This document shows, in pieces, positions 1-64,000 of a DNA stretch of 64,000 nucleotides. The notes under the pieces were generated by a model. That model saw only the letters and a list, made by a program, of their open reading frames with translations. It was not told the DNA's origin and made no database searches. The translations under genes were made by a program, and so were the position numbers. Numbering within the stretch: position 1 is the first letter of the stretch; each line of letters starts with the position of its first letter. This stretch comes from Psychroflexus salarius (GTDB lineage Bacteria > Bacteroidota > Bacteroidia > Flavobacteriales > Flavobacteriaceae): positions 1 to 64,000 of the forward strand of contig NZ_FQTW01000011.1 in the NCBI RefSeq assembly GCF_900129035.1, written 5' to 3'.

Positions 1-3000
1 ACTTTCCCTGCTGAAGTTTCTAGCTCAACCACATAAACACCTGAGGCTAATCGACTCACATCAACTTGAGATTGCGTGGTTGTTAGCACCTCTTGCCCTA
101 AGGTATTGAAAATGTTAACTGAATTGATCTCAACTGACGCTGGTAATTCAATTTGTAACTGATGAATCACTGGATTAGGATACAAGCGAACTTGTCCGGC
201 ATCAAAACTTTGGTTATTTAAAGGCACTTCTTCAAAACTTAAATGAAAACGATTTTGATCTATACTCTCTGGCACATTAGCATCAACTGTAAAGTCATAA
301 GTTGTGCTTTCCGTTAACTCGGTTTGTGTATTTAAATAGCTGTCATTTAAGTAAACCTTAAGCGTTTCAGGCTGATTCCCTAAGTTGAAGCTTAGGCTGT
401 AAGCCGTATCTTCATAGTTCATCATCAATAAATCAATTTGATGGCCATCAGTTGGGATGTTTTGCTTATCAATCGATTTAAAGCCATTGTTCACAATCGC
501 ATAGTTTTCACCTGGATTGGCTAATTTGCTCGCATCTTCATCACTACCAATCGTGGTATAGTTTTCATTAAAACGTAAACCTATGGCATCGCTTTCCATC
601 TCACCGTTTTGTAAAGCTGAGGCTTTATATAAACGCGAGTTGATGTAAAAATTAGTGTAGGTACTAAAAATACTAACTTGATCTTGAGAAGTAGCTTTAT
701 CAGCTTCATTAAAAGTGATTGAGCCATTACCCGTAGCCGTGTTTTGTACAAAAAAGGCTTGGCCTGGTGCAATGTATTGCGAGGCATCAGAGCTACTTGG
801 ACTTGGAGCTGTGATATTTCCAGTAGAAACTTGAACGGTAATATAACCGCCATTACCATTAGATCCAGCTACAGAAGCATCCCAAACATAGATAAAATCT
901 GTAAGATTAGATTTAGTTACCGAAGCAAAGTCAACCACAGCTTGATAAGGATTACCAACAAAACTATAGTTATCAGCTGCAGAGGCTATAGTTGGTGAAT
1001 AACTTCCTGTATACATTGTACCCGAAGCACTTAAAGTCGTTGCAGTCGCTGAAGCTTCATTATTAGTTAAGTCGATGGTTCGGTCACCACGCACCATTAA
1101 ACGGTAAGGCGTTCCTGCTGAAATCACATCACTTGTTGATGTTACAGCTTGCCAACCAGCGCCACTAGATTGATCGGTGATTGTATTGTCGAATGTAAAC
1201 ATAGACGAATTATTAGTACTTGTAGCGTCAAAACCATTGGTAGCGCCACCTGTACCCGTAATATGCGTGTCTTGCTGCCAAGCATTGGCGATGCTTGAAC
1301 CATCAACTGCAGAACTCATCAAACGAAAAGCACGTTTGGCTGGAATAAAACGCTCGACTTCAACTGTTCCTGTGCCAGAAATAGTGCCTGTAAATTCATC
1401 AAATTGAGCAGTTGATGTAGCATTACTCTTAAAAGTGATTTGGCCGTTATTATTTATACTTGTGGTGATAGATAAGATATCGTTGACTTCAACTGAGGCT
1501 GAGTTTTCTATGGTAACTTCAGCTAAACTAATTGGTGATGTTAGACTTGCTTCATTGTCTACAACTAACATGGTTTCAGTAGCTACAGCATTTCCATTAG
1601 GATTCTTAGCATCTAGCCAGGCGTTATTCAAGTAGATATAATCGGCTTGTATAACTTCTACGTCAAAATTGAAAGTAGAAGTGCCACCACCTTTACCATA
1701 AACTTTAAATTCATTAGTGGTTGTTCCAGGAGAAAAAGTTTCTCCACTTCCTGAACCAGTAATTTGTTCTATTGCGTAAGGGATTTCAATAATTGCATAT
1801 CGAATTAAATTTTCTGGAAGATCGTTCCAACCACCATCTGGAAAGATTTCACCAACATCTTCACCACTACCTGAGTTTGAAGGGTTGCCAGTATTCCAAT
1901 TGGTATAAATAAATTCTTCGCCGGTTTCCCAAACATAGACTCCTTCGTTTTGCTGATCGTTAAGCCCTATGTATGCATTGCCAAGGCTATTGTCGGTTAG
2001 ATAGCTTGCAATAAAACTATTTTCTTCTGGATTAGTAATTGTGGCAAAATGTGCGTCTTGAATAGCACTAACTTGCGTTGAAAAATTAGTGAATGTATTT
2101 TGAGCATTTGAAATAAAATACGTGTGCCCATTAAAAACTCCCATTTTGGTAAATCCAGTTGGTGTTGGTGGGTAATTATCTAAGCTTTGTGGAGCTAAAC
2201 AATTCGTAGAGCTTAAAGGTAAATTGTAATTAACAGTTTTACCAGATGGGTTAGTAGTATAATCTAAAATATCGTCAGGTGCAGTACCAACTGTTGGCGT
2301 AAAGTTATTTATAACGTTTACAACAGCAGTTCCTGTAGCAACATCACCTGAATTACTAGTAGCCGTTAAAGTTACCGTTGTTCCATTAGGGTTTAAATTG
2401 TTAGACCCTGTATACCAGCTGTTTTCATTTAAGCTTCCTGTAAAAGTACCGTTGCGTTCAGTTGAAGATAAATCTATGGCTTCGGTACCAAAATCAGAAT
2501 TAAAGGCATAATGTAGAAGTAAGTTATTATTAACGCTTGATAAATTGTTATTTTTTGCTGCTAAGACTTCAGCCGTATCTAAAGCATTTTCCCAAGCGCG
2601 GAAATTATCCATATAACCATCAAATTGACCACCACCATTTTCAGATGCACCAATTCTCAATAGTCCAGGAGATGCGGTTGGGTTTGATGTATTTAGCGTT
2701 GTAGAAGCAACTTCTATTCCTTCAATATAAATTTTCATGGTAGATGTTGATGGACTGTAGCTTATTGCAACATGTTGCCATTCATTTAATGAAATGCTAT
2801 TTAATGGAGAGTTTAAATAGGTCCAACCACCAGCACTAAATCTATTTATTCCGAAAACTAATTGATTGTTTGCATTAATGTAAAACATGGTAGTTAATTT
2901 AGTAGGCCAAGATGCACCACCAAGTGTTTTGGATAAAATATAAGTGTTAGCGTTACTTCTTGGGTAAATTTGCGTTTCAAAAGTAAAACCTTTACTACCA

Positions 3001-5549
3001 CCAAAATCTAACGGTGCACTTCCATCTATTTGAATGTGACCGTTACCTTCAAAATTAAGGCTCACACTAGATGATGTAGTATTCAAATCGCTACAATCAA
3101 AAGTAGACTGGTCTAAACTTAAGCTGGCGATTCCTGAAACAGATGAACTTCCATTATCAATATCTTGTGCTGTAATACTTGCATTGCCAGAAGGGTCTAA
3201 TGTAACATCTATATTTTGAGTGATTACGTTAGGAAAGTCTGTAACGGTTACATCAAAACTACAAGCAGCAGTATTACCAGATGCATCAAAAGCTTCAAAA
3301 GTTACCGTGGTTGTGCCTATCGGGAAACTACTTCCAGATTCAAGGCCACTGGTTTGTAAAACGTAAGCTTCATTTTGGTCTAATTGTAGAATATATCTTT
3401 CATTGCCAGTACCTCTTGCTCCAACATCATTCCAAGAGCCGCCACTAGATATTGTAACATAATCTTCAACGCCATCTGTATTATTTGGTTCACCTGCTCG
3501 CCAGTTGGTATAAGTTGATGAGCTTCCGTCTTGCCAAACAAAACTACCTTCAGAAGCATTATCAGAATAGCCGATATGCGCTTCAGATATACCATTTGTT
3601 GAAAGTGCATTGGCTAAAAAGGCGTTTTGAGTAGCATTGTTAACTGTTGCTACTGTACCGCCACGGTTAATAGCATCTGCAAATGCGTTAGCGCCAGAAA
3701 AACTTTCATCACTGATAAAAAAGTTTTTACCACTATTATTTCCTATAAAGGTCATGCCCGGCAAAAAATTAAAGGACGATGACGAATTATCTGTAACAAT
3801 TGGATCACTAAAATTAACAATTGGATTTGTAGCGGTTGTAGTTATATCATCTGGGCAAGTTATAGTTGGGTTACCTGTATCATTGATAGTTACATCAAAC
3901 GAAACAGAAGATGTATTACCGTATTCATCAAGAGCTTCAAATGTATTGGTTGTTGTTCCGATAGGAAAGCTTGAGCCACTTGATAATCCAGCGGTTTGCT
4001 CTGCTGAATAGGAGAATTCAATTATTATCGGACGATCATTATTAGCATCACCAATATCATTCCAGCCACCATTATTATAGATTTCTGTTACATCTTCATT
4101 TCCACCAGAATTATTTGGTTCACCAGAATTCCAATTCGTGTAACTCACATTTTCACCATTTTCCCAAACAAAAGTGCCTTCTGATAACAAATCATTAATT
4201 CCTATCAAAGCATTTAATTGTCCGTTTTCGGATAAATAATTAGCAATAAAATTATTTTCTGCTGCACTAGTAATGCTCACAGGATAAGCGCCATTAATCG
4301 TATTGATTGTACTTAAAAAATTAGCATAGGTATCGGTTGAGTTAGATATGAAATATGTATGGCCATTAAAAACGCCCATTTTTGTAAAGCCGCTTGGAGT
4401 TGCTGGATAATCATCAAAGTTTATGTTACTTCCGATACAGTTATCTGTTATGGTTGGTAAATTATAGGTGACGACTTCATCGCTTCCCGTAGTGTTGGCA
4501 TTAATGTCATTAATTGTTGAAAATACAGGAGCAGAATTATCTTGAACAGTTACCACAGATGATGCTGTAGCAGAATTTCCATAATCATCTTCAACGGTTA
4601 AAATAACTGTATTATTACCAATAGATAAACAATCAAAATTTGAGATGTCTAGACTCAAATTCATATTATCATTACAAGCAACAGAAGAGCCATTATCTAT
4701 TTGTTGTGGTGTTATGCTAGCATTACCATTAGCATCTAAATCTACAGTTATATCTTGAGCTATTGCTGTCGGTGCTATGTTTGACAGATGATATACATCC
4801 ACATTTGCATTTGTATTGTCTGTGCCATCAGATGCTGAAACTGGAATTGAAGCAGCAGAAACGCCATTGGCATCAAATTGTGTAACATAAAATTTCCAGT
4901 CATTGTTAAACCCACCACTTTCAGTGACGACTAGCGCATTATTGAAGTCATGATTAAATGTAGCTCCAGCTGTATAAAAAGAGCCTTGACGCATTCTAAT
5001 GCCAGGTCCCGAAATTTGTCTAAAGGCATACATTCTATTCAGCTCTAAATAAATAGGTTTATCAAAATCGCCTACACCAAGTGCATTAAATTGCGCTGGT
5101 ATATTTAGTGTTACTGTACCAATTAGTTCTACATCGGTGGCTAAATTAGGATCTGCGTTGTTGTTTTGATAAACTTCAATAACAGCTTGTGTTGTTGCCG
5201 AAGTGTTACCGCGAAACTCCACTTCGAGCTTGGTTAAAAATCCATTTCTAAGAGACTTAAAGGTTTGAACATTTCCAGCGCCAAGTGTGTTTGATGAACC
5301 ATTACCGTAGCGAACGGAGTTTTGTAATATGGAAACATTATTACAATCAAATTGAGAAACTGATGATGAAAGAGTTACATTATCTCCATCTGCATCATCT
5401 GTTGTAATATTAAAATCATTCAAGTCTAAATTTTGTGGAATTGAATTTAATGTGATTAAACTTGGTTGACTTTCAATAGTTGGTGGGTTGTTCTGTGCAT
5501 TTGTAATAAAAGCAGAAAAGATTAAGATTAATAGATAAAGTTTTTTCAT
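1..5549 (-). CDS. Giant T9SS-exported multidomain adhesin (three C-type lectin-like domains, LamG-like domain), 3' end off window
   Basis: One continuous minus-strand frame of 1849 visible residues opens at ATG 5549 and runs off the left edge, with probably only a few residues missing. Residues 1-18 are a Sec signal peptide (MKKLYLLILIFSAFITNA). C-type lectin-like domains lie at about residues 383-508, 595-722 and 1131-1255; each has the family's EPN or NPS loop and a closing WND motif (for example YTNWNSGEPNNSGGNED). HYR/Ig-like linkers (FPIGTTT..FEA.D..GN) follow the first two. A LamG/concanavalin-like domain spans about 826-1025 (FEGNGHIQIDG, HVAISYSPST). The C-terminus from about 1788 is a type A T9SS sorting domain (RLYPNPVIHQLQIEL, ending SRLASGVYVVELETSAGK). 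It is inferred to be surface-anchored or secreted and to bind glycans; the ligand is unknown. Domain calls are by motif reading only. Confidence 0.88.
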   Translation of the reverse strand, partial: MKKLYLLILIFSAFITNAQNNPPTIESQPSLITLNSIPQNLDLNDFNITTDDADGDNVTLSSSVSQFDCNNVSILQNSVRYGNGSSNTLGAGNVQTFKSLRNGFLTKLEVEFRGNTSATTQAVIEVYQNNNADPNLATDVELIGTVTLNIPAQFNALGVGDFDKPIYLELNRMYAFRQISGPGIRMRQGSFYTAGATFNHDFNNALVVTESGGFNNDWKFYVTQFDANGVSAASIPVSASDGTDNTNANVDVYHLSNIAPTAIAQDITVDLDANGNASITPQQIDNGSSVACNDNMNLSLDISNFDCLSIGNNTVILTVEDDYGNSATASSVVTVQDNSAPVFSTINDINANTTGSDEVVTYNLPTITDNCIGSNINFDDYPATPSGFTKMGVFNGHTYFISNSTDTYANFLSTINTINGAYPVSITSAAENNFIANYLSENGQLNALIGINDLLSEGTFVWENGENVSYTNWNSGEPNNSGGNEDVTEIYNNGGWNDIGDANNDRPIIIEFSYSAEQTAGLSSGSSFPIGTTTNTFEALDEYGNTSSVSFDVTINDTGNPTITCPDDITTTATNPIVNFSDPIVTDNSSSSFNFLPGMTFIGNNSGKNFFISDESFSGANAFADAINRGGTVATVNNATQNAFLANALSTNGISEAHIGYSDNASEGSFVWQDGSSSTYTNWRAGEPNNTDGVEDYVTISSGGSWNDVGARGTGNERYILQLDQNEAYVLQTSGLESGSSFPIGTTTVTFEAFDASGNTAACSFDVTVTDFPNVITQNIDVTLDPSGNASITAQDIDNGSSSVSGIASLSLDQSTFDCSDLNTTSSSVSLNFEGNGHIQIDGSAPLDFGGSKGFTFETQIYPRSNANTYILSKTLGGASWPTKLTTMFYINANNQLVFGINRFSAGGWTYLNSPLNSISLNEWQHVAISYSPSTSTMKIYIEGIEVASTTLNTSNPTASPGLLRIGASENGGGQFDGYMDNFRAWENALDTAEVLAAKNNNLSSVNNNLLLHYAFNSDFGTEAIDLSSTERNGTFTGSLNENSWYTGSNNLNPNGTTVTLTATSNSGDVATGTAVVNVINNFTPTVGTAPDDILDYTTNPSGKTVNYNLPLSSTNCLAPQSLDNYPPTPTGFTKMGVFNGHTYFISNAQNTFTNFSTQVSAIQDAHFATITNPEENSFIASYLTDNSLGNAYIGLNDQQNEGVYVWETGEEFIYTNWNTGNPSNSGSGEDVGEIFPDGGWNDLPENLIRYAIIEIPYAIEQITGSGSGETFSPGTTTNEFKVYGKGGGTSTFNFDVEVIQADYIYLNNAWLDAKNPNGNAVATETMLVVDNEASLTSPISLAEVTIENSASVEVNDILSITTSINNNGQITFKSNATSTAQFDEFTGTISGTGTVEVERFIPAKRAFRLMSSAVDGSSIANAWQQDTHITGTGGATNGFDATSTNNSSMFTFDNTITDQSSGAGWQAVTSTSDVISAGTPYRLMVRGDRTIDLTNNEASATATTLSASGTMYTGSYSPTIASAADNYSFVGNPYQAVVDFASVTKSNLTDFIYVWDASVAGSNGNGGYITVQVSTGNITAPSPSSSDASQYIAPGQAFFVQNTATGNGSITFNEADKATSQDQVSIFSTYTNFYINSRLYKASALQNGEMESDAIGLRFNENYTTIGSDEDASKLANPGENYAIVNNGFKSIDKQNIPTDGHQIDLLMMNYEDTAYSLSFNLGNQPETLKVYLNDSYLNTQTELTESTTYDFTVDANVPESIDQNRFHLSFEEVPLNNQSFDAGQVRLYPNPVIHQLQIELPASVEINSVNIFNTLGQEVLTTTQSQVDVSRLASGVYVVELETSAGK

Positions 5550-5593
5550 AATAAAGATATTTTCATCAAATCTATTTTAAAAACCGTTCGGCA

Positions 5594-5625
5594 ACTATTT
5601 TTAATAGTCTACAATTAGTCTACAA
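5594..5625. promoter_or_regulatory. Operator-like repeats between adhesin and TPR-HTH regulator
   Basis: A perfect inverted repeat ACTATT-TTT-AATAGT (5594-5608) overlaps the first of two identical 10-mers TAGTCTACAA (5605-5614 and 5616-5625). The 10-mers repeat with 11-bp period, one helical turn, as expected for a protein bound to one DNA face. They sit in the 144-bp gap between two divergent genes, one encoding an HTH protein. Function is inferred. Confidence 0.45.
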
Positions 5626-5681
5626 CGACCTAAAAGGCTTGTATTGCGTTATTTTAAGCGATTTAAGATTTTAAAAAAGTA

Positions 5682-5689
5682 TATATTTG
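5682..5689 (+). promoter_or_regulatory. Candidate -7 box TATATTTG for the TPR-HTH regulator
   Basis: Exact match to the Bacteroidota -7 consensus TAnnTTTG, ending four bases before the ATG at 5694, so the transcript would start at or next to the start codon. No convincing -33 TTG was found at the expected distance. Confidence 0.4.
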
Positions 5690-5693
5690 ACTC

Positions 5694-7694
5694 ATGAATC
5701 AATCACTATTTTTAGTCTTTTTTTTATTTCTATTTATACCTAAGGTGTCTTTGTCAAGCCCAAACTGTCAAAGCATCCTTACTATTGAAAGATTTAATAA
5801 ACTTTCTAATAAAGAAAAAAGAAATCAGATTCATCCGTACTTATTACAAGTATTTTGTAATTCTGCTAATCGTGAGAAATATTTTGAATTATATCTGAAT
5901 ACTTTTAAAACTAAAAATCAAAAAAAGCAACGATTAGATGAATTAACGCATCAGTTACATAAAGTAATTTTAGGAAATAAAAATGCTGAATTTTATGAAT
6001 TTATAAATGAAGTTATTGATCGTATTGAAGGATCTATTCCTCAATTAAAAACCGAGATAGCATTTATCAATTTTAAATTTACCTACTACAATAATAGATA
6101 TGGCAATTTAAAGGCTTGTAACTATTTAAATGAATACAGCCAATTAGCCAATAAAGATGCTACAAATTCAATGAAATTTTATAATCATCTACTTAAGTTA
6201 TCTAAATGTGCCGAGTATGCCGATGATTATAATGCCTCTATTTATTATTTATTAAAAGCTCTTGAAATCACAAAACAATTAAAGTATCCTAAAAGTCGAC
6301 TTAAAAGTGGTCATATTTATAAGTCTTTAAGTATGCGTTACTACGAGCTTAAGGATTATCAAAACACTGAGATATATGCAGATTCTGCCATTAATACTTT
6401 TTTGCCTGATTTTAAACATAAAATTGGTTTAGCTGTTGGTTATGAGTACAAGGCATTGGCTTTATATCAAAGGCATAAAGATTATAAACATGCGCTTCAG
6501 TATTTAGGAAATGCACAACATATTTATAAAAAAATAGGTAATATTTCAAGATATCACTTTGTTGAAAGACTTAAAGCTGAAGTTTACTCAACTAAAAATC
6601 CTGATTTAGCTACTAAGCATTTACTTAATCATATTAATTATTTTCAAAAAAATAAACGCAAACTTCATCAAACAAAAGCATGGCTTTTGGCTTATGAAAT
6701 ATTAGAAAGCAATAAGCTTGAAGCCTTACCTACAACTTCAAACTTTACATTAACAAAAAAACGAATAATTGATAGTTTAACAGGTTTTTTAAATGAAGAA
6801 GAGTTACAAAATCAATTAAAAATTACAAATACACTGATTGATTACTATTCAATTTTTTTAGAAACTGATAGTCTAATCAAGTATAACCATTTACAAAACA
6901 GATTAGAGGTTAAGCGCGACCAGCATAATTTAAAGCAGAAACAAACCAATGTCAATTTGTACTTAAATAATTATAAAAAAGAGCAAGAACTCACACAATT
7001 AAGTTTACTAAACCAAGAACAATCTTATAAAAACAAATTATTAAGTAGCTTAATTTGTATCGTAGTTATAGCCTTGATTTTTTATTTTTTCTATAAAAGA
7101 AAACAAAAGCAAATTTTGCTCGCACAGCTAAAATTAGAAGAAACCGAACACAATAAACTTAAAACTGAGCAAAAATTAAAAGAAGAACTTATCTTAAAAA
7201 AAGAACAAGCAGAAAAAATGTTGAAGCTAGCTTATGATAACGAGTTAAAAAGCAAAGAACTTCTAAAACTGAAACTACAACAAAAGCAAAATCAAGTTGA
7301 AGCGGCGCAACTTGAAAAGCAGTCGAGTGTTAATTTACTGAATGAAGTATTTTTAGCTTTAAAAGATGAAAAGGTTAATGATGCCAGTCATTTACTTAAA
7401 AAGCTTCAAACAGATGAGATTATAAAAAAGCACAATAATAGCTTAAAAGAAGTTTTTGAGTCAATTTCGCCTAATTTTATGCAGCAGTTAAATAAAATCA
7501 ATGCCAATTTAACCGAGCAAGATATCTTATATTGTGTTTTAATTCGCCAGAAATATTCAACTAAACAAATTGCTGATTTTTTAAGTATTTCACCTAAATC
7601 GGTTAATCAACACAAATATCGACTCAAAAAGAAATTAGCAATTTCTAAAGAAGAAAATATCAACACGTTTATAGCTAATATTAAAAACGAATAG
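5694..7694 (+). CDS. Membrane-anchored TPR protein with C-terminal LuxR-like HTH
   Basis: 666 aa. Signal peptide at residues 1-20, then a helical region with TPR-like repeats (about 100-350), a single transmembrane segment at about 448-469 (LICIVVIALIFYFF), a long charged coiled coil (470-570), and a C-terminal helix-turn-helix at about 605-650 (STKQIADFLSISPKSVNQHKYRL) of LuxR/GerE type. This architecture is common in Bacteroidota, where such proteins are thought to be envelope-sensing transcription regulators with the TPR part in the periplasm; no partner is proven. It is divergent from the giant adhesin and is a natural candidate for its regulator (inference). Confidence 0.8.
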   Translation: MNQSLFLVFFLFLFIPKVSLSSPNCQSILTIERFNKLSNKEKRNQIHPYLLQVFCNSANREKYFELYLNTFKTKNQKKQRLDELTHQLHKVILGNKNAEFYEFINEVIDRIEGSIPQLKTEIAFINFKFTYYNNRYGNLKACNYLNEYSQLANKDATNSMKFYNHLLKLSKCAEYADDYNASIYYLLKALEITKQLKYPKSRLKSGHIYKSLSMRYYELKDYQNTEIYADSAINTFLPDFKHKIGLAVGYEYKALALYQRHKDYKHALQYLGNAQHIYKKIGNISRYHFVERLKAEVYSTKNPDLATKHLLNHINYFQKNKRKLHQTKAWLLAYEILESNKLEALPTTSNFTLTKKRIIDSLTGFLNEEELQNQLKITNTLIDYYSIFLETDSLIKYNHLQNRLEVKRDQHNLKQKQTNVNLYLNNYKKEQELTQLSLLNQEQSYKNKLLSSLICIVVIALIFYFFYKRKQKQILLAQLKLEETEHNKLKTEQKLKEELILKKEQAEKMLKLAYDNELKSKELLKLKLQQKQNQVEAAQLEKQSSVNLLNEVFLALKDEKVNDASHLLKKLQTDEIIKKHNNSLKEVFESISPNFMQQLNKINANLTEQDILYCVLIRQKYSTKQIADFLSISPKSVNQHKYRLKKKLAISKEENINTFIANIKNE

Positions 7695-7700
7695 CAAAAC

Positions 7701-8846
7701 TTAAAATAAAGATACTTTTAATTTTTGCTTTACTTTTTCTTTAAAATTATGCGGATAGGTTCGATCTCCCATAAAAATATCGGTCATATATTCTGCTGCA
7801 CGCTGGCCATACTTTTTAAGTAATAAATTTCGTAAAGTTCTATTTTCGTAAAACAAGGCTGCTAGTTTAACGCCTAATTCTAGTTCTGGCAATAACTTAT
7901 CATTTAATTTATTGTTATATAATTTATTGGCTTCATTTAAACTCAAGTTACTTTCTGAAATGGCTTCAGCGACTAGTTTACCGCTGTAAATAGCGTTAGA
8001 AATTCCTTCAGCGGTTAATGGATCTGCAAAACCTGCCGCATCACCAATTAAAAATACATTTTGTTTTACAAAACCATCTTTTCTTGGTGAAATAGGAATA
8101 ATAAAACCGTGAGCTTCTTCTTTTAAAACCGTTTCTATTCCCAGAATTTTTAAGTAATCTCTGTAATTTTCTTTTAAGTTGATTTTTTTAGTTGATTTAG
8201 TGAAGTTTCCCACACCAACCGATAAATGATTTTTTTTAGGGAAACTCCATCCATAACCAAAAGGCACAACGTCAATATCAAATCTAGCCGACTTAGATAG
8301 GCGCTCAAAATCTTTATCAGGTACTTTAATTTCGTATTCTAGAGCAGGACACATTAAACGCGATTCTTCCCAACCAGCTAATTTTGCAGTCGGACTTAAA
8401 GCACCATCGGCAGCGATAATAAATTTAGCTTGAATTTGTTTATTGGTTGTGGTTAATGTAGTGAAATCGTTTTGAAAATCTAAAGCAAGAAGTTTTTCAC
8501 CTTGTAGCACTTTTACGCCTAATTCTTCAGCTTTTTGAACAATTAGGTAATCAAACTCATCACGCATAATCATGCTAATAATCGGCTTTTTACGAACTGT
8601 GTTTAATGCTAACTTTTTAGCATCAAAACGAATATCAACATCAAAAAACTCACGTTCTACTGATTTAGAGACATCAAAAGGCATGTTGCGTCTGCCTCTG
8701 TAAACAAATCCACCGCCACAGGTTTTATATCGCGGCAATTGTTCTTTTTCAATAATTATTGATGATAATCCTTTTTTAGCAGCTTCAAAAGCAGCACTTG
8801 CTCCTGATGGACCACTACCAATAATAGCAATGTCGTAAGTTTTCAT
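7701..8846 (-). CDS. Geranylgeranyl reductase-family FAD-dependent oxidoreductase
   Basis: 381 aa. N-terminal FAD-binding Rossmann motif GSGPSGASAAFEAAKKG (residues 10-26) followed by the PRYKTCGGG signature typical of geranylgeranyl reductase-type enzymes, and a second FAD motif at about residues 265-275 (VFLIGDAAGFADPLTAEGI). The family reduces isoprenoid double bonds or acts on related lipids or aromatic substrates using FAD; the substrate here cannot be told. It ends six bases from the convergent TPR-HTH gene and stands alone. Confidence 0.82.
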   Translation of the reverse strand: MKTYDIAIIGSGPSGASAAFEAAKKGLSSIIIEKEQLPRYKTCGGGFVYRGRRNMPFDVSKSVEREFFDVDIRFDAKKLALNTVRKKPIISMIMRDEFDYLIVQKAEELGVKVLQGEKLLALDFQNDFTTLTTTNKQIQAKFIIAADGALSPTAKLAGWEESRLMCPALEYEIKVPDKDFERLSKSARFDIDVVPFGYGWSFPKKNHLSVGVGNFTKSTKKINLKENYRDYLKILGIETVLKEEAHGFIIPISPRKDGFVKQNVFLIGDAAGFADPLTAEGISNAIYSGKLVAEAISESNLSLNEANKLYNNKLNDKLLPELELGVKLAALFYENRTLRNLLLKKYGQRAAEYMTDIFMGDRTYPHNFKEKVKQKLKVSLF

Positions 8847-9258
8847 ATCATAGATTATAATGGTAAAAATATATGATTTTTGAGAATATTAAAATTTTAA
8901 AAGTCTATTTGGTGTCAGCTCTTTATTAAACCTAATGTTTAGACTTAAACCTAAATCGTATTGATGTTTAGCTTTTCATTTTTTTTGAAGGCTTTAAATA
9001 TTTAGATAATTGTCCTAGTCATAAGCTGCTATTTGCGCTTATAAAACTTACTGAAACCGTATTAACCGCAATCACTTCAACTATTAACGAAAAAAGGCAC
9101 GTTTAAATGAATATAACTCAAGATTGAATTTGTGGGATCTTAGTTTGTATTTAGCCGTTAGTAATTTCATTTTTTAGTAGAATTGGGTATAGTGTGCTTT
9201 AATTAGCATTCAGTTGAAGTTACCGCTATAAATAGTTCTATTTCTTTCAGTTGATAAC
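8847..9258. other. 412-bp intergenic region without a recognisable gene
   Basis: No convincing ORF, tRNA or terminator was seen. It holds a direct repeat TTAAACCTAA at 8926-8935 and 8945-8954 (19-bp period), and at 9209-9225 a 17-mer (TTCAGTTGAAGTTACCG) that recurs exactly at 46032-46048, in both cases about 30-50 bp beyond the stop codon of a minus-strand gene. Confidence 0.5.
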
Positions 9259-9924
9259 TTAAATTAACAACGCGATAGAAATCCCTAACAAAATCATTCC
9301 GAATTTTGAAAGATTAAATTTATGGTCACGAGACGACTCAAATAAAATTGTTGTTGAAACATGCAAAAATATACCAATAACTACTGCATTTAAATAAGCG
9401 CTATAGGTATCAAAAACTGTATAGTTTTGTTGTAAAAAACTGCCTAAAGGTGTCATTAGGGCAAAAATTAATAAAAACAAACCTATTTTAAAAGTGCTTA
9501 ATCGGGTTTGAAATAAAAATGAAGCAATGATAATGGCAATTGGTATTTTATGAATAACAACCGCCAAAAGTAAATGGTGGTTATGGTGAAGCGGTATACC
9601 TTCTAAAAGAGCGTGAATTGATAAGCTTAAAAATAAAACCCAAGGAAAACTTTTTGTTTGCTTATCTTGATGTAAATGTCCATGTTCTGCGCCACCTGAA
9701 AGATATTCTAAAATAATTTGCAAAAGTAAACCGATTAAGATATATAACCCGATGTTTGAAACATTACTAGCATAAATTGAAGGCAAAAACTCTAACACGG
9801 TTACCGAAAGTAAAAAGGCACCACTAAATGCTAAAAGTAAATTGACGCCAACTTGCTTCTTATGTAAAAAAAAGGCGACTATAAACCCAACAACAGCCGC
9901 AATAATAGGTAAGATTAAACTCAT
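9259..9924 (-). CDS. ZIP-family metal transporter
   Basis: 221 aa, about eight hydrophobic segments. The paired metal-site helices of the ZIP family are visible: HALLEGIPL (TM4) and HKIPIAI (TM5), with histidine-rich stretches AEHGHLHQ and HHNHH in between that fit the metal-binding loop. ZIP proteins import Zn or related divalent metals across the inner membrane; specificity is not readable. Its start overlaps the stop of the upstream methyltransferase gene by four bases (ATGA type), so the two are probably translated together. Confidence 0.85.
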   Translation of the reverse strand: MSLILPIIAAVVGFIVAFFLHKKQVGVNLLLAFSGAFLLSVTVLEFLPSIYASNVSNIGLYILIGLLLQIILEYLSGGAEHGHLHQDKQTKSFPWVLFLSLSIHALLEGIPLHHNHHLLLAVVIHKIPIAIIIASFLFQTRLSTFKIGLFLLIFALMTPLGSFLQQNYTVFDTYSAYLNAVVIGIFLHVSTTILFESSRDHKFNLSKFGMILLGISIALLI

Positions 9925-10655
9925 GCTTGGTAAACTAAAATGAGACGTTCTGAATTACTGATATCAAAACCATCTAAATTGTAATTGCCAAATTTAGAGG
10001 TAATTTTTAAATCGAGCTGTTTAAAAAACTGTTCAAATTCGTTTTTAGTGATTAATTTAACACGTTCGTAAAAACAGAAGTCTTGAGATTTATCTGTAAA
10101 TTTGATTTCCTTATATACAAAACTATCTTCAATCCAGCGTTTAATATGAAAGGTCAGATTATTTTTTTCTACTGTCGATTTTGGTATTAAATGTTGGCGT
10201 AAGTAGGCTTCATTTAAAAAATCAATAACGCCAACACCATTCGGTTTTAAATTTTGTTTGATGGCTTTAAGTGTATTAAAATTTTGTTGTGTTGATTCAA
10301 AATAGCCAAAACTGGTAAATAAATTCAATACCGCATCAAAATCAGCCTGTAAGGGAATAGTCATGTCATGCACTTTAAATTTGAGATGTTTATGCGCATG
10401 AGCTTGAGCAGATTTTATGTTATTTTCAGATAAATCAATTCCAAGAACGTCGTATCCAAGATCAGCAATAAATTGCGCATGCCGCCCACGGCCACAAGCC
10501 AAATCAAGCACTTTAGAATCATCTGGCAGATTAAGATATTCAAATAATTTTTTTACAAAGGCGTGCGCCTCAGTTTGGTTACGATTTTGGTATAAAATGT
10601 GGTAATACTCAGAGTCAAACCAAGCTTTATACCATTCAGGGTTTATTTTAGACAT
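9921..10655 (-). CDS. Class I SAM-dependent methyltransferase
   Basis: 244 aa. SAM-binding motif I VLDLACGRGRHAQFIADLG at about residues 44-62, acidic motif II GIDLSENN, and motif VLNLFTSFGYF. The fold is the Methyltransf_25/11 type. Substrate unknown. ATG at 10655 is only five bases after a TAAATTTG box (10661-10668), so the mRNA is probably almost leaderless. It is first in a two-gene unit with the ZIP transporter. Confidence 0.8.
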   Translation of the reverse strand: MSKINPEWYKAWFDSEYYHILYQNRNQTEAHAFVKKLFEYLNLPDDSKVLDLACGRGRHAQFIADLGYDVLGIDLSENNIKSAQAHAHKHLKFKVHDMTIPLQADFDAVLNLFTSFGYFESTQQNFNTLKAIKQNLKPNGVGVIDFLNEAYLRQHLIPKSTVEKNNLTFHIKRWIEDSFVYKEIKFTDKSQDFCFYERVKLITKNEFEQFFKQLDLKITSKFGNYNLDGFDISNSERLILVYQA

Positions 10656-10660
10656 AGCGA

Positions 10661-10668
10661 CAAATTTA
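10661..10668 (-). promoter_or_regulatory. Candidate -7 box TAAATTTG, methyltransferase/ZIP operon
   Basis: Exact TAnnTTTG match on the minus strand; five bases separate it from the ATG at 10655. Confidence 0.4.
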
Positions 10669-10753
10669 GCGTATTTTTTAAATTAATGATAGTCTGATTT
10701 GTCGTTTATAACTAACAATATGTATTGAAGACTAGATTTCATTTTTATTAGCG

Positions 10754-10761
10754 TATTTTTG
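10754..10761 (+). promoter_or_regulatory. Candidate -7 box TATTTTTG for the THUMP methyltransferase
   Basis: Exact TAnnTTTG match ending 18 bases before ATG 10780. It overlaps the upstream in-frame TTG at 10759, arguing that the TTG is not the start. Confidence 0.45.
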
Positions 10762-10779
10762 CACAAAATTAGACTTATT

Positions 10780-11937
10780 ATGGAAAATTTTGAAATGACG
10801 GCGAAATGTCTTCATGGATTTGAAGGAATTTTAGCTAAAGAACTTAGAAATCTAGGTGCTATGAATGTTACTGAAGGTGTTCGTCATGTCAGTTTTATGG
10901 GTGATTTAGGCTTTATGTACAAAGCTAATTTAAGCTTAAGAACAGCTGTAAGTGTATTAAAGCCTATTTTAAATTTCAAAATTTATAAGGAACAAGATTT
11001 TTATCAATCTGTTTATGAATTTCCTTGGGAAGATTTCGTTGATAAGAATGGTAGTTTTGCCATAGACTCTACCGTTAATTCTGACATATTTACGCATTCA
11101 AGATACGTGGTTTTTAGAGCAAAAGATGCAATTGTAGACCGGTTTCGAGACAAATTTGGCACACGACCAAATATTGATACTAATGAACCTGATGTTCGTT
11201 TAAATGTGCATATTGATAGAAATACGTGTAATTTAAGTTTAAATACATCTGGTGAACCCTTATTTAAACGTGGTTACAGAAAATCGACCAACATTGCACC
11301 AATTAATGAAGTCTTAGCAGCCAGTTTATTATTGGCTTCGGGCTGGGATGGACAATGTGATTTTTTAGACCCAATGTGCGGTAGCGGTACTATTTTAATA
11401 GAGGCTGCGATGATTGCTTGTCAAATCCCTGCTAACATCAACCGCGAAACCTTTGCTTTTATGAAGTGGAATAACTTCAATGAAGATTTTTTTGAAAAAA
11501 TTAAAGCTTCTGCTTTGAAAAAGATAAGACCATTTCATTTTAAAATTAAAGGTTTTGATTTGTCAGGTATTACAATTTCAAAAGCCAAAGAAAATATTGA
11601 AAATGCTAATTTAACTGAGTTTATTTCAGTTGAAGAAGCCGATTTTTTTACCACTGAAAAGCTAGCAGACCGCCATTTATTTATGCTGTTTAATCCGCCT
11701 TATGGTGAACGATTACCAGTTGAAGTCCCTGAGTTTTATTCAAGTGTTGGAGATACTTTAAAACAAAACTATCCTGATACCACAGCTTGGTTTATAGTGC
11801 CTTTAGATTCTGGTGCTATAAAACATGTGGGACTTAGACCAAGCCGAAAAATAAAAGTGTTTAATGCCAGTATAGAATCGCGATTATTGCGATACGACAT
11901 TTATAAAGGTTCAAAAAAAGCAAAATATCAAAACTGA
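10780..11937 (+). CDS. THUMP-domain class I RNA methyltransferase (RlmL/Trm14-like)
   Basis: 385 aa from ATG 10780 (MENFEMTAKCLHGFEGILAKEL). The N-terminal half carries the THUMP/ferredoxin-like RNA-binding region; the C-terminal half has SAM motif FLDPMCGSGTILIEAA (about residues 195-210) and the catalytic NPPYGERL motif of guanine-N2 methyltransferases. Family members make m2G in 23S rRNA or tRNA; the exact base is not deducible. An earlier in-frame TTG start (10759) lies inside the promoter box and was rejected. Confidence 0.85.
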   Translation: MENFEMTAKCLHGFEGILAKELRNLGAMNVTEGVRHVSFMGDLGFMYKANLSLRTAVSVLKPILNFKIYKEQDFYQSVYEFPWEDFVDKNGSFAIDSTVNSDIFTHSRYVVFRAKDAIVDRFRDKFGTRPNIDTNEPDVRLNVHIDRNTCNLSLNTSGEPLFKRGYRKSTNIAPINEVLAASLLLASGWDGQCDFLDPMCGSGTILIEAAMIACQIPANINRETFAFMKWNNFNEDFFEKIKASALKKIRPFHFKIKGFDLSGITISKAKENIENANLTEFISVEEADFFTTEKLADRHLFMLFNPPYGERLPVEVPEFYSSVGDTLKQNYPDTTAWFIVPLDSGAIKHVGLRPSRKIKVFNASIESRLLRYDIYKGSKKAKYQN

Positions 11938-11940
11938 ATT

Positions 11941-12102
11941 ATACCAAATCTCCCATGCAATAAGATAAATAAATAGTTTCTAATTGCCTTTCTCTTCGTT
12001 AAAAAAATGAAACGTAGCTATGGCTATGATTAATTTTTTTGCCTTGATTAAGACAATTATAATTCAATTTCTTTTTGTCTCATCTTATAGAATATTTGGT
12101 AT
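11941..12102. repeat. 162-bp MITE-like or REP-like palindromic element
   Basis: Perfect 9-bp terminal inverted repeats ATACCAAAT (11941-11949) and ATTTGGTAT (12094-12102) bound an imperfect palindrome. Its centre has AAAAAAAT ... TAGC-TATG-GCTA ... ATTTTTTT, and the flanks share AATAAGAT/ATCTTAT. It exactly fills the gap between two convergent genes; the right repeat touches the DUF6048 stop codon. It has no coding capacity. Could be a non-autonomous mobile element, a REP-like repeat or a bidirectional terminator-like structure. Confidence 0.6.
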
Positions 12103-12815
12103 TAGTTATCGATAGCTTGTCGTTTTAGTTTGGTATAAATCGGTAACATATAACTGATTGAGTAGCCCCAACCAGCACCAATGCTTGATGAATCATAAGT
12201 TCTATTAAATCCAGGAATATATAAATGGTCAAAATTATTAAGCTCAGTTGCACTAGTTTGAAACTTCAACTGAACATTTGCGCCTAAAAAAATATTTTTA
12301 AAAACTTCAACTCTAATTCCAGCTTTTAATTCAACCCAAGTAGCGGTTAAGCTATTAAAGCTGCGTTCTTCAGTTCTTATATCTGGATTAAAAAATGTAT
12401 CTCTCGTGTAAATGGTGTAATCAGTTAAGTCATGACTAAAACTAGCTGCACCGAAACGAAAACCAGCATAAATAAGGTTTTGCATGCCAATCCAATTTTC
12501 ATAACTATTGTAATTAATACCAGCTTTTAAGTAAGCACCTTTGGTGTTAGAGGTTAGATTTTCTTCAGTATAGATTTTATCATCATAACCCAATTCGGCT
12601 GCAATATATATACGGTCATTATAACGATAATCTATAAAGGCTTCAGCACCAGTATAATTGTCTTCTAAAATTGAACGTCCAATTTTACTAAGGTCTAAGC
12701 CAAAGGTGATGCCATAGCGTTCTTTATAAGAAATAGAGTCTTGAGTTTGTGCTAAACTTTTAAAGTTAACAACCAGAAGACTAATGATAAATAAAGAGGT
12801 GAGTTTCGTTTTCAT
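12102..12815 (-). CDS. DUF6048-type outer-membrane protein
   Basis: 237 aa with an N-terminal signal peptide (SLFIISLLVVNFKSLAQ) and alternating hydrophobic/aromatic strands typical of a small outer-membrane beta-barrel. Length, neighbours and overall pattern match the DUF6048 family found next to DUF6452 and rlmD in Flavobacteriaceae. Function unknown. Its start overlaps the end of the DUF6452 gene by 35 bp, implying translational coupling. Confidence 0.72.
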   Translation of the reverse strand: MKTKLTSLFIISLLVVNFKSLAQTQDSISYKERYGITFGLDLSKIGRSILEDNYTGAEAFIDYRYNDRIYIAAELGYDDKIYTEENLTSNTKGAYLKAGINYNSYENWIGMQNLIYAGFRFGAASFSHDLTDYTIYTRDTFFNPDIRTEERSFNSLTATWVELKAGIRVEVFKNIFLGANVQLKFQTSATELNNFDHLYIPGFNRTYDSSSIGAGWGYSISYMLPIYTKLKRQAIDN

Positions 12816-13287
12816 TGTCGATGTTTGGTTGTTGTACAGCAGTGGCTTTTATCCACTCTAAATCTTCATTGCTTTCTTCAATTTGAGTGACTTGAAAATC
12901 TAAAAATTCAACTTTATAACCACAGGCACGATTAATATAGACATTACGCCGTGCATAGTTAAAAATTAATTCGTCTGTATTAATGTCAGATTCGTTTTCG
13001 CTGTTAGCATTGATCGTCATTAAAAATTGTGTTGAATTTTGATTTGTCTTTAAGGGTAATATGATTTCTGAAACATTATCATATTCAATAAAATTTTCGT
13101 TATCGGTATCAACACTTTGAATGACTAATTCATTTATATTTTTTTGGATTTCGGGATTGTTGATATCAAAAAACTGAACGACTAATCTTGGCGTTGTTGG
13201 TGTGTTTTCTGGGCAAATATCGTCACGTTCGCAACTTGATAAGCCAATAGATAGCACAGTAAAAATAAAAAGAAGCTTTCGTTTCAT
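12781..13287 (-). CDS. DUF6452-type lipoprotein
   Basis: 168 aa. Lipoprotein signal with lipobox SIGLSSC at residues 13-19 and the following ERDDICPENTPTTPRLVVQFFD, which resembles the DUF6452 family. Two further cysteines (C24 and the one in NRACGYK) could form a disulfide. It lies three bases downstream of rlmD and overlaps the DUF6048 gene, so the three form an operon. The role is unknown; it may help assemble or partner the DUF6048 barrel (inference). Confidence 0.72.
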   Translation of the reverse strand: MKRKLLFIFTVLSIGLSSCERDDICPENTPTTPRLVVQFFDINNPEIQKNINELVIQSVDTDNENFIEYDNVSEIILPLKTNQNSTQFLMTINANSENESDINTDELIFNYARRNVYINRACGYKVEFLDFQVTQIEESNEDLEWIKATAVQQPNIDNENETHLFIYH

Positions 13288-13290
13288 TGA

Positions 13291-14700
13291 TTAACGTAAT
13301 TCAAGTTTGACCACATTTTCAACATGATGCGTTTGCGGAAACATATCTACAGGTTGAACTTTTGTTACTTTATAAAATTCATCTAGTAAAGCTAAATCTC
13401 TTGCTTGTGTTGCCGAATTACAGCTAACGTAAACAATTGTTTTTGGTTTTAAAAATTTAATTTGTTCAACAACATCGGCATGCATGCCTTCACGTGGTGG
13501 GTCTGTGATAATGATATCAGGTTTACCATTTTGTTTAACAAAGGCTTTAGTAAAGACTTTTTTCATATCACCTGCAAAGAAGCTTGTGTTATTAATCGTG
13601 TTAAACTGAGCATTTTCTTTGGCAGCTTCAATAGCTTCGGGCACAGCTTCTATGCCAATAACATGTTTAGCTTGTTTGGCTACAAATTGCGCGATGGTTC
13701 CTGTACCAGTGTAAAGGTCATAAACGACTTCATCACCATTTAAATTAGCAAATTCTCTGGTGATTTTATAAAGTTCGTAAGCTTGATCGGAGTTAGTTTG
13801 GTAAAATGACTTAGCTGTAATTTTAAATTTCAAGCCTTCCATTTCTTCAAAAATATGGTCGCGCCCGTGATAGCAAATTACATCTTGGTCGTAAATAGTG
13901 TCATTTCCTTTTTGATTAATCACAAATAGGAGTGAGGTGATACTAGGAAATTCATTTTTTAAATAATCTAAAACGCGTTCGCGATTAGCTTTGTCATCTT
14001 CAAAAAATTGGACTAAAACCATTACTTCGCCAGTAGAGCTAGTTCTAATCATCAAGGTTCTTAGTAAACCTTTTTGTTCTCGAACATTGAAAAAATCTAA
14101 ATGATGTTTAGATGCAAAATCTTTAAGGCCATTTCTAATAGCATTGCTAGGGTCTGCTTGTAAATGGCATTGATTCAGATCTAAAATTTTATCCCACATG
14201 CCAGGAATATGAAATCCTAAGGCATTTTTATTATTGATTGTATCATTATTTTCAATTTCATTTTTAGTCAACCAGCGGCTATCACTAAATGAAAATTCCA
14301 TTTTATTCCGGTAGAAGTATGTCTTTTGGCTTCCTAAGATCGGTTGGGTTTCTGGAAGTTCAATTTTTCCGATACGTTTTAAATTTTCAAGAACTTCTTT
14401 CTCCTTATAATAAAGTTGATGCTCGTAAGCCATGTTTTGCCACTTACAACCACCACATGTTCCAAAATGCTCACAAACGGGCTCAGTTCTTTTAGGTGAA
14501 GCTTCAACTATTTTTGTAGGTTTAGCTTGGTAGTAAGCTTTGCGTTTTTTGTAGGTTTGAACATCAACCACATCACCAGGGACAACTTGGTCTACAATGA
14601 GCACGCGACCATCTGGTGCTTTAGCGATGCCTTTGCCTTTACTGCCAGCATCAATTATTTCTACAGCTTCAAAAGCTTGACGTTTATTTCTTCTTGCCAT
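13291..14700 (-). CDS. rlmD: 23S rRNA (uracil-5-)-methyltransferase RlmD
   Basis: 469 aa from ATG 14700 (MARRNKRQAFE). TRAM domain in the first 60 residues, Fe-S cluster cysteines in CEHFGTCGGCKWQ plus NQCHL, SAM motif VYDLYTGTGTIAQF, DPPREGMH, and the catalytic cysteine in VYVSCNSATQARDL. It methylates C5 of a 23S rRNA uridine (U1939 in E. coli), though some Bacteroidota homologues have wider specificity. The TTG at 14718 that would extend the frame lies upstream of the TATTTTTG box and was not used. Confidence 0.92.
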   Translation of the reverse strand: MARRNKRQAFEAVEIIDAGSKGKGIAKAPDGRVLIVDQVVPGDVVDVQTYKKRKAYYQAKPTKIVEASPKRTEPVCEHFGTCGGCKWQNMAYEHQLYYKEKEVLENLKRIGKIELPETQPILGSQKTYFYRNKMEFSFSDSRWLTKNEIENNDTINNKNALGFHIPGMWDKILDLNQCHLQADPSNAIRNGLKDFASKHHLDFFNVREQKGLLRTLMIRTSSTGEVMVLVQFFEDDKANRERVLDYLKNEFPSITSLLFVINQKGNDTIYDQDVICYHGRDHIFEEMEGLKFKITAKSFYQTNSDQAYELYKITREFANLNGDEVVYDLYTGTGTIAQFVAKQAKHVIGIEAVPEAIEAAKENAQFNTINNTSFFAGDMKKVFTKAFVKQNGKPDIIITDPPREGMHADVVEQIKFLKPKTIVYVSCNSATQARDLALLDEFYKVTKVQPVDMFPQTHHVENVVKLELR

Positions 14701-14704
14701 ATCG

Positions 14705-14712
14705 CAAAAATA
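14705..14712 (-). promoter_or_regulatory. Candidate -7 box TATTTTTG for the rlmD operon
   Basis: Exact TAnnTTTG match on the minus strand, four bases before the ATG at 14700, which predicts a leaderless rlmD mRNA. Confidence 0.4.
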
Positions 14713-14770
14713 AAGCAATGTTTTAATTATGCCTTTATTCGCATCAATTTCTTTTAAAATGAGACATTCC

Positions 14771-16210
14771 TTAAATAAATTCGACTAGTATAACCCAAAG
14801 ACTCACTAAAATAGGCCCAATAATGCCAATAAATATTCCACCAAATCTAAAGTCTTTTTGATCAAGTTTTCCTGTGCTATGGGCAATAGCATTAGGTGGT
14901 GTAGAAACGGGTAGAAGTAAAGCACATGACGCACTTAGCGCAATGATTAGTGGAATAATTTTTGGAGATTGTTCAGGAATTAGAGCGGCAAATGAAATTG
15001 CTAACGGAATCATAATAGTAGTGGTTGCTGTGTTACTCATAATATTAGAGAAAACAACGCTAATTAAAGCAAATATAATTGCTAATAGATAAAAGTTGAA
15101 GTCTTTAATATTAATAAAACTGATAAAGTAATCGGTTAATCCTTGTTGTTGAACGGCAATCCCTAAAGCCAATCCACCAGCGACTAACATTAAGGTATCC
15201 CAAGGGAGTTTTCGCATGTCGTCAGCATCTAATATGCCAAACATGGTTAAACCCACAATCGGAATACCCGAAACTGCAGCAACTGGAATACCTGTCCATT
15301 GAGAACTTAACCAAAATATTAAGCTAGCTACAATAATAATTACAGTTACTCGAACTTGTGATGTTGTAATATTTGCATCGGTGTTTTGCTTCGTTTTTTG
15401 TAAAAAACTTAAATCTAAAGATTTACGTTTTATTTTATATTTTTTAAGCAAACCATACCAAAATCCAAAAATTAAAATTAAGGCTACAGGAATTCCTATA
15501 AGCATCCACTCCATAAAACTAATTCGGATACCAATTCCGTCAAGAGCACCAACAGCAATTGCATTAGGAGCAGAGCCAATAATAGTACCCATGCCACCAA
15601 TAGCAGCAGCTGTCGGAATACCAATTAAAAGTGCTTTGGTAAGTGGGGCTTCTTTACCTAGGCTCAATGTAATTGGCGTAATGCTAGCAATCATCATAGC
15701 AGTTGTTGCCGTATTACTCATCAGCATTGATAGAAAAGCTGTAATAAGCATTAATCCTAACAAAATATATTTTGATTTTTCTCCTAATTTGGGAACTATA
15801 AATTTGAGTAAAGATTGGTCTAAAGCAGTTTTTTGCATGGCTTGAGCAATAAAAAAACCACCTAAAAACAACCAAATAACAGAATCTGACCAAGTTTGAA
15901 CATACTGTTTAACATTTTCAGACTCTAAATTACTCATTGTAAAAACTAGAGCACCAATAATTAATATGCCAACAGCAAAAGGCGGAATAGCTTCAGTTAC
16001 CCATAAGCCAACTGCAAATATTAAAATGAATAGAACAGAGGTTTGTCCTTCTGTAAAACTTGGCTCTTTAATTACATAGCTTAAGCCCAATGCAATTAAA
16101 AAGCTTAAAACAAATTGAAGTGATCTGCTTTTCCAATTAACTTGTTTTACTAAATTTTTGTTTAATTTATTGATAATCTTTGTAGCATATCGCCTTGAAT
16201 CAGATTGCAT
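14771..16210 (-). CDS. DASS/SLC13-family sodium:anion symporter
   Basis: 479 aa, about 11-12 membrane segments. The two substrate/sodium-binding SNT motifs are present: SNTATTAMM (about residue 165) and SNTATTTIM (about residue 392), together with WVTEAIPPFAVGIL. The family imports di- and tricarboxylates or sulfate with sodium. The first 30 residues are basic and cytoplasmic. A TAATTTTG box (16231-16238) lies 20 bases upstream of the ATG. Confidence 0.87.
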   Translation of the reverse strand: MQSDSRRYATKIINKLNKNLVKQVNWKSRSLQFVLSFLIALGLSYVIKEPSFTEGQTSVLFILIFAVGLWVTEAIPPFAVGILIIGALVFTMSNLESENVKQYVQTWSDSVIWLFLGGFFIAQAMQKTALDQSLLKFIVPKLGEKSKYILLGLMLITAFLSMLMSNTATTAMMIASITPITLSLGKEAPLTKALLIGIPTAAAIGGMGTIIGSAPNAIAVGALDGIGIRISFMEWMLIGIPVALILIFGFWYGLLKKYKIKRKSLDLSFLQKTKQNTDANITTSQVRVTVIIIVASLIFWLSSQWTGIPVAAVSGIPIVGLTMFGILDADDMRKLPWDTLMLVAGGLALGIAVQQQGLTDYFISFINIKDFNFYLLAIIFALISVVFSNIMSNTATTTIMIPLAISFAALIPEQSPKIIPLIIALSASCALLLPVSTPPNAIAHSTGKLDQKDFRFGGIFIGIIGPILVSLWVILVEFI

Positions 16211-16230
16211 ATGGCCAAGTTTTAGTATTT

Positions 16231-16238
16231 CAAAATTA
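16231..16238 (-). promoter_or_regulatory. Candidate -7 box TAATTTTG for the DASS symporter
   Basis: Exact TAnnTTTG match on the minus strand, 20 bases before the ATG at 16210. Confidence 0.35.
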
Positions 16239-16364
16239 ATAGTTGTAAATTCATTAAACTATGATTTTAGGCACTTAATACGACTTCTTTATTTATAATA
16301 ATACTAAATTAGTGAAAATGATTAGTTTTCAAATTTCTTTACGAAAAAATGAAGCCTAGATGTT

Positions 16365-16372
16365 TATTTTTG
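16365..16372 (+). promoter_or_regulatory. Candidate -7 box TATTTTTG for rocD
   Basis: Exact TAnnTTTG match 28 bases before the rocD ATG at 16401. Confidence 0.38.
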
Positions 16373-16400
16373 TGAAAATTCATTATATAAAATTAATTTC

Positions 16401-17681
16401 ATGAAAGTAGAAGACGTAAAAACTTCAGCACAAGCAATAGAATTAGAAGATAAACATGGCGCCCATAATTACCATCCATTACCAGCAGTACTTAAAAAAG
16501 GTGATGGTGTTTTTGTATGGGATGTTGAAGATAAAAAATATTACGATTTTCTTTCAGCTTATTCAGCTGTAAATCAAGGGCATTGCCATCCTAGAATTGT
16601 TGATGCAATGACAAAACAAGCCAATACAATAACCTTAACATCTCGCGCCTTTCATAATAATGTTTTAGGTGTTTTTGAAAAATACGCAACAGATTACTTC
16701 AATTTTGATAAGCTATTACCAATGAATACCGGAGCAGAAGCTGTAGAAACGGCTATCAAAATTTGTCGTAAATGGGCTTATGAAAAAAAAGGAATTAAAG
16801 AACAAGATGCCCAAATCATAGTATTTGAAAATAATTTTCACGGTAGAACAACAACGATTATATCATTTAGTAATGATGAAGGTGCTAGAAAGAATTTTGG
16901 ACCCTACACACCAGGATTTATAAAAATACCTTATGATGATGCTGATGCTTTAGAAAAAGTTTTAAAAGAACACGATAATATTGCAGGTGCCTTGATAGAG
17001 CCAATTCAAGGTGAAGCTGGAGTTTACACGCCTAGCGACGATTTCATTCCTAAAGTTAAAGAATTATGCCAGCAACATGATGTTTTATTCATGGCTGATG
17101 AAATTCAAACAGGAATTGCAAGAACTGGCGCTTTATTAGCTGTCTGTGGAAAATGTGATTGCCAAGGCCATTGTGAACGTCAAGATGCAACTTACTCACG
17201 ACCAGATATTTTAATCTTAGGGAAAGCACTCTCAGGTGGAGCTTACCCTGTTTCTGCAGTTTTAGCAGATGATGCTGTAATGAATGTTATTCAACCTGGG
17301 CAACACGGTTCAACATTTGGTGGTAACCCTGTGGCTGCTGCTGTCGCTATGGAAGCGCTTGAGGTGGTTAGAGACGAAAAACTAGCTCAAAATGCACGTG
17401 AACTTGGCGATTTATTTAGAAGTGAATTGAATAAATTTATTGAAACAACTGATATAGTGAAGCTTGTCCGTGGTCGTGGACTGTTAAATGCTATCGTCAT
17501 TAATGATACTGAAGATAGCTCTACTGCCTGGGATATTTGTATGGCATTAAAAGAAAATGGCCTGTTAGCAAAGCCAACCCACGGAAATATTATTCGTTTT
17601 GCGCCACCATTAGTTATTACTAAAGATCAAATTATGGATTGTGTTTCAATCATTATAAAAACCTTAAAAGATTTTGAATAA
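16401..17681 (+). CDS. rocD: Ornithine aminotransferase
   Basis: 426 aa class-III PLP aminotransferase converting ornithine and 2-oxoglutarate to glutamate semialdehyde and glutamate. Diagnostic stretches: GAHNYHPLPAVL, LPMNTGAEAVETAIK, NNFHGRT, DEIQTG, and the PLP-lysine motif GKALSGGAYPVSAV (Lys about 275). Compared with the human enzyme it has about 13 extra residues between LLAV and RPDI containing four cysteines (CGKCDCQGHC, about residues 248-257), which could bind a metal. The rhodanese gene overlaps its end. Confidence 0.92.
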   Translation: MKVEDVKTSAQAIELEDKHGAHNYHPLPAVLKKGDGVFVWDVEDKKYYDFLSAYSAVNQGHCHPRIVDAMTKQANTITLTSRAFHNNVLGVFEKYATDYFNFDKLLPMNTGAEAVETAIKICRKWAYEKKGIKEQDAQIIVFENNFHGRTTTIISFSNDEGARKNFGPYTPGFIKIPYDDADALEKVLKEHDNIAGALIEPIQGEAGVYTPSDDFIPKVKELCQQHDVLFMADEIQTGIARTGALLAVCGKCDCQGHCERQDATYSRPDILILGKALSGGAYPVSAVLADDAVMNVIQPGQHGSTFGGNPVAAAVAMEALEVVRDEKLAQNARELGDLFRSELNKFIETTDIVKLVRGRGLLNAIVINDTEDSSTAWDICMALKENGLLAKPTHGNIIRFAPPLVITKDQIMDCVSIIIKTLKDFE

Positions 17682-18078
17682 TAAGTTGAAATTGACTTTT
17701 CAAAGCTTAATATTAGTTAGCTTATTAAGTATAATTGTAGCTTGTACAACTTCAACTTCTCAAACAGTTGAAGTTGTTGAGCCACAAGAATTTAAAGACG
17801 CCTTGAATAAGCATCCTCAAGCTTTGCTACTTGATCTAAGGACGCCAGAAGAGTTTCAAGACGCACATATTTCTAATGCCATAAATATTGACTTTGAATC
17901 TGATGATTTTCAATCTCAATTAAAATCAGCTGTCGATACAACTTCAATCGTATTCATTTATTGTAGAACAGGCAATAAAAGCGGTCAAACCAACACGATG
18001 CTTCAAGATATGAAAATCGATAGCATTATTGAATTAAGTAACGGATTTGAATCTTGGCAAAATCGGTTTGAAGAATAA
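17674..18078 (+). CDS. Rhodanese-domain lipoprotein
   Basis: 134 aa if started at TTG 17674; TTGs at 17686 and 17692 are alternatives and no ATG is available. A lipoprotein signal (LILVSLLSIIVAC, lipobox IVAC) precedes one rhodanese domain with LLDLRTPEEFQDAHISNAINI and the active-site loop YCRTGNKSG. Such proteins carry sulfane sulfur or act in periplasmic redox steps; the substrate is unknown. The start overlaps the rocD stop by eight bases, suggesting coupled translation. Confidence 0.82.
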   Translation: MNNKLKLTFQSLILVSLLSIIVACTTSTSQTVEVVEPQEFKDALNKHPQALLLDLRTPEEFQDAHISNAINIDFESDDFQSQLKSAVDTTSIVFIYCRTGNKSGQTNTMLQDMKIDSIIELSNGFESWQNRFEE

Positions 18079-18164
18079 TTTAAACTTGTAACTTCAATCT
18101 AATTTTTTTAAATAAACTTCCTGTGTTTAAGTAATTAATCTTTTGGTTTAGAGCCAAATTTATT

Positions 18165-18698
18165 TTAAGGATTTAGTCGTTCTGCTAATAGTTTTTTAGC
18201 ACGCAACAATTTAACTTTTACGTTATTAATAGGCTGATTTAATTCTTCTGCAATGGCTTTGTAGCTTAATTCTTTAAAATAACGTAAATGTATAACTTCT
18301 TGGTAATGTGGCTTTAAGCTTTTAATATGCCCTAATAATTTGGTTAAGTTTTGTTCAGTAATTAGGCGGTCTTCAGCAGTAGGTTCAATATCGACAATTT
18401 GGTTAGCATTTTTTTGATCTAAATCTGATGTTTCAATACTTTTTTTTCTGTTGATATCAATTTGTATGTTTTTTGAAATCGTAATTAACCAAGTTTTAAA
18501 ATTAAACTGTTCTTGATAGGTGTCAAGCTTATCAAAAGCACGTGCAAAACTTTGAATGCAAACTTCTTCAGCTTGATAAGTGTTTTTTGTGCGCTTTAAC
18601 TGAAATGCATAAACACTATCCCAATATTTATCCAATAACTTTTTAAAAGCCGATTGTTCACCTTTTTTAGCTGCTTCAATAAGTTGTTGGTTTGTCAT
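18165..18698 (-). CDS. ECF-type RNA polymerase sigma factor
   Basis: 177 aa. Region 2 (SAFKKLLDKYWDSVYAFQL ... FNFKTWLITISKN) and region 4 with the HTH LSYKAIAEELNQPINNVKVK are clear. No anti-sigma gene lies next to it, unlike many ECF factors; it is six bases downstream of a glycosyltransferase gene and is the last gene of that operon. Targets unknown. Confidence 0.88.
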   Translation of the reverse strand: MTNQQLIEAAKKGEQSAFKKLLDKYWDSVYAFQLKRTKNTYQAEEVCIQSFARAFDKLDTYQEQFNFKTWLITISKNIQIDINRKKSIETSDLDQKNANQIVDIEPTAEDRLITEQNLTKLLGHIKSLKPHYQEVIHLRYFKELSYKAIAEELNQPINNVKVKLLRAKKLLAERLNP

Positions 18699-18704
18699 AT
18701 CAGT

Positions 18705-19793
18705 TTACCAGTATTTAGGCGTTTTAAATTGATTTAAAATCAAAATATAAAGCTGTAAAATAACTAAATTCAATTCTAAAATAGGCCAGAATAATAAGAT
18801 TTTTAATGATTTAATAAAGCTTTTATGATTTATAAAAACAGCTATTTGTAGGCTCCAAATAGTAATTAAGCTTATTATGGCTAAAAGCCAGTATTCCGTA
18901 AAACTAAGACCAATGATGCTTATCAATGCCGAAATTCTCGCCAATCCAATTGCACCTAATTCTAACTTCTGCGATAAGTGATAATTCGGTGCTGTTGTGT
19001 AATGCCGTTGTTTTTGATTAATCCATTGCTTCAATTTAGTTTTTGGCTCACTTTCAGTAAAAGCTCTCTTATCTGTTTGCACATCGATGTTTTCTTTTGG
19101 AAATCGCTGAACCAACATGTCATCATCTCCAGATTCTAAATGCTGGTCTGAATTAAACCGGTTGTATTTTACAAAAGCCGATTTTACAACGGCTAAATTT
19201 CGACCAACACCCATGTACGCATTTTTAAGCCGCGCAAAGTTAATGTATTGAATTACGGTTGAGGTTGTTTCTAACTGAATTAGTGCGTTTAACCAACTAG
19301 CTTTTGTTTTGTAAGGAGAAACACCTAAAATTAGCTGAATATTAGATGACAAATTTTGTGTCATTAAATTTGCCCAATCTTGACTACTAGGTTGGCAGTC
19401 AGCATCTGTAAATACTAAATAATCATACTTTGAAGCTTCTACACCAGCTAACAATGCTTGGCGTTTTCTTGGTTGCTGACCACTCAACTGAATAGGTTTT
19501 AATCGTGGAAATTTCATCTGAAATTTCTCTAATATTGTTTGAGTTTCGTCTGTAGAATTGTCGTTAACAACAATAACTTCAAATTGTTTTAATTCTTGTT
19601 GAAGTATTTTTGGTAAATTTTTATAAAGATTTTTAGCTTCATTATGAGCACAAATCACAATGCTTACCGGCTTTTCTTCTGAAGATTTGCAGCGTGATTT
19701 TTGATATTTATTAAGGTAAATAAAAGAAATATTGCTCAACAAGTATAAACTTAGTGAAAAACCAAGTAAACTTATAAGCAATGTGATAAACAA
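18705..19793 (-). CDS. Membrane family-2 glycosyltransferase
   Basis: 362 aa. An N-terminal membrane helix (residues 2-25), a GT-A domain with VSIVICAHNEAKNL, VVNDNSTDET, FTDADCQP (DxD) and a later ESGDDDMLVQRF motif, then three C-terminal hydrophobic segments. It resembles processive or polyprenyl-linked sugar transferases; donor and acceptor unknown. The only plausible start is TTG 19793, 12 bases after the upstream stop. It is in a probable operon with the small cysteine-rich protein and the sigma factor. Confidence 0.82.
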   Translation of the reverse strand: MFITLLISLLGFSLSLYLLSNISFIYLNKYQKSRCKSSEEKPVSIVICAHNEAKNLYKNLPKILQQELKQFEVIVVNDNSTDETQTILEKFQMKFPRLKPIQLSGQQPRKRQALLAGVEASKYDYLVFTDADCQPSSQDWANLMTQNLSSNIQLILGVSPYKTKASWLNALIQLETTSTVIQYINFARLKNAYMGVGRNLAVVKSAFVKYNRFNSDQHLESGDDDMLVQRFPKENIDVQTDKRAFTESEPKTKLKQWINQKQRHYTTAPNYHLSQKLELGAIGLARISALISIIGLSFTEYWLLAIISLITIWSLQIAVFINHKSFIKSLKILLFWPILELNLVILQLYILILNQFKTPKYW

Positions 19794-19804
19794 ATGAATT
19801 GAAG

Positions 19805-20008
19805 TTATTTAGAACCTTTACAGTCGGTTTGTTGGTCTGGTGTTTTACCACAAAAGCTACAAGCTTCACCATCTTTATTTAAAAATGGACTTTGACTGGC
19901 GCATGTACCGGCAAATTTACCATCTTTTTTTCCCCATATTTTAATGGCAATTCCAGCAACTGCAAGTCCTAGAAGAACTAAACTTAATAATAAAACCTTT
20001 GTAATCAT
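19805..20008 (-). CDS. Small membrane or secreted cysteine-rich protein
   Basis: 67 aa. One N-terminal hydrophobic segment (residues 4-24) followed by a short tail with four cysteines (GTCASQSPFLNKDGEACSFCG ... TDCKG). I recognise it only as a type of small conserved protein seen near murB in flavobacteria. The CSFC pair could bind a metal or form a disulfide. Function unknown. Confidence 0.65.
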   Translation of the reverse strand: MITKVLLLSLVLLGLAVAGIAIKIWGKKDGKFAGTCASQSPFLNKDGEACSFCGKTPDQQTDCKGSK

Positions 20009-20046
20009 AATGTATTAAATCTGAATACAAAGTTAGTAAAAAGCGA

Positions 20047-21060
20047 CTAATAGATATTGACTTCAGGCTCTAATTTGATGTTAAAAGTGTTAAAGACTTG
20101 CGCTTGTATGTATTTAGCTAAATTTAAAATGTCATGGCCTGAAGCATTACCATGATTCACCAAAACTAAGGCTTGTTGTTTGTGTACAGCGGCATCACCT
20201 TGACGGTAACCTTTTAATTGGCATTGATCGATAAGCCAACCTGCAGGTATTTTAAAGTCACCTGAAGCTAATACGTAATATTTTAAATCGAATTTTTGTT
20301 GAAGTTGCTCAAAATGTTGAGCAGAAATAATAGGGTTTTTAAAGAAGCTTCCTGAATTTCCTAGCTCTTTAGGGTTAGGTAGTTTACTACTTCTTATGGC
20401 AATTACGACATCTGAAATATCTTTTATACTTGGATTTTTGATGTTTTTTTGATCTAAGACTGTTTTAATAGCACCATAATCTAAATGTAAGTTATGCTTA
20501 CGCTTTGTGAGTTTAAAACACACATTGGTTATGATAAACTGGCTTTTATATTTGTTTTTAAAAACCGATTGGCGATAACCGAATTCGCAATCAGCTTTAT
20601 TGAATTTAACAGTGTTGAGCGTTTGCACATTAATCGCTTCGCAAAATTCAAAGTTATCTTTTAGTTCAACACCATAAGCACCAATATTTTGAATTGGTGA
20701 AGTACCAACATTACCTGGAATAAGTGATAAGTTTTCTAAGCCGCCATAATTATTTTCGATACAATATAAAACAAATTCATGCCAGTTTTCTCCAGCCTGT
20801 ACGTTTAACCAAATATGGTTTTCGTCTTCTTGAACGGTTTCAATCCCTTTTAAATTAACATGAACAACTGTTTTATTTATATCTTTGGTTAAAAGCATAT
20901 TACTGCCACCACCTAAAATAAATAATTCAGAGGCGTAAAATCGCCTCAGAATTTCAAGAAGTTCAGCTTGTTTAGTAACTGAAATAAACTGCTTTGCTTT
21001 TACATCAATACCAAAGGTATTCAATGTTTTAAGCGAAAAATCTTTTTTTATATTAATCAC
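20047..21060 (-). CDS. murB: UDP-N-acetylenolpyruvoylglucosamine reductase MurB
   Basis: 337 aa, full length for the type I MurB. FAD-binding region with FILGGGSNMLLTKDI (residues 46-60), LSLIPGNVGTSPIQNIGAYGVEL, and the catalytic GNSGSFFKNP serine loop. Performs the second step in UDP-MurNAc synthesis. Start codon is GTG 21060, overlapping the end of the aminotransferase gene by eight bases. Confidence 0.94.
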   Translation of the reverse strand: MINIKKDFSLKTLNTFGIDVKAKQFISVTKQAELLEILRRFYASELFILGGGSNMLLTKDINKTVVHVNLKGIETVQEDENHIWLNVQAGENWHEFVLYCIENNYGGLENLSLIPGNVGTSPIQNIGAYGVELKDNFEFCEAINVQTLNTVKFNKADCEFGYRQSVFKNKYKSQFIITNVCFKLTKRKHNLHLDYGAIKTVLDQKNIKNPSIKDISDVVIAIRSSKLPNPKELGNSGSFFKNPIISAQHFEQLQQKFDLKYYVLASGDFKIPAGWLIDQCQLKGYRQGDAAVHKQQALVLVNHGNASGHDILNLAKYIQAQVFNTFNIKLEPEVNIY

Positions 21061-22246
21061 CTTGATAGGCTTTAAGTCCGGCTTCTAAAATAGAAACTGC
21101 TTCTAATAAATGTTCTTTTTCAAGAACGTAGGCAATTCTAATTTGGTTTAGACCAGTATTAGGCGTTGAGTAAAATCCAGCTGCAGGCGCAACCATGACT
21201 GTTTTACCATTAACTTCAAAATTAGATAGCAGCCATTTGGCAAAGTGCTCAGAATTTTGAACAGGTAATTCGACTATGCAATAAAATGCACCTCTTGGTT
21301 TAGCCACTTTTATACCTTCAATTTGTCCTAAAGCTTCAATTAGTGTATCTCGACGATTCACATATTCACTATTAATGTTTTCAAAATAGGTTTGGTCAAC
21401 GTCTAAAGCGGCTTCACTGGCAATTTGTGCAAAGGTTGGTGGACTTAATCGTGCTTGTGCAAACTTCATCGCTGCGGCCATCACTTCAGTATTTCTAGAG
21501 ACCATACAACCAATTCTTGCGCCACACATACTGTAGCGTTTTGATACAGAATCGACCATAATTGCGTGGTTTTCTAAACCTTCAACTGCCATGATCGATG
21601 TGTGCTTAGCACCGTCATAAGTAAATTCACGATAAACTTCATCAGCAATAACAAATAAGTCATGTTTAAGCGCTAAATCAGCTAATTGCTTCACTTCATC
21701 TTCTGTATATAAATAGCCAGTTGGGTTGCCAGGATTACACATGACAATGGCTTTTGTCTTGTCGGTAATTAGTGCTTCAAACTCACTAATCGGTGGTAAA
21801 GCAAAGTTATCTTCAAATTTAGACTGAACGGCTTTTACTGTTACATTTGCCGCCGTTGCAAAACCATTGTAATTGGCATAAAAAGGTTCTGGGATAATGA
21901 CTTCATCACCTGGATCTGTAATGCTTCCCATAGCAAACATTAAAGCCTCAGAACCACCAGTTGAAACAATTAACTGATCTTTAGAGATGTTAATACCATT
22001 CTGGTTGTAGTATTTAGCTAATTTGGTTTTATAAGAATCAAAGCCAGAAGATGGACTGTAAGATAATATGTTAAGATCATTATTCTTAACAGCATCTAAT
22101 GCTTTTTGCGGTGTTGGGATGTCAGGCTGACCAATATTTAAGTAGTAAATTGATTTGCCTTCAGCTTCAGCAGCTTCAGCAAAAGGAACTAACTTTCGAA
22201 TAGGCGATTCAGGCATTTGAAGGCCTTTTTGAGATATTTTTGGCAT
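21053..22246 (-). CDS. Class I/II PLP-dependent aminotransferase
   Basis: 397 aa. Fold type I aminotransferase with NIGQPDIPTPQKAL at the N-terminus, CNPGNPTGYLYTEDEV, VIADEVYREFTYDG and the PLP lysine in VSKRYSMCGARIGC. Likely acts on an aspartate- or aromatic-type amino acid; the exact substrate cannot be read. Coupled to murB by an eight-base overlap. Confidence 0.87.
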   Translation of the reverse strand: MPKISQKGLQMPESPIRKLVPFAEAAEAEGKSIYYLNIGQPDIPTPQKALDAVKNNDLNILSYSPSSGFDSYKTKLAKYYNQNGINISKDQLIVSTGGSEALMFAMGSITDPGDEVIIPEPFYANYNGFATAANVTVKAVQSKFEDNFALPPISEFEALITDKTKAIVMCNPGNPTGYLYTEDEVKQLADLALKHDLFVIADEVYREFTYDGAKHTSIMAVEGLENHAIMVDSVSKRYSMCGARIGCMVSRNTEVMAAAMKFAQARLSPPTFAQIASEAALDVDQTYFENINSEYVNRRDTLIEALGQIEGIKVAKPRGAFYCIVELPVQNSEHFAKWLLSNFEVNGKTVMVAPAAGFYSTPNTGLNQIRIAYVLEKEHLLEAVSILEAGLKAYQGD

Positions 22247-22303
22247 AGACTAATTTTTATTGCAAAAATGCGAAATTTTATTGATAATTCCTCTGAATAG
22301 TCC

Positions 22304-23881
22304 TTATTTTAAGGCTTTGTTAAAAATAGCTTCTGCACAACGTTCGCCATCAATTGCTGCAGAAACAATTCCGCCTGCATAGCCCGCACCTTCACCACAA
22401 GGAAATAGGTTTTGAAGGTCAATGTGTTGTAAAGTGTCACGATTTCGGGGTATTCTAACAGGTGAAGAAGTTCGTGATTCGGTAGCAACAATGACAGCTT
22501 CAGGATGAATAAAACCTTTCATTTTTTTATCGAATTTAATGAAGGCTTCACGTAATCTTTGATGCATTTTCGGTGGAAAAATATCATTCATATTAACAGA
22601 AACTAATCCAGGTTGATAAGAACATGTAGGCAAATCTGTTGAAGTTCGGTTGGCTACAAAATCAATTAAACGCTGCGCTGGAGCAGCTTGTGTTTGTCCT
22701 GCCAATTCAAAACATTTTTTCTCAATGTGTTCTTGAAACTTTAATGCTTTAAGTTCACCAAAGGCTTCAAATTTTGACCATTGTTCTTCATCGACAGTCA
22801 TAACAATACCTGAGTTGGCAAAAGGATTATTCCGTTTAGACGGCGACCAACCGTTAGTGACAATTTCTCCAGGCGCTGTTGCACAAGGAGCAATAATGCC
22901 ACCTGGACACATACAAAAAGAATAAACACCTTTGTCATTAACTTGCTGAACTAAACTGTAGCTAGATGGTGGTAAATAATCACCTCGGTTTTTAGCATGG
23001 TATTGTAACTGATCTATGAATTCTTGCGGATGTTCGACTCGAACGCCCATTGCAAAGCTTTTGGCTTCAATTTTAATTTGATGTTGCTCTAATAGATAAA
23101 AAATATCACGAGCTGAATGGCCTGTGGCTAGAATAAGTTGCTGAATAGGAACTGTTTTTTTGTGGTTAAGCTCTATAGCTTCAACCTCTGTTTGAGACTT
23201 GTTCAGAAATAAGTTGGTCAATTTTGTTTCAAAATAAATTTCGCCACCATTATCTATAATGCATTGGCGCATTTCAGCAATAATTTTTGGTAATTTGTTA
23301 GTCCCGATATGCGGATGCGCATCAACGAGAATGTCTTCATCTGCACCAAACTGAACAAAAGTCTCTAATATACGATTAATGCTACCACGTTTATCTGATC
23401 TGGTGTATAGTTTCCCGTCTGAATAAGTTCCTGCGCCACCTTCGCCAAAACAATAATTTGATTCGGCATTGACCAAGTGTTCTTTATTTAGTTTGGCCAA
23501 ATCTCGCCGTCTTGAGCGTACATCTTTGCCACGCTCAATTACAATTGGTTTTAGACCGAGTTCTAAACAACGTAAAGCTGCAAATAGGCCGGCTGGTCCG
23601 CTACCAATAATATGAACCTTTGCTGAAGTTGGTTGAACTGTATTGTAATGTTTAAGTTTTGGTGTTGGGAATGTGATGGGTTGTGCTTTGGTCGAGTAGA
23701 GCAGTCTTAATTGAAATTTTATATTTGGTTTGCGTGCATCTATAGAACGTTTAATTACCTTAATAGCTGTAATTTCTTGCTCTGGACAGTTAAGTTTCTT
23801 AGCCAACTCTTGAATAATAGCTTTTGTGTTGTGAGCTACTTGAGGTGAAACCCTTAAATCGATTTGTGGTGTGTGAGTCAT
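22304..23881 (-). CDS. FAD/NAD(P)-dependent oxidoreductase (COG2509-like)
   Basis: 525 aa. A small N-terminal domain (1-90) precedes a dinucleotide fold HIIGSGPAGLFAALRCLELG at about 90-110, then the family-specific NYCFGEGGAGTYSDGKLYTR, CMCPGGIIAPCATAPGE and the C-terminal LFPCGEGAGYAGGIVSAAIDG. This is a widespread uncharacterised flavoprotein family; reaction unknown. It lies 57 bases upstream of the aminotransferase gene. Confidence 0.82.
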   Translation of the reverse strand: MTHTPQIDLRVSPQVAHNTKAIIQELAKKLNCPEQEITAIKVIKRSIDARKPNIKFQLRLLYSTKAQPITFPTPKLKHYNTVQPTSAKVHIIGSGPAGLFAALRCLELGLKPIVIERGKDVRSRRRDLAKLNKEHLVNAESNYCFGEGGAGTYSDGKLYTRSDKRGSINRILETFVQFGADEDILVDAHPHIGTNKLPKIIAEMRQCIIDNGGEIYFETKLTNLFLNKSQTEVEAIELNHKKTVPIQQLILATGHSARDIFYLLEQHQIKIEAKSFAMGVRVEHPQEFIDQLQYHAKNRGDYLPPSSYSLVQQVNDKGVYSFCMCPGGIIAPCATAPGEIVTNGWSPSKRNNPFANSGIVMTVDEEQWSKFEAFGELKALKFQEHIEKKCFELAGQTQAAPAQRLIDFVANRTSTDLPTCSYQPGLVSVNMNDIFPPKMHQRLREAFIKFDKKMKGFIHPEAVIVATESRTSSPVRIPRNRDTLQHIDLQNLFPCGEGAGYAGGIVSAAIDGERCAEAIFNKALK

Positions 23882-24032
23882 TTATTTTAAAATGGTAAAA
23901 TTACTCTAATAAATCCAAAGTCACTTTCAAAACCAAAAAATCTGATATTTGTTTGTCCTAAGAATTTAAGTTTGATAAATCAATTGTTCTTATCAACTAT
24001 TTCGCTTAATTTGTATTTTATTCAAAAAAAAT

Positions 24033-24491
24033 ATGACAAATAATGATGTTTTAAGGCGATTGCGCTATACGTTTGATTTTTCTGATGATGAAATGATCCG
24101 CATTTTTGATTTAGGGGATTATAAAACTACACGAACTGAAATTAGTGATTGGTTAAAACCTGAAGATCACGCGTCTTATATCAATTTACCTGATAAAAAA
24201 CTAGCTCATTTTCTAAATGGATTTATCAATTTAAAACGCGGTAAACGTGAAGGCGAACAGCCTACTGCTGAATCGACTATGACTAATAATTTAGTTTTAA
24301 AAAAGTTGAAAATTGCATTGGCTTTAAAGACAGAAGATTTAATTTCTATTTTTAAGCAAGCTGATTTAGAAGTTTCAAAAAATGAAATTTCGGCCTTTAT
24401 GAGAAACCCAAAACAAAGTCAATATCGCCAATTATTAGACCAGTATTTGCGTAATTTTTTAATGGGCTTACAGCTTAGATACAGAACATAA
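24033..24491 (+). CDS. DUF1456 (YehS-like) protein
   Basis: 152 aa. Two tandem copies of the same roughly 65-residue helical module, beginning TNNDVLRRLRYTFDFSDDEMI and TNNLVLKKLKIALALKTEDLI, as in YehS/DUF1456. No catalytic residues are evident and the function is unknown. Transcribed alone and ends in a shared terminator with the convergent outer-membrane gene. Confidence 0.85.
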   Translation: MTNNDVLRRLRYTFDFSDDEMIRIFDLGDYKTTRTEISDWLKPEDHASYINLPDKKLAHFLNGFINLKRGKREGEQPTAESTMTNNLVLKKLKIALALKTEDLISIFKQADLEVSKNEISAFMRNPKQSQYRQLLDQYLRNFLMGLQLRYRT

Positions 24492-24494
24492 AAA

Positions 24495-24518
24495 ACCGCT
24501 CCAAAAATTTGAAGCGGT
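24495..24518. terminator. Bidirectional Rho-independent terminator
   Basis: Stem ACCGCT / AGCGGT with inner CAAA/TTTG pairs between convergent genes. A run of A before it gives a U tract for the minus-strand transcript; the plus-side tail is only AT-rich. Confidence 0.75.
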
Positions 24519-24540
24519 ATGTATATTTAATTTATTTAAT

Positions 24541-25041
24541 TTAAAATCGATAGCGAATGCCAAGCGCTAAATCAAACTCTAAGTCATCATTATAATCACC
24601 AAAACCTAATTCAGGTCTAGTGTCGATAGATAATTGTAGCGGTATTTCATTAAAATTATATTCTATTCCTATTTGGCCTGCTGCTAATAAAAAAGTTTCA
24701 TCCTCGTTAAAAACAGGCGAGTTAGGTTGTGTGACTTCATACTCATAACTACCGAAACCAGCACCAGCACCGGCATACCAGTTAAAATTACCTTCTAAAT
24801 TCCAAACCCATTGGTAAACACCTGTAAGTTTAAAACCATCAAAATCATCGCCATCATTCCAACCTAAATCTATCTCTAAACGATTTTGTTCAGATAACCC
24901 ATATTGGTAAGAGATTTCAGAACCAAAACCATTACCATCGCCCAATCTTAGCCCTAAGGAATGTTCAGAAAATTGTTGAGCCGAAGCTAGGCTAGTTGTC
25001 AAGATTAATCCTAAAAATAATAGTGATTTATACGTTTTCAT
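24541..25041 (-). CDS. Small outer-membrane beta-barrel protein
   Basis: 166 aa. Signal peptide MKTYKSLLFLGLILTTSLASA, then amphipathic strands with Gly/aromatic turns (WYAGAGAGFGSYEYEV, ending ALGIRYRF with terminal Phe), typical of an eight-stranded OmpW/OmpX-like barrel. Function unknown. It has the best two-box promoter among protein genes in the window. Confidence 0.78.
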   Translation of the reverse strand: MKTYKSLLFLGLILTTSLASAQQFSEHSLGLRLGDGNGFGSEISYQYGLSEQNRLEIDLGWNDGDDFDGFKLTGVYQWVWNLEGNFNWYAGAGAGFGSYEYEVTQPNSPVFNEDETFLLAAGQIGIEYNFNEIPLQLSIDTRPELGFGDYNDDLEFDLALGIRYRF

Positions 25042-25057
25042 AATATTAAATTTTAAA

Positions 25058-25088
25058 CAAATTTATAATCCACCAGTTAAAGACAAAA
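25058..25088 (-). promoter_or_regulatory. Two-box Bacteroidota promoter of the beta-barrel gene
   Basis: On the minus strand TTTTG (25088-25084), an 18-base spacer, then TAAATTTG (25065-25058), matching the TTTG / TAnnTTTG consensus; 16 bases to the ATG. Confidence 0.6.
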
Positions 25089-25241
25089 TCTGAGATGCTT
25101 AAAGGCTATAATTTTAATTGAATTTAACTTACTACATAAAATATTATAGCTTTAATAACATAGCTTTAAGATTAAGATCGTTTCAGCTTAGTGAACTAAT
25201 TAATGAATAAAAGCTTAGCTAAAATTAATTTTTAATGAAAT

Positions 25242-25403
25242 AATGATAAATATGGTTTTGACATAGCTTTTACTTGTCCAGAAACCAAGCCAAAAGGCAT
25301 TAGTATTTGAAGAACACATCAGTAAAATTTTAGACTAACAGTTGATTATCATTACCGTATTTTTAAAGATGATTTAGTTGAAGTTAAATTTTTTAAAGAA
25401 TAG
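25242..25403 (+). pseudogene. Decayed remnant of an unidentified gene (C-terminal part)
   Basis: Protein-like pieces occur in shifting frames: YGFDIAFTCPETKPK (from 25251), then ALVFEEHISKILD in another frame, then LTVDYHYRIFKDDLVEVKF ending at TAG 25401. Two single-base shifts would join them into one tail of about 50 residues. The composition looks like real coding sequence, but I cannot name the family. Confidence 0.4.
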
Positions 25404-25594
25404 TCGTCAAACCAATTTTTTGACTTAAAACAGACCTTAGGTCTATAGCCGCCCAATAAATTAACTTCTTTTAGTAAATTATAATTGTAAATGTCTAGTT
25501 TTGGTAATCAAATCAATAATAACTAACTAATACAATACACGGTTTAATGGCATTAACCTTTTAGTTATTGTGAGTTTTAAATTAAAAGCTGAAC

Positions 25595-25873
25595 ATGAAA
25601 AATAAGAAATTCTATTTCGCTAAAGGAGGTAATAAATTCGGACCAAAAACCTTAGAAGAATTGAAAACGCAGGAATTATGCTGTGACACTTTAATTTGGC
25701 ACGATGGGATGGTAAATTGGACAGAAATAAAGGATATTCCAGAACTATACAATATTCTGAAAATTAATAAATTACCACCACCTCTGCCTAAAAATGAAGG
25801 AAAAGTAACCAAAACAGAAGTATCAGGTGAGCTGAATGTTCTTTTAGAGAAGAAGTCGAATAAAATTTTTTAA
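25595..25873 (+). CDS. GYF_2 (DUF4339) domain protein, N-terminal part of a frameshifted gene
   Basis: 92 aa. Residues 5-55 form a GYF_2 domain: FYFAKGGNKFGPKTLEELK, LIWHDGMVNWTEIKDIPEL, then a proline hinge PPPLPKN. The frame stops at TAA 25871 inside an A/T homopolymer (T6 then A6). Omitting one T continues into a second open frame with membrane segments (25848-26180), giving about 195 aa, the usual GYF_2-linker-membrane layout. Either an indel or a sequencing error; the stop sits at UUU UAA. Confidence 0.7.
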   Translation: MKNKKFYFAKGGNKFGPKTLEELKTQELCCDTLIWHDGMVNWTEIKDIPELYNILKINKLPPPLPKNEGKVTKTEVSGELNVLLEKKSNKIF

Positions 25874-26180
25874 AAAACTAAGCCCTTCGCATAAAGTTCT
25901 TAGAATTTTTTTGATTTGGTCTGGTATTCATCTTTTTGCACTCATTACTTCCTACAGTGAAACTGACTTCTTTAATAAAGGAACGCCACTAACAAATAAA
26001 TTTTGGCCATTCGTGAAAGTTTTTCAATATCACGATAGACCCTATATGTTGCTAGATAAAAAAGGATACTGGGATTATAATGGTATATTTTATAGTTATG
26101 ATTGGTCTGAATTTTTGGTTTTCGTACGTGGAGTGTTTCTGATTTTTGCCATTACTCAAATGAAAACGGTTAACGACTAA
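25848..26180 (+). pseudogene. Membrane-segment C-terminal part of the frameshifted GYF_2 gene
   Basis: Open from 25848 to the stop at 26178. After the shift it reads NKIF then KKLSPSHKVLRIFLIWSGI, followed by a hydrophobic segment (GIHLFALITSY), a loop FNKGTPLTNKFWPF, and a second hydrophobic segment near the end (FLVFVRGVFLIFAI). It has no good start of its own, so it is best read as the continuation of the upstream frame. Confidence 0.6.
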
Positions 26181-26261
26181 AGTTGTTCAAAGTATTTTTG
26201 GATATAATAAATGGTAATTTTGGTTAGCAACTTGGCAGGTATTATGTATTTTTGATGATGA

Positions 26262-26411
26262 AAATTTTTCACTCAATCTCATTTCGAATTAGCAAAAGAA
26301 ATCACTCAAGCCTTTCAAAACTTAGATTATATCAGCTTAACGAGTCAATTAAGTCAAAATATTAATTGTAAGAATCTATCTGTTTATTTGTTTTTAAGAC
26401 AATTTCAATAA
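26262..26411 (+). pseudogene. Short coding remnant without a start
   Basis: An open stretch of 49 codons with protein-like composition (HFELAKEITQAFQNLDYISL ... SVYLFLRQFQ) ends at TAA 26409. It has a stop just upstream and no start codon. Possibly the tail of a lost gene; no family recognised. Confidence 0.3.
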
Positions 26412-26429
26412 ACATTAAATTCACAGAAA

Positions 26430-26966
26430 ATGACTCAAGAAATTTATCAAGAAGCCATAAAATTTGCCGCAGAAAAGCATCAATACCAAACAGTACCTGG
26501 AACTGAATCTAGTTATTTATGGCACATTTCTAATGTAGCCATGGAAATAATGATGGCGCATCAAATAAAAAGCAATTTTGACCTTAATTATGCTGTACAA
26601 TTAGCATTGCTGCATGATACTTTAGAAGATACCGATACAGAATATTTAGAGTTAGAAGATAAATTTGGAGTAGAAGTAGCACAAGGAGTAAAGGTTTTAA
26701 CGAAGAATAATAATTTGACTTCTAAAAAAGAAAGGATGCTGGATAGTTTAAAGCGAATCAACGAAATGCCAAAAGAAGTTGGTGCTGTTAAATTAGCTGA
26801 TAGAATCACTAATCTTCAAAAACCTCCTAGAAATTGGACAAAAGAAAAGATTCAATATTATTGGGATGAAGCGAAGTTAATTAACCAAACGCTTCAAGAC
26901 AAGAACGAATACTTAAACAAACGCTTAGACAATAAAATAGCAGAATATGAAGTTTATGCGAAATAA
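26430..26966 (+). CDS. HD-domain small alarmone hydrolase-like protein
   Basis: 178 aa. RelA/SpoT-type HD hydrolase signature: YLWHISNVA, LLHDTLEDTDTEYLEL (HDxxED), and VKLADRITNLQKPP (the conserved K-L-x-D-R-x-x-N motif). There is no synthetase, TGS or ACT domain, so it fits a stand-alone (p)ppGpp hydrolase (MESH1/SAH-like). Its activity is inferred from motifs. It sits alone in an accessory-looking stretch between gene remnants and the 22-bp array. Confidence 0.8.
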   Translation: MTQEIYQEAIKFAAEKHQYQTVPGTESSYLWHISNVAMEIMMAHQIKSNFDLNYAVQLALLHDTLEDTDTEYLELEDKFGVEVAQGVKVLTKNNNLTSKKERMLDSLKRINEMPKEVGAVKLADRITNLQKPPRNWTKEKIQYYWDEAKLINQTLQDKNEYLNKRLDNKIAEYEVYAK

Positions 26967-27077
26967 AACTTAATTATAGCTAATACTTAATTACATATAC
27001 AATTAAATTGTTCTTATAGACTAATTAGCCAAATACTTAGCTTAAAAATTGAATTTGATGAGTTATAATTAATTAAT

Positions 27078-27231
27078 GTACATTAAATGAACAAATAAAG
27101 CACAATAAATACATCAATAATGTACATTAAAATATAAAATAAAGTACATTAAATGTGAAAATTATGTACATTAAATATTAAAATATAGTACATAAAAATT
27201 AAAAGTTTTGTACATTAATTATAAATTGAAA
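27078..27231. repeat. Seven-unit, 22-bp-period iteron-like array (core GTACATTAA)
   Basis: Cores start at 27078, 27100, 27122, 27144, 27166, 27188 and 27210, exactly 22 bp apart. Five are perfect GTACATTAA (27078, 27122, 27144, 27166, 27210), one is GTACATAAA (27188), and one is degenerate GCACAATAA (27100). The other 11-13 bases of each unit are A/T-rich and not conserved. The centre GTAC is palindromic. A constant period with a conserved core resembles iterons or a phased protein-binding array. Protein and function unknown. Confidence 0.8.
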
Positions 27232-27350
27232 ATTATAAGTTAATAAAACAAACCTATGTATTTAGAAGCTTATTAATCTTGTTTTAAATGAGACATCAAT
27301 TGAAAGTAATGCTATCTCAATTAGGCTAAAGTGTTAACTTAAGATGAGAC

Positions 27351-27413
27351 ACTAGATGAATTAAATGATTTTATCTATCTGATATCATTTGAAGGATTCA
27401 GATGTCATCTAGT
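27351..27413. repeat. Nested inverted repeats beside the array
   Basis: Perfect 9-bp arms ACTAGATGA (27351-27359) and TCATCTAGT (27405-27413) enclose ATCTGA/TCAGAT (27377-27382, 27398-27403) and, as an alternative pairing, AAATGAT/ATCATTT (27363-27369, 27384-27390). It could fold into a cruciform or an RNA hairpin with two competing states. Confidence 0.5.
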
Positions 27414-27521
27414 TAATAACTAAAGTCTAGTGTTGAAAATTATAGTTTTAAATCAAATTTCTAAGGCTATCATTAAATATATAATAGAATAGTACAAACC
27501 TTAGTTTATTTATAAAAAAGA

Positions 27522-27554
27522 AGCCAAAACCCAGTATTGATGAGGGTTTTGGCT
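27522..27554 (-). terminator. Rho-independent terminator of tRNA-Arg
   Basis: Perfect 11-bp stem AGCCAAAACCC / GGGTTTTGGCT with an 11-base loop; in the minus direction it is followed by a TCTTTTTTAT tract. It lies five bases past the tRNA 3' end. Confidence 0.88.
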
Positions 27555-27559
27555 GTTTG

Positions 27560-27633
27560 TGACCGCGGCAGGATTCAAACCTGCAACCCTCAGAGCCGAA
27601 ATCTGATATTCTATTCAGTTGAACTACGCGGCC
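27560..27633 (-). tRNA. tRNA-Arg, anticodon UCG
   Basis: 74 nt. The acceptor stem pairs GGCCGCG with CGCGGTC (one G-U at 2-71), discriminator A73, CCA not encoded. Anticodon stem TCAGA/TCTGA around loop TTTCGGC gives anticodon UCG (plus-strand positions 27597-27599), reading CGA/CGG Arg codons. T stem is GCAGG/CCTGC. Oddities: the D loop reads AACTGAATA (A at position 19 instead of G) and the T loop TTTGAAT (U at 56 instead of C), so the 19-56 tertiary contact becomes A-U. It has its own promoter and terminator. Confidence 0.93.
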
Positions 27634-27646
27634 AATTTTATGATGA

Positions 27647-27675
27647 CAAATATAATGAGTTATTCTGTTTTACAA
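27647..27675 (-). promoter_or_regulatory. Promoter of tRNA-Arg
   Basis: On the minus strand TTG (27675-27673), an 18-base spacer, then TATATTTG (27654-27647), 13 bases before the tRNA 5' end. Matches both boxes of the Bacteroidota consensus. Confidence 0.65.
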
Positions 27676-27699
27676 GCTAGTTTACAATCTAATATTATT

Positions 27700-28608
27700 T
27701 TAAACTTCTTGAGATGTTCCTGTATTTTCCCAGTTGTTTAAATCATCTAAATAAAAATCGATGCGACCAACATTTATGCCTGCCCAACCAACCTGATTTA
27801 CAATGACGTTGTTGCCTTTAGCGTTTTTAGTTGGTATAGGTTGGTCTAAAAAGGTATGCGTATGTCCACCAATAATTAAATCGATACCATGTGTTTGTTT
27901 AGCTAGTTTTAAATCGTCTATTTTTTTACTGTTATAGCTATATCCTAAGTGTGATAAGCAAATAACTAAGTCGCAATGTTCTTGTTGTTTTAAAATTTCA
28001 ACTTGATCTTTAGCAACTTCAACAGGATCTAGATACTTGGTCTCTTTATATAAATCTTTAGATACTAAACCTTCAAGCTCAATGCCCAATCCAAATATAC
28101 CGATGTTAATGCCATCAACTTCAAAAACTTGATAGGGTTTAGTTAAACCATTTAAACTGGTATTTCTTAAATCGTAATTAGCATTAAGTAAATCAAATTG
28201 AGCATGCTCTAGTTGAGCAGCAATATTGTCAATACCATTATCAAATTCATGATTTCCAATAGTTGAAGCATGATATCCTAATTTAGACATGATTTTATAC
28301 TCTAATTCACCACCATAAAAATTAAAATAAGGTGTGCCCTGAAATGCATCACCAGCATCAAGAATTAAAGTGTTTGGATTTTCATTTTTAACATGATTGA
28401 TATAATTAAACCGCCGACTTGCACCACCTAAATTTGGGTATTTAGAATGGTTTTTAGGAAACGGGTCTATATGGCTGTGAACGTCATTGGTGTGTAATAT
28501 AGTGATATGTTTTTGGTGCTGAGGTTTTGTAAAACTACTTAAACCTATACCAGAAACGCCAATGGCAGCAGCGGTTGAGGTTGTTTTTATAAAGTGTCTT
28601 CGTTTCAT
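27700..28608 (-). CDS. Metallophosphatase (5'-nucleotidase catalytic part)
   Basis: 302 aa. A twin-arginine-like leader MKRRHFIKTTSTAAA precedes the calcineurin-like metallophosphatase domain: ILHTNDVHSHIDPF, LILDAGDAFQGTPYF, TIGNHEFDNG, IGGHTHTF. It equals the N-terminal catalytic half of UshA-type 5'-nucleotidases and lacks the C-terminal substrate-binding domain, which is encoded just upstream by a separate overlapping gene. Likely a periplasmic nucleotidase or UDP-sugar hydrolase. Confidence 0.88.
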   Translation of the reverse strand: MKRRHFIKTTSTAAAIGVSGIGLSSFTKPQHQKHITILHTNDVHSHIDPFPKNHSKYPNLGGASRRFNYINHVKNENPNTLILDAGDAFQGTPYFNFYGGELEYKIMSKLGYHASTIGNHEFDNGIDNIAAQLEHAQFDLLNANYDLRNTSLNGLTKPYQVFEVDGINIGIFGLGIELEGLVSKDLYKETKYLDPVEVAKDQVEILKQQEHCDLVICLSHLGYSYNSKKIDDLKLAKQTHGIDLIIGGHTHTFLDQPIPTKNAKGNNVIVNQVGWAGINVGRIDFYLDDLNNWENTGTSQEV

Positions 28609-29360
28609 GATTTTGGATTGAGTTGCGTAAAACGTGAATCTACTTTTGAGCTTAAAGTGTCTTGTTGCTCAAAATAATCAATTAATAAACTTCTTAATTT
28701 GTAGTTTAAATTATAGGTAGTGTCAGCTTTGGTGAAAAACGACATGTGATCGCCGCCTTTTACCAAATAGTCTGAAGTAGCAACATAATAAAATGCTTGA
28801 TTAAGCGGTTTGCCATTAACTTCAACTAATTGCAATTGCCCATTGGCTTGTAAAGTTAAATTCAGCCCAGCAATTGGGTGAGCTCGTTTGGCTTCAACTA
28901 AGTAAGTAATGAGTTGCTTAAACCTTAATGAATCTAGTTTTGCCACAACAATTTCATTTTCAAATGGCATAATATTATAAGCCGTTCTTGTGGTGACTTC
29001 TCCTTTATTAATACCACCTCTAATTCCACCATAATTGAGTAAAACAGCATCTATTTTTAGATTTTCACGCTGACTTAATATAGGGTTTCCTAATTCAAGC
29101 ACTGCATCAGCCATTAAGTTTCCGATACTTGTATTTAATTTTGCTTCACTTTTAAACATCGCTTTTGGTGAGTAAGCGAGGGCTTTGTTCATTTCGTTAT
29201 TAATCTTTTTACGGTAAGGCTTTACAAACGCCTCGATTTCATTACTTTTATTGTAGGTCGAATCAATTATTACTTGCTTGGTGTCAATTTCAGTGACTTT
29301 ATAGGTCTTTGATTGACAAGCAAATAAGATAAAACATAAGGCGATTAAGTAAATTCTCAT
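28605..29360 (-). CDS. 5'-nucleotidase C-terminal domain lipoprotein
   Basis: 251 aa. Lipoprotein signal (LIALCFILFAC, then QSKTYKV). It contains the 5_nucleotid_C fold: TSIGNLMADAVLELG, LLNYGGIRGGINKGEVTTR, MPFENEIVVAKL, and YVATSDYLVKGGDHMSFF. This is the nucleoside-binding half of UshA-like enzymes. The next gene overlaps by four bases (ATGA), so the two proteins very likely form one enzyme from a split gene. Confidence 0.86.
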   Translation of the reverse strand: MRIYLIALCFILFACQSKTYKVTEIDTKQVIIDSTYNKSNEIEAFVKPYRKKINNEMNKALAYSPKAMFKSEAKLNTSIGNLMADAVLELGNPILSQRENLKIDAVLLNYGGIRGGINKGEVTTRTAYNIMPFENEIVVAKLDSLRFKQLITYLVEAKRAHPIAGLNLTLQANGQLQLVEVNGKPLNQAFYYVATSDYLVKGGDHMSFFTKADTTYNLNYKLRSLLIDYFEQQDTLSSKVDSRFTQLNPKS

Positions 29361-29422
29361 TTAATTTCAATTTGATATTACAATTATAACGTATTTTTAC
29401 AACAGACTAATGATTTAAAATA

Positions 29423-29848
29423 ATGTTTATGTTAACAAAGAGGATTTTATCCCTGCTAAGTTTAATATTAGTATTAGGATTTTGGTCTTGTAATACTAAA
29501 GTTGAATTTCCCGTGTCTGAGGTCGTACCTTCGGCTGAAGCAACCGCGGTGATTTCGAAAGATAAGAATGATAATTTTCTGGTAGAACTTGATATTAATA
29601 ATTTAACAAAGCCTGAACGCTTGAGTCCTAAGCGAAAATTTTATGTGTTATGGGCTGAAACTGCTCAAGGAAGCGTAAATTTGGGTCAAATAAAAGTAAA
29701 AGAATCTACTTTTAGTTCAAGTTTATATGCTGAAATTGAGGCTTCATTACCGCTTAAACCCACACGTTTGGTAATTTCAGCTGAAAATGAACTCAATAGA
29801 AATTCACCTAGCACATTTACTATTCTGGAGACTAAAATACGGTATTAG
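29423..29848 (+). CDS. Hypothetical lipoprotein
   Basis: 141 aa. Signal with LSLILVLGFWSC lipobox-like end at residue 23, then a single beta-rich domain (FLVELDINNLTKPERLSPKRKFYVLWAE). The C-terminal part resembles anti-sigma-K-like Ig folds only loosely, and I do not assign a family. ATG 29423 or 29429 could be the start. Confidence 0.6.
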   Translation: MFMLTKRILSLLSLILVLGFWSCNTKVEFPVSEVVPSAEATAVISKDKNDNFLVELDINNLTKPERLSPKRKFYVLWAETAQGSVNLGQIKVKESTFSSSLYAEIEASLPLKPTRLVISAENELNRNSPSTFTILETKIRY

Positions 29849-29870
29849 TTGACTACAACCTAATTAATAC

Positions 29871-29900
29871 AAAAGGCTAAACCGTCAGATTTAGCCTTTT
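29871..29900. terminator. Bidirectional Rho-independent terminator
   Basis: Stem AAAAGGCTAAA / TTTAGCCTTTT around an 8-base loop, between convergent genes ending at 29848 and 29918; both strands have a T run. Confidence 0.85.
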
Positions 29901-29917
29901 TTAATGGTTAGCTACTA

Positions 29918-31138
29918 TTAAGTTATAGCTGTTGCTTTAGAATATATACCAACATGCTTAGCGCATTTTATAAAGGCGTGGTAAGTCCGTTCTATATCGA
30001 AATCTAAACCAATAGAAAATCGTACTAAACCTTCGCTTAATCCCATATTAAGCTGCTCTTCTTCACTAATTTCTGAAGATGTTGAACTCCCTGAAGCACT
30101 AAACAGGGTCTTATAAAAGCCTAAGCTCACAGCGATATAGCCTACATTTTCGGCTTGTAAAGCTTCCATAAATGCATTTGCTTGCTTTAATGTGCCTAAA
30201 TCAAGTGTTAATAAACCGCTGTACCCAAATTCAGGATGTATTTGTTGCTGCATTTTTTTATGACTTTTATGCGATTTTAATCCTGGATAGACGACTTTAA
30301 AACCAGCTTGTTCTAAACATTGGGCCAAATACATGGCGTTTTTGCTATGCTGCTGCATACGTATTGGTAACGTACGTAGATTTTTAAGTATGGAAGCTGC
30401 TCTTAAACTATCAAGCGTTTGCCCTAAAAGCATTGCAGCCCCATGATTGACATCTTTCAACGCGTTAATAAATTCAGTTGAGCCGCATACAACACCACCA
30501 ACCGTATCTGAAGAGCCGTTAATAAATTTAGTCAGACTATGAATAACCACATCTGCTCCAAATTCAGTAGGCGTAATTACCAAGGGTGTAAACGTATTAT
30601 CTACAACAAAGGTGAGATTGTATTTTACTGCAAGCTTCTTTAAGCCTTCTAGATCAGCCACTTCGAGTAAAGGATTGCTTAAAGCTTCACAGTATAAAAC
30701 TTTAGTGTTTGTGTTGATGGCCGCTTCAACTTGGTCTAAGTTGGTGATGTCTACAAAATGAGTCTGAATCTTAAAATCAGGTAGAAAGTTTTTCATAAAA
30801 GCATAAGAACCACCATAAATAGTTCGGCTTGATACAATTTCGTCTCCAGATTTACATAATTGTAAGAGCACCGACGTAATGGCACCCATACCAGAAGCGA
30901 AAACTTGTGCATCTTCGGTCGCTTCCATTTTTGCTAAGGCATCACATAAATACTGATTGCCTGGTGAAGAATGTCTGGAATAAAGGTAGCAACCTTCCTG
31001 AGTGCCTTCAAAAGTATCACTCATGGCTTTAGCGGTTAAAAATGTGTAGGTTGAACTATCTGAAATAGAAGGATTTACACCGCCTTGTTCTCTAAAAAAT
31101 TGAAGATCTTGAATGGCATTTGCTGGTTGATGTTTCAT
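29918..31138 (-). CDS. Cys/Met metabolism PLP enzyme (gamma-lyase/synthase family)
   Basis: 406 aa from ATG 31138 (MKHQPANAIQDLQFF). Fold type I trans-sulfuration family: YLYSRHSSPGNQYLCDALAK, FASGMGAITSVL, TIYGGSYAFMKN, VDNTFTPL, and the PLP lysine in HSLTKFINGSSD. The residue matching the special Cys of methionine gamma-lyase (YGCT) is Gly here, so a strict MGL is not assured; it may be a cystathionine or methionine lyase. It is divergent from an Lrp-type regulator with a dyad operator between them. Confidence 0.84.
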   Translation of the reverse strand: MKHQPANAIQDLQFFREQGGVNPSISDSSTYTFLTAKAMSDTFEGTQEGCYLYSRHSSPGNQYLCDALAKMEATEDAQVFASGMGAITSVLLQLCKSGDEIVSSRTIYGGSYAFMKNFLPDFKIQTHFVDITNLDQVEAAINTNTKVLYCEALSNPLLEVADLEGLKKLAVKYNLTFVVDNTFTPLVITPTEFGADVVIHSLTKFINGSSDTVGGVVCGSTEFINALKDVNHGAAMLLGQTLDSLRAASILKNLRTLPIRMQQHSKNAMYLAQCLEQAGFKVVYPGLKSHKSHKKMQQQIHPEFGYSGLLTLDLGTLKQANAFMEALQAENVGYIAVSLGFYKTLFSASGSSTSSEISEEEQLNMGLSEGLVRFSIGLDFDIERTYHAFIKCAKHVGIYSKATAIT

Positions 31139-31230
31139 GACTAAATTTTCTTCGAATTTCAGATATAGAAGAAATATAATCAATAATAAATTATTTATTT
31201 AGTAATTTTAGCTAATAACTATAACAGATA

Positions 31231-31245
31231 TAGAATAATATTCTA
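31231..31245. promoter_or_regulatory. Lrp/AsnC-type operator dyad
   Basis: Perfect palindrome TAGAATA-A-TATTCTA in the 151-bp gap between the divergent PLP lyase and Lrp-family genes. Its length (15 bp) and central A/T fit Lrp/AsnC sites; binding is inferred. Confidence 0.6.
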
Positions 31246-31289
31246 AATTTACATTAGTAGCCCAAATGAATTAGATAAATTTACAATAG

Positions 31290-31751
31290 ATGGCAACTTT
31301 AGATCAAACAGATAAGCACTTACTTAATTTATTGCAAGAAAATGCGCGCTTTACCACCAAGCAATTGGCATTAAAACTAAGTTTATCGCCAACAGCAATT
31401 TATGAGCGTATTAAAAAATTGGAGCGACAGAATTATATAAATCGTTACGTAGCTTTAGTTAATCCCCGAAAAATACAGAAAGATTTTGTAGCCTTTGTGA
31501 TGATTCAGTTAAAAGAGCATACGCAAGCTTCAATAGCTGCTTTTGAAAGTGAAATTGCTTTAATTCCAGAAATTGTCGCATGCTTTCATGTAAGTGGTAC
31601 TTATGATTATCTCATTAAAGTTAATCTAGATGAAATGTCAAGTTTTAGAAATTTTATGGTTGAAAAATTAACTAAGATTCCACATATTAGCAATACGCAG
31701 TCGGCATTTAGTATTAAAGAAGTGTTTAATCACACCGCTTTAAAGTTGTAA
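31290..31751 (+). CDS. Lrp/AsnC-family transcriptional regulator
   Basis: 153 aa. N-terminal HTH (LDQTDKHLLNLLQENARFTT ... LSPTAIYERIKKLE) and C-terminal RAM/AsnC ligand domain (VACFHVSGTYDYLIKVNLD). Binds an amino acid and DNA as an octamer-type regulator. It probably controls the divergent sulfur amino acid lyase and itself. Confidence 0.9.
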   Translation: MATLDQTDKHLLNLLQENARFTTKQLALKLSLSPTAIYERIKKLERQNYINRYVALVNPRKIQKDFVAFVMIQLKEHTQASIAAFESEIALIPEIVACFHVSGTYDYLIKVNLDEMSSFRNFMVEKLTKIPHISNTQSAFSIKEVFNHTALKL

Positions 31752-31858
31752 GATTTGTCATTAACCTCAGTAAATTGATGTAGCGCACTGGAAATGCTTA
31801 ATAAAGCTATGATATTTATAAACTGATATAATAACATACAACTACAACAAATAAACAC

Positions 31859-31866
31859 TACCTTTG
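31859..31866 (+). promoter_or_regulatory. Candidate -7 box TACCTTTG for typA
   Basis: Exact TAnnTTTG match, 24 bases before the typA ATG. Confidence 0.4.
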
Positions 31867-31890
31867 CCGGCTTAAATTAAGTTTATATTT

Positions 31891-33687
31891 ATGGATATTA
31901 GAAATATCGCCATTATTGCCCACGTTGACCATGGTAAAACCACTTTGGTCGACAAAATTATGCACCATTGTAAATTGTTTCGTGATAACGAAACCACAGG
32001 TGATTTAATATTAGATAATAACGATTTAGAACGGGAACGTGGTATTACCATTGTTTCTAAAAACGTTTCAGTAAGATATAAAGATACTAAGATTAATATT
32101 ATTGATACACCAGGTCACGCCGATTTTGGTGGTGAAGTTGAGCGTGTTTTAAACATGGCTGACGGTGTACTTTTATTAGTTGATGCCTTTGAAGGACCAA
32201 TGCCGCAAACGCGTTTTGTGCTTCAAAAAGCAATTGACTTAGGCTTAAAACCTTGTGTGGTTATTAACAAAGTTGATAAACCAAATTGTACACCAGAAGA
32301 AGTTCACGAAAAAGTTTTTGATTTAATGTTTGAGCTTGGTGCTGAAGAATGGCAACTTGACTTCCCTTCAGTTTATGGTTCAGCTTTAAATAACTGGATG
32401 AGTACAGACCCAAACAATCAAACCGAGAATGTTGAGCCACTACTTGATATGGTGGTAGAACATATTCCTGCACCTAAAGTAGAAGAAGGAACACCACAAC
32501 TTTTAATCACTTCATTAGATTTCTCTTCTTACACAGGACGAATTGCAATCGGACGATTACAACGCGGAACTTTAAAAGAAAACATGCCAGTGGCTTTAGT
32601 TAAGCGCAATGGTGAGGTGACCAAAACACGTATTAAAGAACTATACACTTTTGAAGGCGTCGGTCGTTTAAAGGTAACAGAAGTTAAGGCAGGCGATATT
32701 TGTGCTATTATTGGTTTAGAAGGTTTTGAAATTGGCGATACCGTTGCAGATATAGAAAATCCTGAAGCTTTAAAAAGCATTACTATCGATGAGCCTACGA
32801 TGAGTATGCTCTTCACAATTAATGATTCGCCTTTCTTTGGTAAGGATGGAAAATTTGTAACCTCTAGACATATCAAAGAACGTTTGGTTAAAGAATTAGA
32901 AAAAAATTTAGCGCTTAGAGTTGAAGAAACCGATTCTGCAGATAAATTTATAGTTTATGGACGTGGTGTAATGCATTTGTCTGTTTTAATTGAGACCATG
33001 CGTCGCGAAGGTTATGAACTTCAAATTGGTCAACCGCAAGTTATCGTTAAAGAGATTGACGGCGTTAAATGCGAACCAATTGAAGAATTAACCATCGATT
33101 TACCTGAAAATGTTTCTGGTAAAGCAGTTGAAATGGTAACACAACGCAAAGGCGAAATGCTGAGCATGGAAGGTAGAGGCGAACGAATGACGATTCAGTT
33201 CTTAATTCCTTCACGTGGGATTATAGGTCTTAGAAATCAATTAATGACTGCCACTGCTGGTGAAGCAATTATGGCTCACCGTTTTAAAGAGTATCAGCCT
33301 CTTAAAGGTGATATTCCTCAACGTCTTAATGGCTCATTAGTTTCTATGGAGAAAGGAAAAGCCATTCCTTATTCAATTGATAAACTTCAGGATCGCGGTA
33401 AGTTTTTTGTAGATCCAGGTGAAGATATTTATGAAGGTCAAGTTATTGGTGAAAACTCTCGTCAAGATGATATGACGGTTAACATTACTAAAACCAAAAA
33501 GTTATCTAATGTTCGTTCTTCTGGCGCAGATGATAAGGCCAAAATTGTTCCAGCTAAGAAATTTTCATTAGAAGAGGCTTTAGAGTATATTCAAAAAGAT
33601 GAATATGTTGAAGTAACACCTAATTTTTTACGTATTAGAAAAATCTATCTAAAAGAAGTAGACCGTAAGCGTTTTAAAATCATATAA
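31891..33687 (+). CDS. typA: Ribosome-associated GTPase TypA/BipA
   Basis: 598 aa translational GTPase. G1 [15 protein letters not shown] (G2), [16 protein letters not shown] (G3), NKVDKP (G4), then the BipA C-terminal domains ([32 protein letters not shown]). Assists 50S assembly and stress translation. Length is normal for the family. Confidence 0.95.
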
Positions 33688-33710
33688 TACGTAGATTAAT
33701 TACTATATTT

Positions 33711-33757
33711 AAAAAGCTTTCCAAGTTTCAATTAATTTGAATTATGGAAAGCTTTTT
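33711..33757. terminator. Bidirectional Rho-independent terminator
   Basis: Perfect 13-bp stem AAAAAGCTTTCCA / TGGAAAGCTTTTT with a 21-base loop and T runs on both strands, between convergent typA and the DoxDA gene. Confidence 0.87.
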
Positions 33758-33774
33758 TTGTTTATCATTTTTGA

Positions 33775-34794
33775 TTAATCTTTTAAAACCTTCATAGACC
33801 AACTGGCGCCACTAATATCAGTAATTTCAAGTTGATATTCTCCTGTGGCTAACTTAGCAATATGTTCATGAACTAAGTTTAAAGTAGCTTTTGCACCTAA
33901 AGGAACAATTAAACTATGTTGTCCAGGTTTTACCTTAGCAATATAATAATTATCTATGCTTGATTCATTTAGCGATGCTAAGTCTTCAGCAGTGAGCTGA
34001 AATCTTGTTTTATTACTTATATCTTTTAATTTCAAATTAATAATCCAAGCGCCATAAACATCAACACCTTCAGTTCTGTACAGTTCAAAATTGAGTGTGT
34101 TTCCATCAATATGAGCAGCATTTATTTCAATTTTAGGTTTTACAGATTTGTTGTGTAAAGTTCCCCAAAGTCCACCATGAAACACTTGATTAGTATATAA
34201 GGTTAATCCTAAAATAAAAATTGAGCCGATGAGCACAATTCTAGAGAGCTTTATATTAGAAATTTGTAAATGGCCTGAACCTAAAAAGTTAAACCATTTT
34301 TTACGGCTTAGCTTTGGAAAGCGTTTAATTAAAATATTATCTATAGAGTATTGGCTACTGCCAGTCAAAAATAAGACGAATCCTGATGCTATTCCTAGCA
34401 CACCGATTTGCCACTCATCTAAACATGTGGTGCCTATCCAGCCTGAGCCAAGTAAAATGCCCATGGCTAACATAAAAACTCCAATGCTCATAAGTCTTGT
34501 AAATAGGCCAAACATGATAAATAGACCTACAATACCTTCAATTATGGTAAAGCCTATCATAGCCACCCATAAACTATCAGGATTTTCTACAAGATGTTGA
34601 ATAATTGGCTTTATGCCAATGGCGTTTGGCAAAAAATGATTGAATTTTTCACCTATATATCCAGGTAATTCTGGATTTAATTTGTCAGCTAAAATAGTTC
34701 TTCTCCAAAATGCTGAAAAGTAGGTCCAACCTACAACTAAACGAAGGCTGAGACTAAAAAGTCCAGCATAATAATTTTGATTTTCTTGTGTCAT
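33775..34794 (-). CDS. DoxDA-type thiosulfate:quinone oxidoreductase-like membrane protein
   Basis: 339 aa. The N-terminal half has four membrane segments of the DoxD/DoxX fold (LSLRLVVGWTYFSAFWRR, TIIEGIVGLFIMFGLFTRLM, GSGWIGTTCLDEWQIGVLG); after another membrane helix (about residues 181-200) a C-terminal beta domain resembles DoxA. In Acidianus the two are separate TQO subunits; fused versions occur in Bacteroidota. Thiosulfate oxidation is not proven for them. Confidence 0.75.
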   Translation of the reverse strand: MTQENQNYYAGLFSLSLRLVVGWTYFSAFWRRTILADKLNPELPGYIGEKFNHFLPNAIGIKPIIQHLVENPDSLWVAMIGFTIIEGIVGLFIMFGLFTRLMSIGVFMLAMGILLGSGWIGTTCLDEWQIGVLGIASGFVLFLTGSSQYSIDNILIKRFPKLSRKKWFNFLGSGHLQISNIKLSRIVLIGSIFILGLTLYTNQVFHGGLWGTLHNKSVKPKIEINAAHIDGNTLNFELYRTEGVDVYGAWIINLKLKDISNKTRFQLTAEDLASLNESSIDNYYIAKVKPGQHSLIVPLGAKATLNLVHEHIAKLATGEYQLEITDISGASWSMKVLKD

Positions 34795-34876
34795 TTTAAA
34801 TTCTTTTCATTAAATAATAAGTTTTGCCATCATAAAGTGGTAACGGCTAAAATGGGGTATTCGTAAAACTTAAAAT

Positions 34877-35272
34877 TTAAAGATCTAGGCGTAAGCGATT
34901 TAAAATAATATAGATCGGGATTTGAAGCGAACAACGTTTTAAAAAATAATTTATTTGAGGGATTTGAGTTGATCTCTCATAATAAATTTCTAAACGATAC
35001 TTTAGGGTTGAACCTGAGACTAAGTCAAGCTCTTGAGAGGTTTTTTCCTTTTGTCCAAGCTGATAGTAATTCCATTCAAAGTTAACTTCACAAGTTGAAG
35101 TTTTTAAGGCTGATTTACTTTTATTGCTAACTTCTGTTTTTTCAAGATTGAGAGCATCTTGAAAAATGTGCCTAGCAGAACAATTTGAACTTAGTAAAAT
35201 GAAACTAAGAGAGATCCATATCAAGTGCTTAAAGCTAGATAAAGAATATAAGTTGAGTTTCATTTTATTCAT
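34877..35272 (-). CDS. Hypothetical secreted or lipo-protein
   Basis: 131 aa from ATG 35272 (MNKMKLNLYSLSSFKHLIW); ATG 35263 is an alternative. The longer reading from 35320 overlaps the upstream gene and is unlikely. Signal with LSFILLSSNC, then a mostly beta-strand domain with EVNFEWNYYQLG. No family recognised. Follows the VTT gene closely, so perhaps one transcript. Confidence 0.5.
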   Translation of the reverse strand: MNKMKLNLYSLSSFKHLIWISLSFILLSSNCSARHIFQDALNLEKTEVSNKSKSALKTSTCEVNFEWNYYQLGQKEKTSQELDLVSGSTLKYRLEIYYERSTQIPQINYFLKRCSLQIPIYIILNRLRLDL

Positions 35273-35306
35273 ATTAACTGATGTGAATTTAGAGAATTGC
35301 TTAAAC

Positions 35307-35921
35307 TTACATCGCCCCAAAAATCATTAGGCCGTAAATAGCAAATCTTAGTAAACGTAATAAGCCAAATAATATGTAACTTCCGAATGGAAATTTAATA
35401 ATTCCGGCTGCAATACTTGATATGGCAAAAGGTAAAGGTAATAGTGCGCCTACAATAATAAGCAAACCACCCCATTTTCTCATATTTTTAATATGCTTAG
35501 CCATTTTAACTTCAAGATAAACAAATACAGAAGGAATGCTAGCGACACCACGACCAAAAAAATAAGATAAAATACCGCCAGTATAAGATAAAACAGCTAA
35601 AATTGAAAGATAAGTCCAAGGCATACTTGATTTACCTGACCATGCAATGAAAATTTCAGGCGGGATTAAGCCTAAAATAGATTCTGAAGCGAAAAATACA
35701 GCAAAAACACCATAATCAGGAAAATTGTTTGTGACGTAATCTAACATTGAATTAACATCCATCACAAAAAAATGGATTCCCAATAAAACAGCTATAAATA
35801 TAACAATTGGTGGTGTGGCTTTCAATAAGCTACGACCTAAGAAACTATAAAATCCAGTATATGTGTAATACTGATGCAGTAATTTCCAGCGTGGTTTTTT
35901 GGTTGAATTTGATTTTGCCAT
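35307..35921 (-). CDS. VTT (DedA/SNARE-associated-like) membrane protein
   Basis: 204 aa, four to five membrane segments. VTT-domain features: FFASESILGLIPPEIFIAW, GGILSYFFGRG, and LLIIVGALLPLPFAISSIAAG. Such proteins act as lipid scramblases or in membrane homeostasis; exact role unknown. TATTTTTG (35929-35936) lies seven bases before the ATG. Confidence 0.8.
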   Translation of the reverse strand: MAKSNSTKKPRWKLLHQYYTYTGFYSFLGRSLLKATPPIVIFIAVLLGIHFFVMDVNSMLDYVTNNFPDYGVFAVFFASESILGLIPPEIFIAWSGKSSMPWTYLSILAVLSYTGGILSYFFGRGVASIPSVFVYLEVKMAKHIKNMRKWGGLLIIVGALLPLPFAISSIAAGIIKFPFGSYILFGLLRLLRFAIYGLMIFGAM

Positions 35922-35928
35922 AGGGCGA

Positions 35929-35936
35929 CAAAAATA
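35929..35936 (-). promoter_or_regulatory. Candidate -7 box TATTTTTG for the VTT gene
   Basis: Exact TAnnTTTG match on the minus strand, seven bases before ATG 35921. Confidence 0.38.
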
Positions 35937-35991
35937 ATAATAAAAGCTGTAGCTAAATGTTATCTAACTTACAGACTTCGTTAATTTTTAT

Positions 35992-37263
35992 TTAATTTAA
36001 ATTTTTTGATTGAAGCAATTTAATGTCTGAAACGCTTGGTTTTTCATAAATTTCTAAATCGAAGTAATGTGTTGAGGCTAACAAATGATCAAAAATATCG
36101 GCCATGATGCGCTCGTAGTTTTTCCAAACTTTATCTTTACTAAAAGCATAAATTTCAAGTGGTATACCTTCAGCTGTTTGGGGCAGTTGACGGCTCATAA
36201 TCATCATTTCATGATTTATATTTTTATTTTGCTCTAAATAATGGTCAACATAAGTTCTAAATGCTCCAAAATTAGTCATGTTTCGTCCATTAATTAAAAG
36301 GCTTTTATCAATATTGTTATTAGTGTTATGATTTTTTATTTCCTGATGACGTGAGTTGACGTAATTTGATATCAGCTGAATTTTCTCTAAATGATTGATT
36401 TCTTTTTCAGTTAAAAATTTAATACTGTTGGCTTTAATTAAAATTGCACGCTTTATACGTCTTCCTCCTGAAACACTCATACCACGCCAATTCTTAAATG
36501 AATCAGATATTAAGTAGTAAGTGGGAATGGTTGTAATGGTATTATCAAAATTACGCACTTTGACTGAAGCTAGATTAATTTCAAACACATCACCATCAGC
36601 GCCATATTTCTCCATCGTGATCCAGTCGCCAATTCTTACTGTATCATTAACCGTAACTTGAATACTAGCAACAAATCCTAGAATGGTATCTTTAAAAACC
36701 AAAAGCAATACAGCCGAAAAAGCACCTAATGCTGTTAAGAATTTTAATAGTGGTTTTCCTGTTATCACTGAGAAAATAATTACAATACTTATAAGCCAAA
36801 CTATAATCATAAAGACCTGAATATAGCTTTCAATTGGTTTGTCTTTAAAGGCTTTGATAGTTCTTAAAAAGTCTTTAATGGTTAATAATATGCTTCGAAT
36901 AACCATGACTACCAAAATGGTTATGATGACAGAAAAAGCTCTATTAACTTCGTCTAACAAGTGCTCAAAATCTTTGAGAATAGAAGGCAAAAGACTTGAA
37001 ACAACATTAATTGTAATTAAATTAGAGATGTGTAAAAATGTATTGTTTTTTACTAAATAGTCATCAAACTCAGTTTTGGTTTTAGATGCCAAACGATTTA
37101 CTATTTTTTTAGCAGTATAACGTAAAAGCTTAAATAATAAGTAGCCAAAAATTAAGACTAAAATTAAATTGATACCTAAATTAATGTAAATAGCCTTACT
37201 GCTTGATAAGTTAAACTGCTCTATCAAAAAATTATAAATTAAGCGGTCTGATGTTTGATTCAT
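35992..37263 (-). CDS. Mechanosensitive channel, MscS/YbdG-like
   Basis: 423 aa from ATG 37263 (MNQTSDRLIYNFL). About five membrane segments, then the MscS pore/beta domain: FLTALGAFSAVLLLVFKDTI, FVASIQVTVNDTVRIGDWIT, and IPTYYLISDSFKNWRGMS, with an extended C-terminus as in YbdG. Releases solutes on osmotic downshock. A GTG at 37278 lies at the edge of the -7 box and is not the start. Confidence 0.9.
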   Translation of the reverse strand: MNQTSDRLIYNFLIEQFNLSSSKAIYINLGINLILVLIFGYLLFKLLRYTAKKIVNRLASKTKTEFDDYLVKNNTFLHISNLITINVVSSLLPSILKDFEHLLDEVNRAFSVIITILVVMVIRSILLTIKDFLRTIKAFKDKPIESYIQVFMIIVWLISIVIIFSVITGKPLLKFLTALGAFSAVLLLVFKDTILGFVASIQVTVNDTVRIGDWITMEKYGADGDVFEINLASVKVRNFDNTITTIPTYYLISDSFKNWRGMSVSGGRRIKRAILIKANSIKFLTEKEINHLEKIQLISNYVNSRHQEIKNHNTNNNIDKSLLINGRNMTNFGAFRTYVDHYLEQNKNINHEMMIMSRQLPQTAEGIPLEIYAFSKDKVWKNYERIMADIFDHLLASTHYFDLEIYEKPSVSDIKLLQSKNLN

Positions 37264-37277
37264 TGTTGAATTTTGCA

Positions 37278-37285
37278 CAAATTTA
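37278..37285 (-). promoter_or_regulatory. Candidate -7 box TAAATTTG for the MscS gene
   Basis: Exact TAnnTTTG match on the minus strand, 14 bases before ATG 37263. Confidence 0.42.
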
Positions 37286-37308
37286 CAAAATACCCGATTT
37301 AAAATTCT

Positions 37309-38175
37309 ATGAGATCTAAATATTTGTTGAGTATTATATTATTGCTAGTGATTGTCATTATTTTAGGAGTAATTTTTCTGCTGAAAGACAAGTATATATT
37401 TGAGTATGAACCTACTGCTCAAGTTGAAGTGATTAAGCAATGGACTTTACCTGAAGTTCTTAAAGAAGTATCTGGAATATATTATTTAGGCAATCATAAT
37501 ATGGCATGTATTCAGGATGAAAAAGGTGTGATTTATATCTATAATCTTAAAACATCTCAAATTACTAACCAATTTGAATTTGAACCTCAAGGTGATTTTG
37601 AAGGAATAACTATTATCAATTCAACAGCTTATGTCTTGAGAAGTGATGCTACTATTTTTAAAGTTAAAAATTATAAAAGTCCATCACCTCAAGTTGAAAC
37701 GCTACAACTTTTTAATGAAAAAGGTATTGATGTTGAAGGTTTATTTGCTTTTTCTGAAGATGAATTACTTATAGGTATAAAATTTAGTAAACAGATTAAA
37801 GCTTTAAACCAAATAGTGGTTTACAAATATCAAATTTCTACCGAAAAACTAACTGAGTTTATGAGTATTTCAAATCAACATGAAATTTTTAATTCAATCC
37901 CTCAGTCACATCCATCTCGTGATTTTTGGCTTTCTGAAATAGCTTATGCCGATTCAAAATATTATATCACTGAGGCTAAAACACCAAAATTAATGATACT
38001 CGATCCAAATAAAATTCCACAGCATTTAATTTATCTTGATGAAGATATTTTACCACAACCTGAAGGAATCGCAATTGCTGAAGATGGCCAACTATTTATC
38101 GCTAGTGAAGAAAACAAGAATCAATTGCAAAGTATTAGCCTAATTAAAATAAAGCCTTTAAAAACTAGTCTTTAG
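37309..38175 (+). CDS. SdiA-regulated (YjiK-like) beta-propeller protein
   Basis: 288 aa. One N-terminal membrane anchor (residues 5-25) and then propeller-like repeats: LPEVLKEVSGIYYLGNHNMA, GDFEGITIINSTAYVLRSD, and IDVEGLFAFSEDELLIGIK, with late YLDEDILPQPEGIAIAEDGQ. Matches the SdiA-regulated/esterase-like phytase domain; activity unknown. Its 3' end overlaps the convergent PBP gene by 11 bp. Confidence 0.78.
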   Translation: MRSKYLLSIILLLVIVIILGVIFLLKDKYIFEYEPTAQVEVIKQWTLPEVLKEVSGIYYLGNHNMACIQDEKGVIYIYNLKTSQITNQFEFEPQGDFEGITIINSTAYVLRSDATIFKVKNYKSPSPQVETLQLFNEKGIDVEGLFAFSEDELLIGIKFSKQIKALNQIVVYKYQISTEKLTEFMSISNQHEIFNSIPQSHPSRDFWLSEIAYADSKYYITEAKTPKLMILDPNKIPQHLIYLDEDILPQPEGIAIAEDGQLFIASEENKNQLQSISLIKIKPLKTSL

Positions 38176-40477
38176 ACTTTTTAGATTTAAAGATATTCCA
38201 AAAACTCTTTTTTTCTTTTTTTTGCTTTTGAGCATCTTCGTCAAAATCTTTTTGTTCGGTTTTCTTTTTAAATAGACGTTTTAAAAATCCGTCACGTTTT
38301 TTAGGGTCACAGTTTAATTTATTTTTAATGTTTTGATTAACCTCAGGGAATTGATTTGCGGTATAATGAGTTGTTTTTAATTTCAAAGCTTTATAGGCTT
38401 TAGCAAAAATTGGTAAAGCACTCACAGCGCCTTGACCCAAGGCTGTTGATTTAAAACCAATTCGTTGTTGATTGTGACCAACCCAATTAATACTTACCAA
38501 ATTAGGTGTTAAACCAATAAACCAACCATCTTTATTGTCTTGTGTTGTGCCTGTTTTTCCGGCAATAGCATCTTTTATACCATAAGTTCTCCGAATTGAT
38601 TTGGCAGTACCTGTATTGACTACTTCACCTAACATCGCTAACAATTCAAGTCGATGTTGTTGAGAAAGCGGACTCGCTTTAAATTCTGTTGACTTTGCTT
38701 CATAAATAACTTTTCCATCTTTAAGGATACGTTTAATTAAGTTCAGTTGTAAGGGAATTTTAGAACTCACAATCCCAGCGTAAGCTCTTGCAAGCTCTTC
38801 AAAACTCAAATTAACAGCACCTAATGCAATTGAAGGTTTTTCGGGAATAGGACTTGTTATTCCAAATTCACGAGCCAACTTAATTGTTTGTTTTAATCCA
38901 GATTCTTCTAAAACCTTGACTGAAATGGTATTCATCGAGTTACTTAAGGCATAATTTAAGCTATAATTCATGTGTTTGTCATCATCAGTTTTAGAGGCAT
39001 TTTGGGGCTGCCAATCATCATAATCTGTATAGGTAACCGTGTTTCCTGCTAAATAGGAGCAAGGTTCTAAACCCGATTGTAAACCACTCGCATATATAAA
39101 AGGTTTAAAAGTCGAGCCGACTTGACGCTTAGCATAATGAATAACATCAAATTGTGAAACACGATAATCAGCCCCACCAACATAACTTAAAATGTCTCCA
39201 CTTTTTGGATCTATAGTTAAACTAGCAGCATTCAAAAACTTCAATTGTTCTTGTAAACTATCAATTACTGAAGCTGTTTTTAACTGATATTCTTTGCCAT
39301 TATAAATTTCAATAGATTTGTTATTACTTAGCTCTTTAATAATTTCAGCTTCTGAAAACCCCTTTTTTGTGAGGTTTTTATAGACTTTAGTTGATTTTAA
39401 AACAGGTAACCAAACCGATTTTTGTTGCCATGGTTTTTGATTTTGATATTCAGCTTCAAATAGCTGCTGTATTTTTTTAAGATGTTTGACCAACTCAGTT
39501 TCAAATGCATTTTGTATGTCAGCATCAATACTCGTTTCAATCGTCAGCCCGCTTGTCTTTAAGTCTAGTTCCGTTTTATTTTCTGAATTAAGACGTGATA
39601 TAATTGTATTAGCTTCAGCATATAAACGTTCATTGAGAAACGCCGAACCAGTTGAAGTTTCTCTATTATAATTAATACTCAGATTCTGCTGAAGCACTTT
39701 GTTGGCTTCATCTTGGCTTAAATAATTGTAGTTAAGCATCTGTGTAATAACAACATCGCGCCTTAATTGGCTTCGTTCAGGGAATAAACGTGGATTATAG
39801 CTGTGATTGGCTTTTAAAGTTCCTATGAGAGTAGCAGCTTCAGATAAGTTTAATTCTGATGCGGGTTTACTAAAAAATCGTTTAGAGGCACTTTCAATAC
39901 CATAGGTGTTTCCGCTAAATGGCACAGTGTTTAAGTAAAGCTCTAGAATATCTTTTTTACTATAAATATCTTCTAACTTAAAAGCGGTAAAGGCTTCTTT
40001 AATTTTGTTGACAGGCAAGCTAAACCAGCCAAGATTCTCTCTACCGTAAATGTTTTTAGCTAGTTGTAAAGTAATCGTACTTCCACCGCCAGACGAGTCG
40101 TCACCAGCTAAAATGGTTTTAAATAAAACCCTTAAAAGGCTCCTTGAATCAACGCCTGAATGTTCAAAAAAGCGCACATCTTCAGTAGCTATTAATGCAT
40201 CAATTACATGTTGGGGTAATTGTTCTAAGTCTATCGATTCCCGATTAAATTGATAGACTTTTGTTAGCGTAACATTATGACGGTCTACAAACACTGAAGC
40301 TTCAGCATTAGTCAAATTTTTAAGGTTTTGTTTCGTTGGTAATTTACCCCAAAAGCCAAGATAAATACTCCCAATAAAGCTAGCTAAAATTAGCGCTATT
40401 ACTAAAATAGATTTTAGGATTAACCGAAATAAAATCCTTTTAAACGGTCTTTTTTGACGAGACTTTGTTTTTTTCAT
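38165..40477 (-). CDS. Bifunctional class A penicillin-binding protein (PBP1A-like)
   Basis: 770 aa from ATG 40477 (MKKTKSRQKRPFKR). Cytoplasmic basic tail and one membrane anchor, GT51 transglycosylase motifs (ALIATEDVRFFEHSGVD, GGSTITLQLAKN), then the transpeptidase domain with STFK active-site serine (VGSTFKPFIYA), SNSMN, and KTGTT. The tail is strongly basic/acidic. Polymerises and cross-links peptidoglycan. The ORF could extend to TTG 40486, which touches the -7 box. Confidence 0.94.
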   Translation of the reverse strand: MKKTKSRQKRPFKRILFRLILKSILVIALILASFIGSIYLGFWGKLPTKQNLKNLTNAEASVFVDRHNVTLTKVYQFNRESIDLEQLPQHVIDALIATEDVRFFEHSGVDSRSLLRVLFKTILAGDDSSGGGSTITLQLAKNIYGRENLGWFSLPVNKIKEAFTAFKLEDIYSKKDILELYLNTVPFSGNTYGIESASKRFFSKPASELNLSEAATLIGTLKANHSYNPRLFPERSQLRRDVVITQMLNYNYLSQDEANKVLQQNLSINYNRETSTGSAFLNERLYAEANTIISRLNSENKTELDLKTSGLTIETSIDADIQNAFETELVKHLKKIQQLFEAEYQNQKPWQQKSVWLPVLKSTKVYKNLTKKGFSEAEIIKELSNNKSIEIYNGKEYQLKTASVIDSLQEQLKFLNAASLTIDPKSGDILSYVGGADYRVSQFDVIHYAKRQVGSTFKPFIYASGLQSGLEPCSYLAGNTVTYTDYDDWQPQNASKTDDDKHMNYSLNYALSNSMNTISVKVLEESGLKQTIKLAREFGITSPIPEKPSIALGAVNLSFEELARAYAGIVSSKIPLQLNLIKRILKDGKVIYEAKSTEFKASPLSQQHRLELLAMLGEVVNTGTAKSIRRTYGIKDAIAGKTGTTQDNKDGWFIGLTPNLVSINWVGHNQQRIGFKSTALGQGAVSALPIFAKAYKALKLKTTHYTANQFPEVNQNIKNKLNCDPKKRDGFLKRLFKKKTEQKDFDEDAQKQKKEKKSFWNIFKSKKSKD

Positions 40478-40483
40478 AGATAA

Positions 40484-40491
40484 CAAAATTA
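40484..40491 (-). promoter_or_regulatory. Candidate -7 box TAATTTTG for the PBP1A gene
   Basis: Exact TAnnTTTG match on the minus strand, six bases before ATG 40477. Confidence 0.38.
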
Positions 40492-40555
40492 GAAGATAAT
40501 TCAGTTTCAGACGTTAATTCTTTTAAAAAATGAAATGATTAAGTTTAATAGACTT

Positions 40556-40563
40556 TATTTTTG
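40556..40563 (+). promoter_or_regulatory. Candidate -7 box TATTTTTG for the SDR gene
   Basis: Exact TAnnTTTG match ending 15 bases before ATG 40579; it overlaps the in-frame TTG at 40561, ruling that out as start. Confidence 0.45.
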
Positions 40564-40578
40564 AAAAAAATATTACAA

Positions 40579-41292
40579 ATGAATACAAAAGTTGCATTTA
40601 TTACTGGCGGAACTAAAGGAATAGGCTTAGGTATTGCTGAAGCATTGATCGCTGAAGGTACTAAAGTTATTTTAACGAGCCGTTCTAAAACTGATGCTCA
40701 AAAAATAGCTGATAAACTAAACGCTGATAAAGCAGAACAAGTTGCTGTTGGCTTAGAAGCCGATGTTAGACATTTTGATGCCGTTGAAGATGCTGTTAGA
40801 AAAGGTTTAGAAGAGTTTGGACAGATAGATTACGTTATTGCCAATGCTGGTTTAGGTCATTTTGGGAGTATTGAAGAAATTACACATGAACAATGGCACC
40901 AAGTAATTGATACCAACCTAACAGGTGTTTTTAATACTATAAAAGCAACTGTTGAAGCATTAACTGAATCTAAAGGTTACTTCATTAGTATTTCAAGTTT
41001 AGCTGGAACTAATTTCTTTGCAAAAGGAACGGCATATAACGCCAGTAAATTTGGTTTGACTGGTTTTACTCAAGCTTTAATGTTAGACTTACGTGATAAA
41101 GGCATTAAAGTTTCAACCATTATGCCAGGCTCAGTTTCAACTTATTTTAATGGCAATGAGCCTGATGCCAATGACGCTTGGAAAATTCAACCTGAAGATT
41201 TAGGTGAATTAGTAGTTGATATGTTTAAACTTAATCCACGAACTTTACCAAGCAAAATAGAAGTGAGACCATCACAACCACCAAAAAAATAA
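40579..41292 (+). CDS. Short-chain dehydrogenase/reductase
   Basis: 237 aa from ATG 40579 (MNTKVAFITGGTKGIGLGIA). Classical SDR: TGGTKGIG cofactor motif, NAGLG, catalytic Ser (SISSLAG) and YNASK (Tyr/Lys), then PGSVSTYF. Reduces or oxidises an alcohol or keto group using NAD(P); substrate unknown. Confidence 0.9.
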   Translation: MNTKVAFITGGTKGIGLGIAEALIAEGTKVILTSRSKTDAQKIADKLNADKAEQVAVGLEADVRHFDAVEDAVRKGLEEFGQIDYVIANAGLGHFGSIEEITHEQWHQVIDTNLTGVFNTIKATVEALTESKGYFISISSLAGTNFFAKGTAYNASKFGLTGFTQALMLDLRDKGIKVSTIMPGSVSTYFNGNEPDANDAWKIQPEDLGELVVDMFKLNPRTLPSKIEVRPSQPPKK

Positions 41293-41314
41293 ATTTTGTT
41301 GATTGATTATTGAT

Positions 41315-41351
41315 AAAAAAGCGACTTTGTTAAGAGCAAAGTCGCTTTTTT
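41315..41351. terminator. Bidirectional Rho-independent terminator
   Basis: 15-bp perfect stem AAAAAAGCGACTTTG / CAAAGTCGCTTTTTT with a 7-base loop, between the convergent SDR and M3 peptidase genes. Confidence 0.92.
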
Positions 41352-41374
41352 ATTTGAAGTGGTTTAAATAATTT

Positions 41375-43396
41375 TTAATCTATTAATCCAGCACGTTTTA
41401 ATAAAGCATCAGGCTTAGGTTCTTGTCCTCTAAAGCTTTTATATAATTTCATTGGTTCTACAGTACCGCCTTTTGAAAGAACTGTTGATTTAAATTTATC
41501 AGCAATAGTTTGATTAAAAATGCCATGTTCTTTAAATGCTTCGAAAGCATCGGCATCTAAGACTTCAGCCCATTTATAAGAATAGTAACCTGAACTGTAA
41601 CCGCCTTGAAAAATATGACCAAAAGCTGTGCTCATACAATTAGTAGAAATATCAGGTAATAAAGCCGTCGGTTTAAAAGCATTCAATTCATGCGCTTTAA
41701 CATCATTAACATCAGTTGGATCAATACCATGCCATGCTAAATCTAATTGACCAAAACTTAATTGACGTAAACTCTGCAAGCCTTCCATGAAGTTAGCTGA
41801 AGCTTTAATTTTAGCAATTAATTCTTCTGGAATTACTTCACTAGTTTTGTGATGTTTAGCAAATAGTTGTAAGGCTTCTGGTTCGTAGCACCAATTTTCA
41901 AGTAGTTGACTTGGTAATTCAACAAAATCCCAGTAAACATTAGCGCCAGATAATGATGGGTAAGTTGTATTTGCCAGCATGGCATGTAAAGCGTGACCGA
42001 ACTCGTGAAACAAGGTTGTTACTTCATTAAACGTTAGTAATGAAGGCTGAGATTGCGTTGGTTTGGTGAAATTACAAACAATTGAAACTAAAGGCCTTTC
42101 ATTTTGACCGTCTTTAATAAATTGCGGCTTATAAGTCGTCATCCAAGCGCCATCGCGTTTGCCAGCTCGTGGATGAAAATCGGCATATAGTGTAGCTTTT
42201 GGGCTGCCATTTTCTAAAACATCAAAGGTTTTTACATCTGGATGGTAAAGTTCATAAGACTTATTTTCATTGAATTCTAAACCATATAACTTGGTTGTGA
42301 TTTTAAATAAGCCATCAATAACTTGATTTAATTCGAAATAAGGCTTTAAATCTTCTTCTTTTAAACTAAAGGTTTTAGATTTTAAAAGTTCGGTGTAATA
42401 AGCTTGATCCCATTTCTGAAAATCTGTAATGCCATCAGTTTTTTCTGCAAAATCCTTTAATTGATTAAATTCTCTTTCGGCCGCTGGCTTAGCTTTTTCA
42501 AGTAATTCATTTATAAAATTGTTAACTGTTTCGGGAGACTTAGCCATGCGTTCTTCTAAAACAAAATCGGCATGTGTGTTATAACCTAAAAGTTGAGCGC
42601 GTTCAAAACGTAATTTTGAAATTTGAAGTACTTGCGACTCATTATTATAGTCGTTATCCTTAAAAGCTTTGGAGCCAAAACCTTTTAAAAGCTGCTTTCT
42701 AAGTTCACGATGTTTAGCATACTTCATTACAGGTATAAAGCTTGGGTAATCTAAAGTAAATAGGTAACCTTCCTTTTTATCTTCTTTTTGAGCAAGTTCT
42801 GCGGCACTTTCGAGCACAGTTTTAGGTATGCCTTCAACTTTTGACTCATCAGTGATATGAAGTTTAAAGTTATTTGTTTCAGCTAGCACATTTTCACCAA
42901 ATTTTAATGAAAGTTGTGCTAATTGAGTATCGATTTCTCTTAAACGCTGTTGTTGTTTTTCATTCAAATTAGCACCATTTCTGGTAAAATTTTTGTAAAC
43001 TTTCTCTAATAAGCGCGTTTGCTCGGGGTTTAAATTTTCTTGGTTTTGCTGTTCATAAACCGTTTTAATTTTACTGAATAAAGCTTTATTCAGTAAAATA
43101 TCGTTGTTAAACTCGCTTAACCAAGGTGAAATTTCCTGAGCAATTTGTTGAAGTTCAGGATTGGTTTCAGCTGAATTTAAATTAAAAAAAACACTAACAA
43201 TTCTATCGAGTTGAAATCCTGAAAATTCTAAAGCTTCAATCGTGTTTTTAAAATTAGCAGGTTCGGTTGAAGTGCTAATGTTTTCAACTTCTTCACGTGC
43301 AGCGTTTAAAGCTTGTTCAATAGCAGGTTTATAGTGTTTATTTTCTATTTGTTCGAATGGTGGATGGTTAAAGCTTTGCAATAACGGGTTACTCAT
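41375..43396 (-). CDS. M3-family zinc metallopeptidase (oligopeptidase A / Dcp type)
   Basis: 673 aa. Starts MSNPLLQSFNHPPFEQIENK, typical for this family; zinc site HEFGH in TTLFHEFGHALHAML near residue 465, with the downstream Glu in VELPSQLLENWCYEP. Cytoplasmic (no signal) or periplasmic degradation of short peptides. The upstream gene stops two bases before it, so they are co-transcribed. Confidence 0.92.
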   Translation of the reverse strand: MSNPLLQSFNHPPFEQIENKHYKPAIEQALNAAREEVENISTSTEPANFKNTIEALEFSGFQLDRIVSVFFNLNSAETNPELQQIAQEISPWLSEFNNDILLNKALFSKIKTVYEQQNQENLNPEQTRLLEKVYKNFTRNGANLNEKQQQRLREIDTQLAQLSLKFGENVLAETNNFKLHITDESKVEGIPKTVLESAAELAQKEDKKEGYLFTLDYPSFIPVMKYAKHRELRKQLLKGFGSKAFKDNDYNNESQVLQISKLRFERAQLLGYNTHADFVLEERMAKSPETVNNFINELLEKAKPAAEREFNQLKDFAEKTDGITDFQKWDQAYYTELLKSKTFSLKEEDLKPYFELNQVIDGLFKITTKLYGLEFNENKSYELYHPDVKTFDVLENGSPKATLYADFHPRAGKRDGAWMTTYKPQFIKDGQNERPLVSIVCNFTKPTQSQPSLLTFNEVTTLFHEFGHALHAMLANTTYPSLSGANVYWDFVELPSQLLENWCYEPEALQLFAKHHKTSEVIPEELIAKIKASANFMEGLQSLRQLSFGQLDLAWHGIDPTDVNDVKAHELNAFKPTALLPDISTNCMSTAFGHIFQGGYSSGYYSYKWAEVLDADAFEAFKEHGIFNQTIADKFKSTVLSKGGTVEPMKLYKSFRGQEPKPDALLKRAGLID

Positions 43397-43398
43397 AC

Positions 43399-44871
43399 TT
43401 AATAGGTTTTAATTTCTTTTGTTGCCTCTAATACATTTTGGTCTTTCCAAATCTCAGGCGAGTAGTTTTTAAATTGCTCGATAATCATCGGTTTGGCTTC
43501 TTTCAATAAGCTGTAATCTTCAACCGAAAGTTTACGCTGATTGACCACAAATAATTCAGTTTCATTGGTGTTATCAGCTTCAGCTAAGATTTCAAGTTTA
43601 AATTTAAGGCGTTCACTTCTGTCATCATTATTTTCTTTAAATACAAATTTTCGATCTAAATAAAAATATTGCTTGTTGATTGATTTGATGTATTTTGGAT
43701 AATAAGTGCCATTTTCGGTTTTAAAATAAGTCACTTCTTTGGTATTCAAATAGGCATCAAATTTAATACCGAATAAAAACTTCAAATTTAATTTAGATTC
43801 ACTTTTGCCTTCAGCTAGACGTTGGGTAAGTTTAACTATAGCAAAATCTTTTGCTGTAATGTAAAATTTGCCTATATATTTAGCACGATTACGGTCTGGA
43901 GCATAATTAACAACGTAAACCATTTGGTTATTAAAGCTGGTAACATCATCTATTTCAAATGCGTAATCGTCTGGTTCGGCTAAGGGTTCGAATAAGGTGT
44001 TGGTAAAAGTATATCTGTTTAAGGTACCTTTGATGTTTCTTGAAACCGATTTAACATCTAAAGTGTCAGGTTGGTCTTTAAGTTGCTCATTGATACCTGA
44101 TAAATCGAGTGAATCTGCCACTCGGATAATAAATGTTCGCACCTTGAAGCTATTACTATTTTCAAGTTTTTCGAAAATCTTTTTGAAGGCGCGATTTTGA
44201 ATTTCTTCAACATCATTATTTGAAGTGCTACTACTTAATTCAATGGCGCGATAGGGTTTAAGATGAACAGAGTCTTGATTTAAATAATTAAAATCGACTA
44301 ATTTTTCTGTAAAATAAGTAGAAGTTTCACCAATAACTGATTTTGAAAGTGCTTCTAATTCCTTATTGATATTATTTTCAATTTTCTTACTTAAATAATT
44401 TGCTTTTTTTAATTCAAACCCATAATCTTTATAGGTGCTTTGGTATTTATTCCTGATAAAAATATTGTAAGAATTGGCTTTTGTAGCGTAATTCTTGTTT
44501 TTGTTTTTTAAAAACTTATCAATTAATTCGCGACCTGTTAAAGATTGGTCTTTTAAAAAGACTTCGCCCAACTCATTAACTGCCGTTTCTAATATAACTT
44601 TTTGATTGTTTTTAAAATCACCGATAGCAATGCGTTTTGTTTTAAAACCCATGCTGGAAAATTCAATTGAATCTTTTGTTGTAAATTGATTAACAACAAT
44701 AGAGAAGTTGCCTTCTGTATTAGTGATAACACCGTAATTTTTAGTGATTCTTACCGTTGCAAACGGAATACTTTCTTTAGTATCTTGACTTAGTAAAGTT
44801 CCTGTAAGTGTTTGAGCAAAACTTAAACTGGTTAAACCAAGTAGCAAATAAGTGATGGTTGACTTTATCAT
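43399..44871 (-). CDS. Exported protein with carboxypeptidase-like regulatory domain
   Basis: 490 aa. Signal peptide ending SLSFAQ, then a CarboxypepD_reg-like beta-sandwich (TGTLLSQDTKESIPFATVRI ... GVITNTEGNFSI, residues 21-100), followed by a long domain of unknown type with EIDDVTSFNNQMVYVVNYAP. Similar in layout to the DUF5686-type proteins of Bacteroidota but without a visible C-terminal barrel. Likely periplasmic or outer membrane. Co-transcribed with the M3 peptidase. Confidence 0.7.
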   Translation of the reverse strand: MIKSTITYLLLGLTSLSFAQTLTGTLLSQDTKESIPFATVRITKNYGVITNTEGNFSIVVNQFTTKDSIEFSSMGFKTKRIAIGDFKNNQKVILETAVNELGEVFLKDQSLTGRELIDKFLKNKNKNYATKANSYNIFIRNKYQSTYKDYGFELKKANYLSKKIENNINKELEALSKSVIGETSTYFTEKLVDFNYLNQDSVHLKPYRAIELSSSTSNNDVEEIQNRAFKKIFEKLENSNSFKVRTFIIRVADSLDLSGINEQLKDQPDTLDVKSVSRNIKGTLNRYTFTNTLFEPLAEPDDYAFEIDDVTSFNNQMVYVVNYAPDRNRAKYIGKFYITAKDFAIVKLTQRLAEGKSESKLNLKFLFGIKFDAYLNTKEVTYFKTENGTYYPKYIKSINKQYFYLDRKFVFKENNDDRSERLKFKLEILAEADNTNETELFVVNQRKLSVEDYSLLKEAKPMIIEQFKNYSPEIWKDQNVLEATKEIKTY

Positions 44872-44923
44872 AGGTAGGTTTTTAGCTTAACGCTCATATT
44901 TTGAAAATGTTACAGTTAACGTT

Positions 44924-45982
44924 CTACTTTTTCTCTTCTTTATTAAAATAGACTAAGTAGTAATACATTTGGCGTTCTTCATCCCAACCTTTTTCAATAA
45001 ACTTATCGGCGCTTGCACCGCTTACAAAGTCCATTTTTATTTGAACATTAGTATCAAGATTAATAACGCTTTTTACTTTTTTTCGTGCTGCTGTTACAGC
45101 GGTGTTTGAAATCGGGAAATCACTTAAATCTTCAATTTTATATTTGGGCGCTTGTTCTTCTTTATAGTTTTTAAATTCAGGTTCAAGTTCAGGATTTTCA
45201 AGTACATCGGTTAAAAAGTTTTGCTCATTAAAATTATCATTTGCGGCAAAATGATTCATAGCTTTATTCATAAACAAAACTTCTTGCTGTTTATCTTCAG
45301 CTGGTAAAACCACATCTTTGGCAAAATTCTCGCAAAATTTCAAGTATTTTTTAGTGTAAAAATTTTCGTCTTGAAAAAAATCTACACCTAAAAATTGTTC
45401 TAACCAATATTTCGTATCGTATTTATTAGAATCGACAGAGAGGATTTTATAACCTTCTTCTTTTTCAGTATTTAAAATTAAGGCACCTTTGTCAAGCTTG
45501 TTTAAATAAACGCCTTGTTGTAATATCATTTCAAGGTTATTTTGTTGCTCTTGAAATTGTAAAAAGTCATGCTTTAACTCGGATTTAAAAATACCAATCG
45601 CATCAACTTTTTGATTATCTACAAGTACATTTTCAAAGTAAACCACGTAAACTTCACCGCCTTTAATGTGTTGATGCATAGATTGTTCAAATAAATACCG
45701 AGTTATTTGCTTAGAAATTTCATGTGCCTTAAGCGGATTGTTAAAAATTTCAGTCGCATAATTATAAAGCTGATGAAATTCTAAATCGGTTTCATGAACA
45801 AATTGATAATAACTCTCTTCTTTATCGCGAAATGATTTTAAAAAGTATTCTTTAATTAATGGGGTTAATTCGTCTGATAGCTGATAAGCTTCTTCTGATA
45901 AAAAGAGTGATTCGTTGCGGCTTTTATTGCCAACACGATGTATAGATAAACTTTCAATTTGGGCGCTATATAAATTGAGCAT
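44924..45982 (-). CDS. Nucleoid-associated protein (NdpA/YejK-like)
   Basis: 352 aa. Matches the NA37/NdpA family in length and pattern: N-terminal IESLSIHRVGNKSRNESLFL, VYVVYFENVLVDNQKVDAIGI, ALILNTEKEEGYKILSVD, and the conserved middle around DTKYWLEQFLGV. E. coli YejK binds nucleoid DNA; the role in Bacteroidota is unclear. Confidence 0.8.
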   Translation of the reverse strand: MLNLYSAQIESLSIHRVGNKSRNESLFLSEEAYQLSDELTPLIKEYFLKSFRDKEESYYQFVHETDLEFHQLYNYATEIFNNPLKAHEISKQITRYLFEQSMHQHIKGGEVYVVYFENVLVDNQKVDAIGIFKSELKHDFLQFQEQQNNLEMILQQGVYLNKLDKGALILNTEKEEGYKILSVDSNKYDTKYWLEQFLGVDFFQDENFYTKKYLKFCENFAKDVVLPAEDKQQEVLFMNKAMNHFAANDNFNEQNFLTDVLENPELEPEFKNYKEEQAPKYKIEDLSDFPISNTAVTAARKKVKSVINLDTNVQIKMDFVSGASADKFIEKGWDEERQMYYYLVYFNKEEKK

Positions 45983-46027
45983 AAGGAAATGAGTATTAAG
46001 GTATATTAAAAATTTGTGGTGGTAAGC

Positions 46028-46045
46028 TAACTTCAGTTGAAGTTA
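46028..46045. promoter_or_regulatory. 18-bp dyad TAACTTCA-GT-TGAAGTTA
   Basis: Perfect 8-bp arms with a 2-bp centre between the IS1096-passenger-like gene and the NdpA-like gene. Its right part (46032-46048) recurs exactly at 9209-9225. The loop is too small for a normal hairpin, so a protein site is more likely than a terminator. Confidence 0.4.
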
Positions 46046-46078
46046 CCGAACTAAATATTTATTTATAAACTTTGTTAT

Positions 46079-46603
46079 TTAGTTCCAGTTTTGATCAAAA
46101 TCAAAATCGTCTAAACTTTCAAAATCTTGATCGTCAAAACCATCATCAAAGCTATCATCATTTAATTCATCTAGTTTTTCAGCTGTGAATTCTTTTTCTG
46201 GCGGATGTTCTGGTAAGTGACCTTGCGCAAACATTAGATTAGGGTAATCTTGACCATCTTTGGCTTCAGTCATATCGGCTAATTCAACATAAAACGTCCA
46301 CATATTGAAAAAATCGTACACATAAATCATTTTAGTATTTTCACGAGAAAAGACGGTATCAAGCGCTGTTTCATTCATCATTCGAACTGATTTTTGACCT
46401 TCACTCATATCAAAGAGCAAAAACTCTTCACCTTGATTCCATTCCTCATCACTTTTATAAAAGGACGCCATTTCAGTACCATCAAAGCCGAATGCTTGTG
46501 TAATAGCGTTATGAAAATCTTCTAAAGTATCGGTATCTCTAATTTCAATATCTCTAAATACATCATCTAAGATGTCAAGTATAATGCGGAATTTGAATAT
46601 CAT
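46079..46603 (-). CDS. pRiA4b ORF-3 / IS1096 passenger TnpR-family protein
   Basis: 174 aa. Begins IFKFRIILDILDDVFRDIEI and DTLEDFHNAITQAFGFDGTE, the pattern of the plasmid pRiA4b ORF-3-like fold, and ends in a very acidic tail (FDDGFDDQDFESLDDFDFDQ). Despite the family name this copy is chromosomal with no transposase around; function unknown. It abuts ctaA with no gap. Confidence 0.78.
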   Translation of the reverse strand: MIFKFRIILDILDDVFRDIEIRDTDTLEDFHNAITQAFGFDGTEMASFYKSDEEWNQGEEFLLFDMSEGQKSVRMMNETALDTVFSRENTKMIYVYDFFNMWTFYVELADMTEAKDGQDYPNLMFAQGHLPEHPPEKEFTAEKLDELNDDSFDDGFDDQDFESLDDFDFDQNWN

Positions 46604-47641
46604 TTATTGTTTTATTTTATGTATTGATTCAGTCGATTTTGCTTCAAAACTTTGTAATAAGATATAAAATTGCACGCCAAATAATAAAGCTGCAATAACT
46701 AAATGCAAAGGTTGTGATAAAAATGGAAAATCTAAATAAAACATGAGTATTCCTGTAAAAATTTCAAAAATAATAAGCCCTATCATCCATCTAACTAATT
46801 TGAAACCTAGGCCTTGCTTTTTGTTAATGAATACTATCGCCAAATTGACAATCAATACTAAAATTGAAAATGAACGATGAATGTAAAACATGGTATCTGG
46901 GTCTTTTAACCACATTGCTTTTGCTGAATATCCGAAAACTTTAACTTGTTCATCTACAAACTGGCGAACTTGCGTTCCAAAAGCGACTTGTATTAAACTC
47001 AAGAACACAGCAAATAGCATTAAGTAGTGAAATGCATTTGATGTGTTGTATTTAGATTTAAAATCAGTTGAAATCTTTAAAATATACATTAATAAAGCCA
47101 CTATGATTAAGGCTACCAACATGTGCAAAGTGATGCGCACTGGCGATAATACAGAATAAACAACAGTAGCCCCAAGCCAAGCTTGAAATAGCAATAGAAC
47201 TAATGTGATGACAGAAAATAATGGAATTTTAAAAGATTTTTTTCTTTGTTTAAACGATAAAATTGTCATGATTAAAATGGCAACACCAGACAAGGCGCCT
47301 AACAAGCGGTTGATATATTCTACCCAAGTGTGCGCCGCATTAAATGTCGCATAATCATGTTTTTCGTAGCTGTTCCAGTTATCGGGATTATAGCCTTTAG
47401 ATGATTTAAATTTTTCTTTTGCAACTTTTAAAGTTTCATCAACAATAATGACTTGACCTTCAAAATAATCTTGGTTAGCATGCCATTGCAATTGTGCCTC
47501 TTCAGTTGGTGGAATGTAGTAGCCAAAACATTTTGGCCAGTCTGGACAACCCATGCCGCTGCCTGTCATTCTAACAACAGCACCAGCTATAATCACTAAA
47601 TAAATTAGGATTAATGAAATTTTTACCGATTTTCTAAACAT
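46604..47641 (-). CDS. ctaA: Heme A synthase (COX15/CtaA)
   Basis: 345 aa, eight membrane segments. Heme-ligand histidines in NAAHTWVEYINR, ITLHMLVAL, YIHRSFSILVL and LHLVIAAL, plus the N-terminal RMTGSGMGCPDWPKCFG cysteine pair. Converts heme O to heme A for cytochrome oxidase. A TACCTTTG box (47646-47653) lies four bases before the ATG. Confidence 0.94.
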   Translation of the reverse strand: MFRKSVKISLILIYLVIIAGAVVRMTGSGMGCPDWPKCFGYYIPPTEEAQLQWHANQDYFEGQVIIVDETLKVAKEKFKSSKGYNPDNWNSYEKHDYATFNAAHTWVEYINRLLGALSGVAILIMTILSFKQRKKSFKIPLFSVITLVLLLFQAWLGATVVYSVLSPVRITLHMLVALIIVALLMYILKISTDFKSKYNTSNAFHYLMLFAVFLSLIQVAFGTQVRQFVDEQVKVFGYSAKAMWLKDPDTMFYIHRSFSILVLIVNLAIVFINKKQGLGFKLVRWMIGLIIFEIFTGILMFYLDFPFLSQPLHLVIAALLFGVQFYILLQSFEAKSTESIHKIKQ

Positions 47642-47645
47642 ATTT

Positions 47646-47653
47646 CAAAGGTA
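47646..47653 (-). promoter_or_regulatory. Candidate -7 box TACCTTTG for ctaA
   Basis: Exact TAnnTTTG match on the minus strand, four bases before ATG 47641, which predicts a leaderless ctaA mRNA. Confidence 0.42.
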
Positions 47654-47712
47654 AATGTAAGCGTTGAATTTAAATTTGAATGATTCATTTTTTTAGGTAA
47701 AATTAGCAAGCA

Positions 47713-49140
47713 TCAAGCCTTTGCATTAAAACCATAAGCCTTAGCAGTTTTTAGCATGAATTTAAAAGCAGCGTCATATTCATTAGGTATTTCACCTTCT
47801 AAGATCGCTTCTTTTATTTCGTTTTTAATTAAGCCAACTTCTTTACAAGGTTCAATTTTTAAATGATTCATGATAATTTTTCCTGAAATTGGTGGCTGAA
47901 AATTCCTGATTTTATCACGTTCTTCAACATCTTTAATACGTTGGCGAACAATTTTAAAATTATTATGATATCGTTTATAGCGTTTAGGATTTTTAGTTGT
48001 TATATCTGCTTCACATAACATCATTAAGTCTTCAATATCATCACCAGCATCAAACACTAAGCGCCTTACAGCCGAGTCGGTTGTATTATCATCAACAATG
48101 GCAATAGGTCTAGAACTTAATAGTACTAATTTTTGAACATATTTCATTTTATCATTGAGCGGCATTTTGAGTCGTTTAAATAGCTTGTAAACCATTTTAG
48201 ACCCCATAAATTCATGCCCATGAAAGGTCCAACCATTTCGTTTACTAAATTTTTTAGTTGGCGCTTTACCAATATCATGCAATAAGGCCGCCCAGCGAAG
48301 CCATAAATTATTGGTTTCACGAGAAATATTATCAACTACTTCTAAAGTATGCCAAAAATTATCTTTATGGCGCTGGCCATCAACTTCGTCAATGCCTTCA
48401 AGTGCGGTTAGTTCAGGTAAAATTAGTTGAAGCAAACCAGTTTTATGTAAAAGCTTAAACCCTTGAGATGGCTGTTGGGTTTTCATCATTTTGTTAATTT
48501 CAGTTACAATTCGCTCTTTTGAAATGATTTGCAGTCGGTTTTTATTTTGAGCGATAGCATCAAGCGCTTTAGGGTCAATAAAAAATTTCAGTTGACTCGA
48601 AAACCTTATGGCACGAAGCATACGCAAAGGGTCATCTGAAAAAGTGATGTCAGGATCTAGTGGCGTTATGATGAGTTGTTGTTTAAGATGTTCTAAACCA
48701 TCAAATGGATCGAGGAGTTTTCCAAAATCTTCAGAATTTAACTGTAAAGCTAAAGCATTAATGGTAAAGTCTCTACGGTTTTGATCGTCGGTTAAGCTAC
48801 CAACTTCAACACTAGGTTTTCTACTATTTTCAGTATAAGATTCTTTTCTAGCACCAACAAATTCTACTTCAACATCAAAAGCCTTCAGCATGGCGGTTCC
48901 AAAGGTTTTGAACACTTGCACTTTAGGTTTGTTTGGTAAAAGTTCAGCCACAGCTTTTGCTAACTGAATGCCATCGCCAACACAAACAATGTCGATGTCT
49001 TTTTTTTGTTCTCTTTTTAGGAAATAGTCGCGTACAAAACCACCTATAACGTAGGTTTCAAGGCCAAGTTGGTCTGCTGCTTTAGTAATGAATGGAAATA
49101 ATTGATGCTGTAAAGCTTCAGTATAATGTGTTTTAGACAT
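47713..49140 (-). CDS. cca: CCA-adding tRNA nucleotidyltransferase with HD domain
   Basis: 475 aa. Class II poly(A) polymerase-like head: GGFVRDYFLKREQKKDIDIV (GG and DxD), RRDFTINALAL, DPLRMLRAIRFSSQL; then an HD domain HTLEVV...LLHDIGKAPT...HGHEFMGS. Adds or repairs the 3' CCA, needed because the local tRNA does not encode it. Directly follows the tsaC gene (two-base gap). Confidence 0.93.
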   Translation of the reverse strand: MSKTHYTEALQHQLFPFITKAADQLGLETYVIGGFVRDYFLKREQKKDIDIVCVGDGIQLAKAVAELLPNKPKVQVFKTFGTAMLKAFDVEVEFVGARKESYTENSRKPSVEVGSLTDDQNRRDFTINALALQLNSEDFGKLLDPFDGLEHLKQQLIITPLDPDITFSDDPLRMLRAIRFSSQLKFFIDPKALDAIAQNKNRLQIISKERIVTEINKMMKTQQPSQGFKLLHKTGLLQLILPELTALEGIDEVDGQRHKDNFWHTLEVVDNISRETNNLWLRWAALLHDIGKAPTKKFSKRNGWTFHGHEFMGSKMVYKLFKRLKMPLNDKMKYVQKLVLLSSRPIAIVDDNTTDSAVRRLVFDAGDDIEDLMMLCEADITTKNPKRYKRYHNNFKIVRQRIKDVEERDKIRNFQPPISGKIIMNHLKIEPCKEVGLIKNEIKEAILEGEIPNEYDAAFKFMLKTAKAYGFNAKA

Positions 49141-49142
49141 AT

Positions 49143-49703
49143 TTAAGGGCGAATCACTTCAATGCGACCATCTTGATGAACTTTCAATATTTGAGATGGT
49201 GCATTTGCCGTATTAGTTGATTGCAAATTTACAACATAGTCAACGCCTTTTAAAATTTCAGGCGAAATTTCATTAAAGTCTTTTGGCGTAGGTTCGCCGC
49301 TAATATTGGCTGATGTAGAAACAATGGGTTTACCAAAATCAGAAAGCAAGCCTTGACAAAACACAGTTTGACAAATCCTAATAGCAACGCTACCATCTTT
49401 AGCAACTAAATTAGGCGCAAAACCTTTAACATGACTATAAATTATACTTGTTGGTTTTTGCGTATGATTTAAAACTTCAAGCAAATTAGATGGTAAATGA
49501 GGCACATAAGTTTTAAGCATTTCAAAATCTTTGACGAGGCAAATGAGTGCTTTTGAGTCTTCACGCTGTTTAAGTTGGTAAACTTTTTTGACGGCTTCTG
49601 CATTTGTAGCATCACAACCAATGCCCCAAACCGTATCGGTTGGGTAGAGTAGAAGTTGGCCGTTTTTTAAGGTTTTGAGGGCGTTTGTAATGTCTGCTTG
49701 CAT
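49143..49703 (-). CDS. tsaC: L-threonylcarbamoyladenylate synthase (TsaC/YrdC/Sua5)
   Basis: 186 aa from ATG 49703 (MQADITNALKTLKNG). YrdC fold: LLYPTDTVWGIGCDATNAEA, KQREDSKALICLV, SVAIRICQT, PIVSTSANISGEPT. Makes threonylcarbamoyl-AMP for t6A37 of tRNAs. In an operon with cca. A TTG at 49715 in the same frame is less likely. Confidence 0.92.
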   Translation of the reverse strand: MQADITNALKTLKNGQLLLYPTDTVWGIGCDATNAEAVKKVYQLKQREDSKALICLVKDFEMLKTYVPHLPSNLLEVLNHTQKPTSIIYSHVKGFAPNLVAKDGSVAIRICQTVFCQGLLSDFGKPIVSTSANISGEPTPKDFNEISPEILKGVDYVVNLQSTNTANAPSQILKVHQDGRIEVIRP

Positions 49704-49755
49704 GTCTGTAATCAAATGCTTTTATGGTATTTTAATTCATACCACAAATTTAGCA

Positions 49756-49763
49756 TATCTTTG
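49756..49763 (+). promoter_or_regulatory. Candidate -7 box TATCTTTG for the GT4 gene
   Basis: Exact TAnnTTTG match, 17 bases before ATG 49781. Confidence 0.38.
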
Positions 49764-49780
49764 TTTTAAGTTTACAAATA

Positions 49781-50856
49781 ATGAAAGTATTACATGTTTC
49801 TGGTGCGAATTCTTGGGGTGGTAATGAGCAACAGTTATTTAATTTAGTGACACATCTTAATCAAGTTGACAATGCTATTTTTGGAACTAAAAATTCACCT
49901 GTTGAAAAACATGCTTCTAAAAACCAAATACCATTTTTTGCCTCTAAAACTCCAAAACTAAAGTCAGTTAAAAACATTAGTCGTTTTTTTGAAGTGATTC
50001 AACAATTTAATCCTGAAGTTATTCATCTACACACAAGTTGCTCGCTAACATTGTGTTTTTATGCTTCACTTTGTAAATCCATTAAAGCTAAAGTAGTATT
50101 TGAAAAAAAAGGAATCAGTAATAGTTCAAGTTATTTAAGTCGACTGAAGTATAATTCAAGTTCAATTAACCATATTGTTTGTGTTTCAAACTATGTTAAA
50201 CAACATTTCAAGTCGATGTTGACCAAAAAAAATCAGCAGAAATTAAGTGTTGTTAATGATTCTTTTAATCTTGATTTTAAGGAAGTAGATTATGATTCTA
50301 TGGTAGACTCTTCAAAATTTGTTGTTGGAAATATTGCCAATCATTCAGCTGCCAAAGATTTAGATAGGTTTATTGATGTCGCTGACCAGCTTGTAAACCA
50401 TCATCAAATAAAAGACATCCAATTTGTACAAGTTGGCGGTTTTTCAAAATTAACGCCTGAATATAAAAGTCGATTGAAAGAGCTGAATTTGGAAGAGCAT
50501 GTTTTATTTATAGGTCAATTTAATCAAGCCTATTTATTACATGATTATTTTGATGTTTTTTTATTAACATCTGAGCGTGAGGGTGGTCCAACATCTTTAT
50601 TAGAGGCTTTTTACTTTAAAACAAAAGTTGTAGTACACGTGTTGGTATTTCTGAAACATTAATTAAACATGGTGAAAATGCTTATATAGCTGATGTAAAA
50701 GATAGCGAACAATTAGCTGATTTTGTTTTGGGTTTATATAAAAATAAATCAAGATTTGATGAAGTTTTAAACAGCAATAAAGATTTTGTAATCAAAAACT
50801 TCACATCTGACATACAAGCTGAAAAAGTAGAAAAAATTTACAGAAGTTTATTTTAA
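49781..50856 (+). pseudogene. Family-4 glycosyltransferase, frameshifted near the C-terminus
   Basis: The first frame (49781-50662) gives a GT-B glycosyltransferase: VLHVSGANSWGGNEQQLFNL, HLHTSCSLT, LLTSEREGGPTSLLEAF. At about 50631 the frame breaks: it continues into VHVLVFLKH and stops, while the -1 frame carries the proper GT4 ending STRVGISETLIKHGENAYIA ... EKVEKIYRSLF to TAA 50854. Inserting one base after 50631 (KVVSTRVG) restores about 358 aa. Real mutation or sequencing error cannot be told apart. The 3' end overlaps the convergent GT2 gene by nine bases. Confidence 0.85.
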
Positions 50857-51648
50857 AAACTGATCAACACCTTTTTCGCAATAAGTCAGTTTTTTCTCAG
50901 TAGTTTGTTCTTCTATTTCTCTATTAATATCAATATGAGATTTTGATTGTTCTTTATGATAAATATGATAAGCAATCCCTGAAAATTTAAGACGCTTCCC
51001 CTTGATACCAATATTATGTAATCGCTGAATCATTTCAGAATCATCAATTCCCCAGCCAACGAGGTTTTCGTTAAAACCATTTACTTTGATAAAATCTTTT
51101 CGCCAAAAAGACATATTGCATCCGCGTAATTTTCGAGAGCGCTGATCAACAGGTTTATAGATATTTGTTAGTGCTGGAAGATGTAAAGTTCTTCCACGTT
51201 TTTTAATTCCTTTTGAAAAATAATTAAAATGAATTTGCTTTTTCTTAATCAACTCTTCAAGGTATTCTTCTTGAATGTTTGCTCTTGAACCATACAGGTA
51301 AAGACCTTTTTTTGCAAAATTAAGATGATCTTTTACAAAATTCTTATGCATGATAATGTCGCCATCTATTTCAATAATATACGGATATTTAGCCTTTGCA
51401 ATTGCTTTATTCATAATACGAGGCTTGCGATTTCCTTTGTCTTCATGCCAGATATGGTGCAATGGAACTGGAAAGTTTTTTTGAAATTTTTCAACCAATC
51501 GTTTTGTGTCATTTGTTGAGCCATCATCAGCAACAATCACTTCATCAGGTAGTTGATTTTGATTTAAAACACTAAGTAGCAAAAGTTCAAGCGCTTCAGG
51601 CCAATTATAAGTTGGTGTAATAAGACTTGATTTCGTAACATTAGACAT
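50848..51648 (-). CDS. Family-2 glycosyltransferase with galactosyltransferase-type C-terminal motif
   Basis: 266 aa from ATG 51648 (MSNVTKSSLITPTYNWPEAL). GT-A core: LITPTYNWPEAL, VIVADDGSTNDT, IEIDGDIIMHK (DxD), and the C-terminal NGFNENLVGWGIDDSEM of Glyco_transf_7C. Transfers a sugar (often Gal/GalNAc-type) to a surface glycan. TTG 51660 is a weaker start. Confidence 0.85.
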   Translation of the reverse strand: MSNVTKSSLITPTYNWPEALELLLLSVLNQNQLPDEVIVADDGSTNDTKRLVEKFQKNFPVPLHHIWHEDKGNRKPRIMNKAIAKAKYPYIIEIDGDIIMHKNFVKDHLNFAKKGLYLYGSRANIQEEYLEELIKKKQIHFNYFSKGIKKRGRTLHLPALTNIYKPVDQRSRKLRGCNMSFWRKDFIKVNGFNENLVGWGIDDSEMIQRLHNIGIKGKRLKFSGIAYHIYHKEQSKSHIDINREIEEQTTEKKLTYCEKGVDQFLK

Positions 51649-51725
51649 TTTGATATTCAATTTAATGTAATTTGTGAGTAAAATTAATAATACTATTAGC
51701 AGGAATTTACTGATACCTAAGTTTT

Positions 51726-52595
51726 TTATTTGAAAATTTTAAGATGCTTAAACCATTGGCCGAAATTTTTTCTAATTAAGTACACTTTAGATATTCTTAA
51801 ATTTGAAGTTTTGTGTATTGTTTTTTTAAATTCATTAAGATCTTTTTGATTAAAGTACTCTAAATCTTTCCAAACTTTAGGATCTAAATAAAATGTATTT
51901 TTAATTTTATGATAATTGTATTTATTAGCACTTTTCCATTTACAAAAAAAACTTTTATTAAGCTCATTAGTGTGGCCCCAATTATTTAATTTAAATTTTA
52001 GTTCCTCTTCATCTCTGGATAAGCTTTCATGAATTAATAGATTATCTGTGTAAATTATTCGTTCTTTAGTTTTACGAGCCAACTTGTAATTGGGAAAATT
52101 AGTAGCTAAAAGAACTTTTGTGGGTTTTTTTACATATAAAATTCCATCATCTAAATATTTATAGATATTTATTAAAAAACCTGAAACTTGTATTGGGTTA
52201 GATTTAGGTTTTTTTAAATAGTGATCATACTTTCTCAATGTATCAATAAATTTTTTAAAGTCTATAAATATTTCGTCAGCATCTATTTGAATAAGCCAAT
52301 TCCCTATACCCATTTTTATAGATAGCATATGACGTTCTCTAGTGTCATTTTGTATGGGAGAAAGTTCTGGTTTAAAAAAGTTATCTTTGTAAATGATAAT
52401 CTTATTTTCTGTATCAAATTTCTTCAACCATAAGAAAAAATTATTATCGATAACAAAAACTTCACCCGACCAAGTTCTTAAATTTTTATCTATTGCCAAA
52501 TAAATAGCATCGGAATATTTATAAACTGCTGGAATAGATTTTTTTAATCTATTGTAATCGTAAGATAATAAAAATCCAACTTTAATTTTTCTCAT
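51726..52595 (-). CDS. Glycosyltransferase-like protein
   Basis: 289 aa. N-terminal KVGFLLSYDYNRLKKSIPAV and a DxD-containing QIDADEIFIDFKKF centre, with IHESLSRDEEELKFKLNNWG at the end of the core, resemble the family-2-like transferases with an Asp-x-Asp-Glu motif. Notably Lys/Asn/Ile-rich. Donor unknown. It sits between two GT2 genes and is divergent from the next one. Confidence 0.68.
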   Translation of the reverse strand: MRKIKVGFLLSYDYNRLKKSIPAVYKYSDAIYLAIDKNLRTWSGEVFVIDNNFFLWLKKFDTENKIIIYKDNFFKPELSPIQNDTRERHMLSIKMGIGNWLIQIDADEIFIDFKKFIDTLRKYDHYLKKPKSNPIQVSGFLINIYKYLDDGILYVKKPTKVLLATNFPNYKLARKTKERIIYTDNLLIHESLSRDEEELKFKLNNWGHTNELNKSFFCKWKSANKYNYHKIKNTFYLDPKVWKDLEYFNQKDLNEFKKTIHKTSNLRISKVYLIRKNFGQWFKHLKIFK

Positions 52596-52663
52596 GTTTC
52601 ACTAATATTTTGTTTATATAAATGTATTTTGCTAAAGTAAAATAAATATAATAATGGTGAATA

Positions 52664-53740
52664 ATGATAGATTTTAAAAAAAAACTAATTAGTATTATAA
52701 TACCTAGTTATAATGCTAGTGATTTTATTGATAATGTATTAAATAGCGTATTAAACCAATCTTATTTATATTGGGAGTGCATTATTATTAATGATGGTAG
52801 TACAGATGGAACAGAAGAAAAAGTTAACTTATGGATAAAAAAGGACATTCGCTTTAAGCTAGTTACAATAAGAAACAAAGGTGTTTCTTCTGCACGAAAT
52901 GAAGGTCTTAAACATGTTAGGGGAGAATATATATTTTTTTTAGATTCTGATGATTTGCTTGATAAGGAATGTTTAAATGATTTAATTAAATTAACAAATA
53001 GCGATATTGATATCGTCATTGGAAAAAACGCTTCTACATATGGTCAAACAAAAAAAATTAATAAAAAGTTAAGACATAACAAGTTAGTTAATAGGGAATT
53101 AAGTGATTTAGATTTTTTAGAACTCTCTTTAAGAGAGCCTTTTGATATTGTTGTGTGGAATAAGCTTTATAGTTCAAAATTTATCTTTTCAAAAAACTTA
53201 AATTTTATTGATAAAATTTTGCATGAAGATGAAATGTGGTTTTTTGAAACCATGTATTATGCCAAAAATATAATCTTTAATTCTAAAGTTACTTATTATT
53301 ATAATATTGCGAACTATCATTCAATAACTAAAAATTACACATTAAAAAATCTTAAGTCTTGTATTTTTATTATTAATAATATTTATTTAAATTATTATTT
53401 AAAAGAAAATAATGCAAAGAAAAAATCTATTATAGGAGCTTACATACTAAACCTTCAGATTACTACTATTTCTGCTTTTTTTAGATTTATGAGATTTCAT
53501 AAGTGCTTTGGTTTTAGAGAAGAAGGGTTAATGATGATTAAAAAGCATTTGAAGCAATTGAATGCTATAGAATATAATCAAATAAATAAAAAAAAGGCTA
53601 AACAATTTGAAATACTTAAACTTTATGCAATTGATAATCCTGAAATATCCTATAGATTAATCAGAAATCTAAATAAAAACAATATTTTAAAGTATTTAGA
53701 GAATTTGTTTTTAAAATACAAGCTAAATTTGCGACTTTAA
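52664..53740 (+). CDS. Family-2 glycosyltransferase
   Basis: 358 aa. ISIIIPSYNASDFIDNVL, IIINDGSTDGT, NKGVSSARNEGLKHVRGEY and FLDSDDLLDKECL are classic GT2; ILHEDEMWFFET is the ED acceptor motif. The rest is very AT-rich (Lys/Asn/Ile/Tyr), which with the neighbouring 51726-52595 gene suggests acquisition. Eight bases upstream of the kinase gene. Confidence 0.87.
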   Translation: MIDFKKKLISIIIPSYNASDFIDNVLNSVLNQSYLYWECIIINDGSTDGTEEKVNLWIKKDIRFKLVTIRNKGVSSARNEGLKHVRGEYIFFLDSDDLLDKECLNDLIKLTNSDIDIVIGKNASTYGQTKKINKKLRHNKLVNRELSDLDFLELSLREPFDIVVWNKLYSSKFIFSKNLNFIDKILHEDEMWFFETMYYAKNIIFNSKVTYYYNIANYHSITKNYTLKNLKSCIFIINNIYLNYYLKENNAKKKSIIGAYILNLQITTISAFFRFMRFHKCFGFREEGLMMIKKHLKQLNAIEYNQINKKKAKQFEILKLYAIDNPEISYRLIRNLNKNNILKYLENLFLKYKLNLRL

Positions 53741-53747
53741 ATAAATT

Positions 53748-54503
53748 ATGCGAGCAGTATTTAATCCGACTTACCAGGACGATAAAAAAGAGTTATTATC
53801 CTTTATTGAAAACTTTACAACAAGTGGTGAAAGTTTTGGAAATGGAGATAGAAACCGGATTAAGTTATTCGATTTTAAGGCAAGAAAAATTAACATCAAA
53901 GCCTTTAAAACCCCTAATTTAATCAACCAGTTTGCCTATAAATATATACGACACTCTAAAGCTGAGCGATCTTTTGAGTATGCAAATAAACTTACTGACT
54001 TAGGTATTGGAACGCCCGAACCTATAGCTTATATTGAAAATTATGGAGGTTTAGGACTTAAAGATTCTTATTATATCAGTTTTCATGATGAACCAAAATA
54101 TACTTATCGTGATTTAGTGCATCATTTTGATTTGCCTCATTATGATAAGATTTTAAGAGCTTTCACTAAGTTTTCATTTCAACTGCATGAAAAAGGTGTT
54201 GAGTTTTTAGATCATTCGCCAGGAAACACTTTGATTTATGTTAAACCAGAAGGTGGTTTTGAATTTAAACTAGTTGATTTAAATCGGATGCGATTTAGAG
54301 CATTAGATTTTGATAGCCGAATGAAAAACCTTAGCCGATTAACGCCAAAACGTGAAATGATCGAAGTCATGGCTGACGAATATGCTAAACATTACACAAA
54401 AACTTCTGTTGAAGTGTTTGATTTATTGTGGCATTATACTTCAGAGTTTCAACGAAAGTTCCATAAAAAGCAAGCTTTAAAACGAAAATTTAAAGGTCGC
54501 TAG
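53748..54503 (+). CDS. Kdo/LPS kinase-like (InaA/RfaP family) protein
   Basis: 251 aa. Kinase-like fold: RKINIKAFKTPNL (ATP Lys), AERSFEYANKLTDLGIGTPEP, catalytic loop HEKGVEFLDHSPGNTLIY (HxxxGxxxxDxSPxN type) and VDLNRMRF (the DFG position). Fits lipopolysaccharide core kinases. Acts at the membrane on lipid A-core sugar. Overlaps the convergent GT2 gene by four bases. Confidence 0.8.
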   Translation: MRAVFNPTYQDDKKELLSFIENFTTSGESFGNGDRNRIKLFDFKARKINIKAFKTPNLINQFAYKYIRHSKAERSFEYANKLTDLGIGTPEPIAYIENYGGLGLKDSYYISFHDEPKYTYRDLVHHFDLPHYDKILRAFTKFSFQLHEKGVEFLDHSPGNTLIYVKPEGGFEFKLVDLNRMRFRALDFDSRMKNLSRLTPKREMIEVMADEYAKHYTKTSVEVFDLLWHYTSEFQRKFHKKQALKRKFKGR

Positions 54504-55285
54504 GTTTTTTGTAATTCTTGTTCTTGCTGATTGAGTTGCTTCAATTCAGGGTAGCGATGAAAAACACTTAAAGCATTGAGGTAACAAATAATCAAGCCTT
54601 TTTTACCATCTAAAAATCCTAGTCGAATAAGGTAAGCATGTAAAAATTTATAAGCTGGCTTAATGTAAAAGTGAAAAAAGTTGGGCTTTACACCTTTTAG
54701 AAAGAGTTCTTTAGCCTTTAATTTAGCGTAACTTTTCATCTTAGCTTTATAACTTTCATAATCAATATATGAAAAATGAATCAGCTGGTGGTTGAGTGTT
54801 TTAGTTGAACCTTTAACATTGAGTATTTCGTGTACTAAGCGTTCTTTCGTGTAACGGCATTTCGATTTTTTAAATAAACGAATATTTTTATCGGTTTGCC
54901 AGCCACTAAAATGAAGCGGTTGCTGTTTAAACATAAACTTGCGCTTAAAAAAATAAGCATCGGCGGTTTCAGTTGAAGTAATTTCGGAGATCACTTCTTC
55001 AGTAAGTTCAGGCGTAAGGCGTTCATCAGCATCTAAAAACAAAACCCATTCGTGCTTAGCGTGGTCAAGAGCTAAATTTCTTTGATCTGTAAAATTATCA
55101 AACGCATTTTGAATAAACTTTACTTTTGGAAACTGCTGAGCTATTTCTGCTGTTTCATCATTAGAAAAAGAATCAACAATCACAATTTCATCAACAAAGT
55201 CAAGGTTATTAATGACTTCAGCAATATTATTCGCTTCATTAAGCGTTATGATTAGTCCACTTATTTTAGGTTTGTTTTTAGGCAT
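54500..55285 (-). CDS. Family-2 glycosyltransferase (WaaE/KdtX-like)
   Basis: 261 aa from ATG 55285 (MPKNKPKISGLIITLNEANN). GT2 core LIITLNEANNIAEVI, VDEIVIVDSFSNDETAEIAQ, FIQNAFDNFTDQRNLALDHA, VLFLDADERLTPEL; the WaaE-type R-L-F-K and VHEILNVKG signatures follow. Typically glucosyl transfer to LPS inner core. An upstream TTG reading (55321) is less likely. Confidence 0.86.
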   Translation of the reverse strand: MPKNKPKISGLIITLNEANNIAEVINNLDFVDEIVIVDSFSNDETAEIAQQFPKVKFIQNAFDNFTDQRNLALDHAKHEWVLFLDADERLTPELTEEVISEITSTETADAYFFKRKFMFKQQPLHFSGWQTDKNIRLFKKSKCRYTKERLVHEILNVKGSTKTLNHQLIHFSYIDYESYKAKMKSYAKLKAKELFLKGVKPNFFHFYIKPAYKFLHAYLIRLGFLDGKKGLIICYLNALSVFHRYPELKQLNQQEQELQKT

Positions 55286-55435
55286 AAAAGCGTCTAGCTT
55301 GTTAACACTACAAATAAACAAAAATTAATTTTCACAAAAGCTTAGAAGTTGTGAATTGGTTGATTTAAGGTTGATATAACTTAGAAATTAATCGAATACT
55401 AGGATATAATATTTAAAAATGATTATTTGATTAAT

Positions 55436-57088
55436 TTAAGGTTGAATGGTTTTTGAATTTTCCTGTGGCGGTTTACGATAGTTCGTCAATTGCTCGTAAA
55501 AATGTGCTAGTTTTAATAAGTTTTTTTCTCGCCCAGCTTTCATGATAATGGTTAAGCCTTGAGGTTCGCCTGATTTGCTGTAACCCATCGGGATGGTAAT
55601 TGCCGGATATTTGGCAACAGCAGCTTGACCAGCATTATAATTATTAATTGATAAAATAGCATCGAGTTGGTAGTTATTAAACAGTTCATCGAAATAAGTT
55701 TTTCCAGATTGAATTAAATTTTGACGGATAGAGTCAAGTTCAGTATCGTTTAAATCTTGACGAACAATACCATTTAATCTCGCTTGTCCGTATGGCATAC
55801 GAAGTAAAGAATCTTTAGTATTGAAATTTACCACATCAGAAACGCTTCTAACTTCAACAGAATCTGAAGCAAACTGCTTAAGGTAAGCTTCGAGGTCTCG
55901 TTTCATATCGCCATTGAGTAGTGCTAGAAATCCACTAAAATTCATTGGTTTTGGTTCAATAACTTCAACTTGTAATGAATTATTTTTAAAAATATCAATA
56001 GATTGTAGGTACAATGAATCTTTCATATAAGCTTTTATGGCACCTAATCGAATTTCAGATGGTGCTTCAATAGAAGTTAATGTATAATCTTCAGTTTTTG
56101 TTTGGCTTCGCATCGCAGATAACAAAATGGCATTATCAGCAACAGTTCTTGTAATAGGTCCTGGTGTATCTAAAGTGCTGGATATAGGAATAATTCCGTT
56201 TTGACTTAATTGGCCAATTGTGGGCTTAAGACCAACCAAAGATTGTTGACTTGAAGGTGATAAAATTGACCCTGAAGTTTCGGTTCCAACAGCCGCCACA
56301 GCATAATTGGCCGCAACACTGGCCGCGCTCCCAGAACTTGAGCCGCCAGTATCAAAACGCATTGGTCCGTAAGGATTCATGGTTTGGCCACCAACAGCCG
56401 AATAGCCGTTTGGGCAGCCATCACATAGAAAATTTGCCCATTCACTGAGGTTAACTTTTCCTAAGATAATGGCATTATGATTTTTAAGATTAGTCACAAT
56501 TTCGGCATCTTGACTTGGCTGATGATTAATTAAAGCTAAGGCGCCAGCGGTTGTTGGCATTTCAGCAGTATTGATGTTATCTTTTAATAAGATAGGCATC
56601 CCATAAGTAGGATGAAGATTGTCATTTTTTCTTTCATCTAAGATTTCGGCTTGAGCTACAGCATTAGGATTAATAGAAATAATGGCGTTTAAGTTGTTGT
56701 GCTGGCTGGTTTCATGCAGAGCAATACGATATAAATACCATTGCGTTAATAATTTGTAGCTTAGCTTATGATCTGCAATATGATTTTGAATATCTAAGAT
56801 GCTATTCTCATAAATTAAAGGGGAAATTTCAGAATATTTATTTTCAGTGAAGCCTTCAAGTTGAGGCTTAATAACTTTTAAGAGCTCATTTTTATTAAAA
56901 ACACGTGATTGTATTAATTGATATCGAAGTAAGGGATCATCATTTTGTTGACTAGAATCGATTAAGGCCGACTCGTCGTAAGCTTCCCAAGTATCAAACT
57001 CAGGATAATTTGTTTTAGATGAAGGATTGTTGCAGGCTTGTAATGCTAGCAAAACTGTTAGTATAAAAATAAGCTTGTTTATTGTCAT
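55436..57088 (-). CDS. Amidase-signature lipoprotein
   Basis: 550 aa. Lipoprotein signal FILTVLLALQAC, then the amidase signature family: PILLKDNINTAEMPTTAG (catalytic Lys), RFDTGGSSSGSAASVAANY and GTETSGSILSPSSQQSLVG (cis-Ser and Ser). Hydrolyses an amide, substrate unknown; probably periplasmic. Stands alone. Confidence 0.88.
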   Translation of the reverse strand: MTINKLIFILTVLLALQACNNPSSKTNYPEFDTWEAYDESALIDSSQQNDDPLLRYQLIQSRVFNKNELLKVIKPQLEGFTENKYSEISPLIYENSILDIQNHIADHKLSYKLLTQWYLYRIALHETSQHNNLNAIISINPNAVAQAEILDERKNDNLHPTYGMPILLKDNINTAEMPTTAGALALINHQPSQDAEIVTNLKNHNAIILGKVNLSEWANFLCDGCPNGYSAVGGQTMNPYGPMRFDTGGSSSGSAASVAANYAVAAVGTETSGSILSPSSQQSLVGLKPTIGQLSQNGIIPISSTLDTPGPITRTVADNAILLSAMRSQTKTEDYTLTSIEAPSEIRLGAIKAYMKDSLYLQSIDIFKNNSLQVEVIEPKPMNFSGFLALLNGDMKRDLEAYLKQFASDSVEVRSVSDVVNFNTKDSLLRMPYGQARLNGIVRQDLNDTELDSIRQNLIQSGKTYFDELFNNYQLDAILSINNYNAGQAAVAKYPAITIPMGYSKSGEPQGLTIIMKAGREKNLLKLAHFYEQLTNYRKPPQENSKTIQP

Positions 57089-57126
57089 AATTCAATTTTA
57101 TATTGATAATTCAAAATATTATTAAC

Positions 57127-57354
57127 CTAATTATTTTTCTTCTTTAATTTCAATTTTAAGTGTTGAATTTCAGCATTTTTATCCTTCAATTCAAGTTTGA
57201 AATACTTTAAGCTTGTAAGTAAATATATCAGTACAAGAACATTTCTAACATCAGTTGAAATATAGTCAGTCAAAAAATTAAACTGACTAGAAAGCCACAA
57301 AATACCGAATAAGACAATTGAAACTGTTGAAGTTATTTTAAATATTTTTTTCAT
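57127..57354 (-). CDS. Small membrane protein with coiled-coil tail
   Basis: 75 aa. Two hydrophobic segments (VSIVLFGILWLSSQFNFL, then NVLVLIYLLTSLKYF) and a Lys/Glu tail (ELKDKNAEIQHLKLKLKKKN). No family recognised. Confidence 0.45.
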   Translation of the reverse strand: MKKIFKITSTVSIVLFGILWLSSQFNFLTDYISTDVRNVLVLIYLLTSLKYFKLELKDKNAEIQHLKLKLKKKNN

Positions 57355-57501
57355 TTCATTTTAATGAGTTTTCTAAAATAGCAATTTTAACAAAACCAGT
57401 CCATATAAACTTTTCAACATCAATTTGAAATCAATTTATTTGTCAGATTGTAAAATTATCTCAGGCTAATAAATTTTTATATATTTAAACAAAACATAAA
57501 A

Positions 57502-57945
57502 ATGGATGACTTAACAGATAAAAACGAAAAGCAACCAAAAGTAACAGGGATTGGTGGTGTTTTCTTTTTTTCGGAAAACCCAGAACAAACTCGGAATTGG
57601 TACGCTGAACATTTAGGGCTTGAGGTTAATCAATGGGGTTCAAGTTTTGAATTTAGAAACGCCCATAAACCCGAAGAAATTAATTATTTACAATGGAGTC
57701 CTTTTAAAAACGATAGTGATTATTTCAAGCCTTCAGAAAAAGAGTTTATGATTAATTATCGCGTTCAAAATATCGAAGCTTTAGTTGAGCAGCTAAAGAG
57801 CAAAGGTGTTAGTATTCTTGATGCTATTGAAAGCTTTGATTATGGTAAATTTGTTCATATCATGGATGCTGAAGGACGTAAAATAGAACTTTGGGAGCCT
57901 GTTGATCATGTTTTTACAGAAATGGGAGGAAAGACTACTAAATGA
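57502..57945 (+). CDS. VOC-superfamily (glyoxalase-like) protein
   Basis: 147 aa. Single VOC domain: GGVFFFSENPEQTRNWYAEH, LGLEVNQWGSSFEFRN, IDMAEGRK-like HIMDAEGRKIELWEP. Metal-dependent isomerase or dioxygenase fold; substrate unknown. The final Glu in IELWEP is the usual metal ligand. Confidence 0.82.
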   Translation: MDDLTDKNEKQPKVTGIGGVFFFSENPEQTRNWYAEHLGLEVNQWGSSFEFRNAHKPEEINYLQWSPFKNDSDYFKPSEKEFMINYRVQNIEALVEQLKSKGVSILDAIESFDYGKFVHIMDAEGRKIELWEPVDHVFTEMGGKTTK

Positions 57946-57981
57946 TTGGATTTTGATAAATATGAATTTAAAACTGAAGCC

Positions 57982-58419
57982 ATGAAGCTAAATTTTAGTG
58001 TTCTTTTTGTTTTCATGTTGCTTAGCATCAGCTGTTCTCAGGATGATGAAGATTCATCAACTGAACTAGCATGTGGCGTTGATGCCATGATTACATCAGA
58101 AGAAAATTACAATAGTATTGATACATCAAATTACAGTATAATTGATGTTCAACTAGACGGTGATTGTTTAAAACTCACTATCAGCGCAAGCGGTTGTGAT
58201 GGCGAATCTTGGGAAAGCTATTTTTATAGCGTTGATGCTTTTTATGCCGTATTTCCTAGGCAACGTGTAGCAAAACTCGAATTAATTAATAATGAAGCTT
58301 GCTTAGCAGTTATAGAAGCTACCCAAGAATTTGACTTAACGCCATTTCAATTAGAAGGTCAATCTGAAGTGAGTATTACAATAGATGGTTGGGATCAGCA
58401 ACTAGTTTATGAATATTAA
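57982..58419 (+). CDS. Hypothetical lipoprotein
   Basis: 145 aa from ATG 57982 (MKLNFSVLFVFMLLSISC); earlier TTG 57946 is less likely. Lipobox LSISC, then beta-rich domain with two internal Cys (DGDCLKLTISASGCDG). 36 bases downstream of the VOC gene, so probably co-transcribed. No family recognised. Confidence 0.62.
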   Translation: MKLNFSVLFVFMLLSISCSQDDEDSSTELACGVDAMITSEENYNSIDTSNYSIIDVQLDGDCLKLTISASGCDGESWESYFYSVDAFYAVFPRQRVAKLELINNEACLAVIEATQEFDLTPFQLEGQSEVSITIDGWDQQLVYEY

Positions 58420-58493
58420 AATTTATTTTTTAAACTTCAATAAGAATAATATGATTAAATTCACACTGTTATAATGTGTTCAAATCAACTTCA

Positions 58494-59801
58494 ATGAAAA
58501 AAACTTACTTTTTATTACTTTTTCTTTTATTTTTCGGTTTAATAAAGGCTCAACAGTGGGAAACAGTATCAACAATGCCATCTTATTACAATGCTGTTCA
58601 GCTTAAAGTTGTAAACGATAATAACATCATTATTTCTTCAGAAATTTATAAGTTAAGACGTTGGGATGGAAACCAATGGAGTAATATTGGCGACTTTTAC
58701 AATAGTTTTTCCTCTCCACGTTTTGTTTATTTCGCTGACGATGATATTTATGCCACCAAAAATGATTACTTAAACGGTGATACAACTACAGAATATAATT
58801 ATATCGCGCATTGGGATGGCACAAGTTGGACAAATGCTAACAATTTAAACGTTGCCAGAACCATCAATAATATTCATGTAATTAGTGCCAATGAAATGTA
58901 TGCTGTTGGGCAGTTTGAACTGCCAGATTACAGGTGGAAACCTGTGGCAAAATTTGCCAATGGTGCATGGTCTGTTTTAGGCGAAGGCGATCCTCAAGCT
59001 GGCGCTTACAGCACATACTCAAACTTGTGGGTTGAAGGACCAAATGAAGTTTATTCTACAAGTGGTTATAGTGATGCTTCCGTCATTCGTATTAAACATT
59101 GGGATGGTAATACTTGGGATGTTTTATATAATTTTCAATTAGATGAAGCAGAACGCTTAAGTAGAACACAAGTAAGTAACAATGGTACAATTTATTCATT
59201 TGGGTATGAGATAGATTCTAATGATTCTTGCTTGGCGAAATGGAATGGCCAGTATTGGGAAGTTTTAGGAGATATGTCGGCTGAATTAAATTTAGATAAT
59301 ACGACCAGTAATAGTTTTATGTCTTATAAAATTGCTGATAATGGTTATATTTATGTTGTAGGAACTAAACTTGAAGACGATGTTACAAATAACTATATGG
59401 TAGCACAATGGGATGGAAGTTCTTGGTCTGAAGTTGGCCAAATTAATGCTTCTGGTGAAGTTTCGGCATTAGATTTTTACAATGATTATATCTATGTGAC
59501 CTATCATAATTTAGTTAAACGTTTCCCGATAAACACAAACTTGAATGTAGAAACAAGTCCTAATCTTAATAAATTGACGGTTTACCCAAATCCTGCAAGT
59601 GAATATCTAAAAATAGATCATTTAAATTCAGAATCAGCTGAAGTTTTAATTTATACATCAAATGGACAACTCGTAAAGAGAGAAAAAATTGATGGCTCAA
59701 ACACTAATCAAATTGATATTTCAAAAATTAAACCAGGTATTTATTCGGTTATTGTAAATTCAAAATCGTTTAAAACAACTCGAAAGATTATTGTTAAATA
59801 A
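58494..59801 (+). CDS. T9SS-exported beta-propeller-like protein
   Basis: 435 aa from ATG 58494 (MKKTYFLLLFLLFFGLIKAQ signal). Five W-D/N-G-x-x-W repeats (RWDGNQWSNIG, HWDGTSWT, HWDGNTWDVLY, KWNGQYWEVLGD, QWDGSSWSEVGQ) suggest a propeller. The C-terminus is a type A T9SS sorting domain (TVYPNPASEYLKI ... IYSVIVNSKSFKTTRKIIVK). Cell surface or secreted; function unknown. Confidence 0.85.
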   Translation: MKKTYFLLLFLLFFGLIKAQQWETVSTMPSYYNAVQLKVVNDNNIIISSEIYKLRRWDGNQWSNIGDFYNSFSSPRFVYFADDDIYATKNDYLNGDTTTEYNYIAHWDGTSWTNANNLNVARTINNIHVISANEMYAVGQFELPDYRWKPVAKFANGAWSVLGEGDPQAGAYSTYSNLWVEGPNEVYSTSGYSDASVIRIKHWDGNTWDVLYNFQLDEAERLSRTQVSNNGTIYSFGYEIDSNDSCLAKWNGQYWEVLGDMSAELNLDNTTSNSFMSYKIADNGYIYVVGTKLEDDVTNNYMVAQWDGSSWSEVGQINASGEVSALDFYNDYIYVTYHNLVKRFPINTNLNVETSPNLNKLTVYPNPASEYLKIDHLNSESAEVLIYTSNGQLVKREKIDGSNTNQIDISKIKPGIYSVIVNSKSFKTTRKIIVK

Positions 59802-59819
59802 CATATCAAAAACATCAAA

Positions 59820-60422
59820 TTGAAATACAAAAGAAAAACGCTTTTATTATTTATTTTACTGATTACTCAAGTAGCTTTATCTCAACAATCTTATCAACGT
59901 GAAGTTGAAGCTTTTCAAAAAGAGTTAAATGAATTTTATAGTAATCCGGAAGAATCACCTTTACACCGCGAAGATATAAAGTCATTTCAAGGTCATCCCT
60001 TTTTTCCAATTGATAAAACCTATCGTGTAAATGCTAAATTAAAGAAGATTAAAAATCCAAAACCGTTTAAAATGCAAACTTCAACACTTCGCGAACCAAC
60101 TTATGTGCGTTATGCTTACGCCGAGTTTAAATTAAAAGGAGACAGTTATAAATTGGCTATATATAGAAAATTAGATGAAAGTATTAAAGAAGAAACTGAT
60201 GATCACTTATTTTTACCATTTACCGATTTAACCAATGGGCTAGAAACCTATGGTGGCGGCCGTTATATTGATTTAGAAGTACCTGAAGGAAATGAAATTA
60301 TAATCGATTTTAACAAGGCTTATCAACCTTATTGTGCTTATAGTTATCGTTATTCTTGCCCTGTGCCACCTGCCGAAAATGACCTTAATTTAAGAATTGA
60401 AGCAGGCGTTCAAGATTTATGA
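59820..60422 (+). CDS. DUF1684 protein
   Basis: 200 aa. Signal peptide KRKTLLLFILLITQVALSQ, then DUF1684 features: FYSNPEESPLHREDIKSFQG, PFFPIDKTYRVNAKL, GGGRYIDLEVPEGNEIIIDF, and YCAYSYRYSCPVPPAENDL. The only start with a signal is TTG 59820 (no ATG before residue 84). Follows the T9SS cargo gene by 18 bases; probably one transcript. Confidence 0.82.
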   Translation: MKYKRKTLLLFILLITQVALSQQSYQREVEAFQKELNEFYSNPEESPLHREDIKSFQGHPFFPIDKTYRVNAKLKKIKNPKPFKMQTSTLREPTYVRYAYAEFKLKGDSYKLAIYRKLDESIKEETDDHLFLPFTDLTNGLETYGGGRYIDLEVPEGNEIIIDFNKAYQPYCAYSYRYSCPVPPAENDLNLRIEAGVQDL

Positions 60423-60468
60423 TTTACAAATCACGAAAGCTTTAGCTTAAGTTTAAACTGCTTTAGCG

Positions 60469-61983
60469 TCATTTATATTTAATTTGCTCATCATTTTTTA
60501 GGCTTTTAATTAATGAAATACTTACCAGAACCAAAATAATAGCAAATGGAAATCCAGTAGAAATAGAAGCCGATTGTAAAGCAGTTAAACCACCACCAAC
60601 TAATAAAGCTATGGCTATGGCACCTTCCATAAAAGCCCAAAATACTTTCTGACCTCTTGGCGCATCTAATTTTCCGCCAGAAGTCATTAAATCGACCACT
60701 AACGAACCACTATCTGATGAGGTGACAAAAAACGTACCTACTAAAACAATGCAAATAAAGGCGGTGATCTCGTAGTATGGTAAAGTTTCTAAGAGTTTAA
60801 AAAGACCAACCGAACTATCTTGTGCTACGATAGAAGCTAAGTCTAAACTTCCATCAAGTTGAAGGCTAAGAGCAGTTCCTCCAAAGACAGACATCCATAA
60901 AAATGAAAAAAGCGAAGGAACAATTAAACCATAAATGGCGATTTCTTTAATGGTTCGGCCCTTGGAAATGCGCGCGACAAATGTACCAACAAAAGGCGAC
61001 CAAGAAATCCACCAGACCCAATAAAACATAGACCAAGCTTTAAACCACTCGCCAGAAGTTCCGTGTTGATTTCTAAACAGACTTAATTCGACTATGCTAG
61101 AAGCGTAGTTACCTAAGCTTTCTACAAAACCATCAATTAAGTTAACTGTGCTACCTAGAATTAGAACAAAACCAAAAACTGCTAAAGCAATAATAATATT
61201 AGCATTACTCAAATATTTTAATCCTTTATTTAAACCGCTGACCACAGAAATGGTAGCAATGATTGTTATCCCAATAATCGAAATTACTTGTAAACTTGTC
61301 GTGCTTTCTAAACCAAAATATTCAGACAAACCTGTACTAAATTGTAAAGCGCCAAAACCTAAAGAAGTGGCTAAACCAAACAAGGTCGCTAAAACGGCAA
61401 TAATATCAATCAGGTAACCTGGCCATGAATTCATCCGTTGACCAAAAAGCGGAATAAGTGTTGATTTTAGGGATAACGGCGCTTTTTTATTAAAACTAAA
61501 ATAGGCGAGTGCAATACCTAGAAGCATGTAGATTCCCCAAACGTGAAACCCATAGTGAAAATAAGTATTTCGCATTGCTAAACGTGCTTTTTCAACAGCC
61601 GTAGCATCTTCGATAATCGGATGATTAAAGTGAAGCATAGGCTCGGCAACACTAAAATAAACCAATCCAATGCCCATTCCAGCCGAAAATAGCATCGCTA
61701 CCCACGAAAATTTGTTGAAGCTAGGTTTTGCTTCTTTTCCACCAATTTTAATTTTCCCTAGCTTGCTAAAGGCTAGATATAATACAAAAATTAAAAAGTA
61801 GTTAATACCTAAGTTAATTAACCACCCGAAATGAGTAGTCATGTAAGATTGAAAATTTGAAAATCCTGCTTCAGCTTGATCACTAAAAAGTATGGTAAAC
61901 CCAACAAAAAGTATAGTTATGATGGCAGATGGTATAAATACTGGTTTTGAAATATCAAAATACTTGTTAGTATAATTCTTCAT
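60469..61983 (-). CDS. BCCT-family betaine/choline/carnitine transporter
   Basis: 504 aa, 12 membrane segments. BCCT signatures: SAGMGIGLVYFSVAEPMLHF, and the Trp-rich YWVWWISWSPFVGTFVARIS followed by GRTIKEIAIYG. Imports compatible solute or its precursor, Na+ or H+ coupled. TAGCTTTG box (62003-62010) 19 bases upstream. Confidence 0.93.
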   Translation of the reverse strand: MKNYTNKYFDISKPVFIPSAIITILFVGFTILFSDQAEAGFSNFQSYMTTHFGWLINLGINYFLIFVLYLAFSKLGKIKIGGKEAKPSFNKFSWVAMLFSAGMGIGLVYFSVAEPMLHFNHPIIEDATAVEKARLAMRNTYFHYGFHVWGIYMLLGIALAYFSFNKKAPLSLKSTLIPLFGQRMNSWPGYLIDIIAVLATLFGLATSLGFGALQFSTGLSEYFGLESTTSLQVISIIGITIIATISVVSGLNKGLKYLSNANIIIALAVFGFVLILGSTVNLIDGFVESLGNYASSIVELSLFRNQHGTSGEWFKAWSMFYWVWWISWSPFVGTFVARISKGRTIKEIAIYGLIVPSLFSFLWMSVFGGTALSLQLDGSLDLASIVAQDSSVGLFKLLETLPYYEITAFICIVLVGTFFVTSSDSGSLVVDLMTSGGKLDAPRGQKVFWAFMEGAIAIALLVGGGLTALQSASISTGFPFAIILVLVSISLIKSLKNDEQIKYK

Positions 61984-62002
61984 AAATAGAGACTTGTGAT
62001 TT

Positions 62003-62010
62003 CAAAGCTA
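62003..62010 (-). promoter_or_regulatory. Candidate -7 box TAGCTTTG for the BCCT gene
   Basis: Exact TAnnTTTG match on the minus strand, 19 bases before ATG 61983. Confidence 0.4.
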
Positions 62011-62055
62011 TTATAAATATTAATTAAGCAACCCAAAACACCAATTTAAAATATC

Positions 62056-62475
62056 TTAAGACTTAAATAATTGTATACAGTCTTTACGCTTAATTGAAGG
62101 TGTAATTTTAATCGGATACCAAGCCTTTTTTGCTAAGGCTTTCGACGTAATATTTATTTGCTGTCCAAATTGTGCAGCGTCACTAATACTCGCTCCATAA
62201 ATGAGATGACCAATCCCAGCCCATATTAACGCAGACATACACATTGGGCAAGGTTCAACAGTGGTGTATAACTTAAGTTCAATAGGTGAATGATAGGATA
62301 GCTGATTCATATGCTGGATAACATTAAGTTCGGCATGAGCTTGTGGACCATCACTTGAAGTAGTATTGCAAGCTGCATAAAAATCACCCTTATCATTTAC
62401 TAAAACAGCGCCAAAAGGTGTATTACCATGTTCGGCTTTAGCAATAGCTTTTTGCATCCATTCTAAATCAGTCAT
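62056..62475 (-). CDS. Nucleoside deaminase (guanine deaminase / TadA superfamily)
   Basis: 139 aa. Zinc-deaminase motifs HAELNVIQ and PCPMCMSALIWAG are intact. Length and the C-terminal basic RKDCIQLF are closest to GuaD-type guanine deaminases, but TadA-like tRNA editing cannot be excluded from sequence alone. A dyad lies just upstream (62492-62537). Confidence 0.8.
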   Translation of the reverse strand: MTDLEWMQKAIAKAEHGNTPFGAVLVNDKGDFYAACNTTSSDGPQAHAELNVIQHMNQLSYHSPIELKLYTTVEPCPMCMSALIWAGIGHLIYGASISDAAQFGQQINITSKALAKKAWYPIKITPSIKRKDCIQLFKS

Positions 62476-62491
62476 ATAAGTTGAGTTTTTT

Positions 62492-62537
62492 GAGTCTTAA
62501 TATAAAGAATTAGTTTTAGTATTTGATTTTAAGACTC
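62492..62537. promoter_or_regulatory. Inverted repeat upstream of the deaminase
   Basis: Perfect 9-bp arms GAGTCTTAA (62492-62500) and TTAAGACTC (62529-62537), 28 bases apart, 17 bases before the deaminase ATG. No T-run follows in the mnmE direction, so it is not a normal terminator. Possible operator or mRNA 5' structure. Confidence 0.4.
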
Positions 62538-62674
62538 TATGATTAAAAAATATACCAACTTTCCTTAAGTCGAACTGAAAATAGCAGATTGTCAGAGTAT
62601 CTGAAATTTAGAATTTATACTACTTATTAAGATTTCGGACTTATAGATAGCCTATAATTAAAATCTAAAATTAT

Positions 62675-64000
62675 TCACTTTCCGATACAGAAATTAGCAA
62701 AAATATTACCTAAAAGTTCATCGTTTGTAACTTCACCAGTGATTTCACCAAAGTGGTATAATGCTTGTCTCACGTCTATTGCTAATAAATCAGTGGTAAG
62801 ACCTTCATTTAAACCTTGTTGCACTTCATTAATTTCTTTTAAAGCTGCTTGTAGTGCACTGTAATGTCTGGCATTAGTTACAATTGCATCTTGTGAGTGT
62901 AAAGCACCAGTATCAACTAAATCAACTAAGCTTTGTTTTAAATTTTCTATGCCTAAATTTTGCTTAGCTGCTATAAATTTTATGTTTGGGAAAAATGTTA
63001 AGATAAGTTCTTTCTGATTGATACTTAATTGATCTACTTTGTTAGCGATTAAAATGAAAGCTTGGTCTGGAAACTTCAGTTGAAGGTCATTAATTTCCTT
63101 TTTTAAATTTTCAAGATTAATTTCAGCTTTATCATTTTCGAATAATTTAAGACTATCAATTAATCGAATTACAATTTGTGATTGCTTAATCTTTTCGAAG
63201 GTGCGTTGTATGCCTAAACCTTCAATTTGATCTTGTGTTTCTCTAATCCCAGCAGTATCTATAAACCGAAATCCAATTCCGTTAATCGCTATTTCATCTT
63301 CAATCGTATCGCGTGTTGTCCCTGCAATGTCGCTTACAATAGCGCGTTCCTCATTAAGAAAAGCGTTAAGCAAAGTTGATTTACCAACATTGGGTTCACC
63401 TACGATAGCAACAGGAATGCCTTTCTTTAAAACATTACCAACGGCAAAGGAATCAATAAGCTGTTTTAAAATTTTTTCAATCTTGGTAACTAAGCCTTTA
63501 AATTGTTCTCTATTAGCAAATTCAACATCTTCCTCAGAAAAATCTAATTCTAATTCAATTAACGAGGCAAAATCTAAAAGCTCTTGTCGTAAAGTCTTCA
63601 GTTGGTTTGTAAAGCCACCACGCATTTGCTGCATGGCTAATTGATGAGACGCAGCATTATCACTCGCAATTAAATCGGCTACAGCTTCAGCCTGGCTTAA
63701 ATCCATTTTTCCATTTAGGAATGCACGCATTGTAAATTCACCAGCATTTGCTACCCGACAACCTTTATTGATGAGTAATTGTATGACTTCAGTAAGGATA
63801 AAATGACTTCCATGACAAGAAAATTCAACTGTCGGTTCACCGGTGTAAGAGCGTTGACCTTTAAATATTGTGGTAAGTGCTTCATCAATGATTCGTTCGC
63901 CATCACTTATTTCACCTAAATGAACTGTATGAGAATTTAGTGTACTTAATGCCTTTTTACTTTTAGCGTTAAAAACCTGTTCACTAATTATAATAGCTTC
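62675..64000 (-). CDS. mnmE: tRNA modification GTPase MnmE, 5' end off window
   Basis: 441 visible residues; the reading frame is open to the right edge, and perhaps 20-25 N-terminal residues are missing. THF-binding N-domain (SYTGEPTVEFSCHGSHFI, AGEFTMRAFLNGKMDLSQAE), then the inserted GTPase: GEPNVGKSTLLNAF, GTTRDT, DTAGIRET, NKVD; C-terminus FCIGK with the catalytic cysteine. Forms 5-modified U34 in tRNAs with MnmG. An internal Met at 63730 is not the start. Confidence 0.96.
   Translation of the reverse strand, partial: EAIIISEQVFNAKSKKALSTLNSHTVHLGEISDGERIIDEALTTIFKGQRSYTGEPTVEFSCHGSHFILTEVIQLLINKGCRVANAGEFTMRAFLNGKMDLSQAEAVADLIASDNAASHQLAMQQMRGGFTNQLKTLRQELLDFASLIELELDFSEEDVEFANREQFKGLVTKIEKILKQLIDSFAVGNVLKKGIPVAIVGEPNVGKSTLLNAFLNEERAIVSDIAGTTRDTIEDEIAINGIGFRFIDTAGIRETQDQIEGLGIQRTFEKIKQSQIVIRLIDSLKLFENDKAEINLENLKKEINDLQLKFPDQAFILIANKVDQLSINQKELILTFFPNIKFIAAKQNLGIENLKQSLVDLVDTGALHSQDAIVTNARHYSALQAALKEINEVQQGLNEGLTTDLLAIDVRQALYHFGEITGEVTNDELLGNIFANFCIGK

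Follow-up and report, generated by a model that had tools for sequence, protein, structure and literature searches.

Layout and periodicity of the window array

The stretch of DNA analysed here (the window) comprises 64,000 nucleotides from Psychroflexus salarius and contains a strictly periodic array between an HD-domain gene and a tRNA-Arg gene. The HD-domain gene is a neighbour of the array and only a putative member of the same unit. The features at the locus are the following:

26430 to 26966, forward strand: HD-domain gene (Pfam, PF13328; alarmone-hydrolase-like according to the sequence-only reading), which stops 107 bp before the array
27002 to 27077, no strand assigned: left flank common to the C13 copy of the array beside tRNA-Arg(tct) (83% over 76 bp)
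27073 to 27222, forward strand: seven-unit array with a 22-bp period and the core (TTAA)TGTACATTAA (repeat and periodicity analysis)
27121 to 27633, no strand assigned: right part of the putatively duplicated segment, with the array end, a spacer, a terminator-like stretch and the tRNA gene (alignment)
27559 to 27633, reverse strand: tRNA-Arg(tcg) (RNA gene annotation)

Within the array (window positions 27078-27218), the cores start at 27078, 27100, 27122, 27144, 27166, 27188 and 27210, a spacing of exactly 22 bp. The core GTACATTAA is intact in five of the seven units, while the core at 27188 reads GTACATAAA (one change) and the core at 27100 reads GCACAATAA (two changes). Re-reading the units thus confirmed the seven cores, the exact period and the distribution of changes that the sequence-only reading had described. 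Its further claim of freely drifting spacers needs correcting, as the other copies in the genome retain the unit order and much of the spacer sequence. The periodicity is far above chance: the array scored 53 at a lag of 22 and 61 at a lag of 44, the next best score anywhere else in the window was 16, and shuffling, whether of the dinucleotides of the whole window (40 times) or of the local 79%-AT stretch (200 times), reached 20 at most. Tandem Repeats Finder likewise gave its top two scores to the array (14 rows in 64 kb). A 14-bp palindrome, TTAATGTACATTAA, is centred on the first unit (27073-27086); over all units of the window array, dyad symmetry was not significant (p 0.24).

Copies of the array in the genome

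We searched the whole genome for the core at 22-bp spacing and found, at up to three mismatches, five arrays (designated C13, C18, C20, C33 and C36, of which C20 is the window array) and scattered single pairs. With zero or one mismatch the pattern occurred at five places and the reversed control gave none; with three mismatches there were 37 matches versus 5 for the reversed control. Pairs of TGTACA 22 bp apart marked the same five clusters and four isolated pairs. The core is thus confined to five places in a search with an empty reversed control, and it does not recur as random AT-rich repeats throughout the genome, the outcome that the sequence-only reading had named as fatal to its view. 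All five copies lie outside the listed open reading frames and consist of 4-7 units each, and are therefore dispersed, intergenic and variable in unit number, as is characteristic of miniature inverted-repeat transposable elements (MITEs) and of BrickBuilt (see below).

Three of the copies (C13, C20 and C36) have flanks in common, with 89-95% identity over the 455-515 bp that extend from the array in the direction of tRNA-Arg. Between C20 and C13, the identity is 89% over 515 bp for the segment at 27121 to 27633, and the opposite flanks are also alike, at the 83% over 76 bp listed above. The C13 array adjoins tRNA-Arg(tct). On C36 (90% over 455 bp), the copy stops at a tRNA-Arg of which just the 3' end is left, and a tyrosine integrase gene comes next, an arrangement as expected for an island boundary. 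Because these three copies have such long flanks in common, the window array is, judging from the alignments, most likely a duplicate carried along with the tRNA-Arg segment. By eye, C18 and C20 are also alike over a short stretch of their right flanks.

Conservation of the array in position, which the sequence-only reading had proposed to test, was not found. Of 26 genus genomes that have the 5'-nucleotidase-like neighbour gene, 25 showed no array near it within about 1.5 kb, some of these loci ending early at contig ends, and the array near this gene is thus seen in one of 26. The tRNA-Arg(tcg) gene itself occurs at this locus in only four of the 26 genomes (G000, the window's own, and G020, G017 and G003). 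In the closest relative, G020, the tRNA-Arg(tcg) gene is accompanied by a gene that by eye resembles a type I restriction subunit. Direct repeats of GGCGACACAT are present at the tRNA 3' end of this G020 locus (L213), and also at C36 (L034), beside the integrase and the tRNA 3' end; both sites are presumed island boundaries.

A sister array lies upstream of an HU-HIG gene

One of the five copies, C18, lies 66 bp directly upstream of a gene for a 138-aa protein of the HU-HIG family (PF18291; G000:C18:256762-257178). The protein matches PF18291 with 100.8 bits (cut-off 26.2), and PF00216 matches it likewise. Its AlphaFold2 model (mean pLDDT 88.9, pTM 0.70) has HU and IHF chains first among its top PDB matches, with 4fmr of Bacteroides vulgatus also among the top, and the protein is accordingly predicted to have the HU fold. 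The pairing of array and gene is conserved in two genera: the distance from array to start codon is 66-102 bp in the window's genome, G020, P. longus (G001), P. aestuariivivens (G021) and two Mesonia genomes (G102 and G321), and in a third Mesonia record the array likewise lies upstream of the HU-HIG gene. The Mesonia core is TTGTACAATATT, in which the centre TGTACA is kept and the flanks of the centre differ. Among 60 genomes, including the window's own, all four that have the HU-HIG gene showed the pattern, as did one of the remaining 56; G024, a relative without the gene, has one single matching pair, and G166 has a match to the TGTACA pattern without a traced HU-HIG gene. About 3 kb from the HU-HIG array of the window's genome, a Flavo-1 RNA (RF01705) directly precedes the tmRNA (L032, 5821-6360).

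Arrays at corresponding places allowed the changes between genomes to be compared. G102 and G321 have four arrays each, which occupy corresponding positions in both genomes (aroA/queA, an ECF-sigma-like gene, kdsA and HU-HIG; names assigned by eye). In these four orthologous pairs the 8-bp core was changed at 1 of 128 positions, compared with 16 of 224 in the remainder of the arrays (Fisher p 0.008). The window's genome and G020 share the positions of their HU-HIG and serS arrays, whose lengths differ by whole 22-bp units, and a tRNA-Arg(tct) array is present in both, with flanks that align poorly. The low rate of change in the core and the whole-unit indels in the two aligned Psychroflexus arrays support the proposal of the sequence-only reading that selection maintains phased sites for a DNA-binding protein, and the HU-HIG protein encoded next to one of the arrays is a putative binder.

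Arrays beside HU-HIG genes at large

Arrays with a period of 21 or 22 bp are enriched beside HU-HIG genes. Located HU-HIG genes numbered 70, which an 80% similarity filter reduced to 56, including four located through their arrays (G000a, G001a, G021a and G102) and one truncated copy (G010c). We called an array where a 500-bp flank reached a score of at least 17, as the best of lags 4-41, at period 21 or 22. By this definition 31 of the 56 genes have an array (12 upstream and 19 downstream) and 25 lack a strong one within their 500-bp flanks; with lags 15-41 instead, the count is 32 of 56, including G302, which is really a 7-bp repeat. Among genes located by homology only, 27 of 52 have a 21/22-bp array. 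Only 1 of 568 control pieces was positive, and this piece holds the window genome's own C13 array; it is also the single positive among 99 AT-rich controls. At any period, 11 of the 568 reach a score of 17, whereas 31 of the 38 HU-HIG flanks with a score of at least 17 have a period of 21 or 22. The HU-HIG flanks average 31% G+C. About half of the tested HU-HIG genes thus have an array of their own, often with different core letters; AAACCTGCGCAGGTTT, CAAACGTTTG, TAATACGTATTA and AAACTTATGNTAAGTTT are among these diverse cores.

The same periods dominate the upstream regions taken together: averaged over 69 of them, the top three lags (of 12-59) were 22, 21 and 44. When only upstream regions were scanned, 21 or 22 was the best period, at a score of at least 16, for 18 of 69 HU-HIG genes, compared with 10 of 271 other genes. 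On our own reading, five of these ten lie in loci picked by their arrays (L071, L072, L073, L080 and L082) and four more pick up an array that belongs to an adjacent HU-HIG gene (L135, L192, L193 and L195), leaving L141. The downstream arrays emerged on scanning whole loci. In a phylum-wide homology set of 13 further genes, unfiltered for redundancy and left after setting apart the 4 of 17 rows that the first set already contained, arrays were found for 3 of 13 at a score of 17 and for 5 of 13 at 15, all downstream and with period 22; 10 of these 13 genes stay below 17, and two upstream flanks show other periods (23 and 28, scores 16-19). Of seven records of distant HU relatives in Bacteroidales, five had enough upstream sequence; two of the five have 22-bp upstream arrays and another two show a period-21 signal built of shorter repeats. 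Among phage-labelled matches, none of the five examined (of seven) had a 21/22-bp array at a score of 17.

Symmetry and descent of the arrays

Dyad symmetry reached p <=0.05 in 22 of the 38 arrays with a usable null, a number that derives from 41 scanned items, not all of them independent and six scoring below 16, after removal of three with an empty null (G401.1, G401.C85 and G087). The scan also took in the window and Mesonia C8 arrays, neither of which is beside an HU-HIG gene. For the HU-HIG (C18) array of the window's genome, dyad symmetry was not significant (p 0.40); AT-rich columns give high nulls in this test.

A tree of 77 HU-HIG proteins comprises 46 rows with a strong array, 9 with a weak signal and 22 with none; the 46 divide into 27 downstream, 16 upstream and 3 on both sides, G302 being wrongly included. 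The clade of the window genome's HU-HIG gene (support 100/98) has 14 rows, with nine upstream arrays, one weak signal and four without an array, and TGTACA centres are present in seven of the nine. Outside this clade, an array of TTGTACAAG lies upstream of an HU-HIG gene of G076 (L177, G076:C5, 19-101). Given a TGTACA-type array in another clade, the centre may have arisen twice. Across 41 arrays, G302 among them, the similarity of cores correlated with that of the proteins (Spearman 0.17, with 27 of 2000 permutations as high, for pairs below 70% identity), which is a weak trend and partly expected from the joint descent of neighbouring DNA.

Other HU-HIG genes provide further arrays. The second HU-HIG gene of the window's genome (L134, G000:C21) has a palindromic 21-bp array of AAACTTATGNTAAGTTT downstream (2413-2491, dyad p 0.005), of which no dispersed copies were found elsewhere in that genome. 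In G166, a six-unit array of differing palindromes adjoins an HU-HIG gene (L266, G166:C27, 4454-4596) and has four further copies with the same unit order (L262, L263, L264 and L265), near which no HU-HIG gene was recognised among open reading frames of at least 80 aa in the 6-8 kb of each locus. With the G166 array dispersed and the C21 array single, block dispersal applies to some arrays and not to others. Upstream of an HU-HIG paralogue in G001 and G022 (L145 and L146), at about 90-116 bp, there are repeats of TGTGGA(A/T)AACTT roughly 12 bp apart, which resemble DnaA boxes; in G012 and G019 a comparable position is taken by TGTTGAAAACTA repeats.

Proposed explanation and alternatives

We propose, with a probability of roughly 65%, that the units of the window array are clustered binding sites of the HU-HIG protein encoded elsewhere in the genome beside the sister array. 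We infer the binding, and with it the use of dimers, their cooperative assembly, autoregulation and any role of the window site, from the arrangement described above. With the TGTACA centres as their sites, HU-HIG dimers would sit 22 bp (about two helical turns) apart and hence on roughly one side of the helix, and they would build one cooperative, bent or wrapped, phased nucleoprotein complex. At the C18 copy, the array would probably control the protein's own gene, and the four other copies, intergenic as far as the contigs reach, may serve as structural, silencing or insulating sites. More generally, upstream arrays could mediate autoregulation, and downstream and dispersed arrays could have a structural, insulating or silencing role. 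A point against the HU-HIG model is that the arrays of some clades precede the gene and those of other clades follow it, a mixed placement that simple operator logic does not fit throughout.

Alternatively, the arrays could be non-coding mobile repeats of a MITE- or minisatellite-like kind (cf. BrickBuilt and REPIN) that are copied as a block, with the nearness to HU-HIG genes reflecting origin or hitchhiking. The unit order is indeed kept in C13, C20 and C36, the three own copies at tRNA-Arg sequence include one beside an integrase, and the four same-order G166 copies have no recognised HU-HIG gene within their 6-8 kb. We nevertheless consider this explanation unlikely, as it does not account for a fixed 21/22-bp spacing shared by unrelated cores beside many divergent HU-HIG genes, nor for the conservation of the core relative to the spacers and the whole-unit indels; moreover, a mobile block could still bind the HU-HIG protein. 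More doubtful still is that the arrays are operators of another regulator with HU-HIG as its target, or arm sites of an integrase. One array does lie in the presumed HU-HIG promoter region and three own copies are near tRNA attachment sites, but the core varies between HU-HIG clades and arrays also occur downstream of genes. Integrase arm sites came into consideration because of the tRNA-Arg and integrase next to C36, and were dropped since the HU-HIG, serS-side and kdsA-side arrays have no recognised integrase beside them; the latter two lie between converging genes, with no integrase by eye among up to six nearest listed open reading frames. Least probable of all, and in our view barely tenable, is neutral slippage of an AT-rich stretch, perhaps maintained by DNA curvature. 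The composition of the window stretch and of the HU-HIG flanks would suit it, but shuffles fall short of the array score, the only positive AT-rich control holds the C13 array, the core is more conserved than the rest, and other cores, such as AAACCTGCGCAGGTTT, contain G+C.

A plasmid-iteron or origin function, the first of which had been raised by the sequence-only reading, was rejected, no replication gene having been recognised and no DnaA box lying nearby. No replication initiator gene was recognised by eye among open reading frames of at least 80 aa at 20-35 kb of the window or among the nearest open reading frames at the other arrays, the Pfam scan behind this reading and that of the neighbours having covered eight proteins, and the array recurs at five chromosomal places. 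The origin marks that the same reading had considered, DnaA boxes or a GC-skew switch near the array, did not appear either: no TTATCCACA-like site (up to one mismatch) lies within 3 kb of the array, the nearest being at 30597. In the single contig of G020, sampled at 20 stretches, the GC skew is mostly negative at 190-960 kb and mostly positive at 1.1-1.9 Mb, with exceptions, and the arrays at 18 kb, 1254 kb and 2045 kb bear no clear relation to it, nor to an origin or terminus pattern. An SOS box was also discarded as a candidate, the letters GTAC being absent from the main text of a paper on Bacteroidetes LexA (PMC8565304), a comparison confined to that main text and separate from the SOS motifs themselves.

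Comparison with known systems

The arrays beside about half of the tested HU-HIG genes suggest that a chromosome-packing protein is matched with DNA sites of its own, a pairing so far undescribed. HU proteins are generally regarded as binding DNA with little sequence preference; if HU-HIG genes own phased, lineage-specific arrays, sequence-addressed HU chromatin would become directly testable, and the array beside each HU-HIG gene would be a ready candidate ligand for dozens of uncharacterised proteins. It is conceivable, though rather less probable than our proposal for the window array, that HU-HIG proteins form an addressable, sequence-specific HU family in which many paralogues own a private palindromic 21/22-bp array, sometimes with dispersed copies, that nucleates a phased particle; a Bacteroidota genome might then carry several orthogonal centromere-like or silencing loci. 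Burroughs and colleagues (in Cell Cycle, 2017) reportedly named HU-HIG-type clades of the HU/IHF superfamily, and are said to have suggested that they act in chromosome partition and in defence against mobile elements. The likeness of our candidate binder to the HU-HIG clade (PF18291) of this superfamily consists of its Pfam match and its modelled HU fold. In a literature search that covered few subscription papers, we recognised no publication that treats the HU-HIG protein itself or arrays next to its genes, and such arrays were not found in the available parts of PMC6749651 and PMC5771137.

In plasmid iterons and partition-site arrays, phased sites lie close to the gene that encodes the protein binding them. 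The present arrays resemble these in that phased sites adjoin the gene of a candidate binder, and the window array consists of phased direct repeats in the iteron range of about 17-22 bp; they differ in having no recognised replication gene and in lying on chromosomal contigs at several sites per genome. In REPIN/RAYT systems, a gene has related palindromic repeats both adjoining it and dispersed in the genome, as is seen here, but the RAYT protein is transposase-like, whereas the product of the present gene is an HU-type DNA binder and the repeats are arranged as phased arrays. The closest published analogue appears to be BrickBuilt of Porphyromonas gingivalis. BrickBuilt, described by its authors as a MITE, consists of imperfect 23-nt direct repeats in 19 dispersed intergenic copies of variable unit number, and its shortest copy, of 84 nt, lies beside a gene listed as encoding a DNA-binding protein (PF00216) (PMC4596501). 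According to the same description it differs from our arrays in its period of 23, its leader and tail regions and its size of up to about 23 units (PMC4596501). What the two have in common, as far as that account goes, are dispersed intergenic repeats with one copy beside a PF00216 gene, a family that also matches the HU-HIG protein of the window's genome. The pairing described here may also provide minisatellites already known from the literature to be dispersed, BrickBuilt among them, with a protein that binds them.
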